Positions 1-64,000 of a stretch of DNA of 64,000 nucleotides are shown one piece after another. The position numbers and the translations under genes are program-made. The DNA comes from Niastella populi (lineage in GTDB: Bacteria > Bacteroidota > Bacteroidia > Chitinophagales > Chitinophagaceae). Below the pieces are notes generated by a model. That model worked only from the letters and a program-made list of their open reading frames with translations. It did no database searches and was not told where the DNA came from. Within the stretch, counting starts at the first letter, position 1. Each line of letters starts with the position of its first letter. The DNA lies in NCBI RefSeq assembly GCF_002078015.1, contig NZ_LWBP01000188.1, forward strand, positions 248,001 through 312,000, read 5' to 3'.

Positions 1-1714
1 CAATACGGTTGGGGCCAGAGCCCAGCACGATCACTTTTCTGCGGTTGCTTACTTTGCTTTCGTTGTAGTTGCCCGATTCGAAGGTTGAATAGAAGTAAGG
101 TGTTTTTGCTTCGAACTCGGCGCTGCAGGTATCAACCATTTTGTAAACACGGGTAATGCCTGCCGCTTTGCGTTTGGCGTAAATTTCTTCATCGCTGCCA
201 TCCTGCATAATACGGGAGATCTGCTCATCGCTAAAGCCGTTGAACTTGGCTTCTTTCAGTAATTCGATGGGCAGGGTGGCTGTTTTATATTTTGCGATCT
301 CTTTTTCGATGTCTACGATCTTCATGATCTCATTGATGAACCAGCGATCGATACCGGTGGCTTTAGAGATGGTACCTACTGAAATGCCGTCCATCAACGC
401 ATCTTTAATTCTGAAGATGCGGTCCCATTTCGGGGTTTTGATGTATTCGATCAGTTCTTCGGCATGCATCTGGCTTTTGCCATAGTAGCCCAGCCCAACC
501 GCATTGTTCTCAAGGCTCTGACAGGCTTTCTGAATGGCTTCGGTAAAACTTCTGCCGATTGACATCACCTCGCCCACGCTCTTCATTTGCAAACCGAGCG
601 TATCGTTGGCGCCTTTGAATTTATCGAAGTTCCAGCGCGGCATTTTTACGATCACATAATCCAGTGCCGGCTCAAAATAAGCCGAAGTGGTTTTGGTGAT
701 CTGGTTCTTCAGTTCATCGAGGTTATAGCCGATAGCGAGTTTGGCGGCAATTTTGGCGATCGGGTAACCGGTGGCTTTGGATGCCAGGGCCGATGAGCGG
801 CTTACCCGCGGATTTATTTCAACTGAAATCAATTCTTCTGTTGCAGGGTTCAATGCAAACTGCACGTTACAGCCGCCCGCGAAGTTACCGAGGCTGCGCA
901 TCATGAGAATAGCCTGGTTACGCATGTCCTGGAATGCGGTATCGCTCAGGGTCATGGCCGGGGCAACGGTGATGGAATCGCCGGTATGCACGCCCATGGG
1001 ATCGAGGTTCTCTACGGTACAAATAATGGCTACGTTGTCGTTTTTGTCGCGCAGCAGCTCCAGCTCATATTCTTTCCAGCCTAAAACGGCTTTTTCAACC
1101 AGCACCTCATGAATGGGCGAAGCTTTCAATCCTCTGTCGAGCGCGGCTTCCAGTTCAGATTTGTCGTGCACGAAACCGCCACCAGTTCCTCCAAGGGTAA
1201 AAGAAGGACGAATTACAAGCGGGAAGCCTATTTCCTGGGCAAATTCCTTTCCTTCCAGCAGCGAGTTGGCCACTCTTGAAGGAGCAACCTTTACCCCTAT
1301 CTTAAACATCAGCTGGCGGAATTTCTCCCGGTCTTCAGCTGTATCGATGGCTGCAATATCAACACCGATCAACCGAACGTTGTATTTTTCCCACACACCC
1401 AGCTCCGCAGCTTCTTTAGCCAGGTTTAAGGCTGTTTGTCCCCCCATGGTCGGTAGCACCGCATCAATCTGGTTTTCTTCCAGTATTTGCTCAATGCTCT
1501 CTACCGTCAGTGGCAACAGGTATACCTTGTCAGCCATCATAGGGTCGGTCATGATGGTAGCCGGATTACTGTTGATGAGAATTACTTTAATTCCTTCTTC
1601 CCTGATACTACGGGCAGCCTGTGAACCGGAATAATCGAATTCGCAAGCCTGGCCGATAATAATGGGACCTGAACCGATAATTAATACTGACTTGATAGAC
1701 GTGTCTTTTGGCAT
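1..1714 (-). CDS. carB: Carbamoyl-phosphate synthase large subunit, 5' part only
   Basis: CarB makes carbamoyl phosphate from bicarbonate, ATP and glutamine-derived ammonia for pyrimidine and arginine synthesis. The reverse strand from ATG at 1714 reads [17 protein letters not shown], followed by [16 protein letters not shown], the classic start of the first synthetase half. At the window edge the frame reaches [13 protein letters not shown], the start of the second half. About 571 codons are visible and the frame stays open to base 1, so the C-terminal part lies outside the window. A TACTTTTG -7 box at 1823-1816 gives a leader of about 100 nt. Plus-strand reading frames inside are shadows. 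Confidence 0.96.
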
Positions 1715-1815
1715 TTTGAGTAAAGAGCGATTTTTTTTTGAATAAACCTTGTTGAACCTTCATCTGGCGCCGTGTTCGCCACAATTATTGCGGGATTTCG
1801 GCGGGATAAATTGCG

Positions 1816-1823
1816 CAAAAGTA
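1816..1823 (-). promoter_or_regulatory. Candidate -7 box for carB
   Basis: Minus-strand TACTTTTG matches the Bacteroidota -7 consensus TAnnTTTG about 100 bases upstream of the carB ATG. No clear TTG -33 element is visible. Confidence 0.4.
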
Positions 1824-2246
1824 AGGATGCGGGGGGAATTTTCGGGATTATTTTTAAAAGAACGCAATATGAGCAGGTTCTCAATGAAATAGAGGCCGTT
1901 TGAAGAGGGAGTGAAAAGCCGGAAGCGGTCGCAAATTGACATAACACGCGGTATCAGGTAGCATTTGCGGCAAACGTGATTCAAAAGAAGGGGGAAATGC
2001 CAGGGTTGTTAATTGGGATGATGCTAAAAACGCGGGGCTAAGCAACCTGAGAAATAGGTAACCGGGAAGGTAGGTAGCCGGCGGTAAGAAAACGGAGGTA
2101 ACCAAAAGCAAAGAAAAGGGCACGCTGATGATGGGAGGGAAACAGTGGTAAATGAAACGCTGTAAAAGTTAAAAAAAAGGAAACCCCGTAAAGAGTTTAG
2201 TTGAAAGATCGTCAGGATGAAAGTTTTGGAAGGCTTCGGGATCAGG
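1824..2246. other. Gene-free stretch upstream of carB
   Basis: About 420 bases without a convincing gene. Minus-strand frames of 74-88 codons overlap each other in different frames, have low-complexity translations and no family likeness, so I left them out. I see no tRNA or strong hairpin here. Confidence 0.5.
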
Positions 2247-2251
2247 TAATA

Positions 2252-2281
2252 AAAAAGCCTTCACCATCCGGCAAAGGCTTT
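2252..2281 (-). terminator. Intrinsic terminator after the small membrane-protein gene
   Basis: Arms AAGCCTT (2256-2262) and AAGGCTT (2275-2281) pair around a 12-nt loop. Read on the minus strand, the hairpin is followed by a six-T run (2257-2252). It lies just downstream of the 2524-2309 reading frame, supporting that frame as a transcribed gene. Confidence 0.65.
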
Positions 2282-2308
2282 GAATTGCTGGCTGAAATTT
2301 ATGGTAAA

Positions 2309-2524
2309 TCAGTTGTTGTGAAAAGCGGCTAATTCAATATCGTCAAGTGCAACACCTCCGCCCCGTATCAGCTTCTTTTGTTCGGCTATCTGACGTTTTT
2401 CATCAAAACGACTTTTGATACGGAAAACCCATTTCTGTTTTGCTTCACTTCCACGAAAGATACCTACTATCGTGCCGATCGACAGAGCCAATAAAAGTAT
2501 CATCCTGTTCCTAATCGTTTTCAT
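2309..2524 (-). CDS. Small single-pass membrane protein, unknown function
   Basis: A 71-aa frame starting MKTIRNRMILLLALS. It has a basic N-terminus, one hydrophobic segment (about residues 8-23) and then a charged tail rich in Lys, Arg, Glu and Gln that probably faces the cytoplasm or periplasm. I do not recognise the family. A terminator hairpin sits 28 bases past the stop on the same strand, which is the best evidence that this is a gene. It is divergent from the M23 peptidase gene and could be a small stress or envelope protein, but nothing in the sequence shows this. Confidence 0.5.
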   Translation of the reverse strand: MKTIRNRMILLLALSIGTIVGIFRGSEAKQKWVFRIKSRFDEKRQIAEQKKLIRGGGVALDDIELAAFHNN

Positions 2525-2885
2525 AAAACCGAGTTTGTAAAATTATTCTGTCCATTACTTTATTTAAGACAACTTATATACGCCAAATGCTGTTCCAATG
2601 TTTATAAAAATCATACCACTATGTGGGTATTTTTTAAAAATTAACAGATGTATACCCGTATTGGATCTTCCTCTATTTTTATTCTGATTTTATTCCGAGG
2701 TAACCCGTCTTAATATTTTTTTAATATTGACATTTTTGCACGTTTTCACAAAGGATATCATGGTATTTTTAACATCCTGTAATGGGTAATGGGTAGCCGC
2801 TGTTTACGAAAGTTAGTAGCGCCCTGTACTTAAGATGACAGTATTCATTTTTTACATAACATTTTACCGGAACAGGCCAGTCACG
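2525..2885. other. AT-rich divergent intergenic region
   Basis: About 360 bases separate the small minus-strand gene from the M23 peptidase gene. The stretch is AT-rich, with an inverted GGGTAT/ATACCC pair near 2636-2668 and a doubled TAATGGG word near 2782-2795. I see no gene in it; it presumably holds promoters for both flanking genes. Confidence 0.4.
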
Positions 2886-2893
2886 TAGTTTTG
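2886..2893 (+). promoter_or_regulatory. Candidate -7 box for the M23 peptidase gene
   Basis: TAGTTTTG matches TAnnTTTG. Transcription would begin near 2898, so the upstream ATG at 2902 would be almost leaderless, while the ATG at 2965 would have a leader of about 65 nt and a signal peptide. This favours the 2965 start. Confidence 0.4.
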
Positions 2894-2964
2894 CAGCCTC
2901 GATGTCGCGGCTACCGCAACAGGCACTGGCAAACTTTTTATCGATTAATCAAGCAAAAGCACCC

Positions 2965-4677
2965 ATGAGAATAATCACACTATTGTTATTGCTGAAAAGC
3001 ACCAATCTGGCAGCCCAGTTATTTTCGCCTTCGGGCTATCCCCAGGGATACTTCCGCAACCCGCTCAGTATTCCCATGCGGCTGGCAGGCAATTTTGGCG
3101 AATTGCGGCCCAATCACTATCACATGGGGTTTGATATAAAAACGAACGCCCGTGAAAACCTGCCGGTGTATTCAGCTGCTGATGGTTATATTGGTCGTAT
3201 CAAAATAGAACCCTATGGATTTGGCCGGGCTATATACGTTGTGCATCCCAATGGTTTTACTACGGTATATGCGCATTTGAATGCATTCAACCCTACCCTG
3301 GAAAAATGGGTAAAAGACCAGCAGTACCAGCAACAATCGTGGAAGGTTTTTCTCGAATTAACGCCCGATCTTTTCCCGGTGAAAAAAGGCGACTTTTTGG
3401 CTTATAGTGGAAATACGGGCGGGTCGCAGGCGCCGCACTTGCATTTTGAAGTAAGACGCACGAATGGGGATGTAAATGTGAATCCTTTTTTATTCGGTTT
3501 TCCGGTGGCCGACAATATACCGCCGGTATTGCAGCGGTTGGCGGTGTACGACAGAACCCGTAGCGTTTATGAGCAATCGCCCCGCGTATATCCGGTGCGT
3601 GCGGTTTCCGGTTCGCGCTACCTGCCCTCGCCGTCGGTAATAACCGTTGCTTCGCCGCTGGTGAGCTTTGGCATCGGCGCTTATGATACCCAAACAGGTT
3701 CTCCCAATCATAATGGCATTTTTGAATCGACACTGCTGTTTGACGATGAGCCGGTGGTAGGCTTCAGAATGGATAACATCAGTTACAACGATACCCGCGA
3801 CCTGAATGCCCATATCGATTATAAGACAAAGTCACAGGGTGGCGCTTTTTTGCAGCACCTGTCTGAACTGCCCGGTTATATGAACAGCATTTATAAACGA
3901 AAAAAAGGCGATGGGGTGGTAGATGTAAGCGATGGCGCTGTGCACCAGGTTGCAATTGTGGTTAAGGACGCCAGCGGAAACACCAGTACCCTTAATTATA
4001 AGGTTCAGTATAAGCTCAACGATCGTGGCCAGGAACAGCCTGTGACCTCAGCCAAAAAGTTTTACCCGCTAATGATGGATGGGTACGAAAGTGAGGAATG
4101 CGAATTTTACATTGGCGAGCGCTGTTTGTACGATTCAGTGCATATCCGCTACAATAAAGCCGCCAATACAAACGGACAGGTGGTTTCATCGATACATACA
4201 ATTGGCGCTGCCTATATTCCCCTGCGCGATTCCATGCTGGTGCGTATTCAGCCAAACAGGCCGCTGACCGATGCGGAAAAGTCGCGTACAATTATGCAAT
4301 GGTTTGCCGGTACCAAAAAAGAGATTCAGAAAGTACAATGGCAGGGCAACTGGGCATCGGCCCGGTTCCGTGACCTCGGAAATTTTCAGCTGGTAGTTGA
4401 TGTGGAACCGCCTGCAGTTACCCCGGTTGGTTTTGCCGATGGATCGGATGTAAGCAAGGCCTCGCGCATTGTTTTCACTGTAGCCGATAATTTCGACCGA
4501 ATCAAAAATGTGCGTACCGAACTCGATGGAAAATGGCTGCGGTTCACCAACGATAAGGGCAAAACCTTCGTGTACTATTTTGATGAAAAGTGTATGTCGG
4601 GCCAGCACCGGTTGAAGATCCGTGCTGAAGACGAGGCCGGGAATGTTACTGAAAAAGTATTTGACATAATTCGATAA
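2965..4677 (+). CDS. M23 family metallopeptidase (LytM-type), secreted
   Basis: This is a secreted or periplasmic zinc endopeptidase of the LytM/lysostaphin fold, a family that cuts peptidoglycan cross-links. Starting at ATG 2965 gives 570 aa with a signal peptide ending LAAQ (about residue 18). Zinc and catalytic signatures are present: H53 and D57 in HMGFD, H104 in VYAHL, and H158/H160 in APHLHFE. After the catalytic domain (about 40-180) come roughly 390 residues with Ig-like strands, for example DASGNTSTL and DEAGNVTE near the end. The longer ATG at 2902 adds 21 residues before the signal peptide and is unlikely. The last codons TTCGATAA belong to an octamer repeat. Confidence 0.9.
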   Translation: MRIITLLLLLKSTNLAAQLFSPSGYPQGYFRNPLSIPMRLAGNFGELRPNHYHMGFDIKTNARENLPVYSAADGYIGRIKIEPYGFGRAIYVVHPNGFTTVYAHLNAFNPTLEKWVKDQQYQQQSWKVFLELTPDLFPVKKGDFLAYSGNTGGSQAPHLHFEVRRTNGDVNVNPFLFGFPVADNIPPVLQRLAVYDRTRSVYEQSPRVYPVRAVSGSRYLPSPSVITVASPLVSFGIGAYDTQTGSPNHNGIFESTLLFDDEPVVGFRMDNISYNDTRDLNAHIDYKTKSQGGAFLQHLSELPGYMNSIYKRKKGDGVVDVSDGAVHQVAIVVKDASGNTSTLNYKVQYKLNDRGQEQPVTSAKKFYPLMMDGYESEECEFYIGERCLYDSVHIRYNKAANTNGQVVSSIHTIGAAYIPLRDSMLVRIQPNRPLTDAEKSRTIMQWFAGTKKEIQKVQWQGNWASARFRDLGNFQLVVDVEPPAVTPVGFADGSDVSKASRIVFTVADNFDRIKNVRTELDGKWLRFTNDKGKTFVYYFDEKCMSGQHRLKIRAEDEAGNVTEKVFDIIR

Positions 4678-4760
4678 TCGGTTATTGAAAATAATAGCTG
4701 CCTGATGGGCCAGCCCCAGGGCTTTTTATTATCACATTATCTCATTGGCAAATGAGCTAA
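4670..4760. repeat. Octamer-array element between M23 peptidase and bcp
   Basis: Left arm: TTCGATAA (4670-4677, containing the M23 stop codon), TCGGTTAT, then TGAAAATA. Right arm in 8-base register from 4729: TTATCACA, TTATCTCA, TTGGCAAA, TGAGCTAA. The arms are inverted relative to one another. Between them AGCCCCAGGGCT followed by a T-run (about 4710-4727) may act as a weak terminator. The right arm ends 10 bases before the bcp ATG. Confidence 0.6.
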
Positions 4761-4770
4761 TTTGCATTTT

Positions 4771-5232
4771 ATGATCACATTAAAGGAAGGCGATAAAGCG
4801 CCGGCATTCAGTGCCAGGGACCAGAATGGCAGAAAAGTTTCGCTCGGCGAATTCAAAGGGAAGAAGGTGGTGCTGTATTTTTATCCTGAAGACGATACCC
4901 CTACCTGTACGGTTCAGGCCTGCAACCTGCGCGATAACTATGGGTTGCTAAAGAAGAATGGCTTTGAAGTGCTTGGAGTTAGCCCGAACGATGAAAAAAG
5001 CCATAAAAAGTTTGAGACCAAATTCGACCTGCCATTTACTTTACTGGCCGATCCCGGTCATGCCATAATAAATAAGTATGGCGTTTGGGGCGAAAAGCAA
5101 ATGTTCGGTAACAAATATATGGGCGTTCACCGCACCACTTTTGTGATCAATGAAAAGGGTTTTATTAGTAAAATATTCCTGCGGCCAAAGAATAAACAGC
5201 ATGCGGAAGAGATCGTCGAGTTGAGTAGATAA
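4771..5232 (+). CDS. bcp: Thioredoxin-dependent peroxiredoxin, Bcp/PrxQ type
   Basis: This cytosolic peroxiredoxin reduces hydrogen peroxide and organic hydroperoxides using thioredoxin. From ATG 4771 it is 153 aa, the usual PrxQ length. The peroxidatic cysteine is C46 in DDTPTCT and the resolving cysteine is C51, five residues later, the atypical two-cysteine arrangement. The KGKKVVLYFYPEDDTP and YMGVHRTTFVI blocks are typical. An upstream in-frame TTG at 4762 would add three residues, but ATG is the better start. An octamer repeat lies directly upstream. Confidence 0.93.
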   Translation: MITLKEGDKAPAFSARDQNGRKVSLGEFKGKKVVLYFYPEDDTPTCTVQACNLRDNYGLLKKNGFEVLGVSPNDEKSHKKFETKFDLPFTLLADPGHAIINKYGVWGEKQMFGNKYMGVHRTTFVINEKGFISKIFLRPKNKQHAEEIVELSR

Positions 5233-5281
5233 CTTGATTAATAACAATAAATTAAGGTGTGTAAAAAACTAATAATATAGT

Positions 5282-5310
5282 ATTAATGGTTGTCTTCATT
5301 GTCCATTAAT
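5282..5310. repeat. Inverted repeat downstream of bcp
   Basis: ATTAATGG (5282-5289) and CCATTAAT (5303-5310) form an 8-bp AT-rich stem with a 13-nt loop in the gap between the convergent bcp and ROK genes. It may be a weak terminator, but no clear T-run follows. Confidence 0.35.
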
Positions 5311-5394
5311 GCTTTATGACTACCATTACAATAAAATTATACGACCTTATTTCAGTTAAACTGGGTAAAGAAACCGCTGAAGTGACAGCATCAA

Positions 5395-6606
5395 TTACGC
5401 CACCGCCCCCGGTTGAGCTTCTTTTTTCCATTCGCTTTTTTCAAAATTCTCCATAACCAATGCGGCAGCGCCGGTTATTTCGGCCTGATAGCCAAGTGAA
5501 GAAATGCCTAACTCGGTATTCAGCGCCAGCCGCGGTATACAATGTTCATTTAAAGCCTGCTGAATAGGCGCCTGCCATATTTTACCAGCCGATGATCCCC
5601 GGCCGCTTAAGATTACGAGTTCAGGGTTCAGTAAATGAATTAGTATAGCTACTCCTCTGCCGATATTATAACCCGATTCGGATAGAATTTCAACGGCAAA
5701 CTTATCGCCTTTGCCGGCGGCCTTTATTATGTCCTGAAACGCCTGCTCGGCACGGTCAACAGGTAATTCATTCAACAGTGAAATTTTTCCTTCCTTCAAT
5801 CCCTTGTTGGCTTTTTCAATTACCACCAACAGCGAGGTTTCGGTTTCAAGGCAGCCGCTTTTACCACAGCTGCATAATTTATTATTCAAAAAAAGCGGAA
5901 TATGGCTGAATTCACCGGCAAATCCATTGTGGCCCCTGAATAACTCGCCATTCAGGATCATGCCCAATCCAACGCCCCAGCCTACATTTATTACCATGGC
6001 ATTTTTTTTACCACGGGCCGCACCGAACATCAGCTCGGCCAGCGCTATAAGCCGGGAATCGTTATCGATAAATACCGGCAGTTTGAGTTTTGAAGAAATG
6101 TATTGCGTTAACGTACCCTGCTCCGGTTCAAGAAAGGTATAGTTCTGTCCCTGCAGGGCATCAACAAAGCCTGGCATGCCAATGCCAACGCCGGCTATAT
6201 TATCTTTTGAAATACCCGATTTGCTTATGACCTCTTCTATCTTTTCAGTCAGGGTCGCCAGCGCTTTCGGGTTGCGGGGCAGGGGAAGCTCAAATATTTC
6301 GGTGGCAGCTACCTGGGTATTTTGCATGTTCAGGATGGCAATACGGGTTATCAACTGGTCCATAGCCACCGATACCACATACAGCACATCGGGTTTCAGT
6401 GAATACATAACGGCCCGCCGGCCGCCGGTTGAAGCCGCAAAGCCAGTTTCCGTTACCCAGCCTTCTTCAATGAGTTTTCCCAGCATCTTGGTAGTTACGG
6501 GCAAACTTTTATTGATCTTGTCGCTTAGGTCGGCGCAGGACAGCATATTAGAGAAATACAGATGCTTTACGATCTTTTTTCTATACAGTTGATTCTTTTC
6601 CGTCAT
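5395..6606 (-). CDS. ROK-family transcriptional regulator or sugar kinase
   Basis: A 403-aa protein with a short winged-helix-like N-terminus (about 1-60, with a KINKSLPVTTKMLGKLIEEG helix pair) followed by a ROK domain. Visible ROK features are the GVGIGMPGFVD phosphate loop (about 139-149), the IDNDSR block with D181/D183, the zinc site H235 plus C245, C247 and C252 in CSCGKSGC, and GEFSHIP. NagC/Mlc relatives bind DNA and sense a sugar or sugar phosphate, while other ROK proteins phosphorylate sugars. The helix-turn-helix makes a regulator more likely. No sugar genes lie next to it, so the ligand is unknown. It ends convergently with bcp. Confidence 0.85.
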   Translation of the reverse strand: MTEKNQLYRKKIVKHLYFSNMLSCADLSDKINKSLPVTTKMLGKLIEEGWVTETGFAASTGGRRAVMYSLKPDVLYVVSVAMDQLITRIAILNMQNTQVAATEIFELPLPRNPKALATLTEKIEEVISKSGISKDNIAGVGIGMPGFVDALQGQNYTFLEPEQGTLTQYISSKLKLPVFIDNDSRLIALAELMFGAARGKKNAMVINVGWGVGLGMILNGELFRGHNGFAGEFSHIPLFLNNKLCSCGKSGCLETETSLLVVIEKANKGLKEGKISLLNELPVDRAEQAFQDIIKAAGKGDKFAVEILSESGYNIGRGVAILIHLLNPELVILSGRGSSAGKIWQAPIQQALNEHCIPRLALNTELGISSLGYQAEITGAAALVMENFEKSEWKKEAQPGAVA

Positions 6607-6628
6607 GTACAGTAGCTGAAACTTTTAT

Positions 6629-6636
6629 CAAATTTA
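6629..6636 (-). promoter_or_regulatory. Candidate -7 box for the ROK gene
   Basis: Minus-strand TAAATTTG is a full match to TAnnTTTG about 25 bases upstream of the ROK ATG. No TTG -33 box is evident. Confidence 0.45.
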
Positions 6637-7127
6637 CTGTTAAGTATCAGAACTTTAAAGCACAATGTAAAAGTCGGCCGGGACATTTTCGGGGCAACCG
6701 TTGTTGCCGCACCTGAAGCACTACCTGCAACGGGTCGTTTTCTCACTTCTTTTCCCAAAAACGGGTGCTTTGATCTGATTTTAACGTAAGGCTCCGGCCA
6801 TTTTACAAAGAATAAGATAATGCTTTAGCACGAGATCCTAACAATATATCTCGGCGATAGCATACAGTCGGGGCAACTTTCCAGGAATATTTGTCGTATA
6901 GTTTTATGCAAGTCCCGCGAGGGGTGCAATGGTGTATTCTATACGGTACCCGGTCTTATATCTTAACAGGTAAAGTAATATTCAATTTTAATGTACAAGC
7001 CAGCTGATGCACCGGTACATGAATGAACCGGTGAGTAGGATCAACTGGTATGAGCAATACAACGCAGTAGGTACGTCGTGCAAACGGTGTACTTCTATGG
7101 GTTATTTTTTAGTTTTAGGGTTTGGTT
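6637..7127. other. Gene-free region, possible small RNA locus
   Basis: About 490 bases without a convincing reading frame, followed by a strong plus-strand terminator at 7129-7151. It contains the inverted repeat CACCGGT (7010-7016) / ACCGGTG (7026-7032) with a 9-nt loop. A terminator with no gene before it suggests a non-coding transcript or an untracked peptide. I could not match it to SRP RNA, tmRNA or RNase P landmarks. Confidence 0.35.
7010..7032. repeat. Perfect 7-bp inverted repeat
   Basis: CACCGGT at 7010-7016 and ACCGGTG at 7026-7032 are exact reverse complements, separated by 9 bases. This could be an RNA stem or a protein-binding site in the gene-free region. Confidence 0.5.
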
Positions 7128-7128
7128 A

Positions 7129-7156
7129 CCCTGTCCTTAAAAGGGCAGGGTTTTTC
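7129..7156 (+). terminator. Orphan intrinsic terminator
   Basis: ACCCTGTCC and GGGCAGGGT pair over 9 bp with one G-T wobble around a TTAAAA loop, followed by a T-run. No plus-strand gene is visible within 500 bases upstream; the next gene starts about 200 bases downstream. Confidence 0.65.
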
Positions 7157-7359
7157 ATGCTGTGACGGTTGTTGCAGGCATAGCAAAGCATTGGTTAAAG
7201 TCATTGATGAAAATGCGGTTGAGGCAACCAAACTAAACGGTTGATCGTACAACTCCATAGTTATTTGATAATGCACCCATTCAGTAATACCATGCTGAAG
7301 TCGAAAATACCCATGCTTACTCCGGTGCAGGTATAAACAGCTGTTTCAATTGTTGTACT

Positions 7360-7707
7360 ATGATAAAAAAAATTGCAGGCGTTCTAACAGGCGGTATTAT
7401 GTTATTGTACGGATGTTATAATGATAAGGAGGAACTTTTATATGGTAACGACACATGCGATGGCAATACGTCATTTGCCATGAACGTAAACCCTATCATT
7501 CAGGCAAATTGCGCTATTCCTGATTGTCATGCAGCAGGAAGCTCCAATGGCCCCGGCGCCCTTACTACATATGGGCAAATTAAAAATGTTGCAGTAGAAA
7601 TAAAATCAGCGGTGGTTTCACGTTTTATGCCGAAGAACGGGTCTCTTACCGAAAGCCAGATAAAAACCATCAGTTGCTGGGTTGATGCCGGCGCTCCCAA
7701 TAATTAA
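7360..7707 (+). CDS. Small c-type cytochrome-like lipoprotein
   Basis: A 115-aa lipoprotein with a signal peptide and lipobox LLYGC (lipidated C19). C51, C56 and H57 form CAIPDCH, a CX4CH haem-attachment motif rather than the usual CX2CH. M90 in RFMPKNG is a suitable axial ligand, and the ending CWVDAGAPNN is typical of Bacteroidota haem-binding lipoproteins. Two further cysteines (C33, C106) could form a disulphide. It probably carries electrons on the periplasmic side of a membrane. It starts a plus-strand cluster with OB-fold, YceI and DUF5777 proteins. Haem attachment to CX4CH is inferred, not shown. Confidence 0.75.
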   Translation: MIKKIAGVLTGGIMLLYGCYNDKEELLYGNDTCDGNTSFAMNVNPIIQANCAIPDCHAAGSSNGPGALTTYGQIKNVAVEIKSAVVSRFMPKNGSLTESQIKTISCWVDAGAPNN

Positions 7708-7721
7708 ATAGTATTTTTTTC

Positions 7722-8156
7722 ATGACAAAAAAAAGGATGATCATTGGTGGTATAGCAGTTATTATAATGATAACTGCCATTTATGCCTGGTACCAGTATA
7801 ACAGGACCGTTCAGGGGCTTGCCGATGTAAAGGCCGATTACTCAGTGGATGCACCTGCACTGATCAATGAGTTTGTCAGCAACGAAGACCTGGCCCATAA
7901 AAAATACCTGAACAAGATACTGTCGGTGAAAGGAACAATCAAAAGCGTTGAACCGGGTGGTACCATTGTATTGGGCGATACTACCGAAATGAACGGCGTG
8001 CGTTGTGTTTTAGACACCAGTGCCAACGCTGCTGCCGGTTCATTACAACGAGGTGCAACAATAACTATCAAGGGCGCCATTACCGGGTTTAACAAAGATG
8101 AAACCGGTTTGCTGGGTTCAGATGTTCAGCTGAACCGTTGCGTTATTGCCAATTAA
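7722..8156 (+). CDS. OB-fold (tRNA_anti-like) membrane-anchored protein
   Basis: This 144-aa protein has a cytoplasmic KKR start, one N-terminal membrane helix (about 7-23) and then an extracytoplasmic domain. The pattern LNKILSVKGTIKSVE, IVLGDT, VRCVLD and GATITIKGAITGF resembles the small OB-fold proteins grouped as tRNA_anti-like in Bacteroidota. No enzymatic residues are apparent. It starts 14 bases after the cytochrome-like lipoprotein, so the two are almost certainly co-transcribed. A role in binding a partner protein or ligand at the membrane is inference. Confidence 0.7.
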   Translation: MTKKRMIIGGIAVIIMITAIYAWYQYNRTVQGLADVKADYSVDAPALINEFVSNEDLAHKKYLNKILSVKGTIKSVEPGGTIVLGDTTEMNGVRCVLDTSANAAAGSLQRGATITIKGAITGFNKDETGLLGSDVQLNRCVIAN

Positions 8157-8220
8157 ACCCCACCCGTGCCAGGTCGCCGGCACAGGCGCAACACCATTCA
8201 TAAAACCAAATATTGTTACA

Positions 8221-8787
8221 ATGAACCTACTGATCAGGAAAGGCATTATTTCATGCTGCTTCATATTAATTACCACTTCGTTAATTGCCCAGGATAAATT
8301 CTTTACGAAAAGCGGTTCCATAAGTTTTGTTTCAAAAGGCGTTATTGAAACCATCACAGCCAGCCACCGGAGTGTTACCTGTGTGCTTGATTCAAAAACC
8401 GGTGCGCTTCAGTTCGCTGTGCTGATGAAAGGGTTTGAATTTAAAAAAGCGTTGATGCAGGAGCATTTCAATGAAAACTATGTAGAGAGCGACAAATTTC
8501 CCAGGGCTGAATTTCGGGGTCAGATTGCAAACAATGGCGACATCGCCTATACAAAAGACGGTGTATATAATGCGCATGTGAAAGGTAAACTCACTATGCA
8601 TGGACAAACAAAGGATGTTGAAGCTGAAGGAAAGGTAACTGTTAAGAGCGGCAGACTGGGAGCTGTTTCGCAGTTCGACATCCTGATGTCAGATTTCAGT
8701 ATAAAAATACCGGGGCCTGTAAAAGAGAACATGTCGGATAAAGTAACCATTACCGTCAACTGCACATTAGAGCCATTGAAAGGCTAG
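8221..8787 (+). CDS. YceI family periplasmic lipid-binding protein
   Basis: YceI proteins are lipocalin-like barrels that bind polyisoprenoid or other long lipids in the periplasm. From ATG 8221 the protein is 188 aa with signal peptide MNLLIRKGIIS...LIAQ. Family blocks are visible: FTKSGSISFVSKG, NENYVESDKFPRAEFRG, GKLTMHGQTKDVEAEGKV and MSDFSIKIPGPVK. An upstream start at 8146 would overlap the OB-fold gene and bury the signal peptide, so it is rejected. The spacing of 64 bases fits the same operon. Confidence 0.88.
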   Translation: MNLLIRKGIISCCFILITTSLIAQDKFFTKSGSISFVSKGVIETITASHRSVTCVLDSKTGALQFAVLMKGFEFKKALMQEHFNENYVESDKFPRAEFRGQIANNGDIAYTKDGVYNAHVKGKLTMHGQTKDVEAEGKVTVKSGRLGAVSQFDILMSDFSIKIPGPVKENMSDKVTITVNCTLEPLKG

Positions 8788-8811
8788 TAAGTAGTGACGG
8801 ACCGCCGGGTA

Positions 8812-8881
8812 GCGAAAGGCAAAGGGAAGCAGCGGGTTTCCAATAATAACCCCTTTAGCCATTTTGCCATCAGCCACTGGC
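8812..8881. repeat. Possible short heptamer array
   Basis: Units GCGAAAG, GCAAAGG and GAAGCAG (8812-8832) face CTTTAGC, CATTTTGC, CATCAGC and CACTGGC (8853-8881), roughly 7 bases apart and inverted. It is less regular than the arrays elsewhere in this window. Confidence 0.35.
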
Positions 8882-8905
8882 ATTTAAATAAAAACCAACC
8901 CAGAT

Positions 8906-9796
8906 ATGACTAAAATAACCAACATACTGCTTACTGCTTTTATCGTTGCAGTGGCAGGCAATACCCTTCAGGCCCAGGATCAGGACCTGTTGCAACTGGT
9001 AAAGGATTCTGCCAACGATACAAAAAAACAATGGTCAACTGCCGCATTTAAATCAACCCGGGTAATAAACGGGCAGTCTATGGAACTGCTGGGCAAAGGA
9101 GTGCTCGATGTGCGGATCCTTCACCGTTTCGGCCTCTTAAGCAACGGCGCCGATAATTTCTTTGGCCTTGATGAAGCCAGTATGCGCATGGGTTTCGATT
9201 ATGGAATAACCGATAATTTAATGATAGGTGTTGGCCGAAGCACGTTGAATAAAGAGCTGGACGCCTTTTTTAAATGGCGCCCTGTGCGGCAGGCCGATGG
9301 CGGCTTTCCCGTTTCGCTGATTTGGATGTCGGGCATTACCGCGCATACAATGAAGTGGGCCGATACAACGCGTAAAAATTATTTTTCTTCGCGGCTGGCG
9401 TATTACAACCAGGTTATCATTGGCCGTAAGTTCAGTAATGCATTCAGTTTGCAGTTAAGCCCCATTTTGGTGCACCGCAACCTGGTTACCAATGCCGATG
9501 ATGAAAACAATACCTGGGCGTTGGGTTTCGGTGCGCGACTGAAGCTTTCAAAACGTACCGCATTCGTAGTAGATTATCATCCCATTCTGGCCGGCCGTGA
9601 ACCGGGAACAAAAGATCCGTTATCAGTTGGGTTCGACATTGAAACCGGCGGTCACGTATTTCAGTTACACTTCAGCAACAGTACCGGTATGAATGAAAAA
9701 GCCTTCCTTACCGGCACAACCGACGATTTCTGGAAGGGCGATATCCGGTTCGGATTTAATTTATCGAGGGTGTTTCAGGTAAGAAAGAAGAAATAA
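8906..9796 (+). CDS. DUF5777 family outer-membrane beta-barrel protein
   Basis: A 296-aa protein with a signal peptide ending LQAQ (about residue 23), followed by alternating amphipathic strands. The stretch RILHRFGLLSNGADNFFGLDEASMRMGFDYG matches my memory of DUF5777 barrels, and the protein ends in an aromatic-containing strand (SRVFQVRKKK). The molecular role of DUF5777 is not established. It is the last gene of the cytochrome-OB-YceI cluster, so a link to periplasmic redox or lipid traffic is possible. The first octamer repeat unit starts at the base after its stop codon. Confidence 0.8.
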   Translation: MTKITNILLTAFIVAVAGNTLQAQDQDLLQLVKDSANDTKKQWSTAAFKSTRVINGQSMELLGKGVLDVRILHRFGLLSNGADNFFGLDEASMRMGFDYGITDNLMIGVGRSTLNKELDAFFKWRPVRQADGGFPVSLIWMSGITAHTMKWADTTRKNYFSSRLAYYNQVIIGRKFSNAFSLQLSPILVHRNLVTNADDENNTWALGFGARLKLSKRTAFVVDYHPILAGREPGTKDPLSVGFDIETGGHVFQLHFSNSTGMNEKAFLTGTTDDFWKGDIRFGFNLSRVFQVRKKK

Positions 9797-9906
9797 TGTG
9801 ATAATGTGATAATTCGATATCGTGATAATGGAAATACAGGGAATTAAAAATCCGGAGCAACGCTCCGGATTTAATTATCGAATTATCACATTATCACATT
9901 ATCGAA
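9797..9906. repeat. Octamer-array element with central hairpin, DUF5777/birA gap
   Basis: Left arm, strict 8-base register from 9797: TGTGATAA, TGTGATAA, TTCGATAT, CGTGATAA, then TGGAAATACAG. Right arm from 9875: TTATCGAA, TTATCACA, TTATCACA, TTATCGAA. The last right-arm unit (9899-9906) contains the birA stop codon. The centre holds a GC-rich terminator hairpin. Both arms are read directly from sequence. Confidence 0.75.
9848..9872. terminator. Bidirectional terminator hairpin between convergent genes
   Basis: AAATCCGGAGC and GCTCCGGATTT are exact reverse complements (11 bp) around an AAC loop, with A/T-rich flanks on both sides, between the convergent DUF5777 and birA genes. Confidence 0.7.
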
Positions 9907-10657
9907 TTACGAATTCCACTTCGCCGAAATCAAATTCCCGTTCCATCACATCCTTTGTCTTCAATCTTCCTGTATCTGTTACGCCGGCAATAGTGGTTTC
10001 AAATGAAATATTTCCTTTTTTGAGGGTAACAGGCTGATGTAATTTGTACAGTACCTGCTGATATTCCTGCATGATGCTTTCTGTTTCGCCCTCCTGCAGC
10101 TGTTGGTAACGGTTTTCGAGGCACTGGCAAAGCTCCCTGCCCAATGCTGCAGCGTCAAAATCGCGGCCGGTGATCTGTTTCAGCGAAACCGGGTTGGGCA
10201 ACGAAGGGTCGAAAACAACCTGGTTCACGTTTATCCCGATACCCACTACGGCATATAGCCAATCTGTGCCGCGAAAAACATTTTCTATTAAAATGCCTCC
10301 TGCCTTTCTGTCACGCCAATACACATCATTGGGCCATTTGATACAGGTTTCATCCCCGGCATATTTTTTATAAAAGTCATAACAGGCGAGGGCTGCTGTT
10401 GCAGAAAGCCAGAACTGGCGGGTGGGTAATAAACCGGGTATAACAACAGTACTGAACATTATGTTAAGATTAGGTGTTGTTATCCAGCTTTTTCCCCGCT
10501 GGCCTTTACCGGCTGTTTGCTCAAGGGCAAACCAGGTGGCACCATGAGTTGCCAATCCGGCTTGTATTTGCCGCATGGCATAGTTGTTGGTGCTGTCTAC
10601 TGTTGGTAATATTATATAAGGATGACCAATGGGTGCCCGTTTACCAGGATGTGCCAA
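9899..10657 (-). CDS. birA: Biotin--[acetyl-CoA-carboxylase] ligase
   Basis: BirA activates biotin with ATP and attaches it to the carboxyl-carrier protein of acetyl-CoA carboxylase. The 252-aa protein lacks the DNA-binding N-terminus of the E. coli repressor form. Catalytic signatures are the STNNYAM start, the adenylate loop AGKGQRGKSW (about 49-58), KWPNDVYW and KAGGILIE. The only reasonable start in frame is TTG at 10657, because the conserved PTVDSTNN block comes soon after; this start is somewhat uncertain. It is divergent from rsfS, a gene order I recall from other Bacteroidota. Its last codons overlap an octamer repeat. Confidence 0.92.
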   Translation of the reverse strand: MAHPGKRAPIGHPYIILPTVDSTNNYAMRQIQAGLATHGATWFALEQTAGKGQRGKSWITTPNLNIMFSTVVIPGLLPTRQFWLSATAALACYDFYKKYAGDETCIKWPNDVYWRDRKAGGILIENVFRGTDWLYAVVGIGINVNQVVFDPSLPNPVSLKQITGRDFDAAALGRELCQCLENRYQQLQEGETESIMQEYQQVLYKLHQPVTLKKGNISFETTIAGVTDTGRLKTKDVMEREFDFGEVEFVIR

Positions 10658-10855
10658 AAGATTATTATTTTTGGGATGTGCGAAATTAGGGATTACCCAT
10701 GAGCGTTTAAGAAGAGAAATGTTGTAATAAGCGGATTTATTCGTATTTTAAATACCAGTAGTCAATCCCTGGTCAGGGAAACGGATCGAGTCTGATAACT
10801 GCGCTCCTCACTACCAGAATGAAAAAACACAATTGATCATTAAAACACCAGATTA

Positions 10856-11257
10856 TTGGAACAAGTTTCAAGAGTAGCTACCCGTCGTAAGCGAAAAAGT
10901 GTAGCCAGGTTAACAAAAAATTCAAAGATTTTCAAAGCAATCATTCACGCCATAAAGGAGAAGAAGGGAGACAATATTGTTTCGTTGGACTTACGTAAAA
11001 TTCCCGAAGCTGTTGCCGACTATTTCATCATTTGCGAAGCCAGCAGTACCACCCAGGTTAAAGCCATTGCTGACTTTGTGATGGCGCATGTTGAGAAAAC
11101 AGTAGAAGAAACCCCCTACCATAGCGAAGGGCAGCAGTCATCGCACTGGATACTAGTCGATTATGTTAACGTCGTTGTTCACGTAATGCTGCCCGAAACC
11201 CGCAAATTTTACAAGCTCGAAGAAATGTGGAACGACGCTGAAGGTGAAGAATATTAA
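10856..11257 (+). CDS. rsfS: Ribosome silencing factor RsfS
   Basis: RsfS (RsfA/Iojap family) binds ribosomal protein L14 and blocks subunit joining during starvation. The 133-aa frame shows the family blocks DLRKIPEAVADYFIICEASS, HSEGQQSSHWILVDYVNVVVHVM and YKLEEMWNDA. The frame starts at TTG 10856, just after an in-frame stop at 10841, and no ATG occurs before the conserved domain, so a non-ATG start is required. The basic N-terminal extension (about 20 residues) is longer than in E. coli. It lies upstream of ftsH, on the same strand, 137 bases away. Confidence 0.92.
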   Translation: MEQVSRVATRRKRKSVARLTKNSKIFKAIIHAIKEKKGDNIVSLDLRKIPEAVADYFIICEASSTTQVKAIADFVMAHVEKTVEETPYHSEGQQSSHWILVDYVNVVVHVMLPETRKFYKLEEMWNDAEGEEY

Positions 11258-11394
11258 GCCCTGGTCGCAAAAATTAATGTTAAAATGCGGCTTTGTGCGA
11301 AATAATGATTAACTAACAGCTTTTTAGGCGAACAATTAGGTGCCATCGATCATTAATTATATTAAATAGAAAAACCAAGGACAAGCAACAATAT

Positions 11395-13452
11395 ATGTCA
11401 CAGGACGAGTCAAGACAGAACGACCGCAATTTTCCTCGCTTACGTCCCCGCGATGACGGTGGGCAGCGAAAAGGTCCAAAATTCAATATTTACTGGGTTT
11501 GGGCTATCATTTTTGCTGTTTTAGTAGGCTTTCAGTTATTTGGTTCCTTTGCTCCGGATGCTAAAACCATTACCGACCTCGAGTTCTACAAAATGTTGGA
11601 TAATGGCGATGTAGAAAAGCTCAATACAGTTACCAATAAGAATACGGTTCGGGTTTTTATCAAGAAAGACAGATTGCCCAAATACAAGGATCAGCTTTCT
11701 AAAAACTGGCCAAGTGTTGGTGATAAAGGTCCTCATTTTGAGTTCAAGGTGATCAAGGCCGAGGAGTTTGATAAAAAACTCGATGACCATTATAAAGTAC
11801 ACCCCGAAATAGAGAAGGTTCCAAACATTCCGATCCAGGAAGGCGAATGGTTCGGCTCTATTATACAATTCCTGTTACCCCTTGTAGTTATCGTACTTAT
11901 CTGGGTAATGCTGATGCGTAAAATGGGTGGCGGCGCCTCGGGCGGCAGTGGTCCAGGCGGAATATTCAACATTGGTAAATCAAGAGCTACCCTGTTCGAT
12001 AAAGGCACGAAAGTGAACATTACCTTCGCCGATGTGGCCGGTCTCGATGAAGCCAAGGTAGAGGTAATGGAGATCGTTGACTTTTTAAAGAATCCCAAAA
12101 AATACACTTCACTCGGTGGTAAAATACCTAAAGGCGCTTTACTGGTAGGGCCTCCCGGAACCGGTAAAACCCTGCTGGCAAAAGCCATGGCCGGTGAAGC
12201 ACAGGTACCTTTCTTCAGCATGAGCGGTAGCGATTTCGTAGAGCTGTTTGTTGGGGTAGGTGCCAGCCGTGTTCGCGACCTGTTTAAACAGGCCCGTGAA
12301 AAAGCGCCCTGTATCATTTTCATCGATGAAATTGATGCCATTGGCCGCGCACGTGGCAAGAACGCGATCATGAGCAACGACGAGCGTGAAAGCACATTGA
12401 ACCAGTTGCTGGTAGAAATGGATGGTTTTAGCGGCGAAAGCGGGATCATCGTGCTGGCTGCTACCAACCGCCCCGATGTACTTGACACCGCCCTGTTACG
12501 CCCGGGCCGTTTCGATCGCCAGATCTCGATCGACAAACCTGATCTGAAAGGCCGCGAGCACATCTTCAAAGTGCACCTGAAGCCGATCAAGATCTCTGAA
12601 AAAGTTGATATTCATAAACTGGCCGAGCAAACACCAGGTTTTGCCGGCGCCGATATCGCCAACGTTTGTAATGAAGCCGCGCTGATCGCAGCCCGTAAAG
12701 GCAAACAATCAGTTGAAATGGACGACTTCCAGGATGCTGTTGACAGGGTGATCGGCGGTTTGGAAAAGAAGAACAAGATCATTTCTCCCGACGAAAAACG
12801 CATTATCGCATACCACGAGGCTGGTCACGCCATTTGCGGCTGGTTCCTCGAACATGCTTATCCATTACTGAAAGTGACGATCGTTCCAAGAGGGGTTGCC
12901 GCTTTAGGTTACGCACAGTACACTCCGAAAGAGCAATACCTTTACAATACCGATCAACTGATGGACCAGATCTGCATGACGCTCGGCGGCCGTGCCAGTG
13001 AAGATATTTTCTTCAATAAAATATCTACCGGCGCACAGAACGACCTGCAGCAGATCACCCGCATAGCCTATTCGATGGTTACAGTATATGGTATGAATGA
13101 AAAAGTGGGTAACGTAAGTTTTTACGATCCATCTGCAGAGAATTCATTTACCAAACCATACTCGGAAGAAACTTCCAAGATCATCGATGAAGAGGTTCGC
13201 AAGCTGATCGACGAAGCATACGTAAATACAAAGAAATTACTTACCGAGAAAAAGGCTCAGGTAGAAAAACTTGCCGAAGCCCTGCTCGAAAAAGAAGTAT
13301 TATTCCAGAGTGACGTAGAAGCATTGATCGGTAAACGACCCTTTACCGACAAGAAAACGCTTGATGTAGATGGTGAAGGTCATACCGAAGGCGCCATCAG
13401 CGAAGGTGTTCCTCCATATGACAGTAATGTAACTAATCACCCGGCTACATAA
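11395..13452 (+). CDS. ftsH: ATP-dependent zinc metalloprotease FtsH
   Basis: FtsH is a hexameric membrane AAA+ protease that extracts and degrades misfolded membrane proteins and short-lived regulators. The 685-aa protein has two membrane helices (about 30-52 and 153-175), Walker A GPPGTGKT (252-259), Walker B IIFIDEID (307-314), the arginine-finger region [20 protein letters not shown], and the zinc motif HEAGH (474-478). The glycine-rich linker [12 protein letters not shown] (178-189) joins membrane and AAA parts. The next gene (LUD) begins 8 bases after the stop, indicating an operon. The frames on the opposite strand inside it are shadows. Confidence 0.98.
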
Positions 13453-13460
13453 TTGCTATT

Positions 13461-14096
13461 ATGAACGTTTCTCCGGCTAAAGAAAATATTTTAAAAAAGA
13501 TAAGGAAGGCGTTGACGAACTCAACGCCTCTCCCTTTTCCGCAAAGTGAGGGCAGCAGTTCAGTATATCAACCGTCTCAACAGGATCTGGGCCTTGAATT
13601 CGCCCAGCGATTCACCAGCCTGCAGGGCAAATTTGTTTTCTGCGAAAATCATCAGGAACTGGCCGCCCAGCTTAGCCTGATAGCAGCCTCTAACAAATGG
13701 GATAAGATATTTTGTAAAGAAGAAGGTTTGCGGAGAATACTGGCAGAAAATCAATTCACTCATTACACCCACAACGACCTGGCTTCCTGCGATACCGCCA
13801 TCACCACCTGTGAATGGCTGGTAGCACGTACCGGCAGTATTGTAATGTCGGCTGCACAGGAAAGCGGCCGCACGGTGAGCGTTTATGCGCCCGTGCATAT
13901 TTGCATTGCCTATACCAGTCAACTGGTATATGATATTAAAGATGCATTGTTGAAGGCCAGGGAAAAATATTCCGGCAATCTTCCTTCATTGATCACATTT
14001 GCAACAGGGCCCAGCCGTACGGCAGATATTGAAAAAACGCTGGTTGTAGGAATTCATGGGCCAAAAGAAGTATACGTATTTCTTGTTGATCAATAA
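13461..14096 (+). CDS. LUD domain protein (LutC/YkgG family)
   Basis: A 211-aa protein of the LutC/YkgG (LUD) family. In LutABC, LutC helps oxidise L-lactate, but many Bacteroidota carry a solo copy next to ftsH, as here, and its role is unknown. Family blocks are TCEWLVARTGSIVMS, near 110-125, and the ending FATGPSRTADIEKTLVVGIHGPKEVYVFL. No lutA or lutB lies nearby, so a general function in lactate use cannot be claimed. It is 8 bases after ftsH and 5 bases before the next gene, so all three are probably co-transcribed. Confidence 0.88.
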   Translation: MNVSPAKENILKKIRKALTNSTPLPFPQSEGSSSVYQPSQQDLGLEFAQRFTSLQGKFVFCENHQELAAQLSLIAASNKWDKIFCKEEGLRRILAENQFTHYTHNDLASCDTAITTCEWLVARTGSIVMSAAQESGRTVSVYAPVHICIAYTSQLVYDIKDALLKAREKYSGNLPSLITFATGPSRTADIEKTLVVGIHGPKEVYVFLVDQ

Positions 14097-14101
14097 TAAA
14101 C

Positions 14102-14527
14102 ATGCAATCAAACATTTACCGGCTGTTTGTTTATGGCTCACTGCGCAGCGGGCTGCTGAACCCGATATTATCCCATATTACCCGGTATTTTGTGTTCGAC
14201 GGAATGGGCGCTATACAGGGAAATTTATACGACATGGGCGAATACCCCGGCGCGGTTCCTTGTACAGAAGAACATTTGATCGTTGGGGAAGTATATCATA
14301 TTGCAAACATAGAAGAGTTTGACCAGGCCATGGAAGTGATAGATGATTATGAGGGCCTCATCGTTGAACCCGGCGAAGTGCCGCTTTTCAGAAGAGAACC
14401 GGTGCATGTATTGTTCCGGAATTCAACTGTTGTTGCATGGATGTACTGGTACAACAGACCGATCACCGACCGGCCGCGTATTGAATCGGGTGATTTCGTT
14501 GCCTATAAGATGAAGATCGGGAAATGA
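14102..14527 (+). CDS. Gamma-glutamylcyclotransferase (AIG2-like) family protein
   Basis: A 141-aa GGCT-fold protein. Family signatures are the substrate loop YRLFVYGSLRSG (about 6-17) and the acidic position in VIDDYEGL, where E acts as the general acid/base in characterised members, plus a late hydrophobic strand VVAWMYWYN. The fold cyclises gamma-glutamyl amides to 5-oxoproline; the bacterial substrate is unknown. It begins 5 bases after the LUD gene. The stop codon lies beside an octamer array. Confidence 0.82.
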   Translation: MQSNIYRLFVYGSLRSGLLNPILSHITRYFVFDGMGAIQGNLYDMGEYPGAVPCTEEHLIVGEVYHIANIEEFDQAMEVIDDYEGLIVEPGEVPLFRREPVHVLFRNSTVVAWMYWYNRPITDRPRIESGDFVAYKMKIGK

Positions 14528-14528
14528 A

Positions 14529-14570
14529 TGAGATAATTGGATAATCAGATAATTTGATAATGAAATACAG
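14529..14570. repeat. Octamer half-array
   Basis: In strict 8-base register: TGAGATAA (14529-14536), TTGGATAA, TCAGATAA, TTTGATAA (to 14560), then TGAAATACAG (14561-14570). This matches the left arms at 9797 and 27724. No inverted octamer arm follows; a heptamer array lies downstream instead. Confidence 0.65.
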
Positions 14571-14575
14571 AAAAT

Positions 14576-14660
14576 GCTGAATGTTGAAGTGTATGACCAA
14601 ACTCAAAGTGCGAACCATTTTTGCTATCGTCTATTCATCATTCACCATTGACCATTCACC
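14576..14660. repeat. Heptamer array upstream of the LpxH-like gene
   Basis: Four exact-register 7-mers, ATTCATC, ATTCACC, ATTGACC, ATTCACC (14633-14660), end two bases before the ATG at 14663. Inverted partners GCTGAAT and GTTGAAG lie at 14576-14589. The consensus is ATTNACC. Confidence 0.55.
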
Positions 14661-14662
14661 AA

Positions 14663-15460
14663 ATGCAACCCGGTAAAAAAGTATATTTCCTTTCTGACTT
14701 CCACCTGGGTGTTCCCGACTATGCATCGAGCCTGGAACGCGAGAAACGTATTGTGGCATTCCTCGAAGAAATACGCAGGGATGCAGCCGTTATTTTTATC
14801 GTAGGTGATATGTTCGATTTCTGGTACGAATACCGTACTGTTGTGCCAAGAGGTTATGTGCGTTTACTGGGAAAGCTGGCCGAAATAACCGATTCCGGCA
14901 TTCCGGTTCATTTCTTCGTTGGCAATCATGATATGTGGATGAAGGACGGCGCAAAGCAGGGCTATCTTCAACAGGAGTTGAACATTCCCGTATATTTCGA
15001 GCCCCGTGCATTCGAATTCAATAATAAAAAATTCTGGGTTGGCCACGGCGACGGGTTAGGCCCCGGCGATCATGGGTATAAGATGATGAAGAAGGTCTTC
15101 CGCAATCCGGTTTGCCAATGGTTATTTGGTATTTTACCGCCCTATATCGGTATGGGTTTGGCCAATTATCTCAGCCGCAGAAGCCGTACTGTTACCGGTA
15201 TGGCCGATGAAAAGTTCTATGGCGAAGAAGGGGAGTGGCTGATCACTTATTGCAAGGATATTCTCAAAGAACAGCATTACGATTACCTGGTATTCGGCCA
15301 CCGGCATTTGCCTATCGATTTCGCATTAAAGAGCGGCAGCCGGTATATCAACCTTGGCGACTGGATCCGTTATTATACGTATGCCGTTTTCGACGGACAA
15401 CAATTATATCTCAAAACCCGTTATCCTGAACTGGAAAATAAAATCGTGCGCCATCCGTGA
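14663..15460 (+). CDS. UDP-2,3-diacylglucosamine diphosphatase, LpxH-like
   Basis: This calcineurin-like metallophosphoesterase probably makes lipid X from UDP-2,3-diacylglucosamine in lipid A synthesis, at the inner membrane's cytoplasmic face. From ATG 14663 it is 265 aa. Metal-binding motifs appear in order: SDFHLG (11-16), GDMFDFW (48-54), VGNHDMW (86-92), GHGDG (127-131) and a final FGHRH. The longer start at 14621 runs through the heptamer repeat and is rejected. Its stop overlaps the next gene's GTG by 4 bases. The paralogous LpxG/other UDP-sugar pyrophosphatase role cannot be excluded. Confidence 0.85.
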   Translation: MQPGKKVYFLSDFHLGVPDYASSLEREKRIVAFLEEIRRDAAVIFIVGDMFDFWYEYRTVVPRGYVRLLGKLAEITDSGIPVHFFVGNHDMWMKDGAKQGYLQQELNIPVYFEPRAFEFNNKKFWVGHGDGLGPGDHGYKMMKKVFRNPVCQWLFGILPPYIGMGLANYLSRRSRTVTGMADEKFYGEEGEWLITYCKDILKEQHYDYLVFGHRHLPIDFALKSGSRYINLGDWIRYYTYAVFDGQQLYLKTRYPELENKIVRHP

Positions 15461-16281
15461 ACAGGTCCCTGATCATACTAGCCGTTTTTTTATGTTGCAG
15501 CAAATTCATGGCTGCTCAAAGTATCTCAACCACTGATACTTTTTTTGTATTTAATAAACTGGCCGGCGAGCAGGTTATCGATTTTACCGTTGATAATCTT
15601 GGTAACCTGTATATAATAAACAGTACCGGGCAAATAAAAAAAATGGGCCCCGACGGTGATTCCATTGCGGTTTTCAATAATGTGCGGCAGTATGGGAAGC
15701 TGTATTTAATGGATGTAGCCAATCCGCTGAGGGTTTTGTTGTACTACCGCGACTTTGGGACCATCGTTGTTTTGGACCGGTTTTTGAATACCCGTGCAAC
15801 AATTGATCTTCGAAAACAGCAGTTGTTTCAGGTGAATGCCATTGGGCAATCGTATGACAATAACATTTGGGTATACGATGAGCTGGAAAGCAAATTGAAA
15901 CGGGTAGGAGAAGATGGCCGCATAATAGACCAAAGCACCGACTTCAGGTTAATAGTAGATACCGCACCCTCACCGCAATTTATCGTTGACCAGAACCGTT
16001 TGGTATACTTATACGATTCTTTGAAAGGGGTTTACCTGTTCGATTATTATGGTGCATTCAAGAACCGTATTCAGCTAAAGGGCTGGACCGATTTCACCGT
16101 GATCGGCAATGTTATGTTCGGCCGTGATGCCGGTATGTTATATCGCTACGAACAGGGCACGTTGAATTTGCAGAACTACCCAATTCCGGCAGCTATGCGC
16201 GATGCACAAAAGATAAAGATCACGCCTGGTAACCTGTATGTATTGCGTAATAACCGGCTGGAAGTGTACTCTTATCGATGA
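15457..16281 (+). CDS. Secreted propeller-like protein, unknown function
   Basis: A 274-aa protein with signal peptide MNRSLIILAVFLCCSKFMAAQ. The rest alternates short strands with turns such as FTVDNLGNLYIIN, NIWVYDELESKLKRV, RLVYLYDSL and NLYVLRNNRLEVYS, which suggests a beta-propeller. I do not recognise a named family. It starts at GTG 15457 and overlaps the LpxH-like gene's stop by 4 bases (GTGA), so translation is probably coupled. An envelope role fits the coupling, but the function is unknown. Confidence 0.8.
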   Translation: MNRSLIILAVFLCCSKFMAAQSISTTDTFFVFNKLAGEQVIDFTVDNLGNLYIINSTGQIKKMGPDGDSIAVFNNVRQYGKLYLMDVANPLRVLLYYRDFGTIVVLDRFLNTRATIDLRKQQLFQVNAIGQSYDNNIWVYDELESKLKRVGEDGRIIDQSTDFRLIVDTAPSPQFIVDQNRLVYLYDSLKGVYLFDYYGAFKNRIQLKGWTDFTVIGNVMFGRDAGMLYRYEQGTLNLQNYPIPAAMRDAQKIKITPGNLYVLRNNRLEVYSYR

Positions 16282-16334
16282 TCGCTTTTCATAAGATTAT
16301 AACTTTTTATAGAAGCATACTTTTTTAAAGTTTA

Positions 16335-16342
16335 TAACTTTG
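16335..16342 (+). promoter_or_regulatory. Candidate -7 box for the MscS channel gene
   Basis: TAACTTTG matches TAnnTTTG 28 bases upstream of the ATG at 16371. Confidence 0.45.
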
Positions 16343-16370
16343 AAAAACCTTAAAGCCTGAATTATTAAGA

Positions 16371-17471
16371 ATGGGATCTTTTTTAGATTATATCTTTCTC
16401 GACAATACCATTAAGAGTTACCTGATCGTAGCCGGTACTTTATTCCTGATCTTTATATTGAAGCGTTTCTTATCGCGCTACGTTGCCGGGTTACTATTTA
16501 TAATGATAAAGCGGGTAGTACGTGGAGTAGATAAGAAAGCTTTTGTAAAACTGGTTGTTTCCCCGCTCGAGGTTTTTCTGCTCGTTCTGGCCAGCATCAT
16601 TGCGCTTGACAAACTTACTTTTCCGAAGGTGCTTAATGTAGTTATTTACAAGGCCAATGTACGTGAGTTTGTAGATGCTATTTCCGTGATCATTCTCATC
16701 ATTGTATTTATATGGCTGTTGTTGCGTATTATGGATTTCATCACTATGATTTTGCATCACCGCGCCGACCATACGGTGAACCCTGCCGACAACCAACTGG
16801 TAGTTTTCTTCAAGGATTTTTTTAAAGTAGTGCTGGTGATCTTCGGCATTTTGCTGATCCTGAAATTCGCTTTTCACTATAACATCAGCAATTTACTCAC
16901 CGGGCTTAGTATTGCTACAGCGGCCATTGCGCTGGCAACCCGCGAAAGTCTCGAGAACCTGATCGCTTCATTCATTATCTTTTTCGACCGGCCTTTCACC
17001 ATGGGCGACCAGGTTAAAGTTCAGGATATTACCGGTACCGTAGAAAGGATCGGGTTGCGCAGCACCCGTATTCGAACCGATCAAAAAACCTATGTTACGG
17101 TGCCCAATAAACAAATGGTTGACAGCATACTTGATAACCTTTCACTGCGTACGCAACGGCGCGCGCTGGTAACACTTGAACTGCATGCCGAAACGCCGCA
17201 CGATTCGGTAAACCAGTTTGTGCAACGGGTAAAGAACGTTTTTAACCAACGGAAAGACCAGGTAGAAGGGCATACCGTATTCCTGTCAGATATCCTCAAA
17301 AATGCATTTATCATCCATGTTGAATATTTTGCTGCGCCGATACCGGTAGCCGACTTCAATGAACTGCGCCAGCAGATAAACCTTACGCTTATCAATTTGA
17401 TGGAAGAAATGAATATTAGGCTGGCTACCAAAGAAGAAGGCGGAAAAGCGGAAGTGAAACAGATAGTGTAA
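16371..17471 (+). CDS. MscS-family mechanosensitive ion channel
   Basis: A 366-aa small-conductance mechanosensitive channel of the inner membrane that opens under osmotic downshock. There are four to five membrane helices (about 14-30, 58-76, 100-122, 148-170 and the pore helix). The pore-lining helix LLTGLSIATAAIALATRESLENLIASF and the following FFDRPFTMGDQVKV, GTVERIGLRSTRIRT and VTVPNKQMVD blocks are diagnostic of the MscS beta domain. The C-terminal alpha/beta vestibule follows. It stands alone, with its own promoter candidate and a tandem repeat after it. Confidence 0.95.
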   Translation: MGSFLDYIFLDNTIKSYLIVAGTLFLIFILKRFLSRYVAGLLFIMIKRVVRGVDKKAFVKLVVSPLEVFLLVLASIIALDKLTFPKVLNVVIYKANVREFVDAISVIILIIVFIWLLLRIMDFITMILHHRADHTVNPADNQLVVFFKDFFKVVLVIFGILLILKFAFHYNISNLLTGLSIATAAIALATRESLENLIASFIIFFDRPFTMGDQVKVQDITGTVERIGLRSTRIRTDQKTYVTVPNKQMVDSILDNLSLRTQRRALVTLELHAETPHDSVNQFVQRVKNVFNQRKDQVEGHTVFLSDILKNAFIIHVEYFAAPIPVADFNELRQQINLTLINLMEEMNIRLATKEEGGKAEVKQIV

Positions 17472-17525
17472 ACCCGACGCTCATTCGGTTAAGCCGAAAC
17501 ACCCAATTGATTAATTAAAGGCATT

Positions 17526-17674
17526 TGTAATTGAATTAAACGGTCATGTAATTCAATTGAACAGTGTTGTAATTGAATTGAACAGTGCGGTAATTCAATT
17601 GAATTGTGTTGTAATTGAAATTGAAAGCTCTTATAATTTAATTGAAGAGTGCGGAAATCGAATTGAACAGTTTT
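17526..17674. repeat. Tandem repeat, seven units of 20-22 bp
   Basis: Seven consecutive imperfect units begin at 17526, 17547, 17568, 17590, 17610, 17632 and 17654. The core is TGTAATTSAATTGAACAGTG. Most units contain a small palindrome around CAATTG or AATTGAATT. It sits between the convergent mscS-like and lipocalin-like genes. No intervening spacers occur, so it is not a CRISPR array. Confidence 0.85.
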
Positions 17675-17719
17675 GCCGGTTTAAGAAAACAGGCTTTTGA
17701 TGCAATTAAAATCATATGA

Positions 17720-18262
17720 TTACCGCTGACCGCCCGCTTCCATTTTTTTTAAGGTAAACCTGCTTTGTTTACCCGAATCTTCTGAAGGAATTTCAATGGT
17801 CATTTTATCGGGCTGCAAGGCGTGTACTTTCAACACCATTGTGCGGTAGCTTTTGCTAAGGCCATCGAAAGAGGTTAAAACGAGGGTTTGATTGCTGGCG
17901 CCAAGGGAGTAAGTTCCTTTAAATTGTGCGCTGTTATCGGTGCTTCCGCTCCAGACGAATGATTTGTCTTTATTGAATAATAATCTAAAGCGTATGGCGG
18001 CGGCTGAAGCCAGCACTTTTCTCAATTCCTGGCGCATACGAATGCTGTCTTCGCGCAAAATGTCCTGCACTTTATTTTTATACTTGAAATTGTCAACCAT
18101 GAACCGGAGGCTGGCGAGGGTATCCTGAAAGTCGAGGAGCCGGTCGTTCGTTTCCCAGCGGGTAACCAACCAGTTGCCGGCGAGGGTACTTTCTGTTACG
18201 GTTTGTGCATTGGTGTGATACTGACAAATCAGGAAAAGAGCTATGGACAGATATTTCCACAT
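17720..18262 (-). CDS. Secreted lipocalin-like protein, unknown function
   Basis: A 180-aa protein with signal peptide MWKYLSIALFLICQYHTNAQ. The start of the mature part (STLAGNWLVTRWE) and the ending strands (FKGTYSLGASNQTLVLTSFDG, MTIEIPSEDSGKQSRFTLKKM) resemble lipocalin-like domains of Bacteroidota, interrupted by a helical insert (about 55-90). No ligand can be inferred. It ends convergently with the MscS gene across the tandem repeat. Confidence 0.65.
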   Translation of the reverse strand: MWKYLSIALFLICQYHTNAQTVTESTLAGNWLVTRWETNDRLLDFQDTLASLRFMVDNFKYKNKVQDILREDSIRMRQELRKVLASAAAIRFRLLFNKDKSFVWSGSTDNSAQFKGTYSLGASNQTLVLTSFDGLSKSYRTMVLKVHALQPDKMTIEIPSEDSGKQSRFTLKKMEAGGQR

Positions 18263-18361
18263 AGGAGGCTTGTTGTTATAGGGAATTTACAGATTTTTCG
18301 AGAACGTGAAATAAAAGTTTTCCGCAGGATGTGGGCAGTTGTTACATGTTAAATTTTACTA

Positions 18362-18949
18362 CTACAAAGCCGCTTTTATTTCAAGCAAAAATCCTTTCAG
18401 TGATTGCAGAGACTGGATCATTTCAAAATGGGCTGCCGCCTTTGTGTTCTTTTTCAAAAAGTCCTTGGCGCCTTCGATGGTAAGCTTTCTGCGACGCAGC
18501 AGGTCGTAGATCAATTCAAGGTTTTTTATATCTATTGGTCTGAAATGGCGGTCGCCTTTACGGTTTTTGCGGGGTTGAATGATATCGAATTCATTCTCCC
18601 AGAAACGCAGCAAAGACTGGTTTACGCCAAACATATCGGCTACCTCACCAATAGAGTAGTACTGGCGTTGAAACAATGTTTCGTCATCGGGGATATTTAC
18701 CAGGTCGGCTTCTGCATCCAGTGCTTTCAGCGATTTACGGCCACGGGTTGATTTTTTAGCGGGAACCGGTGAACTGCTATCCGTTTCGGTTTCCGCAACG
18801 GCCGGTTCATCGGCAATGCCAGGCTCTTCAACAATGGTTTGAACCGGTTCCTGCCCGGTTTTTAACGCTTTTACACGTACCCCTACCGAGGCCTCATTTT
18901 CGGGTTCGCTGAATTCAAAAGTAATCTGGGAGTAGTTGCGGTTGTCCAT
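18362..18949 (-). CDS. MerR-family transcriptional regulator
   Basis: A 195-aa protein from ATG 18949. The N-terminal 80 residues are low-complexity and acidic. The MerR winged helix occupies the middle, YYSIGEVADMFGVNQSLLRFWENEF, followed by PRKNRKGDRHFRPIDIKNLELIYDLL and a short helix. No cysteine- or ligand-binding C-terminal domain is present. Single-domain MerR proteins of this type are widespread in Bacteroidota with unknown targets. The start upstream at 19012 adds a hydrophobic 21-residue leader and is less likely. It is divergent from gyrB. Confidence 0.85.
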   Translation of the reverse strand: MDNRNYSQITFEFSEPENEASVGVRVKALKTGQEPVQTIVEEPGIADEPAVAETETDSSSPVPAKKSTRGRKSLKALDAEADLVNIPDDETLFQRQYYSIGEVADMFGVNQSLLRFWENEFDIIQPRKNRKGDRHFRPIDIKNLELIYDLLRRRKLTIEGAKDFLKKNTKAAAHFEMIQSLQSLKGFLLEIKAAL

Positions 18950-19174
18950 AAATCCAATTGATAACCTGGTAAAAATGTAAAAGCTATCAAATATCGTGCA
19001 GTAAAGATACAAAGGTTAAAAATCCGATACTTAAGAGAAGTTATCAACGATTGTTGATTTATGTGGAAAACCTTTTGCTTTATTGCTTAAAACACAGGCT
19101 GTTGGGGCTTTTCAGCCCCGGAAAAAAGTTCATAAAAAGGGGCCTTAAATAAGGGCAAACCCTTTAATTTTTAG

Positions 19175-19182
19175 TAAATTTG
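19175..19182 (+). promoter_or_regulatory. Candidate -7 box for gyrB
   Basis: TAAATTTG is a full match to TAnnTTTG, 45 bases upstream of the gyrB ATG. No TTG -33 box is clear. Confidence 0.5.
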
Positions 19183-19191
19183 CAGGATTAA

Positions 19192-21207
<2,016 letters not shown>

Positions 21208-21214
21208 TACATAA

Positions 21215-21502
21215 TGGGCTGATTTGCTAATTAGCTAATGTGCTAATGAAAAGGAATGATTTTCGTTAGCACATTTCTTTTTTTTGAGAATGTGAATATG
21301 AAAATGTGTTTAATGATTCAGTGTGTTGGTTAGTCAATGTTCAAACGAATTATAATTTGTGTATTCATAGCACATTTACTTATATGTACATTTACTACTC
21401 ATTGTAAAGAAAGCTTCCGTACTTTGCGCGGGAAACTGACCAAAGTCATTTGCATATTAGCATTACTTGTCCCGGCTAAGTCGGGATTATCACATTAGCA
21501 CA
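21215..21502. repeat. Octamer-array element downstream of gyrB
   Basis: Left arm in 8-base register from 21215: TGGGCTGA, TTTGCTAA, TTAGCTAA, TGTGCTAA, then TGAAAAGG. Inverted units are TTAGCACA (21266-21273) and TTATCACA plus TTAGCACA (21487-21502). This copy uses the word TNNGCTAA instead of TNNGATAA. Confidence 0.6.
21237..21284 (+). terminator. gyrB terminator built from repeat units
   Basis: AATGTGCTAA (21237-21246) pairs with TTAGCACATT (21266-21275) and is followed by C plus a run of eight or more T. The stem arms coincide with octamer units. Confidence 0.6.
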
Positions 21503-21607
21503 TCGGATTTTCGTATATTTAAAGGCTATTTTAGTGTTCTGGCTAAGATTTTGTAAGAGTTGTTGTCATCTTTTTTTAATTATACTAACCACGTAAATGA
21601 ACTAATT

Positions 21608-21814
21608 ATGTCAGAAATTACACTCACTGCATACAACGTAAAAACAAAAGAAAAGGGTGTTCCTATTCAGGATGCGGTTATTACCAAAACTGCAAAGGGA
21701 GCTTATATGGCGCAGGGCCATGATGGTAAAGGAAATAAATTAACCACTTTGTTGGGCGAGGAAAAGGCGCTGGCTGCAATTAAGGCCGGTATAGCCAAAC
21801 AAGGCTGGGAGTAA
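21608..21814 (+). CDS. Conserved-looking 68-aa protein, unknown function
   Basis: A 68-aa cytosolic protein from ATG 21608 (MSEITLTAYNVKTKE). It has no signal peptide or membrane helix and ends GIAKQGWE. Codon use looks ordinary and a strong terminator follows immediately, so it is probably real. I have a general memory of similar short proteins in Chitinophagaceae, but no named family. An upstream ATG at 21560 adds 16 residues and is less likely. Confidence 0.75.
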   Translation: MSEITLTAYNVKTKEKGVPIQDAVITKTAKGAYMAQGHDGKGNKLTTLLGEEKALAAIKAGIAKQGWE

Positions 21815-21821
21815 ATATTAC

Positions 21822-21885
21822 AGGCGTGTCGCGGTTTGCAGGCGTTGTTGCCAGTTTAACCGTGACACGCCTTTGTTTTTTTATA
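21822..21885 (+). terminator. Long-stem intrinsic terminator
   Basis: Arms at 21822-21836 (AGGCGTGTCGCGGTT) and 21858-21872 (AACCGTGACACGCCT) pair over 15 bp with one G-T wobble, followed by TTGTTTTTTT. It ends the 68-aa gene and faces the convergent DUF1501 gene. Confidence 0.8.
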
Positions 21886-23092
21886 TAAAGCTCAGGTGAT
21901 CATACTGACTGCCTAAGATTTTTTTGTCATCTGCCTGCAACCATTTATTCAGTATAGTTGCATATACATTTTTAAAATCTACTTTGTATTTCAGATCACC
22001 TTCCTGCAGGTCTGCGAGATCGGGCAACGCATTCAATACCCCTTTTTGTTTCAATCCGCCGCTTACTAAAAACATATTATTGGCAGTGCCATGATCGGTT
22101 CCGCCACTGGCGTTTTGTGCAACACGCCGGCCAAATTCAGAAAAGCTCATCAACAATACATCCTGAAAGCGATTGTTGTTTTTAAGGTCTTTTACAAATG
22201 CGGTAATGGCGTCATTCATCTCTTTAAACAATCTTTTTTGTTGTGCTTCCTGCGCCACATGCGTATCGAAGCTTCCCAACGAAACATAATATACTTTGGT
22301 ATTGATATCTGAGAATATTAGGCTTGCGATGGTCTTCAGGCTATTTCCCAAATCGGTTTTTGGGTATTCGGTATTGCTTGGGTGTATGCGGCTTTGTTTG
22401 TAAATATAATCAGCGCTGCTTACTGTTTCCGCCATCGTTTTATACAGGTAGTCAACCGGTTTTTCTTCGCTGTTTGCCGCACGACTGGCCGCTACTTCCT
22501 TGAAGTATTTTTCGTTGCTCGATGTGAACAGCCGCCGCGGATCTTTCATGGCGAGCCCTTTTACATGTTCGCCCTTCATGGCCAGGCTTAATACATCATC
22601 TATTTCCAACGCCTGTGTGGGTTTGTCGCAGCCATTGCATTGCGCATCGAGGTAGCGGCCTACCCAGCCGGTATAAACATATTCATTGCTTTGGCTGGCG
22701 CTATGCCATATATCCATACTTCTGAAATGCGATCTGTCGGGGTTCGGGTAACCCACGCTGTTAAGGATACCCAGGCTGCCATCGCCGTACAGGTCTTTTA
22801 AGCCGGTTAGCGAGGGGTGTAATCCTACTTCGTCGGTTACCAGTAACGCCTGTTCTTTGGTTATGCCGAGGCGCGGGCGCGATTTATAGTAAATGTCGTT
22901 GCGTACAGGTATTACGGTGTTGAGGCCATCGTTTCCGCCGCTTAATTGTAAAACCACTACCACTTTATTGCCCTGCGGCACACCGATGGCTGCCGGCACC
23001 GGTTTTTCAAATGCTTTTAAAAATTTCGGCAGCATCATCGACGCTGTTGCCAGTGAGCCTATTTGAAGGAATTCTTTTCTCTTTATTAGCAT
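21881..23092 (-). CDS. DUF1501 domain-containing protein
   Basis: A 403-aa protein of the DUF1501 family, which shares the alkaline-phosphatase/sulfatase fold. It starts with MLIKRKEFLQIGSLATASMM, a signal-like leader that resembles a Tat leader but lacks a clear twin-arginine. Then come VVVLQLSGGNDGLNTVIPVRND, IGILNSVGYPNPDRSHFRSMDIWHSAS and the later SFSEFGRRVAQNASGGTDHGTAN block that is typical of the family. It pairs with the DUF1800 gene upstream, a common Bacteroidota partnership of unknown function. The two genes are separated by a heptamer-array region. Confidence 0.9.
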   Translation of the reverse strand: MLIKRKEFLQIGSLATASMMLPKFLKAFEKPVPAAIGVPQGNKVVVVLQLSGGNDGLNTVIPVRNDIYYKSRPRLGITKEQALLVTDEVGLHPSLTGLKDLYGDGSLGILNSVGYPNPDRSHFRSMDIWHSASQSNEYVYTGWVGRYLDAQCNGCDKPTQALEIDDVLSLAMKGEHVKGLAMKDPRRLFTSSNEKYFKEVAASRAANSEEKPVDYLYKTMAETVSSADYIYKQSRIHPSNTEYPKTDLGNSLKTIASLIFSDINTKVYYVSLGSFDTHVAQEAQQKRLFKEMNDAITAFVKDLKNNNRFQDVLLMSFSEFGRRVAQNASGGTDHGTANNMFLVSGGLKQKGVLNALPDLADLQEGDLKYKVDFKNVYATILNKWLQADDKKILGSQYDHLSFI

Positions 23093-23150
23093 ATAATAAG
23101 TTCTTTATCTCTTAGTACTAAGTTTAATGTTCTGGTTTTTTTAGATAGAG

Positions 23151-23326
23151 CCGAACGCTGAACGCTTAAGGCGGAACGCAAATACAAATACAATTTTCTT
23201 CTTTGCTTTGCCTTTTCGACATCTGGCGCCAGGCACATTTTTCCTATTTTACTTTGCCTTTGGCTTTACGCCTTCTGCCTTTAACGTTGCGCGTTCAGCA
23301 TTTGGCGTTAGGCGTTTCGTGTTCAG
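23151..23326. repeat. Heptamer-array element (CGTTNNG) between DUF1800 and DUF1501
   Basis: Right part, ten consecutive 7-mers from 23257 to 23326: CCTTTGG, CTTTACG, CCTTCTG, CCTTTAA, CGTTGCG, CGTTCAG, CATTTGG, CGTTAGG, CGTTTCG, TGTTCAG. Left part, inverted units from 23151: CCGAACG, CTGAACG, CTTAAGG, CGGAACG. The right part overlaps the DUF1800 stop codon by four bases. Confidence 0.75.
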
Positions 23327-24783
23327 CATAGCTGATACTCCGGTGTGCTCATCAGTTGAATGGTTGCCGTTTTTATATAGCGCTCGCGGCTCGATGCATC
23401 GATGTATTTGCTCAGGACCTTTTCGCTTACCGGTTCAACGCCCTGGATCAAAATGCCTGCAACAGAATTGAGTAATTTTTCGCGGGGCACTTTCTCGAAT
23501 TTCTTCAAATAGGTTTCCCAGTCAACGGCGGCGGAAATTATTTGTCCGCCCTTTTTGCCCTTTTTCTTCATCTCCTTCATACCCATCATCTGGTCGTCGT
23601 CGTCTTTTGGCGAAATGGTCACTTCATCGTTATCGAAGATCAGTTGCGGTATGCGCAGGCGGAACATTAACGAAGAACTGTCGATCCAGTTTTTTCCGCC
23701 GGGCCATCCGGCAACGTTGGGTGGGTAAAAGAGCACCTGCCCAAGGATGCGTTGCAACAACAGCTGCACCTGTTCGTTCTCGAGTTTCATGGGCAGCGCG
23801 CGGCGAATGCCAACGATGAGCTCAACCGGCGATTTAATTCTGCAGCCGATGTTTTTGGCATCATAGAACCATTCGCTGCTGAAGATGTCTTTCATCAATT
23901 CTTTTATATCGTACCGGCTTTGATAAAAACGGTCAGCCAGCCACGTTACATGCGCTTCATCGGGTATGTCGTTCACAAAGAAGCGATATACTTTGCGGGT
24001 AATGTAAGTAGCGGTTTGTTTGTGCTCAAGCAAAATGTTCAGCACATCATCGCCATTCAGATTACCGGTTTTGCCAAGCACGGTCTTTTTTCCATCGTCG
24101 TGTTGAAATTTTCTAAAAGCAAACTCTCCGCTTAAAGTTGCTCCCCAGCCGGTAAATGCGCGGGCGGCTTCTTTAATATCGTTTTCGGTATAGTTACCGC
24201 GGCCCATGGTGAACAGTTCCATTACTTCGCGGGCGAAGTTTTCGTTGGGATGGCCTTTTTTATTTTGATTGTTGTTGAGAAAGTTGATCATGGCAGCGCT
24301 CTTGCTTACTTCGCGCAGCAGGTCGCCAAAATTGCCCAGTGCGTTCTGGCGAATAACATCGAGCAGTTGTTGCTGATACAGGATGTTAATGTTGCGGCTG
24401 GCAAAATGCCCATGCCAGAAGAGCGACATTTTTTCGCGCAGTTGCTGATCGCTGTCGACCATTTCATTCAACCAGGTAATGTTGAGGTTCTTTATGTTCT
24501 CGCGCGATTGCTGGCGAATGCGCCTGCGCTCTTCGGGATTCAGGTCGCGCTTTTTTGTACTTGCCTCCTGAACGCCCATAATCAGCCCTTTGACAGCGGT
24601 GTCCGCCACATCGATCATCTGAGGGCCTTTGGCCGAGGCCTTGAACAGGGAATTGACGTAGGATTTATACGAGACGGTTGACAGTTGGTGATATGCTGAG
24701 GCCATTGGGCCAAAGCCGGCGCGCCAGAGCAGGTGTTGATTTTTCAACTGGGGAGTCACAGTCATTTCATGGGTGTTTTGCAT
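23323..24783 (-). CDS. DUF1800 domain-containing protein
   Basis: A 486-aa protein from ATG 24783. DUF1800 features are the N-terminal HLLWRAGFGP block, WLNEMVDSDQQLREKMSLFWHGHFAS, NFAREVMELFTMGRGNYTENDIKEAARAFTGW and VFYPPNVAGWPGGKNWIDSSS. The family is helical, and its role is unknown. No signal peptide is obvious. A GTG at 24795 would add four residues. A lysine-rich loop (MKEMKKKGKKGG, near 400) is an odd insert. It is transcribed ahead of DUF1501. Confidence 0.9.
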   Translation of the reverse strand: MQNTHEMTVTPQLKNQHLLWRAGFGPMASAYHQLSTVSYKSYVNSLFKASAKGPQMIDVADTAVKGLIMGVQEASTKKRDLNPEERRRIRQQSRENIKNLNITWLNEMVDSDQQLREKMSLFWHGHFASRNINILYQQQLLDVIRQNALGNFGDLLREVSKSAAMINFLNNNQNKKGHPNENFAREVMELFTMGRGNYTENDIKEAARAFTGWGATLSGEFAFRKFQHDDGKKTVLGKTGNLNGDDVLNILLEHKQTATYITRKVYRFFVNDIPDEAHVTWLADRFYQSRYDIKELMKDIFSSEWFYDAKNIGCRIKSPVELIVGIRRALPMKLENEQVQLLLQRILGQVLFYPPNVAGWPGGKNWIDSSSLMFRLRIPQLIFDNDEVTISPKDDDDQMMGMKEMKKKGKKGGQIISAAVDWETYLKKFEKVPREKLLNSVAGILIQGVEPVSEKVLSKYIDASSRERYIKTATIQLMSTPEYQLC

Positions 24784-24900
24784 GTGACTACCCACGGGAT
24801 TAAAAGTTTAACGATTTATATTAAATTAATGGCGTGTTGGTACAAAGGGCCTGTAAAGGGCTCTTTGTGCTGTTGAATTGCGGGTTTTTGCAGGCGAAAT

Positions 24901-24930
24901 GTAAAAAAGGCCATCGTGAACGATGGCCTT
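24901..24930 (-). terminator. Intrinsic terminator after the outer-membrane protein gene
   Basis: AAGGCCATCG (24907-24916) and CGATGGCCTT (24921-24930) form a perfect 10-bp stem with a 4-nt loop. On the minus strand it is followed by TTTTTT. Confidence 0.8.
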
Positions 24931-24958
24931 CAGGTCGATGTTGAATAGATAGAGATGC

Positions 24959-25618
24959 TTACCCTTTGTTGATCAAAAAACGAACGCCAATAAATAAGCG
25001 CGAAGCATTTTCGAGGCTGACCCCGGCACTAAATGATTTGGTGGTTGGTTCGTTACTAAAAGAGTTAGAGCCGGACTTTGCGCTTCTGTAAGCGGCATCG
25101 AAAAGCGAGGCGAAACCTGCTTCCAGTTGTATAAGATTGGTAAGTCCATAGCTAATGCCTGGTGTAAAACTGATTCCGGTTTCCCAGCCTTTTACAGTGG
25201 CCGTGCCAAATACACCGGGGTATGCCCAGCTGTGATCTGCTTTAAAGTGCAGGTACCTTACCCGGCCTTCGCCGAAAATGTAAAACCTGTTAAACACCGG
25301 CACATATTGGCGTGCAAACAAACCGCCGCCATATGATTTCTCGCTGTATTCAATAGTATACCCATCACGCTCTCTGTTGGTATGGGTATAGGAACCGAAA
25401 ATGCCGGCCACCAGGTTATCTTTTATTGCCGTACCCCAGGCAGGCATTACGTTTGTTGCGCGAACTTCCCGTGGAACTAATTGGTTGTTGGAGTTGTTTT
25501 TCGTTTTGCTGTAAGAGATATTTGTTCCTAACCAGTTACTTCCTTTTTTGATCTGTGCATAAGAAGTGGTCAGCAACACAAAAACGAATAAAAGAGAAAG
25601 TAAGAATTTCTGTTTCAT
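24959..25618 (-). CDS. Outer-membrane beta-barrel protein, paralogue 1
   Basis: A 219-aa protein with signal peptide MKQKFLLSLLFVFVLLTTSYAQ and alternating amphipathic strands: SNWLGTNISYSKTK, GGGLFARQYVPVFNRFYIFGEGR, GISFTPGISYGLTNLIQLEAGFASLF and FSAGVSLENASRLFIGVRFLINKG. The layout matches the OmpA/OmpW-like small barrels of Bacteroidota. It is clearly paralogous to the next gene upstream on the same strand, suggesting tandem duplication. Function is unknown. A terminator follows. Confidence 0.85.
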   Translation of the reverse strand: MKQKFLLSLLFVFVLLTTSYAQIKKGSNWLGTNISYSKTKNNSNNQLVPREVRATNVMPAWGTAIKDNLVAGIFGSYTHTNRERDGYTIEYSEKSYGGGLFARQYVPVFNRFYIFGEGRVRYLHFKADHSWAYPGVFGTATVKGWETGISFTPGISYGLTNLIQLEAGFASLFDAAYRSAKSGSNSFSNEPTTKSFSAGVSLENASRLFIGVRFLINKG

Positions 25619-25646
25619 AACGATTTGGTTTGGTTAACTGAGCTGC

Positions 25647-26294
25647 CTATGCTTTTTTATTGATCAGGATGCGGAAGCCTATAAAGATATCCGACGCGTT
25701 ATCGAGTGAGATGCCGGTGTTGAATGCGCTGGATTCTGTGTTAGTGAAACCTTGTTTGTTTTTTCTTTTTTGATACCGGGTTGAGAAAAGAGAGTTAAGT
25801 CCTGTTTCGAGTTGTAAATTTCTGGTAATGGCATACGATAAACCGGGTGTTAATGCAATACCGCTATTCCAGCCTTTCACTTTTAGTTCGTTACCGCCGG
25901 TAGTGTAATTATCAGTGCTGCGAATAGCCTGATAATATGCTTCGGCTTCACCAAAAATGTAAAGCCTGTTTACAACGGGCCAGTACTTACGTAAAAAGAT
26001 GCCGCCGCCGTAGAGTCTGTCTTTTTTAGCAGAGGTATAACCAAATTTGGTAGTATTATTATTATAACTGAGGGAAACTCCCAAAATGAGATTCTCCTTA
26101 ACAGCAGTTCCGATAGCCGGGCTTATATAAAAATTATTTTGTTTGGTGCTGGTTGCAGGTGCGCCGGAGTTATCTTTCGAATGGCTATAGCCTACACTGC
26201 CACCCAGCCATGTTGAACCTTTGCCGATCTGCGCCCGGGTGGCTACCATACATGTAAAAACGAAAATGAAGGAAAGTAAAAATCTTTGTTTCAT
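25647..26294 (-). CDS. Outer-membrane beta-barrel protein, paralogue 2
   Basis: A 215-aa protein from ATG 26294 with signal peptide MKQRFLLSFIFVFTCMVATRAQ. It shares the order of motifs with the neighbouring gene: GSTWLGGSVGYSHSKDN, GGGIFLRKYWPVVNRLYIFGEAE, GIALTPGLSYAITRNLQLETGLNSLFS and FNTGISLDNASDIFIGFRILINKK. The spacing is 28 bases, so they form one transcription unit. The start at 26333 would add a 13-residue leader and is less likely. Confidence 0.85.
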   Translation of the reverse strand: MKQRFLLSFIFVFTCMVATRAQIGKGSTWLGGSVGYSHSKDNSGAPATSTKQNNFYISPAIGTAVKENLILGVSLSYNNNTTKFGYTSAKKDRLYGGGIFLRKYWPVVNRLYIFGEAEAYYQAIRSTDNYTTGGNELKVKGWNSGIALTPGLSYAITRNLQLETGLNSLFSTRYQKRKNKQGFTNTESSAFNTGISLDNASDIFIGFRILINKKA

Positions 26295-26334
26295 ATTACT
26301 TTGGTTTTTGGATACCGCAAATATGAAAAACAAA

Positions 26335-26365
26335 AAAGGAAGTACTTATTACGTGTACTTCCTTT
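26335..26365 (-). terminator. serS terminator
   Basis: AAAGGAAGTAC (26335-26345) and GTACTTCCTTT (26355-26365) form a perfect 11-bp stem. The minus strand continues into TTTTTTG. It lies downstream of the serS stop. Confidence 0.75.
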
Positions 26366-26418
26366 AGCAAAGTTTTATGTTAAGTATAAACAAATGAGTA
26401 AAACATCACATGCGCGTA

Positions 26419-27690
26419 TTAGTTTATCTGTTGTGCGCCGAAGTAACTGTGAAGTACAGCCGGTAATTCAATCCCGTTCGCGGTTTGATGGTTTTCGAGC
26501 AAACAGGCAACTATTCTTGGTAATGCAAGCGAGCTTCCGTTCAATGAATGCACAAGTTGGTTTTTACCATTGGCATCTTTAAACCGTATTTTCATGCGGT
26601 TGGTTTGGTATGCTTCGAAGTTCGATACGGAACTTACCTCGAGCCATTTTTGCTGAGCGGCGCTCCATACTTCAAAATCGTAGGTAAGTGCAGATGCGAA
26701 TCCCATATCGCCGCCGCATAATTTCAAAATGCGGTAGGGGAGGTTCAATGTGTTCAGCAGTTTCTCTACATGGTTCACCATTTCTTCCAGCACTTCATAG
26801 CTTTTATCGGGGTGAACGATCTGTACTATTTCCACTTTGTCGAACTGGTGAAGGCGGTTCAGGCCACGTACGTCTTTACCATAGCTGCCCGCCTCACGCC
26901 GAAAACAGGGAGTATATGCCGTCATCTTAACCGGCAGATCGGCTTCTTTCAATAATTCGTCGCGATAAATGTTCGTTACCGGAACTTCGGCTGTTGGTAT
27001 CAGGTAAAAGTTGTCTTCGGTAACAAAATACATTTGTCCTTCCTTATCGGGTAACTGACCGGTACCGAAGGCCGATGCTTCGTTCACCATATGCGGCGGT
27101 ATAAATTCGGTATAACCGGCATTGGTATTGAAATCGAGAAAATACTGAATAAGCGCCCGTTGCAATTTGGCGCCTTTACCAATATATACGGGAAAACCGC
27201 TTCCGGTGATCTTATTTCCCAGCTCGAAATCGATGAGGTTGTATTTTTTTGTGAGGTTCCAGTGCGGTACCGCACCGGCGTGCAGGGTTGGTTTATTACC
27301 GCCTTCACGAATGGTGATATTGTCCTCTGGTGTTTTGCCCGGGGGCACTTTATCAGATGGCAGGTTAGGCAGCTTTACGATCTGCTCCTGTAATTTTTTT
27401 TCCGTTGCCGCCAGCTGATCGGCGATCGGTTGTAAAGTTGTTTTTAAAGAAGCAACCTCCAGTTTTGCGGTTTCGGCCGCTTCTTTCTGGCCTTTGGCCA
27501 TCAATTGCCCGATTTCTTTGGATGCTGCATTTACTTTTGACTGGGTAGTATCAAATTCAAGCTGCAACTTTTTACGGGCGTCGTCAAGGGATATGAGCTC
27601 ATCTACCAATGCTATTTCCCCGAAATTCTTTAAAGCCAGTCGTTCCTTTACCAGTGCTGTGTTTTGTCGAATAAATGCGATCTGTAACAT
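26419..27690 (-). CDS. serS: Seryl-tRNA synthetase
   Basis: SerS charges tRNA-Ser with serine. The 423-aa protein has the N-terminal antiparallel coiled-coil arm that contacts the tRNA long variable arm (about 30-110), then the class II catalytic core. Visible blocks are FIPPHMVNEASAFGTGQLPDKEGQMYF, TAEVPVTNIYRDE, motif 2 CFRREAGSYGKDVRGLNRLHQFDKVEIV and motif 3 with NGSSLALPRIVACLLENHQ. The length is normal. It is monocistronic, with a -7 box close upstream and its own terminator. Confidence 0.98.
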   Translation of the reverse strand: MLQIAFIRQNTALVKERLALKNFGEIALVDELISLDDARKKLQLEFDTTQSKVNAASKEIGQLMAKGQKEAAETAKLEVASLKTTLQPIADQLAATEKKLQEQIVKLPNLPSDKVPPGKTPEDNITIREGGNKPTLHAGAVPHWNLTKKYNLIDFELGNKITGSGFPVYIGKGAKLQRALIQYFLDFNTNAGYTEFIPPHMVNEASAFGTGQLPDKEGQMYFVTEDNFYLIPTAEVPVTNIYRDELLKEADLPVKMTAYTPCFRREAGSYGKDVRGLNRLHQFDKVEIVQIVHPDKSYEVLEEMVNHVEKLLNTLNLPYRILKLCGGDMGFASALTYDFEVWSAAQQKWLEVSSVSNFEAYQTNRMKIRFKDANGKNQLVHSLNGSSLALPRIVACLLENHQTANGIELPAVLHSYFGAQQIN

Positions 27691-27708
27691 GTGAAATCAG
27701 GTTTGCGG

Positions 27709-27716
27709 CAAAAATA
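27709..27716 (-). promoter_or_regulatory. Candidate -7 box for serS
   Basis: Minus-strand TATTTTTG matches TAnnTTTG 18 bases upstream of the serS ATG, giving a short leader. Confidence 0.4.
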
Positions 27717-27723
27717 ATACTAA

Positions 27724-27852
27724 TTAGTTAATGTGATAATTCGATAATTCGGTACTGAAATACAGCTTCAATGCCCGGGGTATGCGCGTGTTGGCGTGAT
27801 TTCCGAAATTCAGACGCCAATTATCACATTATCGAATTATCACATTATCACA
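27724..27852. repeat. Octamer-array element between serS and the 114-aa gene
   Basis: Left arm in 8-base register from 27724: TTAGTTAA, TGTGATAA, TTCGATAA, TTCGGTAC, then TGAAATACAG. Right arm from 27821: TTATCACA, TTATCGAA, TTATCACA, TTATCACA. The central 55 bases are unrelated to the other copies. The right arm runs into TAATTTTG (27854-27861), a -7-like box 4 bases before the next ATG. Confidence 0.75.
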
Positions 27853-27865
27853 TTAATTTTGCACT

Positions 27866-28210
27866 ATGCAAGCAAATGACGATTTACAAAGCCGTTGGTG
27901 GAAGCTGGAAGAAAAGCTGATTGAACGGTTTGGCAGGAAACCAGATATGGAAACCATATTATTCTTAATAGGTATACAGGAGTTCGGCGATATAAAAGCA
28001 AAGTTCAGCAAGGAGCAAAAGCAGGATCTTATGCATATTGCTACCTGTTCGCTGCTGGCGCAAAGCGGTTTTTACGAACTGGAAGGAGTAGATGAAGAAG
28101 GCTGGCCGCACTTCAGGCAGTTGAAAGCCCTGCCGGTGATGAACCTGCACGAACAGGAGAATTTTTTGAAAGATCATATTCTGCTGTATTTCGATCAACA
28201 GGAGTTTTAA
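27866..28210 (+). CDS. 114-aa cytosolic protein, unknown function
   Basis: A soluble, helical, acidic protein starting MQANDDLQSRWWKLEEKL. The middle (PDMETILFLIGIQEFG and KFSKEQKQDLMHIATCSLLAQSGFYELEG) looks conserved in style. I recall similar proteins from other Bacteroidota, but I have no family name and no function. It is flanked on both sides by octamer-array elements, and the right arm of the upstream one ends directly at its start, so its transcription may depend on the repeat. Confidence 0.75.
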   Translation: MQANDDLQSRWWKLEEKLIERFGRKPDMETILFLIGIQEFGDIKAKFSKEQKQDLMHIATCSLLAQSGFYELEGVDEEGWPHFRQLKALPVMNLHEQENFLKDHILLYFDQQEF

Positions 28211-28215
28211 ACCAA

Positions 28216-28374
28216 TGTGATAATTCGATAATGAGATGATTCGATAATGGAAGCCTGAAACTGGGCCGGGTTCATATATACGTAAACCTCATTATCATTC
28301 GTTTTATGTAAGATTGCCGGGATGGCTGCATTAATTATCACATTATCGAATTATCACAATATCACATTATCATA
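28216..28374. repeat. Octamer-array element between the 114-aa gene and the cyclophilin gene
   Basis: Left arm in 8-base register from 28216: TGTGATAA, TTCGATAA, TGAGATGA, TTCGATAA, then TGGAAGCCTG. Right arm from 28335: TTATCACA, TTATCGAA, TTATCACA, ATATCACA, TTATCATA. The central 80 bases differ from the copy at 27724. The arm ends 8 bases before the next ATG. Confidence 0.75.
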
Positions 28375-28382
28375 TTAACACT

Positions 28383-29072
28383 ATGAATAAACTACTCCTC
28401 TTTCTCGCTTTTGTAATTCTTGTGTCATCCTATAGCACCGATCCACCCTACCAGGTAAAAAAGGGCGACCTTAACAAAGATGTGGAACTGGTGACCTCAA
28501 AGGGTACTCTGGTAATAAGGTTATCAGATTCTACCCCAAAACATCGCGACAACTTCATAAAACTTGTTAACAGGCATTTTTACGATGGTTTGTTGTTTCA
28601 CCGAGTTATGAGCCAGTTCATGATACAAACCGGCGACCCCAAAAGTAAAACCGCCAAACCTGGCGAGGCATTGGGGCAGGGCAGTCCCGGTTATACGATC
28701 CCCGCCGAAATGCGTCCCTACTTATTCCATAAAAAAGGAGCGTTGGCGGCCGCCCGTACGCCCGACGAGGTAAACCCTACGCGTGAAAGCAATGGCAGCC
28801 AGTTTTACCTGGTACATGGAAGGGTTTATGACGATAATGACCTGAACCACGTTGAAGCCCGGTTAAACGGCTATAAGATCCCGGCAGCCCATCGCGAAGT
28901 GTATAAAACCCTTGGCGGTACGCCTTCGCTCGATCAGAAGTATACGATATTTGGCGAAGTGATAAAAGGGTTGGATGTAATTGATAGTATAGCCGCCGTT
29001 ACCACCGGCGAGCGTAACCGTCCCGATGTGGATGTGAAGATCATTAAGGCTTCCCTTATTAAAAGGCAATGA
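28383..29072 (+). CDS. Cyclophilin-type peptidyl-prolyl cis-trans isomerase
   Basis: A 229-aa exported PPIase that speeds proline isomerisation during folding of envelope proteins. The N-terminal signal MNKLLLFLAFVILVSSYS is followed by the cyclophilin core. Core blocks are KLVNRHFYDGLLFHRV, FMIQTGDP and NGSQFYLVHG; catalytic arginine is in FHRV. There is an insertion (about 140-180) between QFYLV and the FGEV strand, which is common in Bacteroidota versions. No lipobox cysteine is visible in the leader, so it is probably soluble in the periplasm. Confidence 0.9.
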   Translation: MNKLLLFLAFVILVSSYSTDPPYQVKKGDLNKDVELVTSKGTLVIRLSDSTPKHRDNFIKLVNRHFYDGLLFHRVMSQFMIQTGDPKSKTAKPGEALGQGSPGYTIPAEMRPYLFHKKGALAAARTPDEVNPTRESNGSQFYLVHGRVYDDNDLNHVEARLNGYKIPAAHREVYKTLGGTPSLDQKYTIFGEVIKGLDVIDSIAAVTTGERNRPDVDVKIIKASLIKRQ

Positions 29073-29143
29073 TGTGAGAAGTACGGAAAGTGCTGCCGGT
29101 AAGCCGGTAAAAACATAATTGTACACTTTCAGCCTTTGGGCCC

Positions 29144-29172
29144 TTGCAGCTAACATAAATTTCTTAATCTTG
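29144..29172 (+). promoter_or_regulatory. Promoter candidate for gcvH
   Basis: TTG (29144-29146), an 18-base spacer and TAATCTTG (29165-29172, one mismatch to TAnnTTTG) form a full Bacteroidota-type promoter 19 bases upstream of the gcvH ATG. Confidence 0.5.
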
Positions 29173-29191
29173 CAGCACAAAATTTAAACAC

Positions 29192-29572
29192 ATGAATTTT
29201 CCGGATAATCTCCGTTACACTAAGGATCACGAATGGATAAAGCTGGAAGGGAATACTGCCACCATTGGTATTACTGATTTTGCCCAACGCGAATTGGGTG
29301 ATATAGTGTATGTAGAAGTAGAAACAGTGGGCAAAACCCTGATGGCTGAAGCCGTATTTGGTACGGTAGAAGCTGTTAAAACCGTTTCTGACCTGTACCT
29401 GCCTGTTTCCGGCACTATCAACGAAGTGAACCCAACATTGGCCAATTCGCCAGAGCTGGTAAATTCCGATCCGTATGGCGAAGGCTGGATGGTAAAAATG
29501 ACCGTGAACAGCCCGGCCGACGTGGATGCATTGATGGATGCTGCTGCTTATAAACAACTGACAGGCGCCTAA
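29192..29572 (+). CDS. gcvH: Glycine cleavage system H protein
   Basis: GcvH carries the lipoyl group that shuttles the methylamine intermediate between the P, T and L proteins of glycine cleavage. The 126-aa protein has the standard length. The lipoyl lysine is K63 in [14 protein letters not shown], and [16 protein letters not shown] and [13 protein letters not shown] are typical. It stands alone, as is usual in Bacteroidota, with its own promoter candidate and terminator. Confidence 0.97.
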
Positions 29573-29612
29573 AAAAAATTAAAATCCGGTGCGAACGTTA
29601 TTACGTAAATTG

Positions 29613-29642
29613 AAAGTGGTTTAAATGACCACTTTTTTTGTA
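29613..29642 (+). terminator. gcvH terminator
   Basis: AAAGTGGT (29613-29620) pairs with ACCACTTT (29628-29635), followed by more T residues. Confidence 0.7.
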
Positions 29643-29668
29643 ACACGCCACGTTTCCGGGTAAACACA

Positions 29669-30214
29669 TTGGGTATTACACTAACATATACCGAACAGGA
29701 GTTGGTTTCCCTGCTACGTAACAGGGACAATAAAGCCTTTGCGTATTTATATGATAATTATGCATCTGCCCTGTACAGTATTGTATTGCAGATAGTGAAC
29801 GATGCCGAGCTGGCCAATGATGTGCTGCAGGAAGTATTTGTAAATATCTGGCGAAGGATAGAACAGTACGACGCGGGCAAGGGCCGCCTGTTTACCTGGA
29901 TGATGAACATTGCCCGTAATGCCTCCATCGATACCCTGCGGTCGCGGGGGTACCAGAACAGCCGCAAAAACCAATCAATACAGGGCAACGTAGATACCTT
30001 ACAGGCCAGGGATGTATTGCAGCCGGGGGTTGATACGATCGGATTGCGGAAAATGCTGGAAAAATTGAGGGCGGAGCAGCGAATTTTGATAGAACTGGCT
30101 TATTTTAAAGGATATACGCACGAAGAGATTGCCGAGTTGGAAAAATTACCGCTTGGCACTGTGAAAACACGCATTCGAAGTGCATTGATTCAGTTACGCG
30201 GATTATTAAAGTGA
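29669..30214 (+). CDS. ECF RNA polymerase sigma factor
   Basis: A 181-aa extracytoplasmic-function sigma factor. Region 2 is seen in DNKAFAYLYDNYASALYSIVLQIVNDAELANDVLQEVFVNIWRRI and region 4 in LRAEQRILIELAYFKGYTHEEIAELEKLPLGTVKTRIRSALIQLR. It starts at TTG 29669 because no ATG precedes region 2. The stop overlaps the anti-sigma gene's GTG by 4 bases, so the pair is translationally coupled. The target genes are unknown. Confidence 0.93.
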   Translation: MGITLTYTEQELVSLLRNRDNKAFAYLYDNYASALYSIVLQIVNDAELANDVLQEVFVNIWRRIEQYDAGKGRLFTWMMNIARNASIDTLRSRGYQNSRKNQSIQGNVDTLQARDVLQPGVDTIGLRKMLEKLRAEQRILIELAYFKGYTHEEIAELEKLPLGTVKTRIRSALIQLRGLLK

Positions 30215-31041
30215 ATATACAGGAATACATATCAAGCGGCATAGTGGAAAGCTATGTGTTGGGGCTCGCTGATGAAGCGGAACGGACACAGTTTGAACAA
30301 ATGTGCACGCAGCATACTGAAGTACGGGCTGCCCGGGATGCTTTTGAGCTTTCGCTGGAGCAACACGCCATGGCTGCTGCTGTAGCGCCGCCTGCCCGCG
30401 TACGGGAAGCCGTTTTACAACAGCTGGCTGCCGGGCCGGATGGCGATGCCGGTAAAATGGCGGCTCCTGTGGTTCAGTTGCGGCCTGTAAAGCGAGGCGC
30501 CATTCCCATGGCTATGCGCTATGTGGCCGCTGCTTCCATTGTTTTGCTGTTGGGCAGTGTTGGCCTTAATGTGTATTATTTTAATAAATACCAGGATTTC
30601 AGCAAACGCTACGATCAGCTGCTGGCGCAACAAACTGAGCTGGCTAAGAATAATGAAGTGCTGCAAACCAAACTGGGTAATTACGAAAGCACCGTTCAGG
30701 CATTGAACAGCCCGTATATGGCCCAGATAAAAATGGAAGGAAGCGCCGTGCCTGCCAGTCCGGCCCCGGACGGCAAGGCCACTATTTTATGGGATACCCG
30801 CACAAAAGATGTTTACCTCATGGTTGGCAACCTGCCGCAACCTCAGGCAGGTATGCAATACCAGTTATGGGCCATAGTTGACAACCAGCCGGTTGATGCC
30901 GGTATGCTCGATATGGATAAAGGCCTAATGATGGTTAAAATGAAAAATATTCCCCGCGCCCAGCTATTTGCCATCACCCTTGAACAGCAGGGTGGCAGTC
31001 CTACTCCTAAGGGCAAAATGTATGTAATGGGTAAAGTGTAG
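30211..31041 (+). CDS. RskA-type anti-sigma factor
   Basis: This 276-aa membrane protein should hold the neighbouring ECF sigma factor inactive. The N-terminal cytoplasmic sigma-binding part (about 1-95, with SGIVESYVLGLADEAERTQFE) is followed by a membrane helix (YVAAASIVLLLGSVGLNVYYF, about 104-124), a coiled coil (about 128-160) and a periplasmic anti-sigma-K domain (ILWDTRTKDVYLMVGNLPQ, YQLWAIVDNQPVDAG). It starts with GTG at 30211. The signal it senses is unknown. Confidence 0.9.
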   Translation: MNIQEYISSGIVESYVLGLADEAERTQFEQMCTQHTEVRAARDAFELSLEQHAMAAAVAPPARVREAVLQQLAAGPDGDAGKMAAPVVQLRPVKRGAIPMAMRYVAAASIVLLLGSVGLNVYYFNKYQDFSKRYDQLLAQQTELAKNNEVLQTKLGNYESTVQALNSPYMAQIKMEGSAVPASPAPDGKATILWDTRTKDVYLMVGNLPQPQAGMQYQLWAIVDNQPVDAGMLDMDKGLMMVKMKNIPRAQLFAITLEQQGGSPTPKGKMYVMGKV

Positions 31042-31123
31042 CCGGCAGACGGCAATCCCCAACTCCATCGGGGCAAGCTGTGAAACGTGAAAGTCCTGTA
31101 TCCGCAACCCATAATTGTTGGCG

Positions 31124-31226
31124 GCAACCTGCAAACTGTGACCTGTATTTGTATTTCCCGGAAACCGGCAACTGGTAACCGGAACCTGTCTTCCCCTGCA
31201 ACCTGTAACTTGTAACTCCTGCACCT
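31124..31226. repeat. Heptamer array, word YGNAAC
   Basis: Units spaced about 7 bases apart include GCAACCT, GCAAACT, GTGACCT, CGGAAAC, CGGCAAC, TGGTAAC, CGGAACC, TGTAACT and TGTAACT. The segment CGGAAACCGGCAACTGG nearly repeats at 34889. It lies between the anti-sigma and VanZ-like genes. Confidence 0.6.
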
Positions 31227-31264
31227 TTGTGAATGGTAATCATTTTTGAGCTAACTTCCACGCC

Positions 31265-31657
31265 ATGATGCGTCTTGTTAAAAAGCTTTGTACCTGGAAG
31301 ATCATTCCTTTTGCCTGGACAGCCATAACCATTTTTTTACTGTGTTTGCCTGGTTCTGCAATACCCAGCGCCGGCGTATTTTCAACTGAAGGCATCGACA
31401 AAGTGGTGCATGCCATTTTGTTCGGCGGTATTGTTTTGTTATGGGCGTTCAGCATTTATTTTCGTCGTAATGATAAAGCAAAATGGCAGCAGATTATTGT
31501 AACACTGACACTTTTCAGTATAGGATTGGGGATTGGGTTAGAATTTCTACAAAGATATTATATTCCTAACCGCAGTTTTGACGGTAATGATATTATTGCC
31601 GATTCGGCTGGTGCTGTAGCTGCTGCGGTATACCATTGGTTTGTGAAAGTTAAATAG
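31265..31657 (+). CDS. VanZ-like family membrane protein
   Basis: A 130-aa protein with four hydrophobic segments (about 11-28, 48-65, 77-94 and 110-125). The PGSAIPSAGVFSTEGIDKVVHAILFGGIVLLW block, GLEFLQRYYIPNRSFDGNDIIADSAGAVAAA and the acidic loop match VanZ-like proteins. VanZ was found in glycopeptide resistance, but most relatives have unknown functions. Start is MM at 31265; 31268 is equally possible. Confidence 0.85.
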   Translation: MMRLVKKLCTWKIIPFAWTAITIFLLCLPGSAIPSAGVFSTEGIDKVVHAILFGGIVLLWAFSIYFRRNDKAKWQQIIVTLTLFSIGLGIGLEFLQRYYIPNRSFDGNDIIADSAGAVAAAVYHWFVKVK

Positions 31658-31691
31658 CAAATTGCTTATTGAAGTTCAGTTAGTTATATGC

Positions 31692-31720
31692 AAAAAAATA
31701 GCCCCTGTAGAAACAGGGGC
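31692..31720 (-). terminator. Orphan minus-strand intrinsic terminator
   Basis: GCCCCTGT (31701-31708) and ACAGGGGC (31713-31720) form a perfect 8-bp stem with a 4-nt loop. Read on the minus strand it is followed by TATTTTTTT. The only upstream minus-strand gene, prfA, is about 660 bases away and has another hairpin in between. Confidence 0.6.
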
Positions 31721-31741
31721 CGTAACCAAAACTAACTGCTT

Positions 31742-31795
31742 ATGAGAAAATTGACTGCTTTGTGTGAGTCGTTAAAAAAGAACTTTATTATATAA
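31742..31795 (+). other. Short leader-like ORF, 17 aa
   Basis: ATG to TAA encodes a 17-residue peptide starting MRKLTALCE. It follows the orphan hairpin at 31701-31720. The MRKL/MRKF start resembles the first codons of the susC genes in this window, so it may be a decayed remnant rather than a gene. Confidence 0.2.
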
Positions 31796-32271
31796 CGCAA
31801 ATCCAATGCCATTAGTATAGATAAGCCCGTTAAAGTAACATTAAATCCCCTGGGCTAACTGGCAAAGAACTGTGCGTATTAATTTCTAATGCAAAGGAAC
31901 TACCTAAATTTTGAATTTCATTACGGTTTTCGATCTTTTTGTAAAACGTTAACATTCGCGTGTTTTTAAGTGGCGGCTGTGGAAGCAGTATCACGTAAAA
32001 CCCCTAATTATACACCGAACGAACGTTAATTTAAAGCTGCTATAACTCCTTAATTATAACTTCGGTAACATATACCGTTATAACGGGGATTATTATACTA
32101 GTGAAATTAATGGAAAATTAATCTTAAGTTCTTAAGGAAGATATGGTCAATGTGTTTCGAGGTAACCGGTTAATTTGGAACCCTGTGAAACATCGATCTG
32201 CACCGGGTTACACAGGAGTGCCTACCATATAGGGCCGCTTTCATTATAGTTTTATCCGATAGATGATCATT
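31796..32271. other. Gene-free AT-rich region
   Basis: About 475 bases with no supported reading frame or tRNA. It is bounded by an orphan minus-strand terminator (31692-31720) and a very strong hairpin (32272-32315). A hidden non-coding transcript is possible on either strand. Confidence 0.35.
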
Positions 32272-32315
32272 ACAAAGGAACGTCCCGCCGGGTAACCGGC
32301 GGGACGTTCCTTTGT
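32272..32315. terminator. 20-bp perfect hairpin with GTAA loop
   Basis: Positions 32272-32291 and 32296-32315 are exact reverse complements, GC-rich in the upper half, closed by the tetraloop GTAA, a GNRA-type loop. It sits 65 bases past the prfA stop on the minus strand. T-tracts on either side are weak (GTTTT on plus), so it may be a bidirectional terminator or a structured RNA end. Confidence 0.6.
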
Positions 32316-32380
32316 GTTTTATGTACTTTATTAACTACTTATGGTACTTTATTACCAGTTCACTTTATAGTGCTTTACAA

Positions 32381-33445
32381 CTAGTTTTGTTTAGCAAGTT
32401 TTTCAGCATTCTCGGCAAACTGTAACGCGTCGATAAATTCCTGCACATTGCCATTCATTACGTCATCGAGGTTATAAACGGTAAGGCCAATACGATGGTC
32501 GGTGATACGGCCTTGCGGATAGTTGTATGTTCTGATCTTTGCACTACGGTCGCCCGAACTTACCAGGCTCTTTCTATGTCTTGAAATTTCTTCTTCCTGT
32601 TTACGTACCTCTTCTTCATACAGTTTGGTACGCAGCATTTGCATAGCCTTTTCCCGGTTGCCTAACTGGGTGCGTTCTGTTTGACACATTACCACCGTAC
32701 CGGTAGGAAGGTGGGTGAGAATTACTTTGGTTTCCACCTTGTTTACGTTCTGCCCACCGGCTCCACCGCTCCGCGCCGTTTCCATCTTTACGTCGCTGTC
32801 CTTTACTTCTACGTCTACTTCCTCGGCCTCGGGCATTACCGCCACGGTAGCGGCGGAGGTGTGCACCCGGCCCGATGTTTCGGTATCGGGAACGCGTTGT
32901 ACGCGGTGTACGCCACTTTCAAACTTCAGCGTGCCATACACATCTTCACCGGTTACTTCAAGCTGTACCTCTTTGTAGCCGCCTACAGTACCTTCCGATT
33001 CGCTCAGCACGGCTGTTTTCCAGCCTTTCTTTTCACAATAGCGCAGGTACATGCGCAGCAGATCGCCGGCAAAAAGGCTGGCCTCGTCGCCACCGGTACC
33101 GGCCCTGATCTCCAGAATACAGTTCTTTTCATCCTGCGGATCTTTTGGTATCAGCAACTGGCGGATGGCGGCTTCCAGTTTTTCCTTGTTTTCTTCCAGC
33201 ACCGGCAGTTCTTCCTTGGCCAGTTCGCGCAATTCAGCATCTTCGCCGTTCAGGGCTTCTTTATATACCTCCAGTTCGCTCAGCACCTTTTTATAATCCT
33301 CGTATGCTTTTACGATCTTTTCCAGGCTACGGTATTCCTGGCTCATGGTCCTGAACTTCCTGTTATTGCCTACAATTTCAGGGTTTGTTAACGCAACTCC
33401 CAGGTCCTCAAACTTGGCTTTTATAGCTTCCAGCTTGTCTAACAT
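32381..33445 (-). CDS. prfA: Peptide chain release factor 1
   Basis: RF1 reads UAA and UAG and releases the finished protein. The 354-aa protein has GGQ at 230-232 in [11 protein letters not shown] and the codon-recognition PxT motif as PDT (186-188) in [17 protein letters not shown], where RF2 would have SPF. The [16 protein letters not shown] block and the [13 protein letters not shown] tail fit RF1. Length is standard. A -7 box lies 117 bases upstream. Confidence 0.97.
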
Positions 33446-33561
33446 AGTTTTGACTTAATTTTGAACGGTGGAAAGGGCTTTTAACGGTTACCCTGGCAAT
33501 GTTTCACCATTGCGGGCAGCCCGGTGCGCCTAACCCGCATTTTCCGACCATTATAAACCTG

Positions 33562-33569
33562 CAAAGTTA
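33562..33569 (-). promoter_or_regulatory. Candidate -7 box for prfA
   Basis: Minus-strand TAACTTTG matches TAnnTTTG, about 117 bases upstream of the prfA ATG in the divergent gap with the amidohydrolase gene. Confidence 0.4.
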
Positions 33570-33586
33570 ATTGTTTCATCGCTTAC

Positions 33587-34759
33587 ATGAATTACAGAAA
33601 GTTCCAGGCCGATCATTTATTTACCGGTTATGAATGGTTATCAGGCGATTCCGTTTTGGTCACCAGTCAGGAGGGGGAAATTGTGGATATTGTTCCGGCG
33701 GCAGCGGCGGGGGATAATATCAGCCGATTTTCGGGTATCCTGAGCCCGGGTTTTGTGAACTGCCATTGCCACCTCGAACTAAGCCATATGAAGGGCCTTA
33801 TTCCTGAAAAAACGGGCATGGTTGACTTCCTGGTGCGGGTAATTCAACAACGCGGCTTCGATGCCCGGCTGATCGGCAGGGCCATAGAGGATGCAGAAAA
33901 CAGTATGCTGCAAAACGGCATAGTGGCGGCAGGTGATATTTGTAATACGGCCAATACGGTAGAACAAAAAAAGAAAGGGCGGCTGCTGTACCATAATTTC
34001 ATTGAAACGATGGGTTTTATAGAAGGTACGGCCGCGCAGCGGTTCGAGGCATCGAGGGCGGTTTATGACCAGTTTGCCCGGTTATACCGAACACCGGCAG
34101 AATCGAATTCTATTGTGCCGCATGCCCCTTATTCGGTTTCTCCGGCCCTGTTTCAACTGATCACCCGTTTCCCAGGCAATCACCTGCTTACCATTCACAG
34201 CCAGGAAAGCGCGGCCGAACGGGACTTCATAGAGAAAGGCACCGGCGATTTTCACCGGTTGTACCAGGCGCTGGGTATCGACATCTCGTTTTACAAACCG
34301 GCCGGAATGCCTTCCTGGTTATCGCATTTTCTGCCCAATCAATCGCTGATACTGGTACATAATACCAATACCAATAAAAACGATCTTGAATTTATTGCTG
34401 CCGGCAGCAGGGGTTGCAAGTTGCCGGTTGCCAATTTGTTCTTTTGTGTGTGCCCCAACGCCAATGAATACATCGGCAATCCTTTGCCCGATCTCGACCT
34501 GTTGCGTACATACGGCGCGGCTATCGTTGTGGGAACCGATAGCCTGGCTTCTAATCGCCAGTTGAGCGTGCTGGCCGAACTGCAAACCATTCACCGCCAT
34601 TTCCCTCATATAGCTACAAAGGAGTTATTGCAATGGGCTACATTGAATGGCGCCCGCGCACTTGAGCTGGATGCTGTGGTGGGCAGCTTTGACACGGGAA
34701 AAAAACCGGGTGTGTTGATTATTGATGAAGATCTGTCTACGGTTGAAAGACTGGTATAA
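33587..34759 (+). CDS. Amidohydrolase, possibly aminodeoxyfutalosine deaminase
   Basis: A 390-aa metal-dependent deaminase of the TRZ/ATZ-like amidohydrolase group. Metal ligands are visible as H60 and H62 in NCHCHLELSH, a histidine in LLTIHSQES and the aspartate in VVGTDSLASN. NXHXHLELS is the form I associate with aminodeoxyfutalosine deaminase of the futalosine menaquinone route, but guanine or S-adenosylhomocysteine deaminases are close relatives. No mqn genes are nearby. A second histidine-like position (HNTNTN, about 260) also fits the family. Confidence 0.75.
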   Translation: MNYRKFQADHLFTGYEWLSGDSVLVTSQEGEIVDIVPAAAAGDNISRFSGILSPGFVNCHCHLELSHMKGLIPEKTGMVDFLVRVIQQRGFDARLIGRAIEDAENSMLQNGIVAAGDICNTANTVEQKKKGRLLYHNFIETMGFIEGTAAQRFEASRAVYDQFARLYRTPAESNSIVPHAPYSVSPALFQLITRFPGNHLLTIHSQESAAERDFIEKGTGDFHRLYQALGIDISFYKPAGMPSWLSHFLPNQSLILVHNTNTNKNDLEFIAAGSRGCKLPVANLFFCVCPNANEYIGNPLPDLDLLRTYGAAIVVGTDSLASNRQLSVLAELQTIHRHFPHIATKELLQWATLNGARALELDAVVGSFDTGKKPGVLIIDEDLSTVERLV

Positions 34760-34770
34760 ACAGGAGAAAA

Positions 34771-34909
34771 GTTACATGTTCCAGGTTCCATGATTCAGGG
34801 AAAGCCAATACAGGCCCCTGTTACCGGGTACCGGGTTGTTGAATTATTCAGTTCGTAAATATTAAGTTGTAAGTTCTATTGTATCCGCCGGAAACCGGAA
34901 ACTGGCTCC
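34771..34909. repeat. Heptamer-array element, YGNAAC word in inverted halves
   Basis: Left units in 7-base register: GTTACAT, GTTCCAG, GTTCCAT, GATTCAG (34771-34798) and GTTACCG, GGTACCG (34820-34833). Right units are CGGAAAC, CGGAAAC, TGGCTCC (34889-34909). Left units are reverse complements of the right consensus. It fills the gap between convergent genes. Confidence 0.6.
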
Positions 34910-34954
34910 CCTTGTGCCCTGCGACGGCTATTTAAAATTCACAATAGATATAAT

Positions 34955-35695
34955 TTATCCCAATACTTCCTGTAAAACAGGTAGTGTTTTCATTACGCCA
35001 AAATCCTGTACATGCAGCGCATAGTAGACCTGGTAGGCATGTAATAAGGTACGGCGGGTTTCCTTGTTCAGCTTTATTTGCGTGAGCTCCTGCGGCTGCA
35101 TAACCTTTAACAGTTGTGAAGTAATATAACTGAATGGATACGACAGGAAGTTCGGATGCACCGGGTGCTCATGTACGAATTCCCCTTCCTGCAGATCGAG
35201 ATAGGGGGTTGCTTCAGTATACCTGTCGGTAAAACGGAAACCATAGAACGAGGCCAGGTGTAATGCAAAGTATAATGGAAAGTTCGCTGCTACCTGCTCA
35301 TCGGCTTTATCGAGATGTGTAAACGCATCTTCCGCAAAGTAAAACAGTTCCGGATTGCTCTCGGGTTGTTTAAGCGTTTTCGATAACAGTTCTACCATAA
35401 ATAGCGCTACGGAATTTTTTACTACATCGAAAAAAATGTGCTGGTATAAATAACTCCACCTGAATTCACGGAGGCGCTGCAGGTGATGCAGTTCGTTATG
35501 ATAAGCTACGAGGTCGAGAATGGCGCCTGGCTGAAACAGGTTGGCCTTACCGCTTCCTTTTTTGGAAGAAGAGCGAACGCCGTTCACTATATACGATTGT
35601 ATGCCGAACAGCTCCGTGAAAATGGTGACGATCACACTGGTTTCGCCGTATTTTACGGTGCGTAATACAATGCCTTTAGTGTTGTGCAGCGTCAT
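34955..35695 (-). CDS. recO: DNA repair protein RecO
   Basis: RecO loads RecA on SSB-coated single strands together with RecR (and RecF). The 246-aa protein begins with the OB-fold TKGIVLRTVKYGETSVIVTIFTELFGIQSYIVNGVR and a following helical domain (HHLQRLREFRWSYLYQHI..., SVALFMVELLSKTL). The C-terminal four-cysteine zinc cluster seen in some RecO proteins is absent. Its ATG overlaps the porZ stop by 4 bases, so it is the second gene of a porZ-recO operon. Confidence 0.9.
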   Translation of the reverse strand: MTLHNTKGIVLRTVKYGETSVIVTIFTELFGIQSYIVNGVRSSSKKGSGKANLFQPGAILDLVAYHNELHHLQRLREFRWSYLYQHIFFDVVKNSVALFMVELLSKTLKQPESNPELFYFAEDAFTHLDKADEQVAANFPLYFALHLASFYGFRFTDRYTEATPYLDLQEGEFVHEHPVHPNFLSYPFSYITSQLLKVMQPQELTQIKLNKETRRTLLHAYQVYYALHVQDFGVMKTLPVLQEVLG

Positions 35696-37992
35696 TTTTG
35701 AATGAATACGATTTTTGTAACCTGTTTTTCCTGGTGGTTCTCATCACTGCTGAATACCAGGTAGATGCCGCTTAAAACAGAGCGGCCTTTATAATCCTTT
35801 CCGTTCCAGACGACCTGGCTGCCCAGGGCCCTTGTTTGATATACCAGCCGCCCGTTCAATTCAGTGATCTTTACAATGGCATTATGGGCAACGCCCCTGA
35901 TGGCAATGGTGCCGTTGTAACCCGGCGGTACGGGGTTTGGAAAAACCAGCACATCGCTATTGGTTTCCGTTTTTTCGGTGGCTGTACCGCGAAATGAACA
36001 AATGCCTCTGGCGGTTGCAAAAAACACTTCGCCTGTTTTTCCGTCGATGGCAATTTGTTTTACGTCATTGCTTAACAGTTCGCTATTGCTTTCCGTAAAC
36101 CGGTAAATGATCTTATTGGCATCGGCGCTTATAAGCCATACGCCGTTTTTTGTACCTATCCATTTTCGATCGGCGCCATCGATGGCAATGCTTTGCACAT
36201 CTTCGTCGCTGAACAAATAGCCGGCAAAATTATCCTGCTGTACAACGGGCAGCACCGCTTCGCATCCCTGGCTGGTAAAAACCTGTTGGGCACATTGAAT
36301 TATGCCAACGCCTTTAGCGGTTCCAACCCAGATGAAATTGTTTTTATCTTTTGCAATACAACGCACCTGGTTATCGGGCAGGTTGCCGTTTCCTTTGCCG
36401 CTTTGGTACAATTTCCATTTATCATCGCCGGGGTTGTCTATGCCTTCGCCATGACTGAAACAGACCAGTCCCTTGTTCTTCGGCAGCACGATCCACTTCT
36501 GGTTATTATCATCTATTACAATTTGCGAAACGGCTTGTTCGCTGAGGGAAAACGGAATGATAAAAGAACGCCAGTTGCCATCGGCCTTCCTTACGTGCAG
36601 CGGGCTCAGGGCGCCGTAATTGGCAACCCAAAGATTACTTTCCGCATCTACAGCGAGGCCGCTTACCCGGTAGCTGGCCGGGTTGAAGTATGCTGGTTGT
36701 ATGGCCGAGTTTTGTTTAAAGATCTGTATACTGTTATCCTTTTTAATATTCACAAGTCCACCCCCAAAGGAGCCGGCCCATACGCTTTCATTGGCGGGGT
36801 CTACAGCAACCGATACCAGGTCGGGGAGGGTATCGAGTATGGAAAAACGCGTGCTGTTGAAATAGTTCCAGTTGTTATCGCTTAAAGTAAACAATCCGTT
36901 TTTATTATTCTGCGGTTCCCAGTTGGCATTTACACTTCCTGCGGCAGCCCAAAGCGTGTTGTGCACTATTTGCATACCACCGGTAACGGTTGATAATGGC
37001 GAACCGGGTATTAACCGGTTAAAGGAAGCGCCGCTGAAATTTGATAAACCGGCCAGCGTATCGGCGATCCAATAGGTGTTTTGGAAAGCAACCGCCTGTT
37101 GCGGCCGCTGCGTCAGCTGCGCATCCTGAATTATTCTTTCAAAAGAGCCGCTGGCGGTAAGCGTTACAATACGGCCTGAATTGTTATTGGTTTCGCTTAA
37201 TAAGATGACGTTGTCTGATACCGTACAGTTTTTGATAACCCAGCCATCGCGGTAAAATACATTCCAGTTGGCGCCTGATTGTAAATACAGGGTATCGTTC
37301 TTTAGCGCCAGCACTTTGTTTTGTACCGATACTACCGATTGTACAACACCAGCAGGCAATCCGCTGGCGCCTGATACCAGTTGCCAGTTGCGAAAATCGG
37401 CCAGGTTTATATTATTTACCGGTGCCTTCTTTATTCCTTCTTCGGTAGCTGCATATAAAAAAGCGCCATCGCCTGCAACTGAATTCACTTTGATCTTTGA
37501 GCCGTTGTTACCGATGATCCAGGTATCTTTTATTTCGTATTTATCAAGATTGACAACCACAATTCCAAAACCGGTTGCTACATACGCCAGCTGTTGGTGA
37601 ATGTATATTGACCGAACGCTTTTATCGCCGGCTGTAGCGGCATTTTTTAAAGCATTTATATTGATCACTTTTTCATCGACCAGCACATCGATATTGCTGT
37701 TAGTGTAGGCGATCACCAGGCGCCGGCCACCAGGTTCAGCAGCAATAGCGCTGATGCCTGTTTCAGAAAGCCCGTTGGTGCGGCTCCATCGTTCAATGCT
37801 GTTATCGGCAGCATCAACTGAAAACAAACTGTAAGGGGTAGCGGCCCATATCTTATCGGCGGTATGCGTAACACCGGTTACCTGTTGATAAGGTAAGTGA
37901 TCCCGCCATTGACCTATTGGCTGCAACTGAGCCATGGATACGAACGGAATGGTAAGCGCGAGGCAATAAAGAGCCATGATCCGTTGAAACAT
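35692..37992 (-). CDS. porZ: PorZ-like type IX secretion protein
   Basis: PorZ is part of the type IX secretion attachment complex at the cell surface, needed to attach cargo to A-LPS in Porphyromonas. From ATG 37992 the protein is 766 aa. The signal peptide ends SMAQ, then LQPIGQWRDHLPYQQVTGVT, the recognisable PorZ start, two seven-bladed-type propeller regions (YSLFSVD, FGIVVVNL, LWVANYGALSPLHVRK, FIWVGTAKGVGII, RKWIGTKNGVWLI) and a T9SS-like C-terminal domain (VFPNPVPPGYNGTIAIRG ... GIYLVFSS). TTG at 38001 would precede the candidate promoter start, so it is rejected. Confidence 0.88.
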   Translation of the reverse strand: MFQRIMALYCLALTIPFVSMAQLQPIGQWRDHLPYQQVTGVTHTADKIWAATPYSLFSVDAADNSIERWSRTNGLSETGISAIAAEPGGRRLVIAYTNSNIDVLVDEKVININALKNAATAGDKSVRSIYIHQQLAYVATGFGIVVVNLDKYEIKDTWIIGNNGSKIKVNSVAGDGAFLYAATEEGIKKAPVNNINLADFRNWQLVSGASGLPAGVVQSVVSVQNKVLALKNDTLYLQSGANWNVFYRDGWVIKNCTVSDNVILLSETNNNSGRIVTLTASGSFERIIQDAQLTQRPQQAVAFQNTYWIADTLAGLSNFSGASFNRLIPGSPLSTVTGGMQIVHNTLWAAAGSVNANWEPQNNKNGLFTLSDNNWNYFNSTRFSILDTLPDLVSVAVDPANESVWAGSFGGGLVNIKKDNSIQIFKQNSAIQPAYFNPASYRVSGLAVDAESNLWVANYGALSPLHVRKADGNWRSFIIPFSLSEQAVSQIVIDDNNQKWIVLPKNKGLVCFSHGEGIDNPGDDKWKLYQSGKGNGNLPDNQVRCIAKDKNNFIWVGTAKGVGIIQCAQQVFTSQGCEAVLPVVQQDNFAGYLFSDEDVQSIAIDGADRKWIGTKNGVWLISADANKIIYRFTESNSELLSNDVKQIAIDGKTGEVFFATARGICSFRGTATEKTETNSDVLVFPNPVPPGYNGTIAIRGVAHNAIVKITELNGRLVYQTRALGSQVVWNGKDYKGRSVLSGIYLVFSSDENHQEKQVTKIVFIQK

Positions 37993-37998
37993 AGTTTT

Positions 37999-38006
37999 CA
38001 AAGGTA
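37999..38006 (-). promoter_or_regulatory. Candidate -7 box for porZ-recO
   Basis: Minus-strand TACCTTTG matches TAnnTTTG just upstream of the ATG at 37992. A start site about 5 bases further would leave almost no leader; an internal ATG at 37977 would then have about 17 nt. Confidence 0.35.
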
Positions 38007-38562
38007 GTTATATGTAGTTGATTTGGTAATATACAACCGGCGGGCCAATCTCGCCCCGGTTTTCGGGTCGGGTGTCGAAATCCTTCGGAACGGGTGGCGG
38101 ATTTCTCGGGGAGTCTCCCGCTTTCTCCTGTGAAAGGTGTTAAAAACCGGGGATAAGCCATGGACGATCCTGCATCAGGCCGGAAGCAGGCTACGGTAAA
38201 TTGTTATTATGTCACGGCCTGAAATAGTGGCCGACAGTTAAAAATATGTGTGCATTAATACTAAACTGTTTTCAAAAACGTACTTATGGGCAGGTTGCTC
38301 ATTGTGCCGGTTAAGCAGGATGAAGGTGTTATGTTGTTATTAATTGTTTCCTAATGCGCTGACATTAAAAGTTCGTTAGCGGCTTTTATTAGCGGCAAAT
38401 AAACTTCCTTAATCCTGTTAAATTGAGTTTCTTTGCGCACCACTGTCCCGCCTGGCGGCGGAAGAACATAGAATGAATGAGGCAAGGACCGGCTACTGCC
38501 AGCGCCTTGTGCGTTTGTGACTTGTGCCTTTTTATTTGAGGATCTAATATTTGATAAATCTT
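38007..38562. other. Gene-free divergent region before the MMPL transporter gene
   Basis: About 555 bases without a supported gene. The segment 38030-38170 is GC-rich with scattered GGCGGG/CCCGCC words; a minus-strand frame there overlaps porZ and looks spurious. Near 38502-38524 the words CTTGTGC, GTTTGTG and CTTGTGCC repeat about every 7-8 bases. Promoters for both flanking genes presumably lie here. Confidence 0.35.
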
Positions 38563-40914
38563 ATGTGGGAAAAAATCGCCCGGTTTATTTTAAGATCACG
38601 CTGGACCCTGTTGATAATCCTGTTGGCTTGTACCGTTGTAATGGGTTACCACGCTTCCAAAGTACAGATGAGCTATGAGTTTACGAGAGCCATTCCAACC
38701 GATAATCCAAAATACCAGGCTTACCAGGCTTTCCGCAGCCAGTTTGGCGAAGACGGGAACCTGATGGCCATAGGTATCACTACCGATAAATTGTTCCAGG
38801 CGCCAGTTTTCAACGATTATGCAGCGCTGGCTAAAGATATCAGGAACGTTACTGCCGTAGAGGATGTGCTGAGTGTACCCGCCGCTACCAACCTGGTAAA
38901 GGATGCAATGAACGAAAAGCTGAATGCCGTTCCTGTTTTTCCCGGCCGGCCGGTTACGCAACCGGAGCTCGATAGTATGGCGGCTGTTTTTTTTAGCCTG
39001 CCTTTCTACCAGGGATTGATGTACGACCCCGCTTCAAATACGTACATGATGGGTATACGCATCAATAAAGACGTACTGAACTCCAAACGCAGAAATGTAG
39101 TTGTAGCTAAAATAGTTGAGATCGCAGATGCTTTTGGAAAAAAGCACAACCTCGAAATGCACTACAGCGGCCTGCCGTTGATACGAACCAACCTGGCTAC
39201 CAAGGTGGCCGCAGAAATGCAATTGTTCCTGTTGGGTTCAATTATTCTATCAGCCATAATCTTATTGATATTCTTCCGCAGTCTGAGCGCTACCGCTATT
39301 TCACTGGCTGTTGTGATCATTGGCGTAATATGGTGTATGGGAACAATTGAATGGATGGGATACAAGATCACGCTGCTTACCGGCGTTATTCCTCCATTGA
39401 TAGTAGTAATAGGTATTCCCAATTGTATTTACTTCCTCAATAAATATCATACCGCTTATAATGATATAAACGGCGAGGTATTTACCAATGAGAGCAGGAA
39501 GCGCGTAGCTTTAACAGCCATGATCAGCCGCATGGGTATTGTAACGCTGTTCTGTAACATTGCAGCAGCTATCGGGTTTGCTGTTTTTGCTTTAACCAAA
39601 AGCGAAGTGCTGAAAGAGTTTGGCGTTGTTGCCGGTATCAATATCATGGCGCTGTTCTTTATTTCCATCATGTTCATTCCGGGCGTGCTGAGCATTTTAC
39701 CCGATCCAAAGAAAAGACACACCCGTTACCTCGAGAACAAATGGTTGCTTAAGATCCTCGATAACCTCGAACGCTGGTCGTCACATCACAAAAAACTCAT
39801 TTACGGTATTACGGTTATCATTTTACTTGTTTCCGTAGCAGGCATGTTCAAATTGAAATCGGTAGGTTTTATCGTTGATGACCTGCCAAAGACCGATAAG
39901 ATCTACAAAGACCTGAAATACTTCGAGCAACACTTCAGAGGGGTAATGCCGCTGGAGATCGTTGTAGATACCAAGCAAAAACAGGGTTTGCGGCGTAGTC
40001 CGGTTCAAACCTTCGCCCGCATCGATTCCTTATCGCAATTCATAGCTGCACAACCCGAAATGGCGCGGCCGTTGTCGATAGTGGAAGGATTGAAGTTCGC
40101 GCGCCAGGCTTATTACAATGGCGACAGCGCTGCTTACCGGGTTCCCAATGAAGGCGACCTGCTGTTCTTGTCGCAATACCTGAGCGGCAAAGGCTCAACT
40201 GACAGCAGCGGTAAACAAAACAACTTCAACCGCGTGGTAGCTTCGTTTATGGATAGCAACCGCCGGCAGGCGCGTATAAGTGTAAGCATGGCCGATGTTG
40301 GAAGTAAACGTTTGCCCGAACTTATAAGCACTATTGAAAAACGAAGCAGCCAGTTATTCGATACATCTAAATACCATGTAACATTCACCGGCACCAGCGT
40401 TACCTTCCTCGAGGGCAGCTCATTTATAATAAACGGGTTGAAGGAAAGTATTATGTGGGCGTTTTTGCTGATAGCGCTTTGTATGCTGTACCTGTTCAGG
40501 TCGTTTAAAATCTTAATATGTTCGCTCATCCCGAATATCATTCCTTTAATTATAACGGCAGGGGTCATGGGCTGGACCGGCGTTGCCATAAAACCTTCAA
40601 CAGTACTGGTATTTTCTGTGGCGCTAGGTATTGCAATCGATATAACTATCAGGTTCCTCGTAAATTACAGACAGGAACTTGCTATGAATAGTAAAAAAAC
40701 TTCACATGAACTGGTAATCGATACCATTCACAAAACAGGAATTAGTATCATTTATACATCTTTGGTTCTCATTGCCGGTTTTGTGATCTTCTGTTTCAGC
40801 GGTTTCGGTGGTACCCAGGCGATAGGATGGCTTACATCGCTTACGCTGGTGCTGGCTACCCTTACCAACCTGATATTTTTACCAGCCCTATTGCTTACTA
40901 TGATAAAAAAATAG
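38563..40914 (+). CDS. MMPL/RND-family transporter
   Basis: A 783-aa inner-membrane transporter from ATG 38563. It has two repeats of one membrane helix, a periplasmic domain and five helices. The first helix is WTLLIILLACTVVMGYHA, and the second half begins near LIYGITVIILLVSVAGMFKL. Membrane clusters are at about 220-370 and 640-780, with GIAIDITIRFLVNYRQE typical of MMPL proton-relay helices. Related proteins export hopanoids, lipids or other hydrophobic molecules; the substrate is unknown. The ATG at 38563 is preferred over the TTG at 38551. It is 83 bases upstream of susC1. Confidence 0.9.
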   Translation: MWEKIARFILRSRWTLLIILLACTVVMGYHASKVQMSYEFTRAIPTDNPKYQAYQAFRSQFGEDGNLMAIGITTDKLFQAPVFNDYAALAKDIRNVTAVEDVLSVPAATNLVKDAMNEKLNAVPVFPGRPVTQPELDSMAAVFFSLPFYQGLMYDPASNTYMMGIRINKDVLNSKRRNVVVAKIVEIADAFGKKHNLEMHYSGLPLIRTNLATKVAAEMQLFLLGSIILSAIILLIFFRSLSATAISLAVVIIGVIWCMGTIEWMGYKITLLTGVIPPLIVVIGIPNCIYFLNKYHTAYNDINGEVFTNESRKRVALTAMISRMGIVTLFCNIAAAIGFAVFALTKSEVLKEFGVVAGINIMALFFISIMFIPGVLSILPDPKKRHTRYLENKWLLKILDNLERWSSHHKKLIYGITVIILLVSVAGMFKLKSVGFIVDDLPKTDKIYKDLKYFEQHFRGVMPLEIVVDTKQKQGLRRSPVQTFARIDSLSQFIAAQPEMARPLSIVEGLKFARQAYYNGDSAAYRVPNEGDLLFLSQYLSGKGSTDSSGKQNNFNRVVASFMDSNRRQARISVSMADVGSKRLPELISTIEKRSSQLFDTSKYHVTFTGTSVTFLEGSSFIINGLKESIMWAFLLIALCMLYLFRSFKILICSLIPNIIPLIITAGVMGWTGVAIKPSTVLVFSVALGIAIDITIRFLVNYRQELAMNSKKTSHELVIDTIHKTGISIIYTSLVLIAGFVIFCFSGFGGTQAIGWLTSLTLVLATLTNLIFLPALLLTMIKK

Positions 40915-40997
40915 ATTTCTTTTTTTTAAAATTAAAGTTATCATGTTGTTTTTAGTTAAATTAGTGATGAGAGTTACTAACTTCTAAAAAATCACAC

Positions 40998-43900
40998 ATG
41001 AGAAAATTGCTATTACTGCTACTTGCAGTGGGCGCAAGCACGTGCCTATTGCAAGCACAAACCCGTGCAATATCGGGTAAAGTCACTTCTACGGACGGCA
41101 GTCCGATCCCCAACACTTCTGTGATTATCAAAGGAACTGGATTCGGAACATCAACCAAATTCGACGGAACTTACTCGATGAATGTTCCTGAAGGTTCAAA
41201 GATCCTCGTTTTTACTGCTGTAGGTATGGCTGATGCTGAAGTGAGTATTGGCAACAAGGCTGTTATCAATATTCAGCTGCAATCAACCGACAAGAACCTC
41301 GCAGAAGTTGTGGTAGTTGGATATGGTACGCAAAAGCGAAAGGAAATTACAGGTAACTTTTCCACCGTAAAGGGAACCGAGATTGCAGAAAAGCCTGTAC
41401 AAAGTTTTGAATCGGCGCTGGCTGGAAAAGCTGCAGGGGTTCAGATTACCGTACCCAATGGCGTGGTAAATAACCCGCCGGTTTTTCGCATCAGGGGAAC
41501 CAATTCCATTTCGCTGAGTTCTTACCCGTTGATCGTAATTGATGGTATTGCTACCTATACGGGCGATCAGGGTGGAACCAGTGCACCGGCCAACCCGCTG
41601 GCTAGCATTAACCCGGGCGATATCGAAAGCATCGACATTGCAAAAGATGCAGCTGCGGCTGCTATTTATGGTAGCCGTGCAGCAAACGGCGTGGTATTCA
41701 TTACCACAAAAAAGGGAAAATCGGGCCGGGCAAAAGTTAATTACGACGGATGGGTAGGGTTTTCAAAAGCCAACAGACTGCCTGAAGTTTTAAATGCTCA
41801 GGAGTATGTTGACTTTAAGAATATGGCGCTCGATAACCTGAAAGCAGTTAATGCCGCCACTACCGGAAGTTTCATCATTCCAAAAGATGCCAACGGTAAC
41901 CCGATTAATACTAATTGGTACGATGAAGTTTATCGCCAGGGCTTTTCGCATAGCCATAATGTAAATGTATCTGGCGGTAATGAAAGCACCACCTATTATT
42001 TTTCTGCAGGCTATACTTCGCAACAGGGTATTCTTAAAAAAAATGAATTTATTCGCAGTAATATCCTCACCAACGTAGATAGCAGGGTCACCAAATGGTT
42101 AAATGTAGGCGGTAAAATATCATATTCAAATGAAAAGAACAGGATCGCCGGAACTTCGGGCTCATTACCAGGTGAAGCATTCAATTCGGCTGGTGCCGCA
42201 CGGCTGGCGGTAGCGCTTCCCTCCAATACCGCTCCTTATAATAATGATGGCACATATAATATCGCATCTGCCACTGCAATTGGCGGTATGGGCAGCCTTG
42301 TAAATGGTGCCAACCCGTATACGTTTAACAATATTACCATGTTGTTGAACCTGAATCGTTCAAATAATGAAGCCAATCACCTGCAGTCGAACGTATATGT
42401 ACAGGTAAAACCTCTTAGCTGGATCACGCTAAGAAGTACATATGGGATCGATAATTTGTTACTGGATAATGAAATTTTCCTCAACCCATATCACGGTGAT
42501 GGTACATCGGGTGGTAGTGGACCGGGAGGTGGCGCCACCGGTTCTTACATAAAGTATAAGACCTGGCTGTGGACGAACACTGCACAATTCGATTATTCTT
42601 TTGGCGATATACATAACTTTAGCCTGCTGGTAGGTAATGAACAGCAAAGGCGTACCTACGATGGGTTTGGTATCAATCGCAGAACATTGTCCGATTCGGC
42701 CTATACCGTTATTCAGGCAGGGTTTACTACCAACAATACTTCAGGCATGATCCTCTCAGAGAATTACCTGCTTTCGAGTTTCGGCCGTTTGAATTATAAC
42801 TTCAACAAAAAGTATTTTATCAGCGCCAACCTGCGCCAGGATGAATATTCAGCCCTCGGCGTTAAGAAAGGGACCTTCTATGGATTTTCCGGCGGTTGGG
42901 AAATTGCTAGGGAATCATTCTGGAATACGCTGGGAATCGACAATATATTCAGCAGTTTCAGGTTGCGCGGAAGTTACGGTAAAGTGGGTAATATTTCAGG
43001 TATAGGCGATTTTGAAACGTATTCAACCTATTCTTCCGGTTTGTACGGTGGAAACCCAACCCTGTTTTTTTCTACGGTAGGTAACAATAAAATAGAATGG
43101 GAAACCAGTACAAAGACAGATGTAGGTATTGTATTTGGCCTGTTCAATGATCGCGTAAGAAGTGAGATCACTTACTATAAGAACAATATCGATAACCTGT
43201 TATTAAGAGTTCCCCAGTCACCTTCAGTGGGCTTGCCTAACGGAAACAGCGTATTGATGAACGTTGGTAAAATGTATAACCAGGGCATAGAGTTTATGGC
43301 TGATGCCCAGGTGATAAGTACGAAAGATTTTAACTGGAACACAACGTTCAATTTTTCTTACAACAAAAATGTGGTAACTGCTTTGGCCGATGGTTTAACG
43401 GAGGTGGTAACCTCAACCAGCGGCCTGGAAACAGTTAATAAAACGGTGGTAGGAAAAAGCGCCGGTTATTTGTGGGTAGTACCAACTGCCGGGGTTGACC
43501 CAACGAGTGGAAGAAGGATCTTTGTGAATGCTTCCGGCGAGCAAATTCTTTTCCAGAATTCACCGCCTGCAGGTCAAACCCAGTTCATGACTACCGATAA
43601 CAAGCCCTATCTGAAAAACAATGGAAGGATCACACAGCCCGACGACGGCGTATTGTATGCAAATGTGATCCCCAAATATGTTGGTGGTTGGACAAACACG
43701 GTAAATTATAAAGATTTCGATCTGAACTTCCTGTTCACTTACCAGTTAGGTGCATATATATATTATGGTACAAACGCAGGTTTGCACGATATGCGTTTCT
43801 GGAATAACGACAAAGATGTATTAACCGATTCCTGGCAAAAACCAGGCGATAATGCCAAATATGCCAAACCGGTATACGGCGATAATTCTTCCAACGGATC

Positions 43901-44177
43901 GGCAATGCCTTTAGACATTAACGTATTCAAAGGCGATTTTGTAAAGCTGAGAACAGTACAGATCGGTTATAACCTGCCCAAGAGTATTTTAGACAAGGTC
44001 TTAATTAGCCGTGCCAGGTTTTATGTGGCCGGTCAAAACCTTGCTGTTATTACCAAATATCCCGGGCCCGATCCGGAAGTGTCTTCAAACGGTAATTCCG
44101 GCACCTCCTTCGGTGTCGACAGGAATACCCTGGGGAATGGCCGTACCATAACTGTTGGTTTAAATGTTGGTTTTTAA
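40998..44177 (+). CDS. SusC/RagA-family TonB-linked outer-membrane transporter 1
   Basis: A 1059-aa TonB-dependent importer that works with the following SusD-like lipoprotein. Order: signal peptide (1-20), carboxypeptidase-regulatory-like domain (AISGKVTSTDGSPIPNTSVIIKG, about 24-100), TonB box EVVVVGYG (103-110), plug (FESALAGKAAGVQI, FRIRGTNSIS, IDIAKDAAAAAIYGSRAANGVVFITTKKGK), then a large beta-barrel ending GRTITVGLNVGF. It lacks the STN domain, so FecI/FecR-type signalling is not expected. SusD1 begins 30 bases later. The substrate is unknown. Confidence 0.95.
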   Translation: MRKLLLLLLAVGASTCLLQAQTRAISGKVTSTDGSPIPNTSVIIKGTGFGTSTKFDGTYSMNVPEGSKILVFTAVGMADAEVSIGNKAVINIQLQSTDKNLAEVVVVGYGTQKRKEITGNFSTVKGTEIAEKPVQSFESALAGKAAGVQITVPNGVVNNPPVFRIRGTNSISLSSYPLIVIDGIATYTGDQGGTSAPANPLASINPGDIESIDIAKDAAAAAIYGSRAANGVVFITTKKGKSGRAKVNYDGWVGFSKANRLPEVLNAQEYVDFKNMALDNLKAVNAATTGSFIIPKDANGNPINTNWYDEVYRQGFSHSHNVNVSGGNESTTYYFSAGYTSQQGILKKNEFIRSNILTNVDSRVTKWLNVGGKISYSNEKNRIAGTSGSLPGEAFNSAGAARLAVALPSNTAPYNNDGTYNIASATAIGGMGSLVNGANPYTFNNITMLLNLNRSNNEANHLQSNVYVQVKPLSWITLRSTYGIDNLLLDNEIFLNPYHGDGTSGGSGPGGGATGSYIKYKTWLWTNTAQFDYSFGDIHNFSLLVGNEQQRRTYDGFGINRRTLSDSAYTVIQAGFTTNNTSGMILSENYLLSSFGRLNYNFNKKYFISANLRQDEYSALGVKKGTFYGFSGGWEIARESFWNTLGIDNIFSSFRLRGSYGKVGNISGIGDFETYSTYSSGLYGGNPTLFFSTVGNNKIEWETSTKTDVGIVFGLFNDRVRSEITYYKNNIDNLLLRVPQSPSVGLPNGNSVLMNVGKMYNQGIEFMADAQVISTKDFNWNTTFNFSYNKNVVTALADGLTEVVTSTSGLETVNKTVVGKSAGYLWVVPTAGVDPTSGRRIFVNASGEQILFQNSPPAGQTQFMTTDNKPYLKNNGRITQPDDGVLYANVIPKYVGGWTNTVNYKDFDLNFLFTYQLGAYIYYGTNAGLHDMRFWNNDKDVLTDSWQKPGDNAKYAKPVYGDNSSNGSAMPLDINVFKGDFVKLRTVQIGYNLPKSILDKVLISRARFYVAGQNLAVITKYPGPDPEVSSNGNSGTSFGVDRNTLGNGRTITVGLNVGF

Positions 44178-44207
44178 TCTGTTCATTCAACTTTAAAAAA
44201 AAAATTA

Positions 44208-45686
44208 ATGAAACCTATATTCATATATGCATTTGGTTTAGCAGGCATGTTGGCGACTTTGTCTGCGTGCCATCGTGAATATCTTGATCCGGCTCCTCAA
44301 AACTCGGTTTCCGATGCCAGCGCTTTTTCTACCGCTGCGCGAATTGCCAACCAGATGCCGGCATTATATGCAACTTTCAAAAGTGGCGCTTTTTACGGCG
44401 GCCGTTATATCGTGTATGGCGATATTCGGGGTGAGGATTTTATAGCGCAGGACCCCAACCTTGTTACCAACTATGACGTTTGGTTCTTAAACCCCACCAA
44501 TACCGCCACATCGGTTAAGGGTTTGTGGTTGCAGGCCTACCTGTTAATAAACGCTTGCAACGTGTTTATCGATGGCATGAATAGCAAGGGAATTGCTGTA
44601 ATAGGGAATACAATTGGAAATGCTTACGTAGGTGAAGCAAGGCTTCTCAGGGCAATGGCTTATTACAGTTTATTGCAATTTTATGCCCGGCCGTATGCTG
44701 ATGAAAATGGTTCCAAAGCAGGGGTACCTTTAAGGTTAACTGGTATACTGGGGCCCGGTTTCTCAGATATGGCAAGAAGCTCTGTGGCCGAGGTATATAC
44801 GCAGATCCTGTCTGATCTTGACTTTGCCGAAGCCAACCTGCCACTGTCGAATGCACCCGCCGCTGCCAGTATGGGGAACGTTACACGTGCACACCGCAAT
44901 ACCGCTATTTCCCTGAAGACAAGAGTTTACCTGAGCATGCACAAATATGATAAGGTAATTGAAGAAGCGAATAAGATAGTACCCACCACTGGTCCTTTTA
45001 CCGCCAAAGGCGGTGTGGCCAATACGCTCGTTACGGATTATGCTTCGATTTTTAAAGCACCTTATCTTACTGCAGAATCCATTTTATCGATGCCCTTTAC
45101 CAGTAATGCAGCCGATGCGCCGGGAACGCAAAATGACCTGCGCAGTTATTTTTATGCGGCTGCAAACGGAGTAGGGTCAATATATTCGCTGAATCCATCC
45201 GGTATAGTAGCAAATGCAGGCTGGCTTGCAAATGATACCAGAAGAAGTTTGATCGATACATCGAAGGCAACTGCAAATTTGGGTAAGATCTATGTAAAGA
45301 AATTTCCTACCGCTACACCGTCAGATTATGTTATTGTAATGCGTTGGGCCGAAGTATTACTGAATCTGGCAGAAGCCAGGGTACGCAATACCAATACAGT
45401 AGATGCGCAGGCGATAGCCCTGTTAAACGCAGTACACGGCAGGTCGGATGCCGCTACGGTGTTTACGCCAGGCAGTTTTGCCGATGCTTCCAGCCTCATC
45501 AATACCATACTCACTGAGCGCCGCATCGAATTTCTTGGTGAAGGATTACGGAATAACGATCTTATGCGTTTATTGCAAACCATTCCGGCTAAGGGAGCAG
45601 CAACAGCAAGGGCTCCTTCTGAGGAAGGATATATCTGGCCCGCCTCTTCCGATGAAAAAGCATTTAACAAGTTGTGGGTTGATTAA
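44208..45686 (+). CDS. SusD/RagB-family lipoprotein 1
   Basis: A 492-aa surface lipoprotein that should cover SusC1 like a lid and capture nutrient. The lipobox LSAC is at about 18-21, followed by HREYLDPAPQNSVSDASAFST. TPR-like helices include LWLQAYLLINACNVFID, GEARLLRAMAYYSLLQFYA and KTRVYLSMHKYDKVIEEANKI. The typical ending is TERRIEFLGEGLRNNDLMRL. It resembles SusD3 in layout. A terminator hairpin lies about 90 bases past the stop. Confidence 0.93.
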   Translation: MKPIFIYAFGLAGMLATLSACHREYLDPAPQNSVSDASAFSTAARIANQMPALYATFKSGAFYGGRYIVYGDIRGEDFIAQDPNLVTNYDVWFLNPTNTATSVKGLWLQAYLLINACNVFIDGMNSKGIAVIGNTIGNAYVGEARLLRAMAYYSLLQFYARPYADENGSKAGVPLRLTGILGPGFSDMARSSVAEVYTQILSDLDFAEANLPLSNAPAAASMGNVTRAHRNTAISLKTRVYLSMHKYDKVIEEANKIVPTTGPFTAKGGVANTLVTDYASIFKAPYLTAESILSMPFTSNAADAPGTQNDLRSYFYAAANGVGSIYSLNPSGIVANAGWLANDTRRSLIDTSKATANLGKIYVKKFPTATPSDYVIVMRWAEVLLNLAEARVRNTNTVDAQAIALLNAVHGRSDAATVFTPGSFADASSLINTILTERRIEFLGEGLRNNDLMRLLQTIPAKGAATARAPSEEGYIWPASSDEKAFNKLWVD

Positions 45687-45774
45687 TTCAGGCCGTATAA
45701 CCGTCGTGAAACCTATAAATTGATTTCAGGCTGATGACCTGGACCTAAAACGGGGTCCGTGATAGTGATAACCT

Positions 45775-45808
45775 GGGGCTGTCTTTTGCCGGACAGCCCC
45801 TTTTATTT
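45775..45808 (+). terminator. Terminator of susCD pair 1
   Basis: GGGGCTGTC (45775-45783) and GACAGCCCC (45792-45800) form a perfect 9-bp stem, followed by TTTTATTTT. Confidence 0.8.
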
Positions 45809-46329
45809 TGAAACCATGTTGATGCTAACTATAACACTGATGTACCACGAAGAAATTTCTTTTTTGGGCTGGCATACAGGCAATTGCATTACAATCTTAT
45901 GTGCGGCTTAACAGGTTCCACGCTCCTTCAACAACTCACTTCCTGCCGTTTTTTGCGTCCGCATTTTCGGGTAAACCATGATTAAACGAAGGCTTTATAA
46001 GAACAACAATACCAGTCTGAAACTGAACAGGGTAGCGGGCTCTTAATATTACTTTTTAATCTATCTCTTGTTTATTAATATATTCGCGTCCGAATTAAAG
46101 CATTTCACTGTATGTATTAATGATATTTCATCTTTGTTACTAAGAGAAATTGGTATAAAGCATTGGTATAATAAATTAGTGCTATATGTGCATGGATGGC
46201 TGATTCAAGATAAGAAATTGATTATTTGACTGGTAGAAAAGCAGCACTTATTGTTATTTTATGTTCCTGTTTAGATCAGGACGAGTCACAACCCTATAAA
46301 TTACTGTTACCAATATAAAAGTACATTTT
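45809..46329. other. Gene-free stretch upstream of susCD pair 2
   Basis: About 520 bases, AT-rich, without a supported gene. CATCTTTG near 46131-46138 is one mismatch from a -7 box and could start the susC2 transcript. I see no tRNA or transposon ends. Confidence 0.35.
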
Positions 46330-46440
46330 ATGAGAAAATTCCTTTGGCTATACAAACCCCGAATAACTACCGGATATATTAATGGCGGTAGTTTTACTCC
46401 TCACATTTCTTTTAATTCAACTTCAACCGCGCGAAAATAA
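46330..46440 (+). pseudogene. Possible susC 5'-end relic (36 aa ORF)
   Basis: An ATG-to-TAA frame of 36 codons beginning MRKFLWLYKPRIT. Its first codons resemble the start of susC3 (MRKFLMSLW) and it lies in the gap in front of susC2. The rest shows no signal peptide or carboxypeptidase-like domain. It may be a decayed copy of a susC start or chance. Confidence 0.2.
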
Positions 46441-46714
46441 AATAGTTCGGTGTCACTAAAGGTGATAAATGGAGTGAGCCTGTTCATCAAAGGAAGTAGA
46501 AGATTGATATTAAACACGTAGGTTTCGGAAAGGCCGCAATGGTACGGCTTAGCGCCGGGTTTTAATCCGGTTAATGCAGCATTCTACCTGTTTTGGTGGA
46601 CTTGCTCATATACGTAAGCCTGTTTTTTATCATTTATTCCTTTTTCCTGCCAAATCCGTTGCCATTAAATCTGCAGTCCTATGTATTAGTTGTTACACCC
46701 AAATTAACAAACAG

Positions 46715-49700
46715 ATGAGAAAAATTCTAATGCTATTATGCGGCATGCTGTTCCTGTATGGACAATTGCTTGCACAATCCAAAACAATTAGCGGGAAGCT
46801 AATTGATGACAAAGGCAACCCCGTTCCCAATGCATCAATTACCGTAAAGGGAACATCATTGGGAACTACTTCGAAAGAGGATGGTACTTATTCTCTTAGT
46901 ATTCCAGCCAATTCCAAAATACTGGTGTTTTCTGCAATAGGCATGGCCGAACAGGAAATAACGATCGGCGACAGAAACACGATCATGGTTACATTATCAA
47001 ACCAGTTGAATACTTTACAGGAAGTGGTGGTAACCTCATTAGGCATCACCCGTGACAAGCGTTCGCTGGGTTATGCTACCCAAAACCTGAAAGCCGATCA
47101 GTTCGTTGATCGCGGACAGGTGAACGTGGTAAGTGCCTTACAGGGTAAAGTGGCAGGTGTAAACATTACCAATGCCAGTGGCGGCGCCGGGTCGTCTGTA
47201 AATATCAATATTCGTGGTATATCTTCTTTTACCGGAAGTAATCAACCTTTATTCGTTATTGACGGTGTGCCTATCAGTAATGAGGTAGATAGAACCAATG
47301 GCGGTCCACTCGGTACGCTCGGCGATAACCAGCCGCCAAACCGTGCTATGGACATTGATTTGAACAATATTGAATCTATCAATATCCTGAAGGGGCCCGC
47401 TGCCTCTGTTCTGTACGGTTCACGGGCTGCTGCAGGCGCAATTATTATCACAACCAAAAAAGGAAGTGGGCAAAAAGGCCGCGCTGAAATTATTGTTTCA
47501 TCGAACGAAAGCTTTCAAAGAGCTACCGGTTTGCCTGAGGTACAGAACGAATACGGACAAGGTTCAAACGGCGTTTATTCAAACACTACCACTAACTCCT
47601 GGGGACCTAAATTCGGTTCTACCCCAACCGTTGCCAATGGTCTTATACAAGACGGGCAAACCATCGCGTATAATCCGTATCCCAATAACATCAAAAACTT
47701 CTTTGAGACCGGTATAATTTCCGACAATAATTTCACCATAAACGGTGGCGATGCCAAACAGAATTATACTTTTTCTGCCGGTTACCTGTACCAGAAAGGG
47801 ATCTTACCCAACACAAGCGTAAAAAGAGCCTCTGTAAAATTTGGCGCCAATACCGTATTGCGCGATAAAATTAAACTGGGCGGCTCGGTTACATTTATGA
47901 ATACCCTACAGGACGGTGTCCTTGGTGGTAATGGTCAAAGTGCGCTGGGCGTGGTGCATGGCATGCCGCGGAGCATCGACCTGCAGGCTTATAAGCGAGA
48001 CAAAACCTGGAAAAATCCTGATGGCAGCAATAATTATGGAGTCGCTTCCGTCGAGAACCCTTATTTCGGTGCTTACGAAAATCCATTGAAGAGCAGCCTC
48101 TATCGTATAATAGGTATTGCAAATGTCGGGTATGATATCACCTCCTGGTTAAACATTAATTATCGGCTGGGTGTTGACGCCTATACTGATCGCCGCAAAC
48201 AGTTATTCGCCGTAGGATCGGGCAGGGTACCGGCTGGTCAAACGCTCGATAATCCTATTTATCGTAGTGAAGTAAATGGTGACCTTATCATTACCGCTAA
48301 AAAGAATGATCTCTTCAAGGATGTAAATTTTACCGGCTTATTAGGTCAGAATATAAACCAACGGAGATTCCAGAGCGTGCAAATACAAGGCGACAACCTC
48401 AGCGTTCCGAATTTTTATAATATCTCAGGCGCGCTTACTTTAACGTCTGGCTCGCAGGAAACCAGCACCCTGCAACGATTGGTAGGTTATTATGCACAGG
48501 CATCGTTCGATTATAAGAACTACTTGTTCCTGGAATTAACAGGCCGCGCCGATCAGTCATCTACGCTGCCAACCGATAAGAACCTTTACTTCTACCCTTC
48601 AGTAGCTGCAGGTTTTGTATTTACCGATGCATTTGAAATACAGTCAGATGTTATTAGTTATGGTAAAATACGCGCCAGTGCGGCCCGGGTAGGCCGCGAT
48701 GCGGACCCTTACCTGCTTAAGAGCGTTTATGTAAAAAGTAGTTATGGTAACAACGTGGCTAATTTCAATTTTCCATTGAGCTATACACCCGCTGGTGCTT
48801 TTGGGCCAACTACTGTCGCCGGCTTTGGCGCCAGTACCCGTTTGGCCCCCGAAACACCACTGGAGCCTGAGTTTACCACATCTTATGAGGTTGGTTTGAA
48901 TGCTTCCCTGTTTAAAAACCTCATTACCATTGACGTGGCAGTTTTTGATCAGGTAAGTAAAAACCAGATCATCAACGTGGGACTGGCCCCTTCTACCGGC
49001 TACAGCAATGTAACCGCTAACGTAGGTAAAATGACCAATAAGGGTATCGAGGCCCTTGTTACCATTGTTCCGGTAAACACCCGCGACCTTCGTTGGGAAG
49101 TTTCGGCCAACTATACAAGGATCAGGAACAAAGTTGTTTCTATTACGCCCGACATTACCAGTTTCCCCATACCCGGTAGTGCATTTACCGGTTCTATTCC
49201 TACTATTAAGGAAGGATCGCCATATGGAGTTATCGTTGGAGGCTTAATTACAAAAACCGACGATGGACAGCGCATCATCAACCCGGCAACCGGTACATTC
49301 CAGTCTACAGTTGCCAACCAGATCCTGGCCGATCCCAATCCTGATTACCAGATGGGCTTTACCAGCAACCTTAAAGTGAAAAACTTCAGTGTTGCCTTTA
49401 CATTTGATTTTATTAAGGGCGGACAAATTTTATCCTTTACTGCAGCTGCTTACAAATCGCGCGGCGCTTTGAAGGAAACAGCTAACGGGAGAGACGAACC
49501 GCACATTTTACCAGGTGTAATAGCCGATCCCAACAATCCGGGTAAATACCTGCCAAACAATATCCAAATCCCCGCGCAAACCTACTGGCAGGCATTGGGT
49601 GGCTTGCAAAGTGAGTTCAACGTATATGATGCTACCACGTTCAGAATGCGTGATATCTCTATTGGATACGATCTGCCCCGCAGCCTGATGGATAAAATGA

Positions 49701-49873
49701 AGATCAGCAGCGCACGGATAAGCGTATTTGCCAATAACGTATTCTTCATTGCACCCAATGCGTTCTTTGATCCACAGGTTAATACCCAGGGAGCAGGCAA
49801 TATTCGCGGGCTCGATTTACAAAGTGTGCCTAACGCAAGAACAATTGGCGCTGGTTTGAAAGTATCCTTATAA
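46715..49873 (+). CDS. SusC/RagA-family TonB-linked outer-membrane transporter 2
   Basis: A 1052-aa TonB-dependent importer from ATG 46715; the frame opens at 46574, but that start would add a 47-residue leader ahead of the signal peptide MRKILMLLCGMLFLYGQLLAQ. It has the carboxypeptidase-like domain (TISGKLIDDKGNPVPNASI), TonB box EVVVTSLG (103-110), plug (GKVAGVNITNASGGAGSSV, NIESINILKGPAASVLYGSRAAAGAIIITTKKG) and barrel. No STN domain. The plug sequence belongs to the subgroup that pairs with SusD-like group 2 proteins, as here. Substrate is unknown. Confidence 0.95.
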   Translation: MRKILMLLCGMLFLYGQLLAQSKTISGKLIDDKGNPVPNASITVKGTSLGTTSKEDGTYSLSIPANSKILVFSAIGMAEQEITIGDRNTIMVTLSNQLNTLQEVVVTSLGITRDKRSLGYATQNLKADQFVDRGQVNVVSALQGKVAGVNITNASGGAGSSVNINIRGISSFTGSNQPLFVIDGVPISNEVDRTNGGPLGTLGDNQPPNRAMDIDLNNIESINILKGPAASVLYGSRAAAGAIIITTKKGSGQKGRAEIIVSSNESFQRATGLPEVQNEYGQGSNGVYSNTTTNSWGPKFGSTPTVANGLIQDGQTIAYNPYPNNIKNFFETGIISDNNFTINGGDAKQNYTFSAGYLYQKGILPNTSVKRASVKFGANTVLRDKIKLGGSVTFMNTLQDGVLGGNGQSALGVVHGMPRSIDLQAYKRDKTWKNPDGSNNYGVASVENPYFGAYENPLKSSLYRIIGIANVGYDITSWLNINYRLGVDAYTDRRKQLFAVGSGRVPAGQTLDNPIYRSEVNGDLIITAKKNDLFKDVNFTGLLGQNINQRRFQSVQIQGDNLSVPNFYNISGALTLTSGSQETSTLQRLVGYYAQASFDYKNYLFLELTGRADQSSTLPTDKNLYFYPSVAAGFVFTDAFEIQSDVISYGKIRASAARVGRDADPYLLKSVYVKSSYGNNVANFNFPLSYTPAGAFGPTTVAGFGASTRLAPETPLEPEFTTSYEVGLNASLFKNLITIDVAVFDQVSKNQIINVGLAPSTGYSNVTANVGKMTNKGIEALVTIVPVNTRDLRWEVSANYTRIRNKVVSITPDITSFPIPGSAFTGSIPTIKEGSPYGVIVGGLITKTDDGQRIINPATGTFQSTVANQILADPNPDYQMGFTSNLKVKNFSVAFTFDFIKGGQILSFTAAAYKSRGALKETANGRDEPHILPGVIADPNNPGKYLPNNIQIPAQTYWQALGGLQSEFNVYDATTFRMRDISIGYDLPRSLMDKMKISSARISVFANNVFFIAPNAFFDPQVNTQGAGNIRGLDLQSVPNARTIGAGLKVSL

Positions 49874-49890
49874 CTTGTAAAATTTCACGT

Positions 49891-51336
49891 ATGAGAAAAC
49901 TAATTCTGTTTTTATTGATACTGGCTTCGTTCTCATCCTGTAAAAAATACCTCGATGTAAACGAATCTCCCAATAACCCGGTTGCTGTAACACCGGGCGT
50001 ACTGCTTACAAATACAACAGTTGGTATTGCATTCGCCAATGCCAATGACCTCAACCGGGCTACTTCGTTAATTATGCAGCACATTGCCGGCACTGCCAGC
50101 CAGGCTGCTGATTATGACAAATATAAATTGGAAGGTTATTTTGATAATCAGTGGAACCTGGAGCTGTATAACGGCGTTATAAATAACCTGGTAAAGATCA
50201 TCGATGAGCATGGTGCGGAAAATTCCATCTATAAAGGTATAGCCAAACTGCAAAAGGCTTATGCCATATCTATGTTAACCGACCTGTGGGGCGAAGTGCC
50301 TTATTCGCAGGCTGGTTATGGTTTGAAATTCCTGACTCCCCGTTTTGAAAGCCAACAGGATATTTACCTGGGTAACACAGCCGAAGGTATTCAAAGCCTG
50401 TTCGACCTGGTAAGAGAAGGGATAGCAGACCTCGACAAAACGCCCAACGTTTTAAAGCCGGGTAAAGATGATATCGTATATGGCGGCGAGGTTGACAAAT
50501 GGAAACGCATGGGTAATACGTTGTTATTGAAATTTGCTTTGCAGATCAGTAACCGTAATCCGGCTTTGGCCAAAACAATTATCGATGATGTCATTACCGC
50601 GAATAACTTTATCAATTCCAACAGCCTCGATTTTGAGGTTCCTTTTGGCGGAAGCGTTGGTAACCAGAACCCATTGTACAGCTTCAACAATGTAAACCGT
50701 ACTACCGACCAGATGCTGAGCACACGCATGCTGGCCCTTTCAAGAAGCCTGAACGATACGGTGCGCCTGGCTAAATATTTCACCAAAGTGAATGGCGCAT
50801 TCGTAGCCTATCAAAATGGTAATACCGTGTCAGCGCCTACTGCTGCAAACAGAAGTAAATACAACACGTTCGTTACGGGTTCCAGTGGAGAAGCGCCTGT
50901 TAGAATGCTCACTTTTGCACAGGTGAATTTCATACTGGCCGAAAGTGCCCTCATGCTGGGTACGGCCGGTGATGCAAATACATATTATCAGGCGGGTATA
51001 AAAGCCAACATGACAAAGGTTGGCATGACCACTACCGAGATAGATACCTATTTCGCTGATAATCCTACAGTGGTAACGCTTACAGGTTCGCAGGAGAATA
51101 TGCTTAACCAGATCATTACACAAAAATACATTTCATGGATAGGTAATGGTATTGAAGCGTTTAACGACTACCGCAGGACCGGCTATCCGGTACTGACGCT
51201 GCCGCTGAATGCAGCCGGGCACAATCCTACTGTTGTTCCTACGCGGTTAACTTATCCAAGTGGTGAATTACAAAGGAACCCCAATACTCCCAACCCAATT
51301 ACCCGCACAGATGTAAAAGTATGGTGGGCCAAATAA
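49891..51336 (+). CDS. SusD-like lipoprotein 2 (SusD-like group 2)
   Basis: A 481-aa lipoprotein with lipobox FSSC and then KKYLDVNESPNNPVAVTPGVLLTNTTVGIAF, the form typical of the SusD-like group 2 family. Later helices include YKGIAKLQKAYAISMLTDLWGEVPYSQA, MGNTLLLKFALQISNRNP and TQKYISWIGNGIEAFNDYRRTGYP. It starts 17 bases after susC2 and should form its lid. Confidence 0.92.
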   Translation: MRKLILFLLILASFSSCKKYLDVNESPNNPVAVTPGVLLTNTTVGIAFANANDLNRATSLIMQHIAGTASQAADYDKYKLEGYFDNQWNLELYNGVINNLVKIIDEHGAENSIYKGIAKLQKAYAISMLTDLWGEVPYSQAGYGLKFLTPRFESQQDIYLGNTAEGIQSLFDLVREGIADLDKTPNVLKPGKDDIVYGGEVDKWKRMGNTLLLKFALQISNRNPALAKTIIDDVITANNFINSNSLDFEVPFGGSVGNQNPLYSFNNVNRTTDQMLSTRMLALSRSLNDTVRLAKYFTKVNGAFVAYQNGNTVSAPTAANRSKYNTFVTGSSGEAPVRMLTFAQVNFILAESALMLGTAGDANTYYQAGIKANMTKVGMTTTEIDTYFADNPTVVTLTGSQENMLNQIITQKYISWIGNGIEAFNDYRRTGYPVLTLPLNAAGHNPTVVPTRLTYPSGELQRNPNTPNPITRTDVKVWWAK

Positions 51337-51370
51337 CAACAGTGTTGTACTATAAATAAATAATTATAAC

Positions 51371-51868
51371 ATGAAATTTAATAAAATACTTTCAGTTGTT
51401 GCTGCTGCCCTGGTAATGTGCAGTTGCGAGAAATCCGAAATCGATCCGGCTTTGGATCTGCGCCCTGAGGTACCGGTTATGATTACCAATGCGACGGAGT
51501 TTCGCCCCGATCCTACAGTGACCACCTCATTGAGTGGCGACAACAAGATCACGATCACGTTGGCCATCCCTGAAGGCAGCGGCAGGAAAATAGCAGAAAT
51601 AACCAGAATAGCAGCCAGCACCTCATATACAAAGATCCAATCGGGTGGCTCAACAGGTTTTTATTCGGCAACGCCTATTCCGGTTAATGGAACCAGTTTT
51701 ACTTATAATACCAGCATTTCCGAATATTTTTCAAAATTTCCGGTAAGTGCGTCTAATCCCGCAGCAAAGGCAAATACCGAATTGGCTTTAAGGCTTTACT
51801 TTCTGGTAAAGCTCGACGATGGTACTGAACTGGTATCGATGCCTGTTCGCGTACTGGTGTTGGCATAA
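51371..51868 (+). CDS. SusE-position lipoprotein, unknown function
   Basis: A 165-aa lipoprotein with lipobox MCSC and a beta-rich mature part (KITITLAIPEGSGRKIAEITRI, ELALRLYFLVKLDDGTELVSMPVRVLVLA). It follows SusD2 by 34 bases and precedes a terminator, so it is the third gene of the susC2 operon, in the place where SusE/SusF-like or DUF1735-like surface lipoproteins often lie. I do not recognise its family; a carbohydrate- or ligand-binding role is inference. Confidence 0.7.
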   Translation: MKFNKILSVVAAALVMCSCEKSEIDPALDLRPEVPVMITNATEFRPDPTVTTSLSGDNKITITLAIPEGSGRKIAEITRIAASTSYTKIQSGGSTGFYSATPIPVNGTSFTYNTSISEYFSKFPVSASNPAAKANTELALRLYFLVKLDDGTELVSMPVRVLVLA

Positions 51869-51894
51869 TCATATCTTGTATTCATTACGCATAG

Positions 51895-51921
51895 AGCCCC
51901 GACGAAGTCGGGGCTTTTTTA
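51895..51921 (+). terminator. Terminator of susCD pair 2 operon
   Basis: AGCCCCGAC (51895-51903) pairs with GTCGGGGCT (51907-51915) over 9 bp around a GAA loop, followed by a six-T run. Confidence 0.85.
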
Positions 51922-51994
51922 TTGCTTTAAGTTTTTTGTTCGCTGAACAATGTATACTTTATAATAACTGCATTTAATATCTTTCTCAACCTCC

Positions 51995-52002
51995 TATCTT
52001 TG
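51995..52002 (+). promoter_or_regulatory. Candidate -7 box for susCD pair 3
   Basis: TATCTTTG is a full match to TAnnTTTG. It lies 300 bases upstream of susC3, so the leader would be nearly 300 nt and would contain the direct repeat at 52146-52185. Confidence 0.4.
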
Positions 52003-52145
52003 TGCCCCCTACCGTTAACCAGACCGGATGTACAAATGTGTACTTTATGCGCATTGCTTTTGATCAATAATTTAAAGCAAAGATCAACTGCAATACCTGT
52101 TACATCCTTAAACCGTTTCTAAAGAACGTACCCGCTATCTTAAAA

Positions 52146-52185
52146 AAATCATGACAAGATGCTTTGACTGAAATCATGAAAAGAT
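52146..52185. repeat. 15-base direct repeat upstream of susC3
   Basis: AAATCATGACAAGAT (52146-52160) and AAATCATGAAAAGAT (52171-52185) differ at one position and start 25 bases apart. They may be regulator-binding sites or RNA elements about 120-155 bases upstream of susC3. The rest of the 51921-52301 gap holds no gene. Confidence 0.6.
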
Positions 52186-52301
52186 CATGTAATGGTTATA
52201 TGAGTTGCTGTTGCAGTACGCTCAGGGTTTAAATGTTCTACTTTGTTATCTGTTGATTACGCTTTTTATACACTGTTAATAACCTGTAAATACTAACTCC
52301 G

Positions 52302-55300
52302 ATGAGAAAGTTCCTAATGTCCCTATGGTGCAGCCTATTGCTTCTTTCAGGAGATGTGCTTGCCCAAACCAGAACCCTTACCGGGAAGATCACCGACTCC
52401 AATGGCAACCCGGTGCCCAATGCTTCTGTTTTTGTTAAAGGTACCAGGGTAGGTACAGTAACCAATACCGATGGCGGGTATTCATTAAATGTACCTGTTG
52501 ATGCCAGAACGCTGGTTGTTTCATCAGTAAATATGCACTCCGAAGAGATCAGGATAGGAGTTGCCACTGATTACAGCCTTATCATGAAATCGCTCGATAC
52601 GAATATGGAAGAGGTGGTAGTGGTAGGTTATAGTACCATTGCAAAAAGGTCATTAACTGGTTCGGTAAGTAAAGTGAGCGGTTCCGCAGTGTCAAATAAA
52701 CCGGTATTAAGTTTCGATCAGGCGCTTACAGGTAAGGCCGCCGGTGTACAGGTAAACACTTCATCGGGCCTTATAGGCGATAATGTGATCATTCGCATCA
52801 GAGGCGGCGCATCGGTTTCTTCGGGTAGCAATCCGTTGATCGTAATGGATGGTGTTCCTTTAACGCAAGGCGACATAGGACCTAATTACAATCCATCAAA
52901 CGCACTGGCTGAATTAAATCCCAACGATATTGAAAGTATCGAGATCCTAAAAGATGCATCTGCCGCATCCATTTATGGTTCTCGCGGTTCGGCCGGAGTG
53001 ATTCTTATAACTACCAAAAAAGGAAAAGCCGGGCAGAGCAATCTCAATTATGATAGCTATGTAGGTTTTAACGAGCCTACCCGTAAAATGAAAGTATTGA
53101 ACGCTACCGATTATATTGCGACCGTTAATAAATTAAGAACCAATGCCAGTTTGCCACTTGCGGCAAACTATGGTGATTTAAATGGCGATGGCAAGGCAGA
53201 TACGGTAAATACCGACTGGCAGGAAGAGCTTTTTCGCAAAGGACTGGTGCAGAACCATAACCTGGCGGTAAGCGGCGGTTCGCAGAAAGCCACTTATTTC
53301 GCTTCACTGAATTATAACGACGTACAAAGTTATATCGAGGCTACAGCACAACAACGGGCATCGGCCCGGCTAAATCTGGCATCGAAGATCACCGATTGGT
53401 TACAGGTAGGTGTAAATACACAGTATTCACGCATGAAGACAAACAACCTCGGATCGGGAACGGGTAACTTTTTTGCAGCCATACCTTATGGACCGTTGAT
53501 GGCCATGCCTAATATTCCGGTGTACGGGCCCGATGGGCAATATTACCCGGGTGTAGGTGGTAACAGCGCCACTTTAAGTTACAGCATTCCCAACCCTGAA
53601 GCTGTTACGCACTGGAACTATGAAGATCGCGACGCCCATCGCTTTATTGGTAGTGCGTTTGGTGAAATACAACTGATAAAAGGGCTTAAATTCAAAAGCC
53701 AGGTGAACGTAGATCATTCCAACTCCATAACGGATGCTTACTGGAATAAAGAAATTGGTGATGGATTGGGATCGGGCTTGCGGCAAACGATTTATACCGA
53801 AGCAAATACCTGGAGTTGGTTCAATACGTTGAATTACCTCCGCCAAATAGGAGCCAACCATGAGCTGAATGTATTGGCCGGTTCAGAATACACCCGACGT
53901 ACCAGTTCATATATTTACAACTATGGAAGTGGGATCAAAGACCCCGATTTCTTATTGATTGACAAGGCCAATTATGTTGAAGTGGGAACTCAAAACGGTA
54001 TTGGCGGTATTGACGACGGACTTGCTTCATATTTCGGCTCTGTCAATTATGCATTCAGAAAAAAATACCTTGCTACATTCAATTTCAGGGCCGATGGCGA
54101 TAGCCGGTTTGGTGAAAACAAACGCTGGGGTTATTTCCCCTCCGGCTCTGTTGCCTGGCGGTTAACTGAAGAAGATTTTATGCGCCCCCTCGCTTATGTA
54201 AAAGACATGAAACTGAGGGCCAGCTATGGCGTTTCAGGTAATTCAGAAATTGGCTATTTCCCCTCCATCAGCACTTTTGAGGCCGGCAATTATGCCGATA
54301 TTTCGATACTTACTTTAAGTAATCCCGGTAACTCAGCCCTGCGTTGGGAACGGCATAAACAATTTGACATAGGAATAGATGCCGTGTTATGGAAGAATAC
54401 CAGCTTTACGCTTGAGTATTATAACCGTAAGACGATAGATCTAATACTGAATAACCCTGTATTGGCCACGCTGGGTTTCCCCAACAATACTATTAAAGAC
54501 AATGTGGGTGTATTGCGAAGCCGCGGTATTGAATTTACGGTTGGAACGCCGGTTGTACACAGGAAGAATTTTTTGTGGGATGTTAGCTTCAATTTTGCCT
54601 GGAACCAAACAAAAGTGATCTCCACCAACCTGTTTGGCGACGATCTGTATGATAATAACGACGGAACGGCTACTTTCTCCATTGCCAGGCCCGGGGAAGC
54701 GTTGGGCGTTTTTTATCTTATGCGCTGGGCGGGTGTGAACCCAGCCAACGGGTTGCCAACTTACATTGATATCAACGGCAATCAAAAGCAGTACGACAGA
54801 ATATCAAATGCCAATGTGTGGACGATGGTAAAGGACGGTTCGGCTACCACTGCGATAGGCGCTACCGACCGCGTTGTACTGAAAGGCAAAACGCCCTATC
54901 CCAAATTTTATGGCGGCTTTATGCAAACCTTCAACTACCTCAGTTTCGACGCCAGCATCGATCTGCAGTATGCATTTGGGTTTTATATTTATAACCAAAC
55001 CAAATCGTACCTGATGAATTATTCCAACGTCAGGAACAAATCGGACGACGTTTTGGATGCCTGGTCCAAAGCGGGTGATAATACCGATGTACCCCGTTTG
55101 CTCTGGGGCGATAATTTCTGGGCCACACAGGCATCGACCCGTTGGCTTGAGAAAGGTGATTTCGTTCGCATTCGTAATGTGCAAGTTGGTTATACCATGC
55201 CTAAAACAATTACCAGCAGGCTCAAAGTGAGCAGGATCCGTTTTTATGTGCAGGCCGGTAACGTGTATACATTTACCGGTTACTCAGGAATAGATCCGGA

Positions 55301-55400
55301 AGCGAACAGCGTTGGTAATACGAATATTGGTTTGGGCATCGATAAAATGCGACCCTATTTGCCTCGTACCTATACAATGGGCGTTAACCTTGGTTTATAA
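52302..55400 (+). CDS. SusC/RagA-family TonB-linked outer-membrane transporter 3
   Basis: A 1032-aa TonB-dependent importer. It has signal peptide MRKFLMSLWCSLLLLSGDVLAQ, carboxypeptidase-like domain (LTGKITDSNGNPVPNASVFVKG), TonB box EVVVVGYS (104-111), plug (DQALTGKAAGVQVNTSSG, IRIRGGASVSSGSNPLIVMDG, DIESIEILKDASAASIYGSRGSAGVILITTKKGK) and a large barrel ending RTYTMGVNLGL. No STN domain. SusD3 begins 27 bases later. It resembles susC1 more than susC2. Substrate is unknown. Confidence 0.95.
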   Translation: MRKFLMSLWCSLLLLSGDVLAQTRTLTGKITDSNGNPVPNASVFVKGTRVGTVTNTDGGYSLNVPVDARTLVVSSVNMHSEEIRIGVATDYSLIMKSLDTNMEEVVVVGYSTIAKRSLTGSVSKVSGSAVSNKPVLSFDQALTGKAAGVQVNTSSGLIGDNVIIRIRGGASVSSGSNPLIVMDGVPLTQGDIGPNYNPSNALAELNPNDIESIEILKDASAASIYGSRGSAGVILITTKKGKAGQSNLNYDSYVGFNEPTRKMKVLNATDYIATVNKLRTNASLPLAANYGDLNGDGKADTVNTDWQEELFRKGLVQNHNLAVSGGSQKATYFASLNYNDVQSYIEATAQQRASARLNLASKITDWLQVGVNTQYSRMKTNNLGSGTGNFFAAIPYGPLMAMPNIPVYGPDGQYYPGVGGNSATLSYSIPNPEAVTHWNYEDRDAHRFIGSAFGEIQLIKGLKFKSQVNVDHSNSITDAYWNKEIGDGLGSGLRQTIYTEANTWSWFNTLNYLRQIGANHELNVLAGSEYTRRTSSYIYNYGSGIKDPDFLLIDKANYVEVGTQNGIGGIDDGLASYFGSVNYAFRKKYLATFNFRADGDSRFGENKRWGYFPSGSVAWRLTEEDFMRPLAYVKDMKLRASYGVSGNSEIGYFPSISTFEAGNYADISILTLSNPGNSALRWERHKQFDIGIDAVLWKNTSFTLEYYNRKTIDLILNNPVLATLGFPNNTIKDNVGVLRSRGIEFTVGTPVVHRKNFLWDVSFNFAWNQTKVISTNLFGDDLYDNNDGTATFSIARPGEALGVFYLMRWAGVNPANGLPTYIDINGNQKQYDRISNANVWTMVKDGSATTAIGATDRVVLKGKTPYPKFYGGFMQTFNYLSFDASIDLQYAFGFYIYNQTKSYLMNYSNVRNKSDDVLDAWSKAGDNTDVPRLLWGDNFWATQASTRWLEKGDFVRIRNVQVGYTMPKTITSRLKVSRIRFYVQAGNVYTFTGYSGIDPEANSVGNTNIGLGIDKMRPYLPRTYTMGVNLGL

Positions 55401-55427
55401 GTATGTTGAATTGCTTTCACAACAAAA

Positions 55428-56918
55428 ATGAAAAAAGTTATGCGATATATATTGTGCGGTTTATTACTCATGACAATAGCAGGCAGCTCGTGTCATAAAA
55501 AGGTGCTTGATATAGAGCCTAAAGATCTTTTATCGAGCGACCTGGCATTTTCAACTCCCGAAAAAATTGAAGCGGCTACGATTGCCGCATATGATGGTTT
55601 GCAGAACGCAGGTTTTTTATCGGGCCGCGCGCTTATCTATGTCGATCTGCTGGCCGAGGATATTTTGGACCGTAACGGTTTTTTTACCGATTTACCCCGT
55701 TACAATTTATTAGCCAATAGTGGTATCGCCGCCAACGTTTGGACGGCCGGTTACAATGCCATAGCGAAGGCCAACAGGGCCATAGCCGGTATTACCGCCA
55801 ACAGTAGCAAACTTACCCCGGCTAAAGCCAGCGCTTTGATCGCCGAATGCAAATTTGTGAGGGCGGTGGCTAATTTCTACCTGGTGAACTTTTTTGCGCA
55901 GCCTTATAATTTTACCGCCGATGCTTCACATGCCGGCATTCCATTGATCACCGAAAGTTTTACGTTCAACGATCCTGGCGCCAATAAGCCAAGGGCGAGC
56001 GTAGGTGAAATTTATACATCTGTCATCAGTGACCTTACAGTGGCGCTGGCCGATCTGCCGGTGACGTATTCAGGTTACCCCGACAATGTTTACCATACCA
56101 AAACCCGCGGCACCAAAGCCGCAGCTTCTTCATTGTTATCACGTGTATATTTATACAAAGGTGATTATGCCAATGCCGGAAAATACGCCCTCGATGTGAT
56201 CAAGGGCACATATGGTTCCTTTGCTTTGAATGCTGCAGTTAATGGCGCTTTTGGTGCAGGCAATTACCAAACGAATGAAACTGTATGGTCAATTCCCAAC
56301 AATGTCGATGATAACCCCAACACCAATAATGCACTGCCGCAACACTACTCTCCGGCGGGCAAGGCCGATCTGATGATATCGCCCACCTTCCTTAACATTG
56401 CTACCAATAAATATTTTGCCGCAGACGACAAAAGAAGGACCTTGATCATTTCAGGTACAGGTGCGCTTAGCAGCTTAAGTTTTACCACTAAGTATACCGA
56501 GGTGGCTACCCGCGGCGATTGGGCGCCCATAATCAGGTATGCTGAAGTATTGCTTAACTATGCCGAGGCGCAGGCACGTACGGCTTCGGGCGTCGATGCC
56601 GATGCTGTTGCCAAACTGAATATTGTACGCGACCGGGCACGTGCAAGTGAACCTGCATACACCACGGGCAGCTTTGCCAATAAAGACGAGCTCATTGCAG
56701 CCGTACTGGGAGAACGCCGCATTGAGCTGGCATTCGAAGGGCATCGCTTTTGGGACCTGATGCGGGTTAAGGCAAGTGTTACCAATAAATTCGATGGCGA
56801 TGGCGTTAGTTTATTGCCAACACAGCCATTCGGCGCTCAAAAGAATATCTTCCCCATTCCGCAGCTGGAAATAGATAAGAGTAAAAAAGTATTGCAGCAG
56901 AATCCGGGCTATGAATAA
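55428..56918 (+). CDS. SusD/RagB-family lipoprotein 3
   Basis: A 496-aa surface lipoprotein with lipobox AGSSC followed by HKKVLDIEPKDLLSSDLAFSTPEKIEAATIAAYDGLQ. The helices ALIAECKFVRAVANFYLVNFFAQPYNF and SSLLSRVYLYKGDYANAGKYALDVIKG and the ending GERRIELAFEGHRFWDLMRVKA plus IFPIPQLEIDKSKKVLQQNPGY are classic SusD. It should act as the lid of SusC3. A bidirectional terminator separates it from the convergent TlpA-like gene. Confidence 0.95.
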   Translation: MKKVMRYILCGLLLMTIAGSSCHKKVLDIEPKDLLSSDLAFSTPEKIEAATIAAYDGLQNAGFLSGRALIYVDLLAEDILDRNGFFTDLPRYNLLANSGIAANVWTAGYNAIAKANRAIAGITANSSKLTPAKASALIAECKFVRAVANFYLVNFFAQPYNFTADASHAGIPLITESFTFNDPGANKPRASVGEIYTSVISDLTVALADLPVTYSGYPDNVYHTKTRGTKAAASSLLSRVYLYKGDYANAGKYALDVIKGTYGSFALNAAVNGAFGAGNYQTNETVWSIPNNVDDNPNTNNALPQHYSPAGKADLMISPTFLNIATNKYFAADDKRRTLIISGTGALSSLSFTTKYTEVATRGDWAPIIRYAEVLLNYAEAQARTASGVDADAVAKLNIVRDRARASEPAYTTGSFANKDELIAAVLGERRIELAFEGHRFWDLMRVKASVTNKFDGDGVSLLPTQPFGAQKNIFPIPQLEIDKSKKVLQQNPGYE

Positions 56919-56946
56919 AATGGTTTGTGATCTTAAATTAATAGAA

Positions 56947-56980
56947 AAGGCCTCCTTTATCCGGGAGGCCTTCGCTTTTT
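56947..56980. terminator. Terminator between susD3 and the TlpA-like gene
   Basis: AAGGCCTCC (56947-56955) and GGAGGCCTT (56964-56972) form a perfect 9-bp stem. On plus it is followed by CGC and a T-run. On minus the tail is TTTTCTAT, so it may serve both genes. Confidence 0.75.
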
Positions 56981-57002
56981 TACAACTTAAAGCACTATGT
57001 AG

Positions 57003-58202
57003 TTATTTCAGAAAAATTGCACTCAGTTTTTTATCCAGCTCTTCACCACGCAGTCCTTCGCCAATTACATTGCCATCGGGGTCAATCAAAACATTGTACG
57101 GGATACCGGTGAAACCGAAAACATTTACCGCTTTACTGTCCCAGAAAGCCAGATCGCTGACATGTGTCCATTTTAGCTGATCCTCCTTAATGGCCTGTAA
57201 CCAGGGTTCTTTCTTTTTATCGAGCGACACACCTAAAATAGTAAAGTTTTTGTTTTTGAACTTGTTAAAAGCTGCCACTACATTGGGATTCTCAACGCGA
57301 CAGGGCTGACACCAGCTTGCCCAAAAATCAACCAGCACATATTTGCCTCTGAATGCAGCGATGGAAACGTTTTTGCCATTTACATCGGGCAGAACCAGAT
57401 CCGGCGCTTTCTTGCCTGTCCAGGCATTTTCGAGTTCCTGTTGTTCTTTTATTTTGGCAACCTGTTCTTTGTAGGCATTGTATCGTTTCTTCATTTCGGC
57501 CAGGTTTGAATCGCCCACATATTTTTGCGTAAGGTTATTCAGGGCTGTTTCAAATTCGGGCTGCGGTAATGTTTTGGCGGAACGGCCTAAAACGAAAGCG
57601 GCTACAACCGGCTGGCTGGCATCGGCCATCATTCTTTTCATATACTCATTCAGCTCTTTGATGGCGGCATTCTTGCGGTTGGTAAAATTGAGGAGGGTAC
57701 TGTCGGCTGCCCCAATACGTTTCAGGCTATCGAGCTGGCCCATGGTTTGGTCGGCGCTGGCGCTTTTAACATCGTAGGTGAAAATAAAATCCTGCAGCTC
57801 ACGGCTGGCTACCGAACCTGCTACTGTGTAAAACCTTTCATTGGCCATGTCAATATCAACAGTAATGCTGGGTACATCGTTAACAATGGGCACCATAGGG
57901 CCGTCGAGCACCACAATATTGTACATGCCTATATTCTTTGCCGGCCCTTTTAAGGTATACGTTCTTTTATCGGCAGAAACGGTCACTGAATCCAGTTGCA
58001 CGGGAGGAAGGTCGCCGCCAAAAGGCACTTCATATAACAGCAGGGTTATATTTCCGTTTTTAACAGCTTGCGGATACACACTGGCTACCTTATCCAGGTT
58101 GGCGATATTTCCGGTTACTTCCAGCGTTCCTTTTTCTTTTTGGGAACAGGCGCTAACCGTAACCATTAATAACAACAGGAGCCGGTTCTGAATACGTTTC
58201 AT
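57003..58202 (-). CDS. TlpA-like thiol-disulphide oxidoreductase lipoprotein (DUF4369)
   Basis: A 399-aa lipoprotein (lipobox VSAC, C19). The N-terminal DUF4369-like beta domain (about 25-130) is followed by a helical linker and a thioredoxin-fold domain starting near 265. The redox motif is WCQPC (C298, C301) in LVDFWASWCQPCRVENP, and the cis-proline is in GFTGIPYNVLIDP. Such proteins reduce disulphides on the periplasmic side, for example in cytochrome c maturation or for surface proteins. It is convergent with susD3 and 21 bases downstream of gatB in the same direction. Confidence 0.9.
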   Translation of the reverse strand: MKRIQNRLLLLLMVTVSACSQKEKGTLEVTGNIANLDKVASVYPQAVKNGNITLLLYEVPFGGDLPPVQLDSVTVSADKRTYTLKGPAKNIGMYNIVVLDGPMVPIVNDVPSITVDIDMANERFYTVAGSVASRELQDFIFTYDVKSASADQTMGQLDSLKRIGAADSTLLNFTNRKNAAIKELNEYMKRMMADASQPVVAAFVLGRSAKTLPQPEFETALNNLTQKYVGDSNLAEMKKRYNAYKEQVAKIKEQQELENAWTGKKAPDLVLPDVNGKNVSIAAFRGKYVLVDFWASWCQPCRVENPNVVAAFNKFKNKNFTILGVSLDKKKEPWLQAIKEDQLKWTHVSDLAFWDSKAVNVFGFTGIPYNVLIDPDGNVIGEGLRGEELDKKLSAIFLK

Positions 58203-58223
58203 CTATCTGGTTTTTGTTAATTG

Positions 58224-59672
58224 TTATTGCAGTTTTTTTAAAAGGATATCGTTGGTAAGTTTTGGATCGGCCTTACCTTTCGATACCTTTTTTACTTCGC
58301 CTACGAATAATCCGATCAGTCCTTTCTTTCCCTTTTTATATTCCGCTACTTTGTCGGGCATTTTGTTCAACACTTCCTCTATCCAGGCCGCTACATTGCC
58401 TTCGTCTGAATCCTGGATCAGGTTCAGCGCTGAGGCAATTTGTAAAGGTTGTTTGCCGGGTTCTTTCAGCATGGCTGCAAATATTTTGGTAGAAGCTACC
58501 GAAAAGTTCACCTGGTTGCTATCGATAAGGGCAATCAGCGATGCTATGGCCTCGGGCCGCACGGGTAAGGCGGTAATTGGCTCACCGGTTTCATTGAGCC
58601 ACGATTTAATGGGGCCCAGCATCCAGTTGGCGGCTGCTTTGTAATTGGGCGAATGGGCGGTTATCTGTTCAAAGTAAACAGCCAGCTCTTTTTCATCGGT
58701 GATAACCCGGGCGTCGTATTCGGGTAATTGTAATTGCTGGGTGTAATGCGCTACGCGTTCTTCGGGTAAAGCGGGAATTGAACTGCGTACTTCCTGCAGC
58801 AGGTCATCCGTTACCACAAACGGCGTAAGATCGGGATCGGCAAAATACCGGTAATCGTTGGCGTCTTCTTTGGTTCGAAGGGCAAAGGTGGTGCCATTGC
58901 CGGCGTCGAAACTTCGGGTTTGTTGAATTATTTTTTCTCCCGACTCAATAAGGTCTATCAGGCGTTTTGCTTCAAACTCTATGGCGCGTTTTACGTTGCG
59001 GATGGAATTGAGGTTCTTCACTTCCACCTTGGTGCCCAGTTTGGTATCGCCTTTTTTGCGTACTGAAATATTGGCGTCGCAACGCATACTGCCTTCCTCC
59101 ATATTGCCATCGCAGATCTCGAGGTACCGCAACAGCTTTCTCAATTCGGTAAGATAAGCGTATGCCTCATCTCCGCTGTGAATATCGGGTTCCGTTACTA
59201 TTTCCACCAATGGTACGCCGGCGCGGTTATAATCAACACAGGTGTTTTTATCGTCCACGTCGTGCAGGCTTTTACCGGCATCTTCTTCCATATGGATGCG
59301 GTTCAACTGAATATTACGGGTGCCTTCCTGCGTGCGGATGGTAACATAACCGCCCTGGCAAACAGCGGTGGTATGCTGTGAAAGCTGGTAACCTTTGGGA
59401 AGATCGGGATAGAAATAGTTCTTACGGGCAAAATAATTATGCCGGGTGATAGCGCAGTTACAGGCCAAACCTATTTTAACTGCATAGGAAATGGCTTTTT
59501 TGTTCAGTTTGGGTAAGGTACCGGGGTGCGCCAGCGTAATGGGACTGATATGCGTATTCGGATCGCCTCCAAACGCCGCGCTGTCGCCGCAAAACAACTT
59601 ACTGTTCGTTAGTAACTGGGCATGCACTTCCAGGCCTACAACAACTTCATATGCATCGTAATTTGTCGACAT
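58224..59672 (-). CDS. gatB: Asp-tRNA(Asn)/Glu-tRNA(Gln) amidotransferase subunit B
   Basis: GatB, with GatA and GatC, amidates misacylated Glu-tRNA(Gln) or Asp-tRNA(Asn). From ATG 59672 it is 482 aa. The start YEVVVGLEVHAQLLTNSKLFCGD, the block IQLNRIHMEEDAGKSLHD and the block VEIVTEPDIHSGDEAYAYLTELR are diagnostic, and the C-terminal Yqey-like tail (YKKGKKGLIGLFVGEVKKVSKGKADP) is complete. The longer TTG start at 59708 is rejected. No gatA or gatC is adjacent, which is common in Bacteroidota. Confidence 0.97.
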   Translation of the reverse strand: MSTNYDAYEVVVGLEVHAQLLTNSKLFCGDSAAFGGDPNTHISPITLAHPGTLPKLNKKAISYAVKIGLACNCAITRHNYFARKNYFYPDLPKGYQLSQHTTAVCQGGYVTIRTQEGTRNIQLNRIHMEEDAGKSLHDVDDKNTCVDYNRAGVPLVEIVTEPDIHSGDEAYAYLTELRKLLRYLEICDGNMEEGSMRCDANISVRKKGDTKLGTKVEVKNLNSIRNVKRAIEFEAKRLIDLIESGEKIIQQTRSFDAGNGTTFALRTKEDANDYRYFADPDLTPFVVTDDLLQEVRSSIPALPEERVAHYTQQLQLPEYDARVITDEKELAVYFEQITAHSPNYKAAANWMLGPIKSWLNETGEPITALPVRPEAIASLIALIDSNQVNFSVASTKIFAAMLKEPGKQPLQIASALNLIQDSDEGNVAAWIEEVLNKMPDKVAEYKKGKKGLIGLFVGEVKKVSKGKADPKLTNDILLKKLQ

Positions 59673-59739
59673 ATTATTCTGATTGCCTAATGATGAAAAA
59701 TCAGGCAAAAATACCTTATTTCCGGCAATGGATTTTTGA

Positions 59740-59772
59740 TAAAAAAGCCGCTCCGGAATAACCGGAACGGCT
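59740..59772 (-). terminator. Terminator of the PDZ protein gene
   Basis: Arms 59746-59756 and 59762-59772 (AGCCGCTCCGG / CCGGAACGGCT) pair with one mismatch. The minus strand continues into TTTTTTATC. It separates the PDZ gene from gatB. Confidence 0.75.
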
Positions 59773-59802
59773 CTAATTATAGGGCTGATGTTTGAAAACC
59801 GT

Positions 59803-60792
59803 TTACAGTGTGGCTGTTTTTAGCTTTTTGGGCGTTTTTACTTCAACAGTTTGTGATTTTCCATTGCGGTTGAAGGTTATTTTAACAGCCTGTTTATCCT
59901 TTGCTTCCCTTGCAGCATTGGCCAGTTCCCCGGCGGTATTCACTTTTTTGCCATCAAATTCGGTGATAATGTCATCGTCCTTGATGCCGGCTTTATCGGC
60001 AGCTGATTCATCGTCAACACTTAATACTTTCACGCCTTTGCCATCTTCGGTGTCCTGTGCTTTTATGCCAAGGCGGGGTTTGGAAGTGCCATAGGAGAAA
60101 ACACGCGGACCGAAATCGTTATCCTTCCAGTCGAAATTGAAATCGGGCATCTCAAACTGGTGCGGGCTTACATTAAAAGACCCTTTTCTTTTACCGAGAG
60201 TGGCTTCGGTTTTCATTTCCTTACCGCTTCTTTCGTAAGTTATTTTGATCTTTTCTTCCGGCTTATGTTTAAGTATTACTTTGGTAAGATCGTTGGGGTC
60301 ATCGATCACCTCGTCGTTAATTTTTTTGATCACGTCGTTTTCTTTCAATCCGGCTTTTTCAGCACCACTGCCGGGAGTAACTTTTTGAATAATAGCGCCT
60401 TTTACATCTTTATCCTTCTCGGTATATACACCCAGAACCGGGCCTTCCCGAAGTAAAAGACGGTTGTCGCCACCAAAGCTCAATGTGCCGCCCTGGCCGC
60501 GGAAAGGTGAATGGGGCGTAGTCCATACCTGGCTTTTCTCTTTACGAATGGAAACATTTTCATCGTTGAACTCTTCCAGCGGCTTGCCGTTGACCATAAC
60601 ATCATCACCCTTTATTTCAATGGTGATCCTGGCGTCTTTATCGCCTTTTCTTTTGATAATGAGCTGTTCATTTTCATCGACCTTGCTTTTGTCCTTGTTT
60701 TTTTCTTTGTCGTTATCCTGGGCTGCCAGGGGTTGGCACAGTAGCAGGGTAAGGGCTGCCAGTGATGTGCATGAGATCAGGAATCGTTTCAT
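59803..60792 (-). CDS. Secreted protein with two PDZ domains
   Basis: A 329-aa protein with signal peptide ending PLAAQ and a highly charged linker (EKNKDKSKVDENE). Two PDZ domains follow: LGVYTEKDKDVKGAIIQKVTPGSGAEKAGLKENDVIKKIN (about 118-190) and LGIKAQDTEDGKGVKVLSVDDESAADKAGIKDDDIITEFDGKKV (about 243-315). No serine-protease domain is attached, unlike HtrA, so it probably acts as a periplasmic scaffold or peptide sensor. It has its own promoter candidate and terminator. Confidence 0.88.
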   Translation of the reverse strand: MKRFLISCTSLAALTLLLCQPLAAQDNDKEKNKDKSKVDENEQLIIKRKGDKDARITIEIKGDDVMVNGKPLEEFNDENVSIRKEKSQVWTTPHSPFRGQGGTLSFGGDNRLLLREGPVLGVYTEKDKDVKGAIIQKVTPGSGAEKAGLKENDVIKKINDEVIDDPNDLTKVILKHKPEEKIKITYERSGKEMKTEATLGKRKGSFNVSPHQFEMPDFNFDWKDNDFGPRVFSYGTSKPRLGIKAQDTEDGKGVKVLSVDDESAADKAGIKDDDIITEFDGKKVNTAGELANAAREAKDKQAVKITFNRNGKSQTVEVKTPKKLKTATL

Positions 60793-60844
60793 TTTATTGA
60801 AGTTTTTTAATAATAATAATTAGACTACGTGAACTTTCGTACAT

Positions 60845-60852
60845 CAAATATA
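60845..60852 (-). promoter_or_regulatory. Candidate -7 box for the PDZ gene
   Basis: Minus-strand TATATTTG matches TAnnTTTG about 53 bases upstream of the ATG. A palindrome lies 18 bases further upstream. Confidence 0.5.
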
Positions 60853-60869
60853 ATGAATTAAACGACATA

Positions 60870-60881
60870 CGAAAATTTTCG
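60870..60881. promoter_or_regulatory. Perfect 12-base palindrome near the PDZ promoter
   Basis: CGAAAATTTTCG is its own reverse complement. It lies where the -33 element of the minus-strand promoter would be, so it may be an operator. Confidence 0.35.
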
Positions 60882-61053
60882 GAAATGTTAAGATTAGTTG
60901 AAAGTTTGCCATAGCCTGCATTGAAAAAATGGTGTTTAATAATTAATGGCGCCTGCGCCTGTCGGGTCGCTTTTTAATCCCTGAAATTCAATCCGGTACT
61001 GAGGGCCAAAGCCGGTTTTGTTAAACCTGTTAACCCGTTATCATATAGACGGA

Positions 61054-62079
61054 TCAGTTACTTTTTGGGTTGTCAGAACCGTTGGCCAGGCCGGTAGTTG
61101 CGAGGGCGATGGCCTTTACCACTTCAGCCAGGTAATCATAATCGAGTTGTTCCCATTCGTCGTTGAGGGAGTGGTAATATTGATCGTTGGGGGCGCTGGT
61201 CATTATGGTGTGGGCCACCATGCCTTTTACGGCAAAAGGGAAATTATCTGATCGGCGGTAAAGATTATCTTCTTGAAAGGGATCGGGCTCGAAATATTTT
61301 TTACCGTACTGCGGGCCCCTGTTGTGCAACTGCTTATTTAATATTTTAGCGAGGTTCGACTGGTTGAACCCGGTAATAAAAGGATGCTTGTTTTTACCAT
61401 TTCTGGGCCGCCCGATCATATCCATATTCACCATGGCGGTAACTACTTTCGGATTGAAGGCTTCGGCCAGTATTCTTGAACCCAGCAGTCCTTCTTCCTC
61501 ACCTGAAAAAGCAATGAATAAAATGGTACGTTCCCGTTGCGGGTGTTTTGCAAAATATTGAGCGAGGTGAATCAGGGCGCTGATGCCCGATGCATTGTCA
61601 TTGGCGCCGTTGTAAATGTCATCGCCGTCTTCGGGATTGCCATTCTCTGGCATCTTATGCTGCAGGGTGTGCGACAGCGTACCAATATGATCATAATGAG
61701 CGCTGAAGATTACCAGTTCTTTGGCTTTTCTTTTACCCGCCAGTGCGGCCACTACATTAAAGGATTTCATTTTATATGGTTGGGCAAAATTGAACCGGGC
61801 TGAAAGCGGAACATCAAACGGCATCAGGTAACCGTCGTTCCCGGCTATAGGCATGGCGCCTGCTTTTTGAAAGGCTTCACTAATTAGCGTGGCTGCGTCT
61901 GCGGCCATTTTGGTGCCTGTAAGGCGCCCCTGAAAGCTATCGGCAGCGAGTGTTTGTACCAATGCTTTCAGGGACGAAGGCGTTATAAGAGAATCAATAT
62001 TTATTGACTGGGCCGAACATATTGAAATTTTCCAGGATAAGAGCGCGATCAGGCATAAGCGCGTATAACAGTTTCGCAT
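61054..62079 (-). CDS. M28-family zinc aminopeptidase, secreted
   Basis: A 341-aa periplasmic or secreted peptidase with a signal peptide ending ICSAQ. Two-zinc-site residues of the M28 family are visible: H and D in FSAHYDHIG, the bridging D in NGANDNASG, the catalytic and metal E residues in FSGEEEGLLGS, D in NMDMIGR and H in MVAHTIM. It should remove N-terminal residues from peptides. The ATG lies 8 bases after the alaS stop, so it is co-transcribed with alaS. Confidence 0.92.
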   Translation of the reverse strand: MRNCYTRLCLIALLSWKISICSAQSINIDSLITPSSLKALVQTLAADSFQGRLTGTKMAADAATLISEAFQKAGAMPIAGNDGYLMPFDVPLSARFNFAQPYKMKSFNVVAALAGKRKAKELVIFSAHYDHIGTLSHTLQHKMPENGNPEDGDDIYNGANDNASGISALIHLAQYFAKHPQRERTILFIAFSGEEEGLLGSRILAEAFNPKVVTAMVNMDMIGRPRNGKNKHPFITGFNQSNLAKILNKQLHNRGPQYGKKYFEPDPFQEDNLYRRSDNFPFAVKGMVAHTIMTSAPNDQYYHSLNDEWEQLDYDYLAEVVKAIALATTGLANGSDNPKSN

Positions 62080-62087
62080 GTCCTAAT

Positions 62088-64000
62088 TTACAACAAGCTC
62101 TTCACTTTCTCTATCACTTGTTGCAGTTTGCCGGCGTCCTGTCCGCCGGCGGTTGCCAGCGTTTTTTGTCCGCCCCCGCCACCTTTTATAAGGGGGGCAA
62201 TATGTTCTTTAATGATCTTCCCTGCATCGAGCTGGCGGGCAGCAGCTACGGTATCGGCAACCCCCACAGCCACAAATGGTTTACCGCCAATGTTGGCGCA
62301 CAATACAACTACGTGATCATTCAGGTGGTGCTTCAGGTCAAAACACAATTTCTTCAATGCGTCGGCATTGCCCACTTCTACAATATCACCCACGAAGGTT
62401 ACACCGTTGATGATCTCGTCTTTATGCAGCAGTTCATTACGAACGCCAACAAGAATGCGGTTCTCGAGGTGCTCGAGTTTTTTCTTTACGTCGCTGTTCT
62501 CTGCAGCCAGGTTTTGAACCGCCTTTAACAGATCGGCCGGGTTTTTCAACTCTTCTTTTACCTGTTGCAACTGCGCTAACTGCTCATTGATATATTGTTC
62601 AGCTGCAATGCCGCATATAGCTTCAATACGGCGAACGCCGGCTGCTACCGCCGATTCATGTTTTAATTTGAACATACCCAGTTCGCCGGTAGCGCCCACG
62701 TGGGTACCACCGCACAATTCAACCGAGTAGGCGGGGTCGATAACCACCACACGCACCACATCGCCATATTTTTCACCAAAAAGCGCCATGGCGCCCAGTT
62801 TCAGGGCTTCTTCCTTTGGCATTTCTTTAATTACTACCGGTATGTTGGCGCGGATCTTCTCGTTTACGATGGCCTCTACTTTTGCTATTTCATCAGCCGT
62901 CATTTTGGCGAAATGCGAGAAGTCGAACCGGAGGTATTCATCGTTCACCAATGATCCTTTTTGCGCCACATGGGTGCCCAGCACTTTACGCAAGGCGGCA
63001 TGCAGCAGGTGGGTGGCAGAGTGGTGTACCGCAGTGCGTGCCCGGCGGCCGGCATCGATACGGGCGTCTACAACACCTGTGATATTGATAGGAAGTTTCT
63101 CAACAAAATGAATGATGAGGTCATTTTCTTTTTTAGTGTCAACAACTGCTACTTCTTCGCCTTCAAAAAATAAGGTGCCGGTATCGCCAACCTGCCCGCC
63201 GCTTTCGGCATAGAACGGGGTTTTGGTAAGCACCAGCTGGAAAGAGGTTTTCCCTTTGGCGGTCACCTTGCGGTATTTCAGCACTTTTGCTTCAGACCGG
63301 GTATGATCGTACCCCACAAAGCTGGTGCTGCCATCTTCGCTCAGTACCATCCAGTCTTCTGCACTTAAGGCCGTAGCGGCGCGGCTGCGGTTTTTCTGCT
63401 GTTGCATTTCGGCTTCAAAACCTTTCTCATCAACTTCGAGGTTATTTTCCCTGGCTATTAACCGGGTCAGGTCGATGGGGAAACCGTAGGTGTCGTACAG
63501 CTCGAAAGCGGCTGAACCGTTGATGGTCTTGTTCTTTGCGGAAGCAACTATTTCATCGATCTTTTTCAACCCTTTTTCCAGCGTGCGCAGGAAGGCGTCT
63601 TCTTCCTCCTTAACCACTTTCACAACAAAATCCTGTTGCTGTTGCAGTTCGGGGAAAACGGATTTGAACTGTTCGGCCAGTACGGGTACCAGTTGATGCA
63701 GCAGGGGGTGCTTATAATCGAGATAAGAATAATAATAACGAACCGCGCGGCGCAGAATGCGGCGGATCACATAGCCGGCCCCGGTATTGGAAGGCAATTG
63801 TCCGTCGGCAATGGTAAAGCTGATGGCGCGAATATGATCGGCCAGCACGCGGAAGGCTACGGCCTGGTGCCATTCGGCAATGGATGCAGGCGTGGCTTTG
63901 GGATCGTATTTTCTGTTGGTGATCTTTTCAATGGCGGCCAGGGTGCCGGTGAAAACATCTGAATCGTAGTTAGATTGTTTTCCCTGCAGTACGCGCACCA
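62088..64000 (-). CDS. alaS: Alanyl-tRNA synthetase, 3' part only
   Basis: AlaS charges tRNA-Ala and edits Ser and Gly mischarges. The visible 637 or so codons start inside the catalytic domain (VRVLQGKQSNYDSDVFT) and run to the stop at 62088. The editing-domain zinc motifs are HHSATHLLHAAL and CGGTH, followed by a coiled-coil and the C-Ala end, GGGGGQKTLATAGGQDAGKLQQ. The N-terminal catalytic part is beyond the right window edge, so the internal GTG near 63998 is not the start. Confidence 0.97.
   Translation of the reverse strand, partial: VRVLQGKQSNYDSDVFTGTLAAIEKITNRKYDPKATPASIAEWHQAVAFRVLADHIRAISFTIADGQLPSNTGAGYVIRRILRRAVRYYYSYLDYKHPLLHQLVPVLAEQFKSVFPELQQQQDFVVKVVKEEEDAFLRTLEKGLKKIDEIVASAKNKTINGSAAFELYDTYGFPIDLTRLIARENNLEVDEKGFEAEMQQQKNRSRAATALSAEDWMVLSEDGSTSFVGYDHTRSEAKVLKYRKVTAKGKTSFQLVLTKTPFYAESGGQVGDTGTLFFEGEEVAVVDTKKENDLIIHFVEKLPINITGVVDARIDAGRRARTAVHHSATHLLHAALRKVLGTHVAQKGSLVNDEYLRFDFSHFAKMTADEIAKVEAIVNEKIRANIPVVIKEMPKEEALKLGAMALFGEKYGDVVRVVVIDPAYSVELCGGTHVGATGELGMFKLKHESAVAAGVRRIEAICGIAAEQYINEQLAQLQQVKEELKNPADLLKAVQNLAAENSDVKKKLEHLENRILVGVRNELLHKDEIINGVTFVGDIVEVGNADALKKLCFDLKHHLNDHVVVLCANIGGKPFVAVGVADTVAAARQLDAGKIIKEHIAPLIKGGGGGQKTLATAGGQDAGKLQQVIEKVKSLL

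Follow-up and report, generated by a model that had tools for sequence, protein, structure and literature searches.

An inverted pair of degenerate octamer arrays lying between two convergent genes of Niastella populi is confirmed as a real feature and as one among hundreds of copies in the genome, and its best reading is that of an oriented recognition array, read as DNA and spread as a repeat. We give a probability of about 0.4 to the more specific proposal that each pair of arms is an oriented, two-sided border element read by a protein, for which we infer both the protein reader and the border action. The element was found in the window, i.e., the whole stretch of 64,000 nucleotides that was analysed (C187:248001-312000), which belongs to a genome of 8,612,588 bases in 263 contigs. 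Its parts and flanking genes are the following:

8906..9796, plus strand: gene for a DUF5777 beta-barrel protein (PF19089), whose stop codon (9794-9796) abuts the left arm
9797..9828, plus strand: left octamer arm with the units TGTGATAA TGTGATAA TTCGATAT CGTGATAA, two perfect and two with one mismatch
9829..9839, plus strand: inner border motif TGGAAATACAG, with one extra A compared with the family consensus
9848..9872, no strand: 11-bp terminator-like hairpin, A/T-rich on both sides, from the fold of 9797-9906
9875..9906, minus strand: right octamer arm with the minus-strand units TTCGATAA TGTGATAA TGTGATAA TTCGATAA, all four perfect
9899..10657, minus strand: gene for a birA-like biotin protein ligase (PF03099), which ends inside the right arm with its stop in the outermost unit

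Both flanking genes carry the Pfam matches given above, and the closest named relatives of the DUF5777 gene come from Niastella and Longitalea. The sequence-only reading had described four octamers facing four inverted ones in strict 8-base register; the register holds and the right arm is perfect, while the third and fourth units of the left arm each break the pattern by one base. The hairpin that it had placed between the arms was recovered by folding, and the gene borders lie where it had put them, the left array starting one base past the DUF5777 stop and the birA stop falling inside the last right-arm unit. A consensus terminator scan of 9700-10000 returned a single site at 9743-9755, inside the gene, and the hairpin was absent from its list; a plasmid search of 9700-10100 gave no match. 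Two Rfam candidates at 9786-9961, MIR7504 and GcvB, were both far below their gathering scores and were taken as chance matches arising from the strong palindrome.

Genome-wide number and 8-base register, by which the sequence-only reading had proposed to judge the repeat, both exceed chance. With exact matching, the dimer TNNGATAATNNGATAA has 383 copies in the 8.6-Mb genome (203 forward, 180 reverse) versus 2 (2+0) for the reversed-pattern control, and exact trimers number 170 (96+74) versus 0. In an 864-kb sample (the genome samples are mostly stretches picked for listed hits, plus one 400-kb block of C1, and are unsuited to densities), same-strand GATAA-GATAA distances were counted 118 times at 8, 70 times at 16 and 39 times at 24 bases, compared with 1-17 times at each of the other distances from 5 to 60; the count is down to 9 at distance 32 because array length is near four units. 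Three first-order Markov resamplings of intergenic DNA yielded zero arrays at any period from 5 to 15. The view that this is a unit rather than AT-rich drift is borne out by the fixed register, the split into fixed and free positions, the genome-wide recurrence and, in most orthologous arrays, the slower change of the fixed positions described below.

Among 71 arrays with at least three units, the bases at positions 1-4 are T (96%), G or T (52% and 41%), T (64%) and G (99%), and those at positions 5-8 are A or C (68% and 29%), T (99%), A (95%) and A (97%), which gives TKNG[A/C]TAA as the fuller unit. Positions 2 and 3, claimed earlier to be the only free ones, do both vary, but G and T make up most of position 2, position 5 alternates between A and C, and position 6 between T and A in relatives. 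Most of the 82 arrays counted are short, with four units in 37, three in 16, five in 16, two in 11, and six and seven in one each. The borders are fixed as well: on the outer side the unit-like pattern ends at YAA, with A in 80% at -2 and 86% at -1 and T or C in 67% at -3, and the inner border has the consensus TGRAATACAG. The 14-base junction GMTAATGRAATACA is present 87 times in the genome (44+43) versus 0 for its reversed form, and GAATACAG has about 8 times the density between genes that it has within them (3.08 vs 0.38 per 10 kb). In the intergenic DNA of this genome, AATACAG words are also found separating arrays of other word families, and GAATACAG and AAATACAG look like punctuation there.

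Regarding placement, 80 arrays had called neighbours, with gene positions from our own hexamer-based caller rather than from curated annotation and with starts less certain than stops. On their outer side, 53 of them have the end of a same-strand gene and 27 a gene start, the latter counting against a border reading, and 45 of the 53 arrays behind a same-strand gene start within -24 to +11 bp of its stop. From the gene edges the arrays are oriented inward, into the spacer. They are distributed over convergent (25), tandem (48) and divergent (7) spacers, of which the sample holds 94, 317 and 103 longer than 40 bp, and are commoner in convergent than in divergent spacers. An inverted partner dimer, counted when it lies ahead of the array by at most 350 bp with no gene in between, accompanies 46 of the 80 arrays versus 4.65 in Markov resamplings, and a direct partner dimer 17 of the 80. 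The description of the arrays as lying around a terminator holds only locally: facing arrays enclose terminators as well as other sequence, and they also occur in divergent spacers, where there is no gene end. The other arrays of the window are these:

4729..4760, minus strand: octamer array, whose degenerate left partner overlaps the end of gene 2989-4677
14529..14560, plus strand: octamer array beginning 1 bp past a stop
21215..21246, plus strand: octamer array of the GCTAA type, whose innermost unit is an intrinsic terminator stem
21487..21502, minus strand: right partner of 21215-21246, adjoining a REP-like hairpin
27724..27747, plus strand: left arm in a divergent spacer, paired with 27821..27852
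27821..27852, minus strand: right arm in the same divergent spacer, paired with 27724..27747
28216..28247, plus strand: left arm in a tandem spacer, 5 bp past a stop
28335..28374, minus strand: right arm in the same tandem spacer, paired with 28216..28247

Some of these loci have further traits. In the spacer at 27690-27866, inspection by eye places the end of the right arm, in several species, beside what we take to be a TAnnTTTG-like box. The orthologues of this spacer in N. koreensis, N. soli and N. yeongjuensis contain several hundred additional bases, which may represent a small gene and which in N. koreensis lie between two array pairs. In several species a REP-like hairpin (CCCGNNNNNCGGGACAAGT and relatives) is found next to octamer units or separating them, which gives the impression that it targets the array (L104 4892-4919, window 21465-21486, and samples C1, C145 and C78); its exact core has only 4 copies in the genome.

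The octamers might simply supply stop codons in all three frames behind a gene, as a safety net. Octamer arrays at stops do contain 16.4 stop triplets per 100 nt when read outward versus 5.3 inward; however, octamer arms at gene starts are equally biased (16.6 vs 5.4), and other word families at stops are nearly unbiased (6.6 vs 5.5; 7.7 vs 7.5). This explanation was rejected on account of the start-side arms and the other word families, neither of which it fits, and we regard it as very improbable indeed.

The arms could alternatively work in RNA, forming a long stem alone or together with the inner hairpin and serving as a bidirectional terminator or a 3'-end protector. The 110-nt element of the window does fold strongly (-46.8 kcal/mol, z -9.8) with 23 inter-arm pairs. 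At the 21207 locus, moreover, the innermost unit is a terminator stem; together with the border it forms a hairpin stem in 9/9 species, followed by a T-rich tail in eight (by eye), and in three species the units in both strands of the stem are T/A-swapped with pairing kept. The rest of the array varies there, G001 having a REP-like hairpin that replaces all but the innermost unit. Against this, native arms pair no better than swapped ones, either for 18 pairs from this genome (-20.80 vs -19.71 kcal/mol, p 0.24) or for 36 pairs from six genomes (p 0.24), and two arms that share a spacer resemble each other no more than swapped ones do. The correlation between arms in the choice of A or C at position 5 was r 0.39 (p 0.063). 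An arm-to-arm hairpin thus found no support in swapped-arm energies or in unit mirroring (p 0.715). A terminator built from the innermost unit was likewise dismissed, as only 2/80 arrays pass a simple test for a stem and a T-rich tail, and the 7 arrays in divergent spacers are a further misfit, so that a device acting in RNA appears improbable to us. Since the arms are not tuned to pair and the stop-codon account does not fit, whatever reads the arrays would recognise the word and its orientation in DNA, and not a hairpin or stop codons.

We then consider how the arrays are distributed. Ten genomes of the genus group were compared, namely the window genome (G000), G001, Niastella sp. OAS944 (G002), N. 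caeni (G003), N. soli (G004), N. koreensis GR20-10 (G005), Longitalea arenae (G006), L. luteola (G007), G008 and N. yeongjuensis (G009). In this order they contain 350, 26, 363, 49, 0, 221, 285, 364, 0 and 0 TNNGMTAA trimers, so that 7/10 match, the zero of G008 coming from a genome that is 61% complete. TNNGMAAA trimers match in 9/10 of these genomes, with the highest number (92) in N. caeni. In the family, 146/294 genomes match TNNGMWAA trimers and 26/294 have at least 20, low counts being near noise as the reversed control matches in 19/294; one family genome, G191, gave 48+32 matches to the reversed control, and another octamer family may abound there. A phylum sample matched in 50/395 genomes, and among 20 loci from hits in three genomes of another order of the same class, which we take to be Flavobacterium, inward pairs were seen by eye in about half. 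Judged by such matches, related octamer arrays recur across the family and in other orders of the class.

Presence, absence and replacement can be followed at single sites. In a syntenic block of nine genomes, seven species have a spacer of only 17-27 bases past gene 2989-4677, its stop and start codons counted in, and the window genome and L. luteola have arrays there; in these two, the last codons of the gene (window 4660-4680) differ in a manner compatible with the array, the protein terminating in ..DIIR and ..TVIR versus ..NFTR in the seven, with its length unchanged, as if an array had overwritten the end of the gene twice. The spacer at 28210-28383 has 41 bases in N. yeongjuensis and 32 in N. 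soli (codons included), and octamer units in the six others with data. Past 14527, the window genome, G002 and L. luteola carry octamer arrays; in L. arenae a REP-like hairpin interrupts the octamer units, and a different word family is present in N. caeni, N. koreensis and N. yeongjuensis. Two pairs of genomes were compared, the window genome with G002 (A-B) and L. luteola with L. arenae (C-D); octamer arrays occupy 7 of 143 (A-B) and 5 of 121 (C-D) orthologous spacers in both species, and five spacers in each comparison in one species only.

These patterns bring in the main rival, according to which the arrays are the ends of selfish, non-autonomous inverted repeats of BIME/MITE type; these ends would be recognised by a transposase acting in trans, and the elements would land in short spacers and simply be tolerated by the host. 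It would account for trimer counts that swing from 0 to 364 among the ten genomes, for six cases in which a spacer of 12-39 bp in one species corresponds to 84-223 bp with octamer arrays in its sister, for the shared 14-base junction, and for near copies of whole elements in sister word families (e.g., 89% over 152 bp). On the other hand, the three near-copy pairs that were aligned belong to those other families and not to octamer elements, no clear target duplication was seen in the orthologous loci compared by eye, and filled spacers often replace the whole gap. A Y1 (IS200/REP-type) transposase was discarded as the mover, as PF01797 gives 1-3 matches in each of the 10 genomes, including those without arrays, and is unlinked to array number. 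Neutral relics, finally, should not keep fixed positions. We consider it possible, if on the doubtful side, that the arrays are selfish repeats; BIME/MITE-like dispersal to new spacers is likely in itself, and as spread and later use are compatible, the protein-read border and the selfish repeat can both be true.

The orthologous arrays were furthermore used to compare fixed and free positions, counting only arrays with a homologous interior (10, 3, 8 and 3 being left out for A-B, B-A, C-D and D-C) and skipping interiors <40 nt and spacers >700 bp. Fixed positions differ in 9/120 (A-B), 6/135 (B-A), 5/70 (C-D) and 14/55 (D-C) cases, and free positions in 33/72, 33/82, 17/42 and 5/33, respectively; the A-B and B-A figures come largely from the same loci and cannot be taken as independent. 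In three of the four directions fixed positions thus differ by 4-8% and free ones by 40-46%, while D-C gives 25% and 15%; there, one of the three arrays lacks a counterpart and contributes 10/15 fixed and 0/9 free differences, which leaves 4/40 and 5/24 for the remaining two. Single arms without the contrast exist (e.g., AB 66 minus: fixed 3/15, free 0/9), and AB 73 minus has no values (40 gapped positions), as a gene start was called early in the relative. As fourfold sites differ by 0.437 (A-B) and 0.381 (C-D), and interiors by 19-26%, the free positions move about like silent sites and the fixed ones more slowly. The array finder needs two adjacent consensus units, a requirement that favours low fixed-position change and that was relaxed in the second species alone. 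Units drawn at random from the A-B genomes differ by 57% at free and 9% at fixed positions, not far from the orthologous values. The pattern looked for in an array of binding sites, with some bases constrained and others free, is therefore seen in three of four directions, subject to this detection bias and to the D-C exception. Selection would be the simplest reading of the slow fixed positions, although concerted copying from other arrays could mimic it.

The arrays might instead be microsatellites, built by 8-bp replication slippage and degraded by drift. Short-period repeats, heptamers most of all, are common in some prokaryotes (Mrazek, 2007, as cited in PMC4679880), one array (sample C78) has a 24-bp higher-order repeat, and detected unit counts are equal in only 4/9 A-B and 2/5 C-D arms and differ in the others. 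Nevertheless, 19/21 orthologous array alignments are gap-free inside the array (with an aligner that penalises gaps), and hundreds of loci share these words, with borders that are fixed. Neighbouring units are moreover less often identical than in within-array shuffles, with 0.092 vs 0.131 in the window genome (p 0.01) and 0.038 vs 0.114 in G002 (p 0.004), the effect being weaker in L. luteola (p 0.088) and L. arenae (p 0.505). Units less alike than shuffled ones fit poorly with 8-bp slippage, which we consider quite improbable as the origin of the arrays.

The octamer is accompanied by other degenerate families of period 7 or 8 with a like layout, such as GTTTGTG, GGTGAAT, AAGCTGC, GAGTTAAC and GTTATTCA in the 864-kb sample. 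This sample contains 102 intergenic arrays of period 7 (7 more being genic) and 93 of period 8 (none genic), and zero of periods 5, 10 and 13. Of the other-family arrays nearest a stop, 63/98 lie within 12 bp of it (39/63 for period 7 and 24/35 for period 8), several of these families form inward-facing pairs, and related elements of sister families occupy three neighbouring convergent spacers. One reader protein for each word family is implausible, which counts against the protein-read border, as does the finding that different species carry different word families at one site, the 14527 locus. A bolder reading is a border code shared across a class of Bacteroidota, in which degenerate 8-mer and sister 7-mer arrays, interchangeable at a given site, would be read by a one-directional DNA reader, mark the two edges of a spacer and keep neighbouring transcription units apart; at present we think this unlikely.

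Cyanobacterial STRR are degenerate heptamer arrays, and the heptanucleotide repeats of the Nostoc tRNA-Leu intron have the consensus TDNGATT. No description of the present octamer was found in the open-licence full-text literature, which agrees in part with the earlier statement that no such Bacteroidota repeat had been described; heptamer arrays of TAACTGA, however, have been published as direct repeats in Beggiatoaceae, Cyanobacteria and five Bacteroidetes (MacGregor, 2015; PMC4679880). In the Guaymas filament, according to the same paper, TAACTGA sets are mostly placed directly upstream of start codons, and single-base variants seldom occur as repeats. The octamers resemble TAACTGA and STRR repeats in that they are tandem arrays of short words of constant length, lie between genes and close to gene edges at many loci (93/93 period-8 and 102/109 period-7 arrays are intergenic here), are patchy among relatives and are sometimes mixed with other words; for the published repeats, too, a binding protein has been proposed (PMC4679880). 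They differ from them in unit length, free positions, fixed borders, about four units per array, inward-facing paired arms and a placement mainly at stops, and the consensus TKNG[A/C]TAA differs from TAACTGA, the one published STRR-type word compared. With the Nostoc intron repeats (PMC3488679) they share degenerate short units, variable copy number and hairpin pairing, but those are confined to one intron and paired in RNA, whereas here there are hundreds of copies whose arms are not mutually tuned. The BrickBuilt MITE of Porphyromonas gingivalis (PMC4596501) is also an intergenic Bacteroidota element with tandem repeats and inverted ends, yet it has a central tandem 23-nt unit and small inverted ends, whereas here the inverted arms are the degenerate arrays themselves. 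REP/BIME elements similarly occur as many small palindromic intergenic copies, though as single palindromes of 20-40 bp (PMC3733652), in contrast to tandem 8-mers with a separate REP-like hairpin between units at some loci. The closest known kinds are therefore degenerate heptamer arrays (STRR, TAACTGA) and BIME/MITE-like elements.

With the key letters held over evolution and the others drifting, something probably reads the arrays. In the protein-read border that we prefer, an arm would consist of some four recognition sites, TKNG[A/C]TAA, all in one orientation and at a pitch of 8 bp, spanning about 32 bp or three helical turns, and the reader of this DNA sequence would most likely be a protein; we know of no binding protein for these octamer arrays. 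Arms at gene borders that point into the spacer would turn a two-armed spacer into a two-sided border element, which at 9797-9906 would mark the border between two convergent genes around a terminator-like hairpin, and we surmise that the border might act, for instance, as an orientation-specific roadblock to transcription leaving the gene. Degenerate arrays of 7-8-base units are on record from several groups of bacteria, with no generally accepted function. With hundreds of copies, relatives with and without arrays, a split into fixed and free positions and a rule of orientation, the choice between function, selfish DNA and slippage becomes directly testable in this genus group, the more so as its named relatives include N. 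koreensis, for which a complete genome is at hand.
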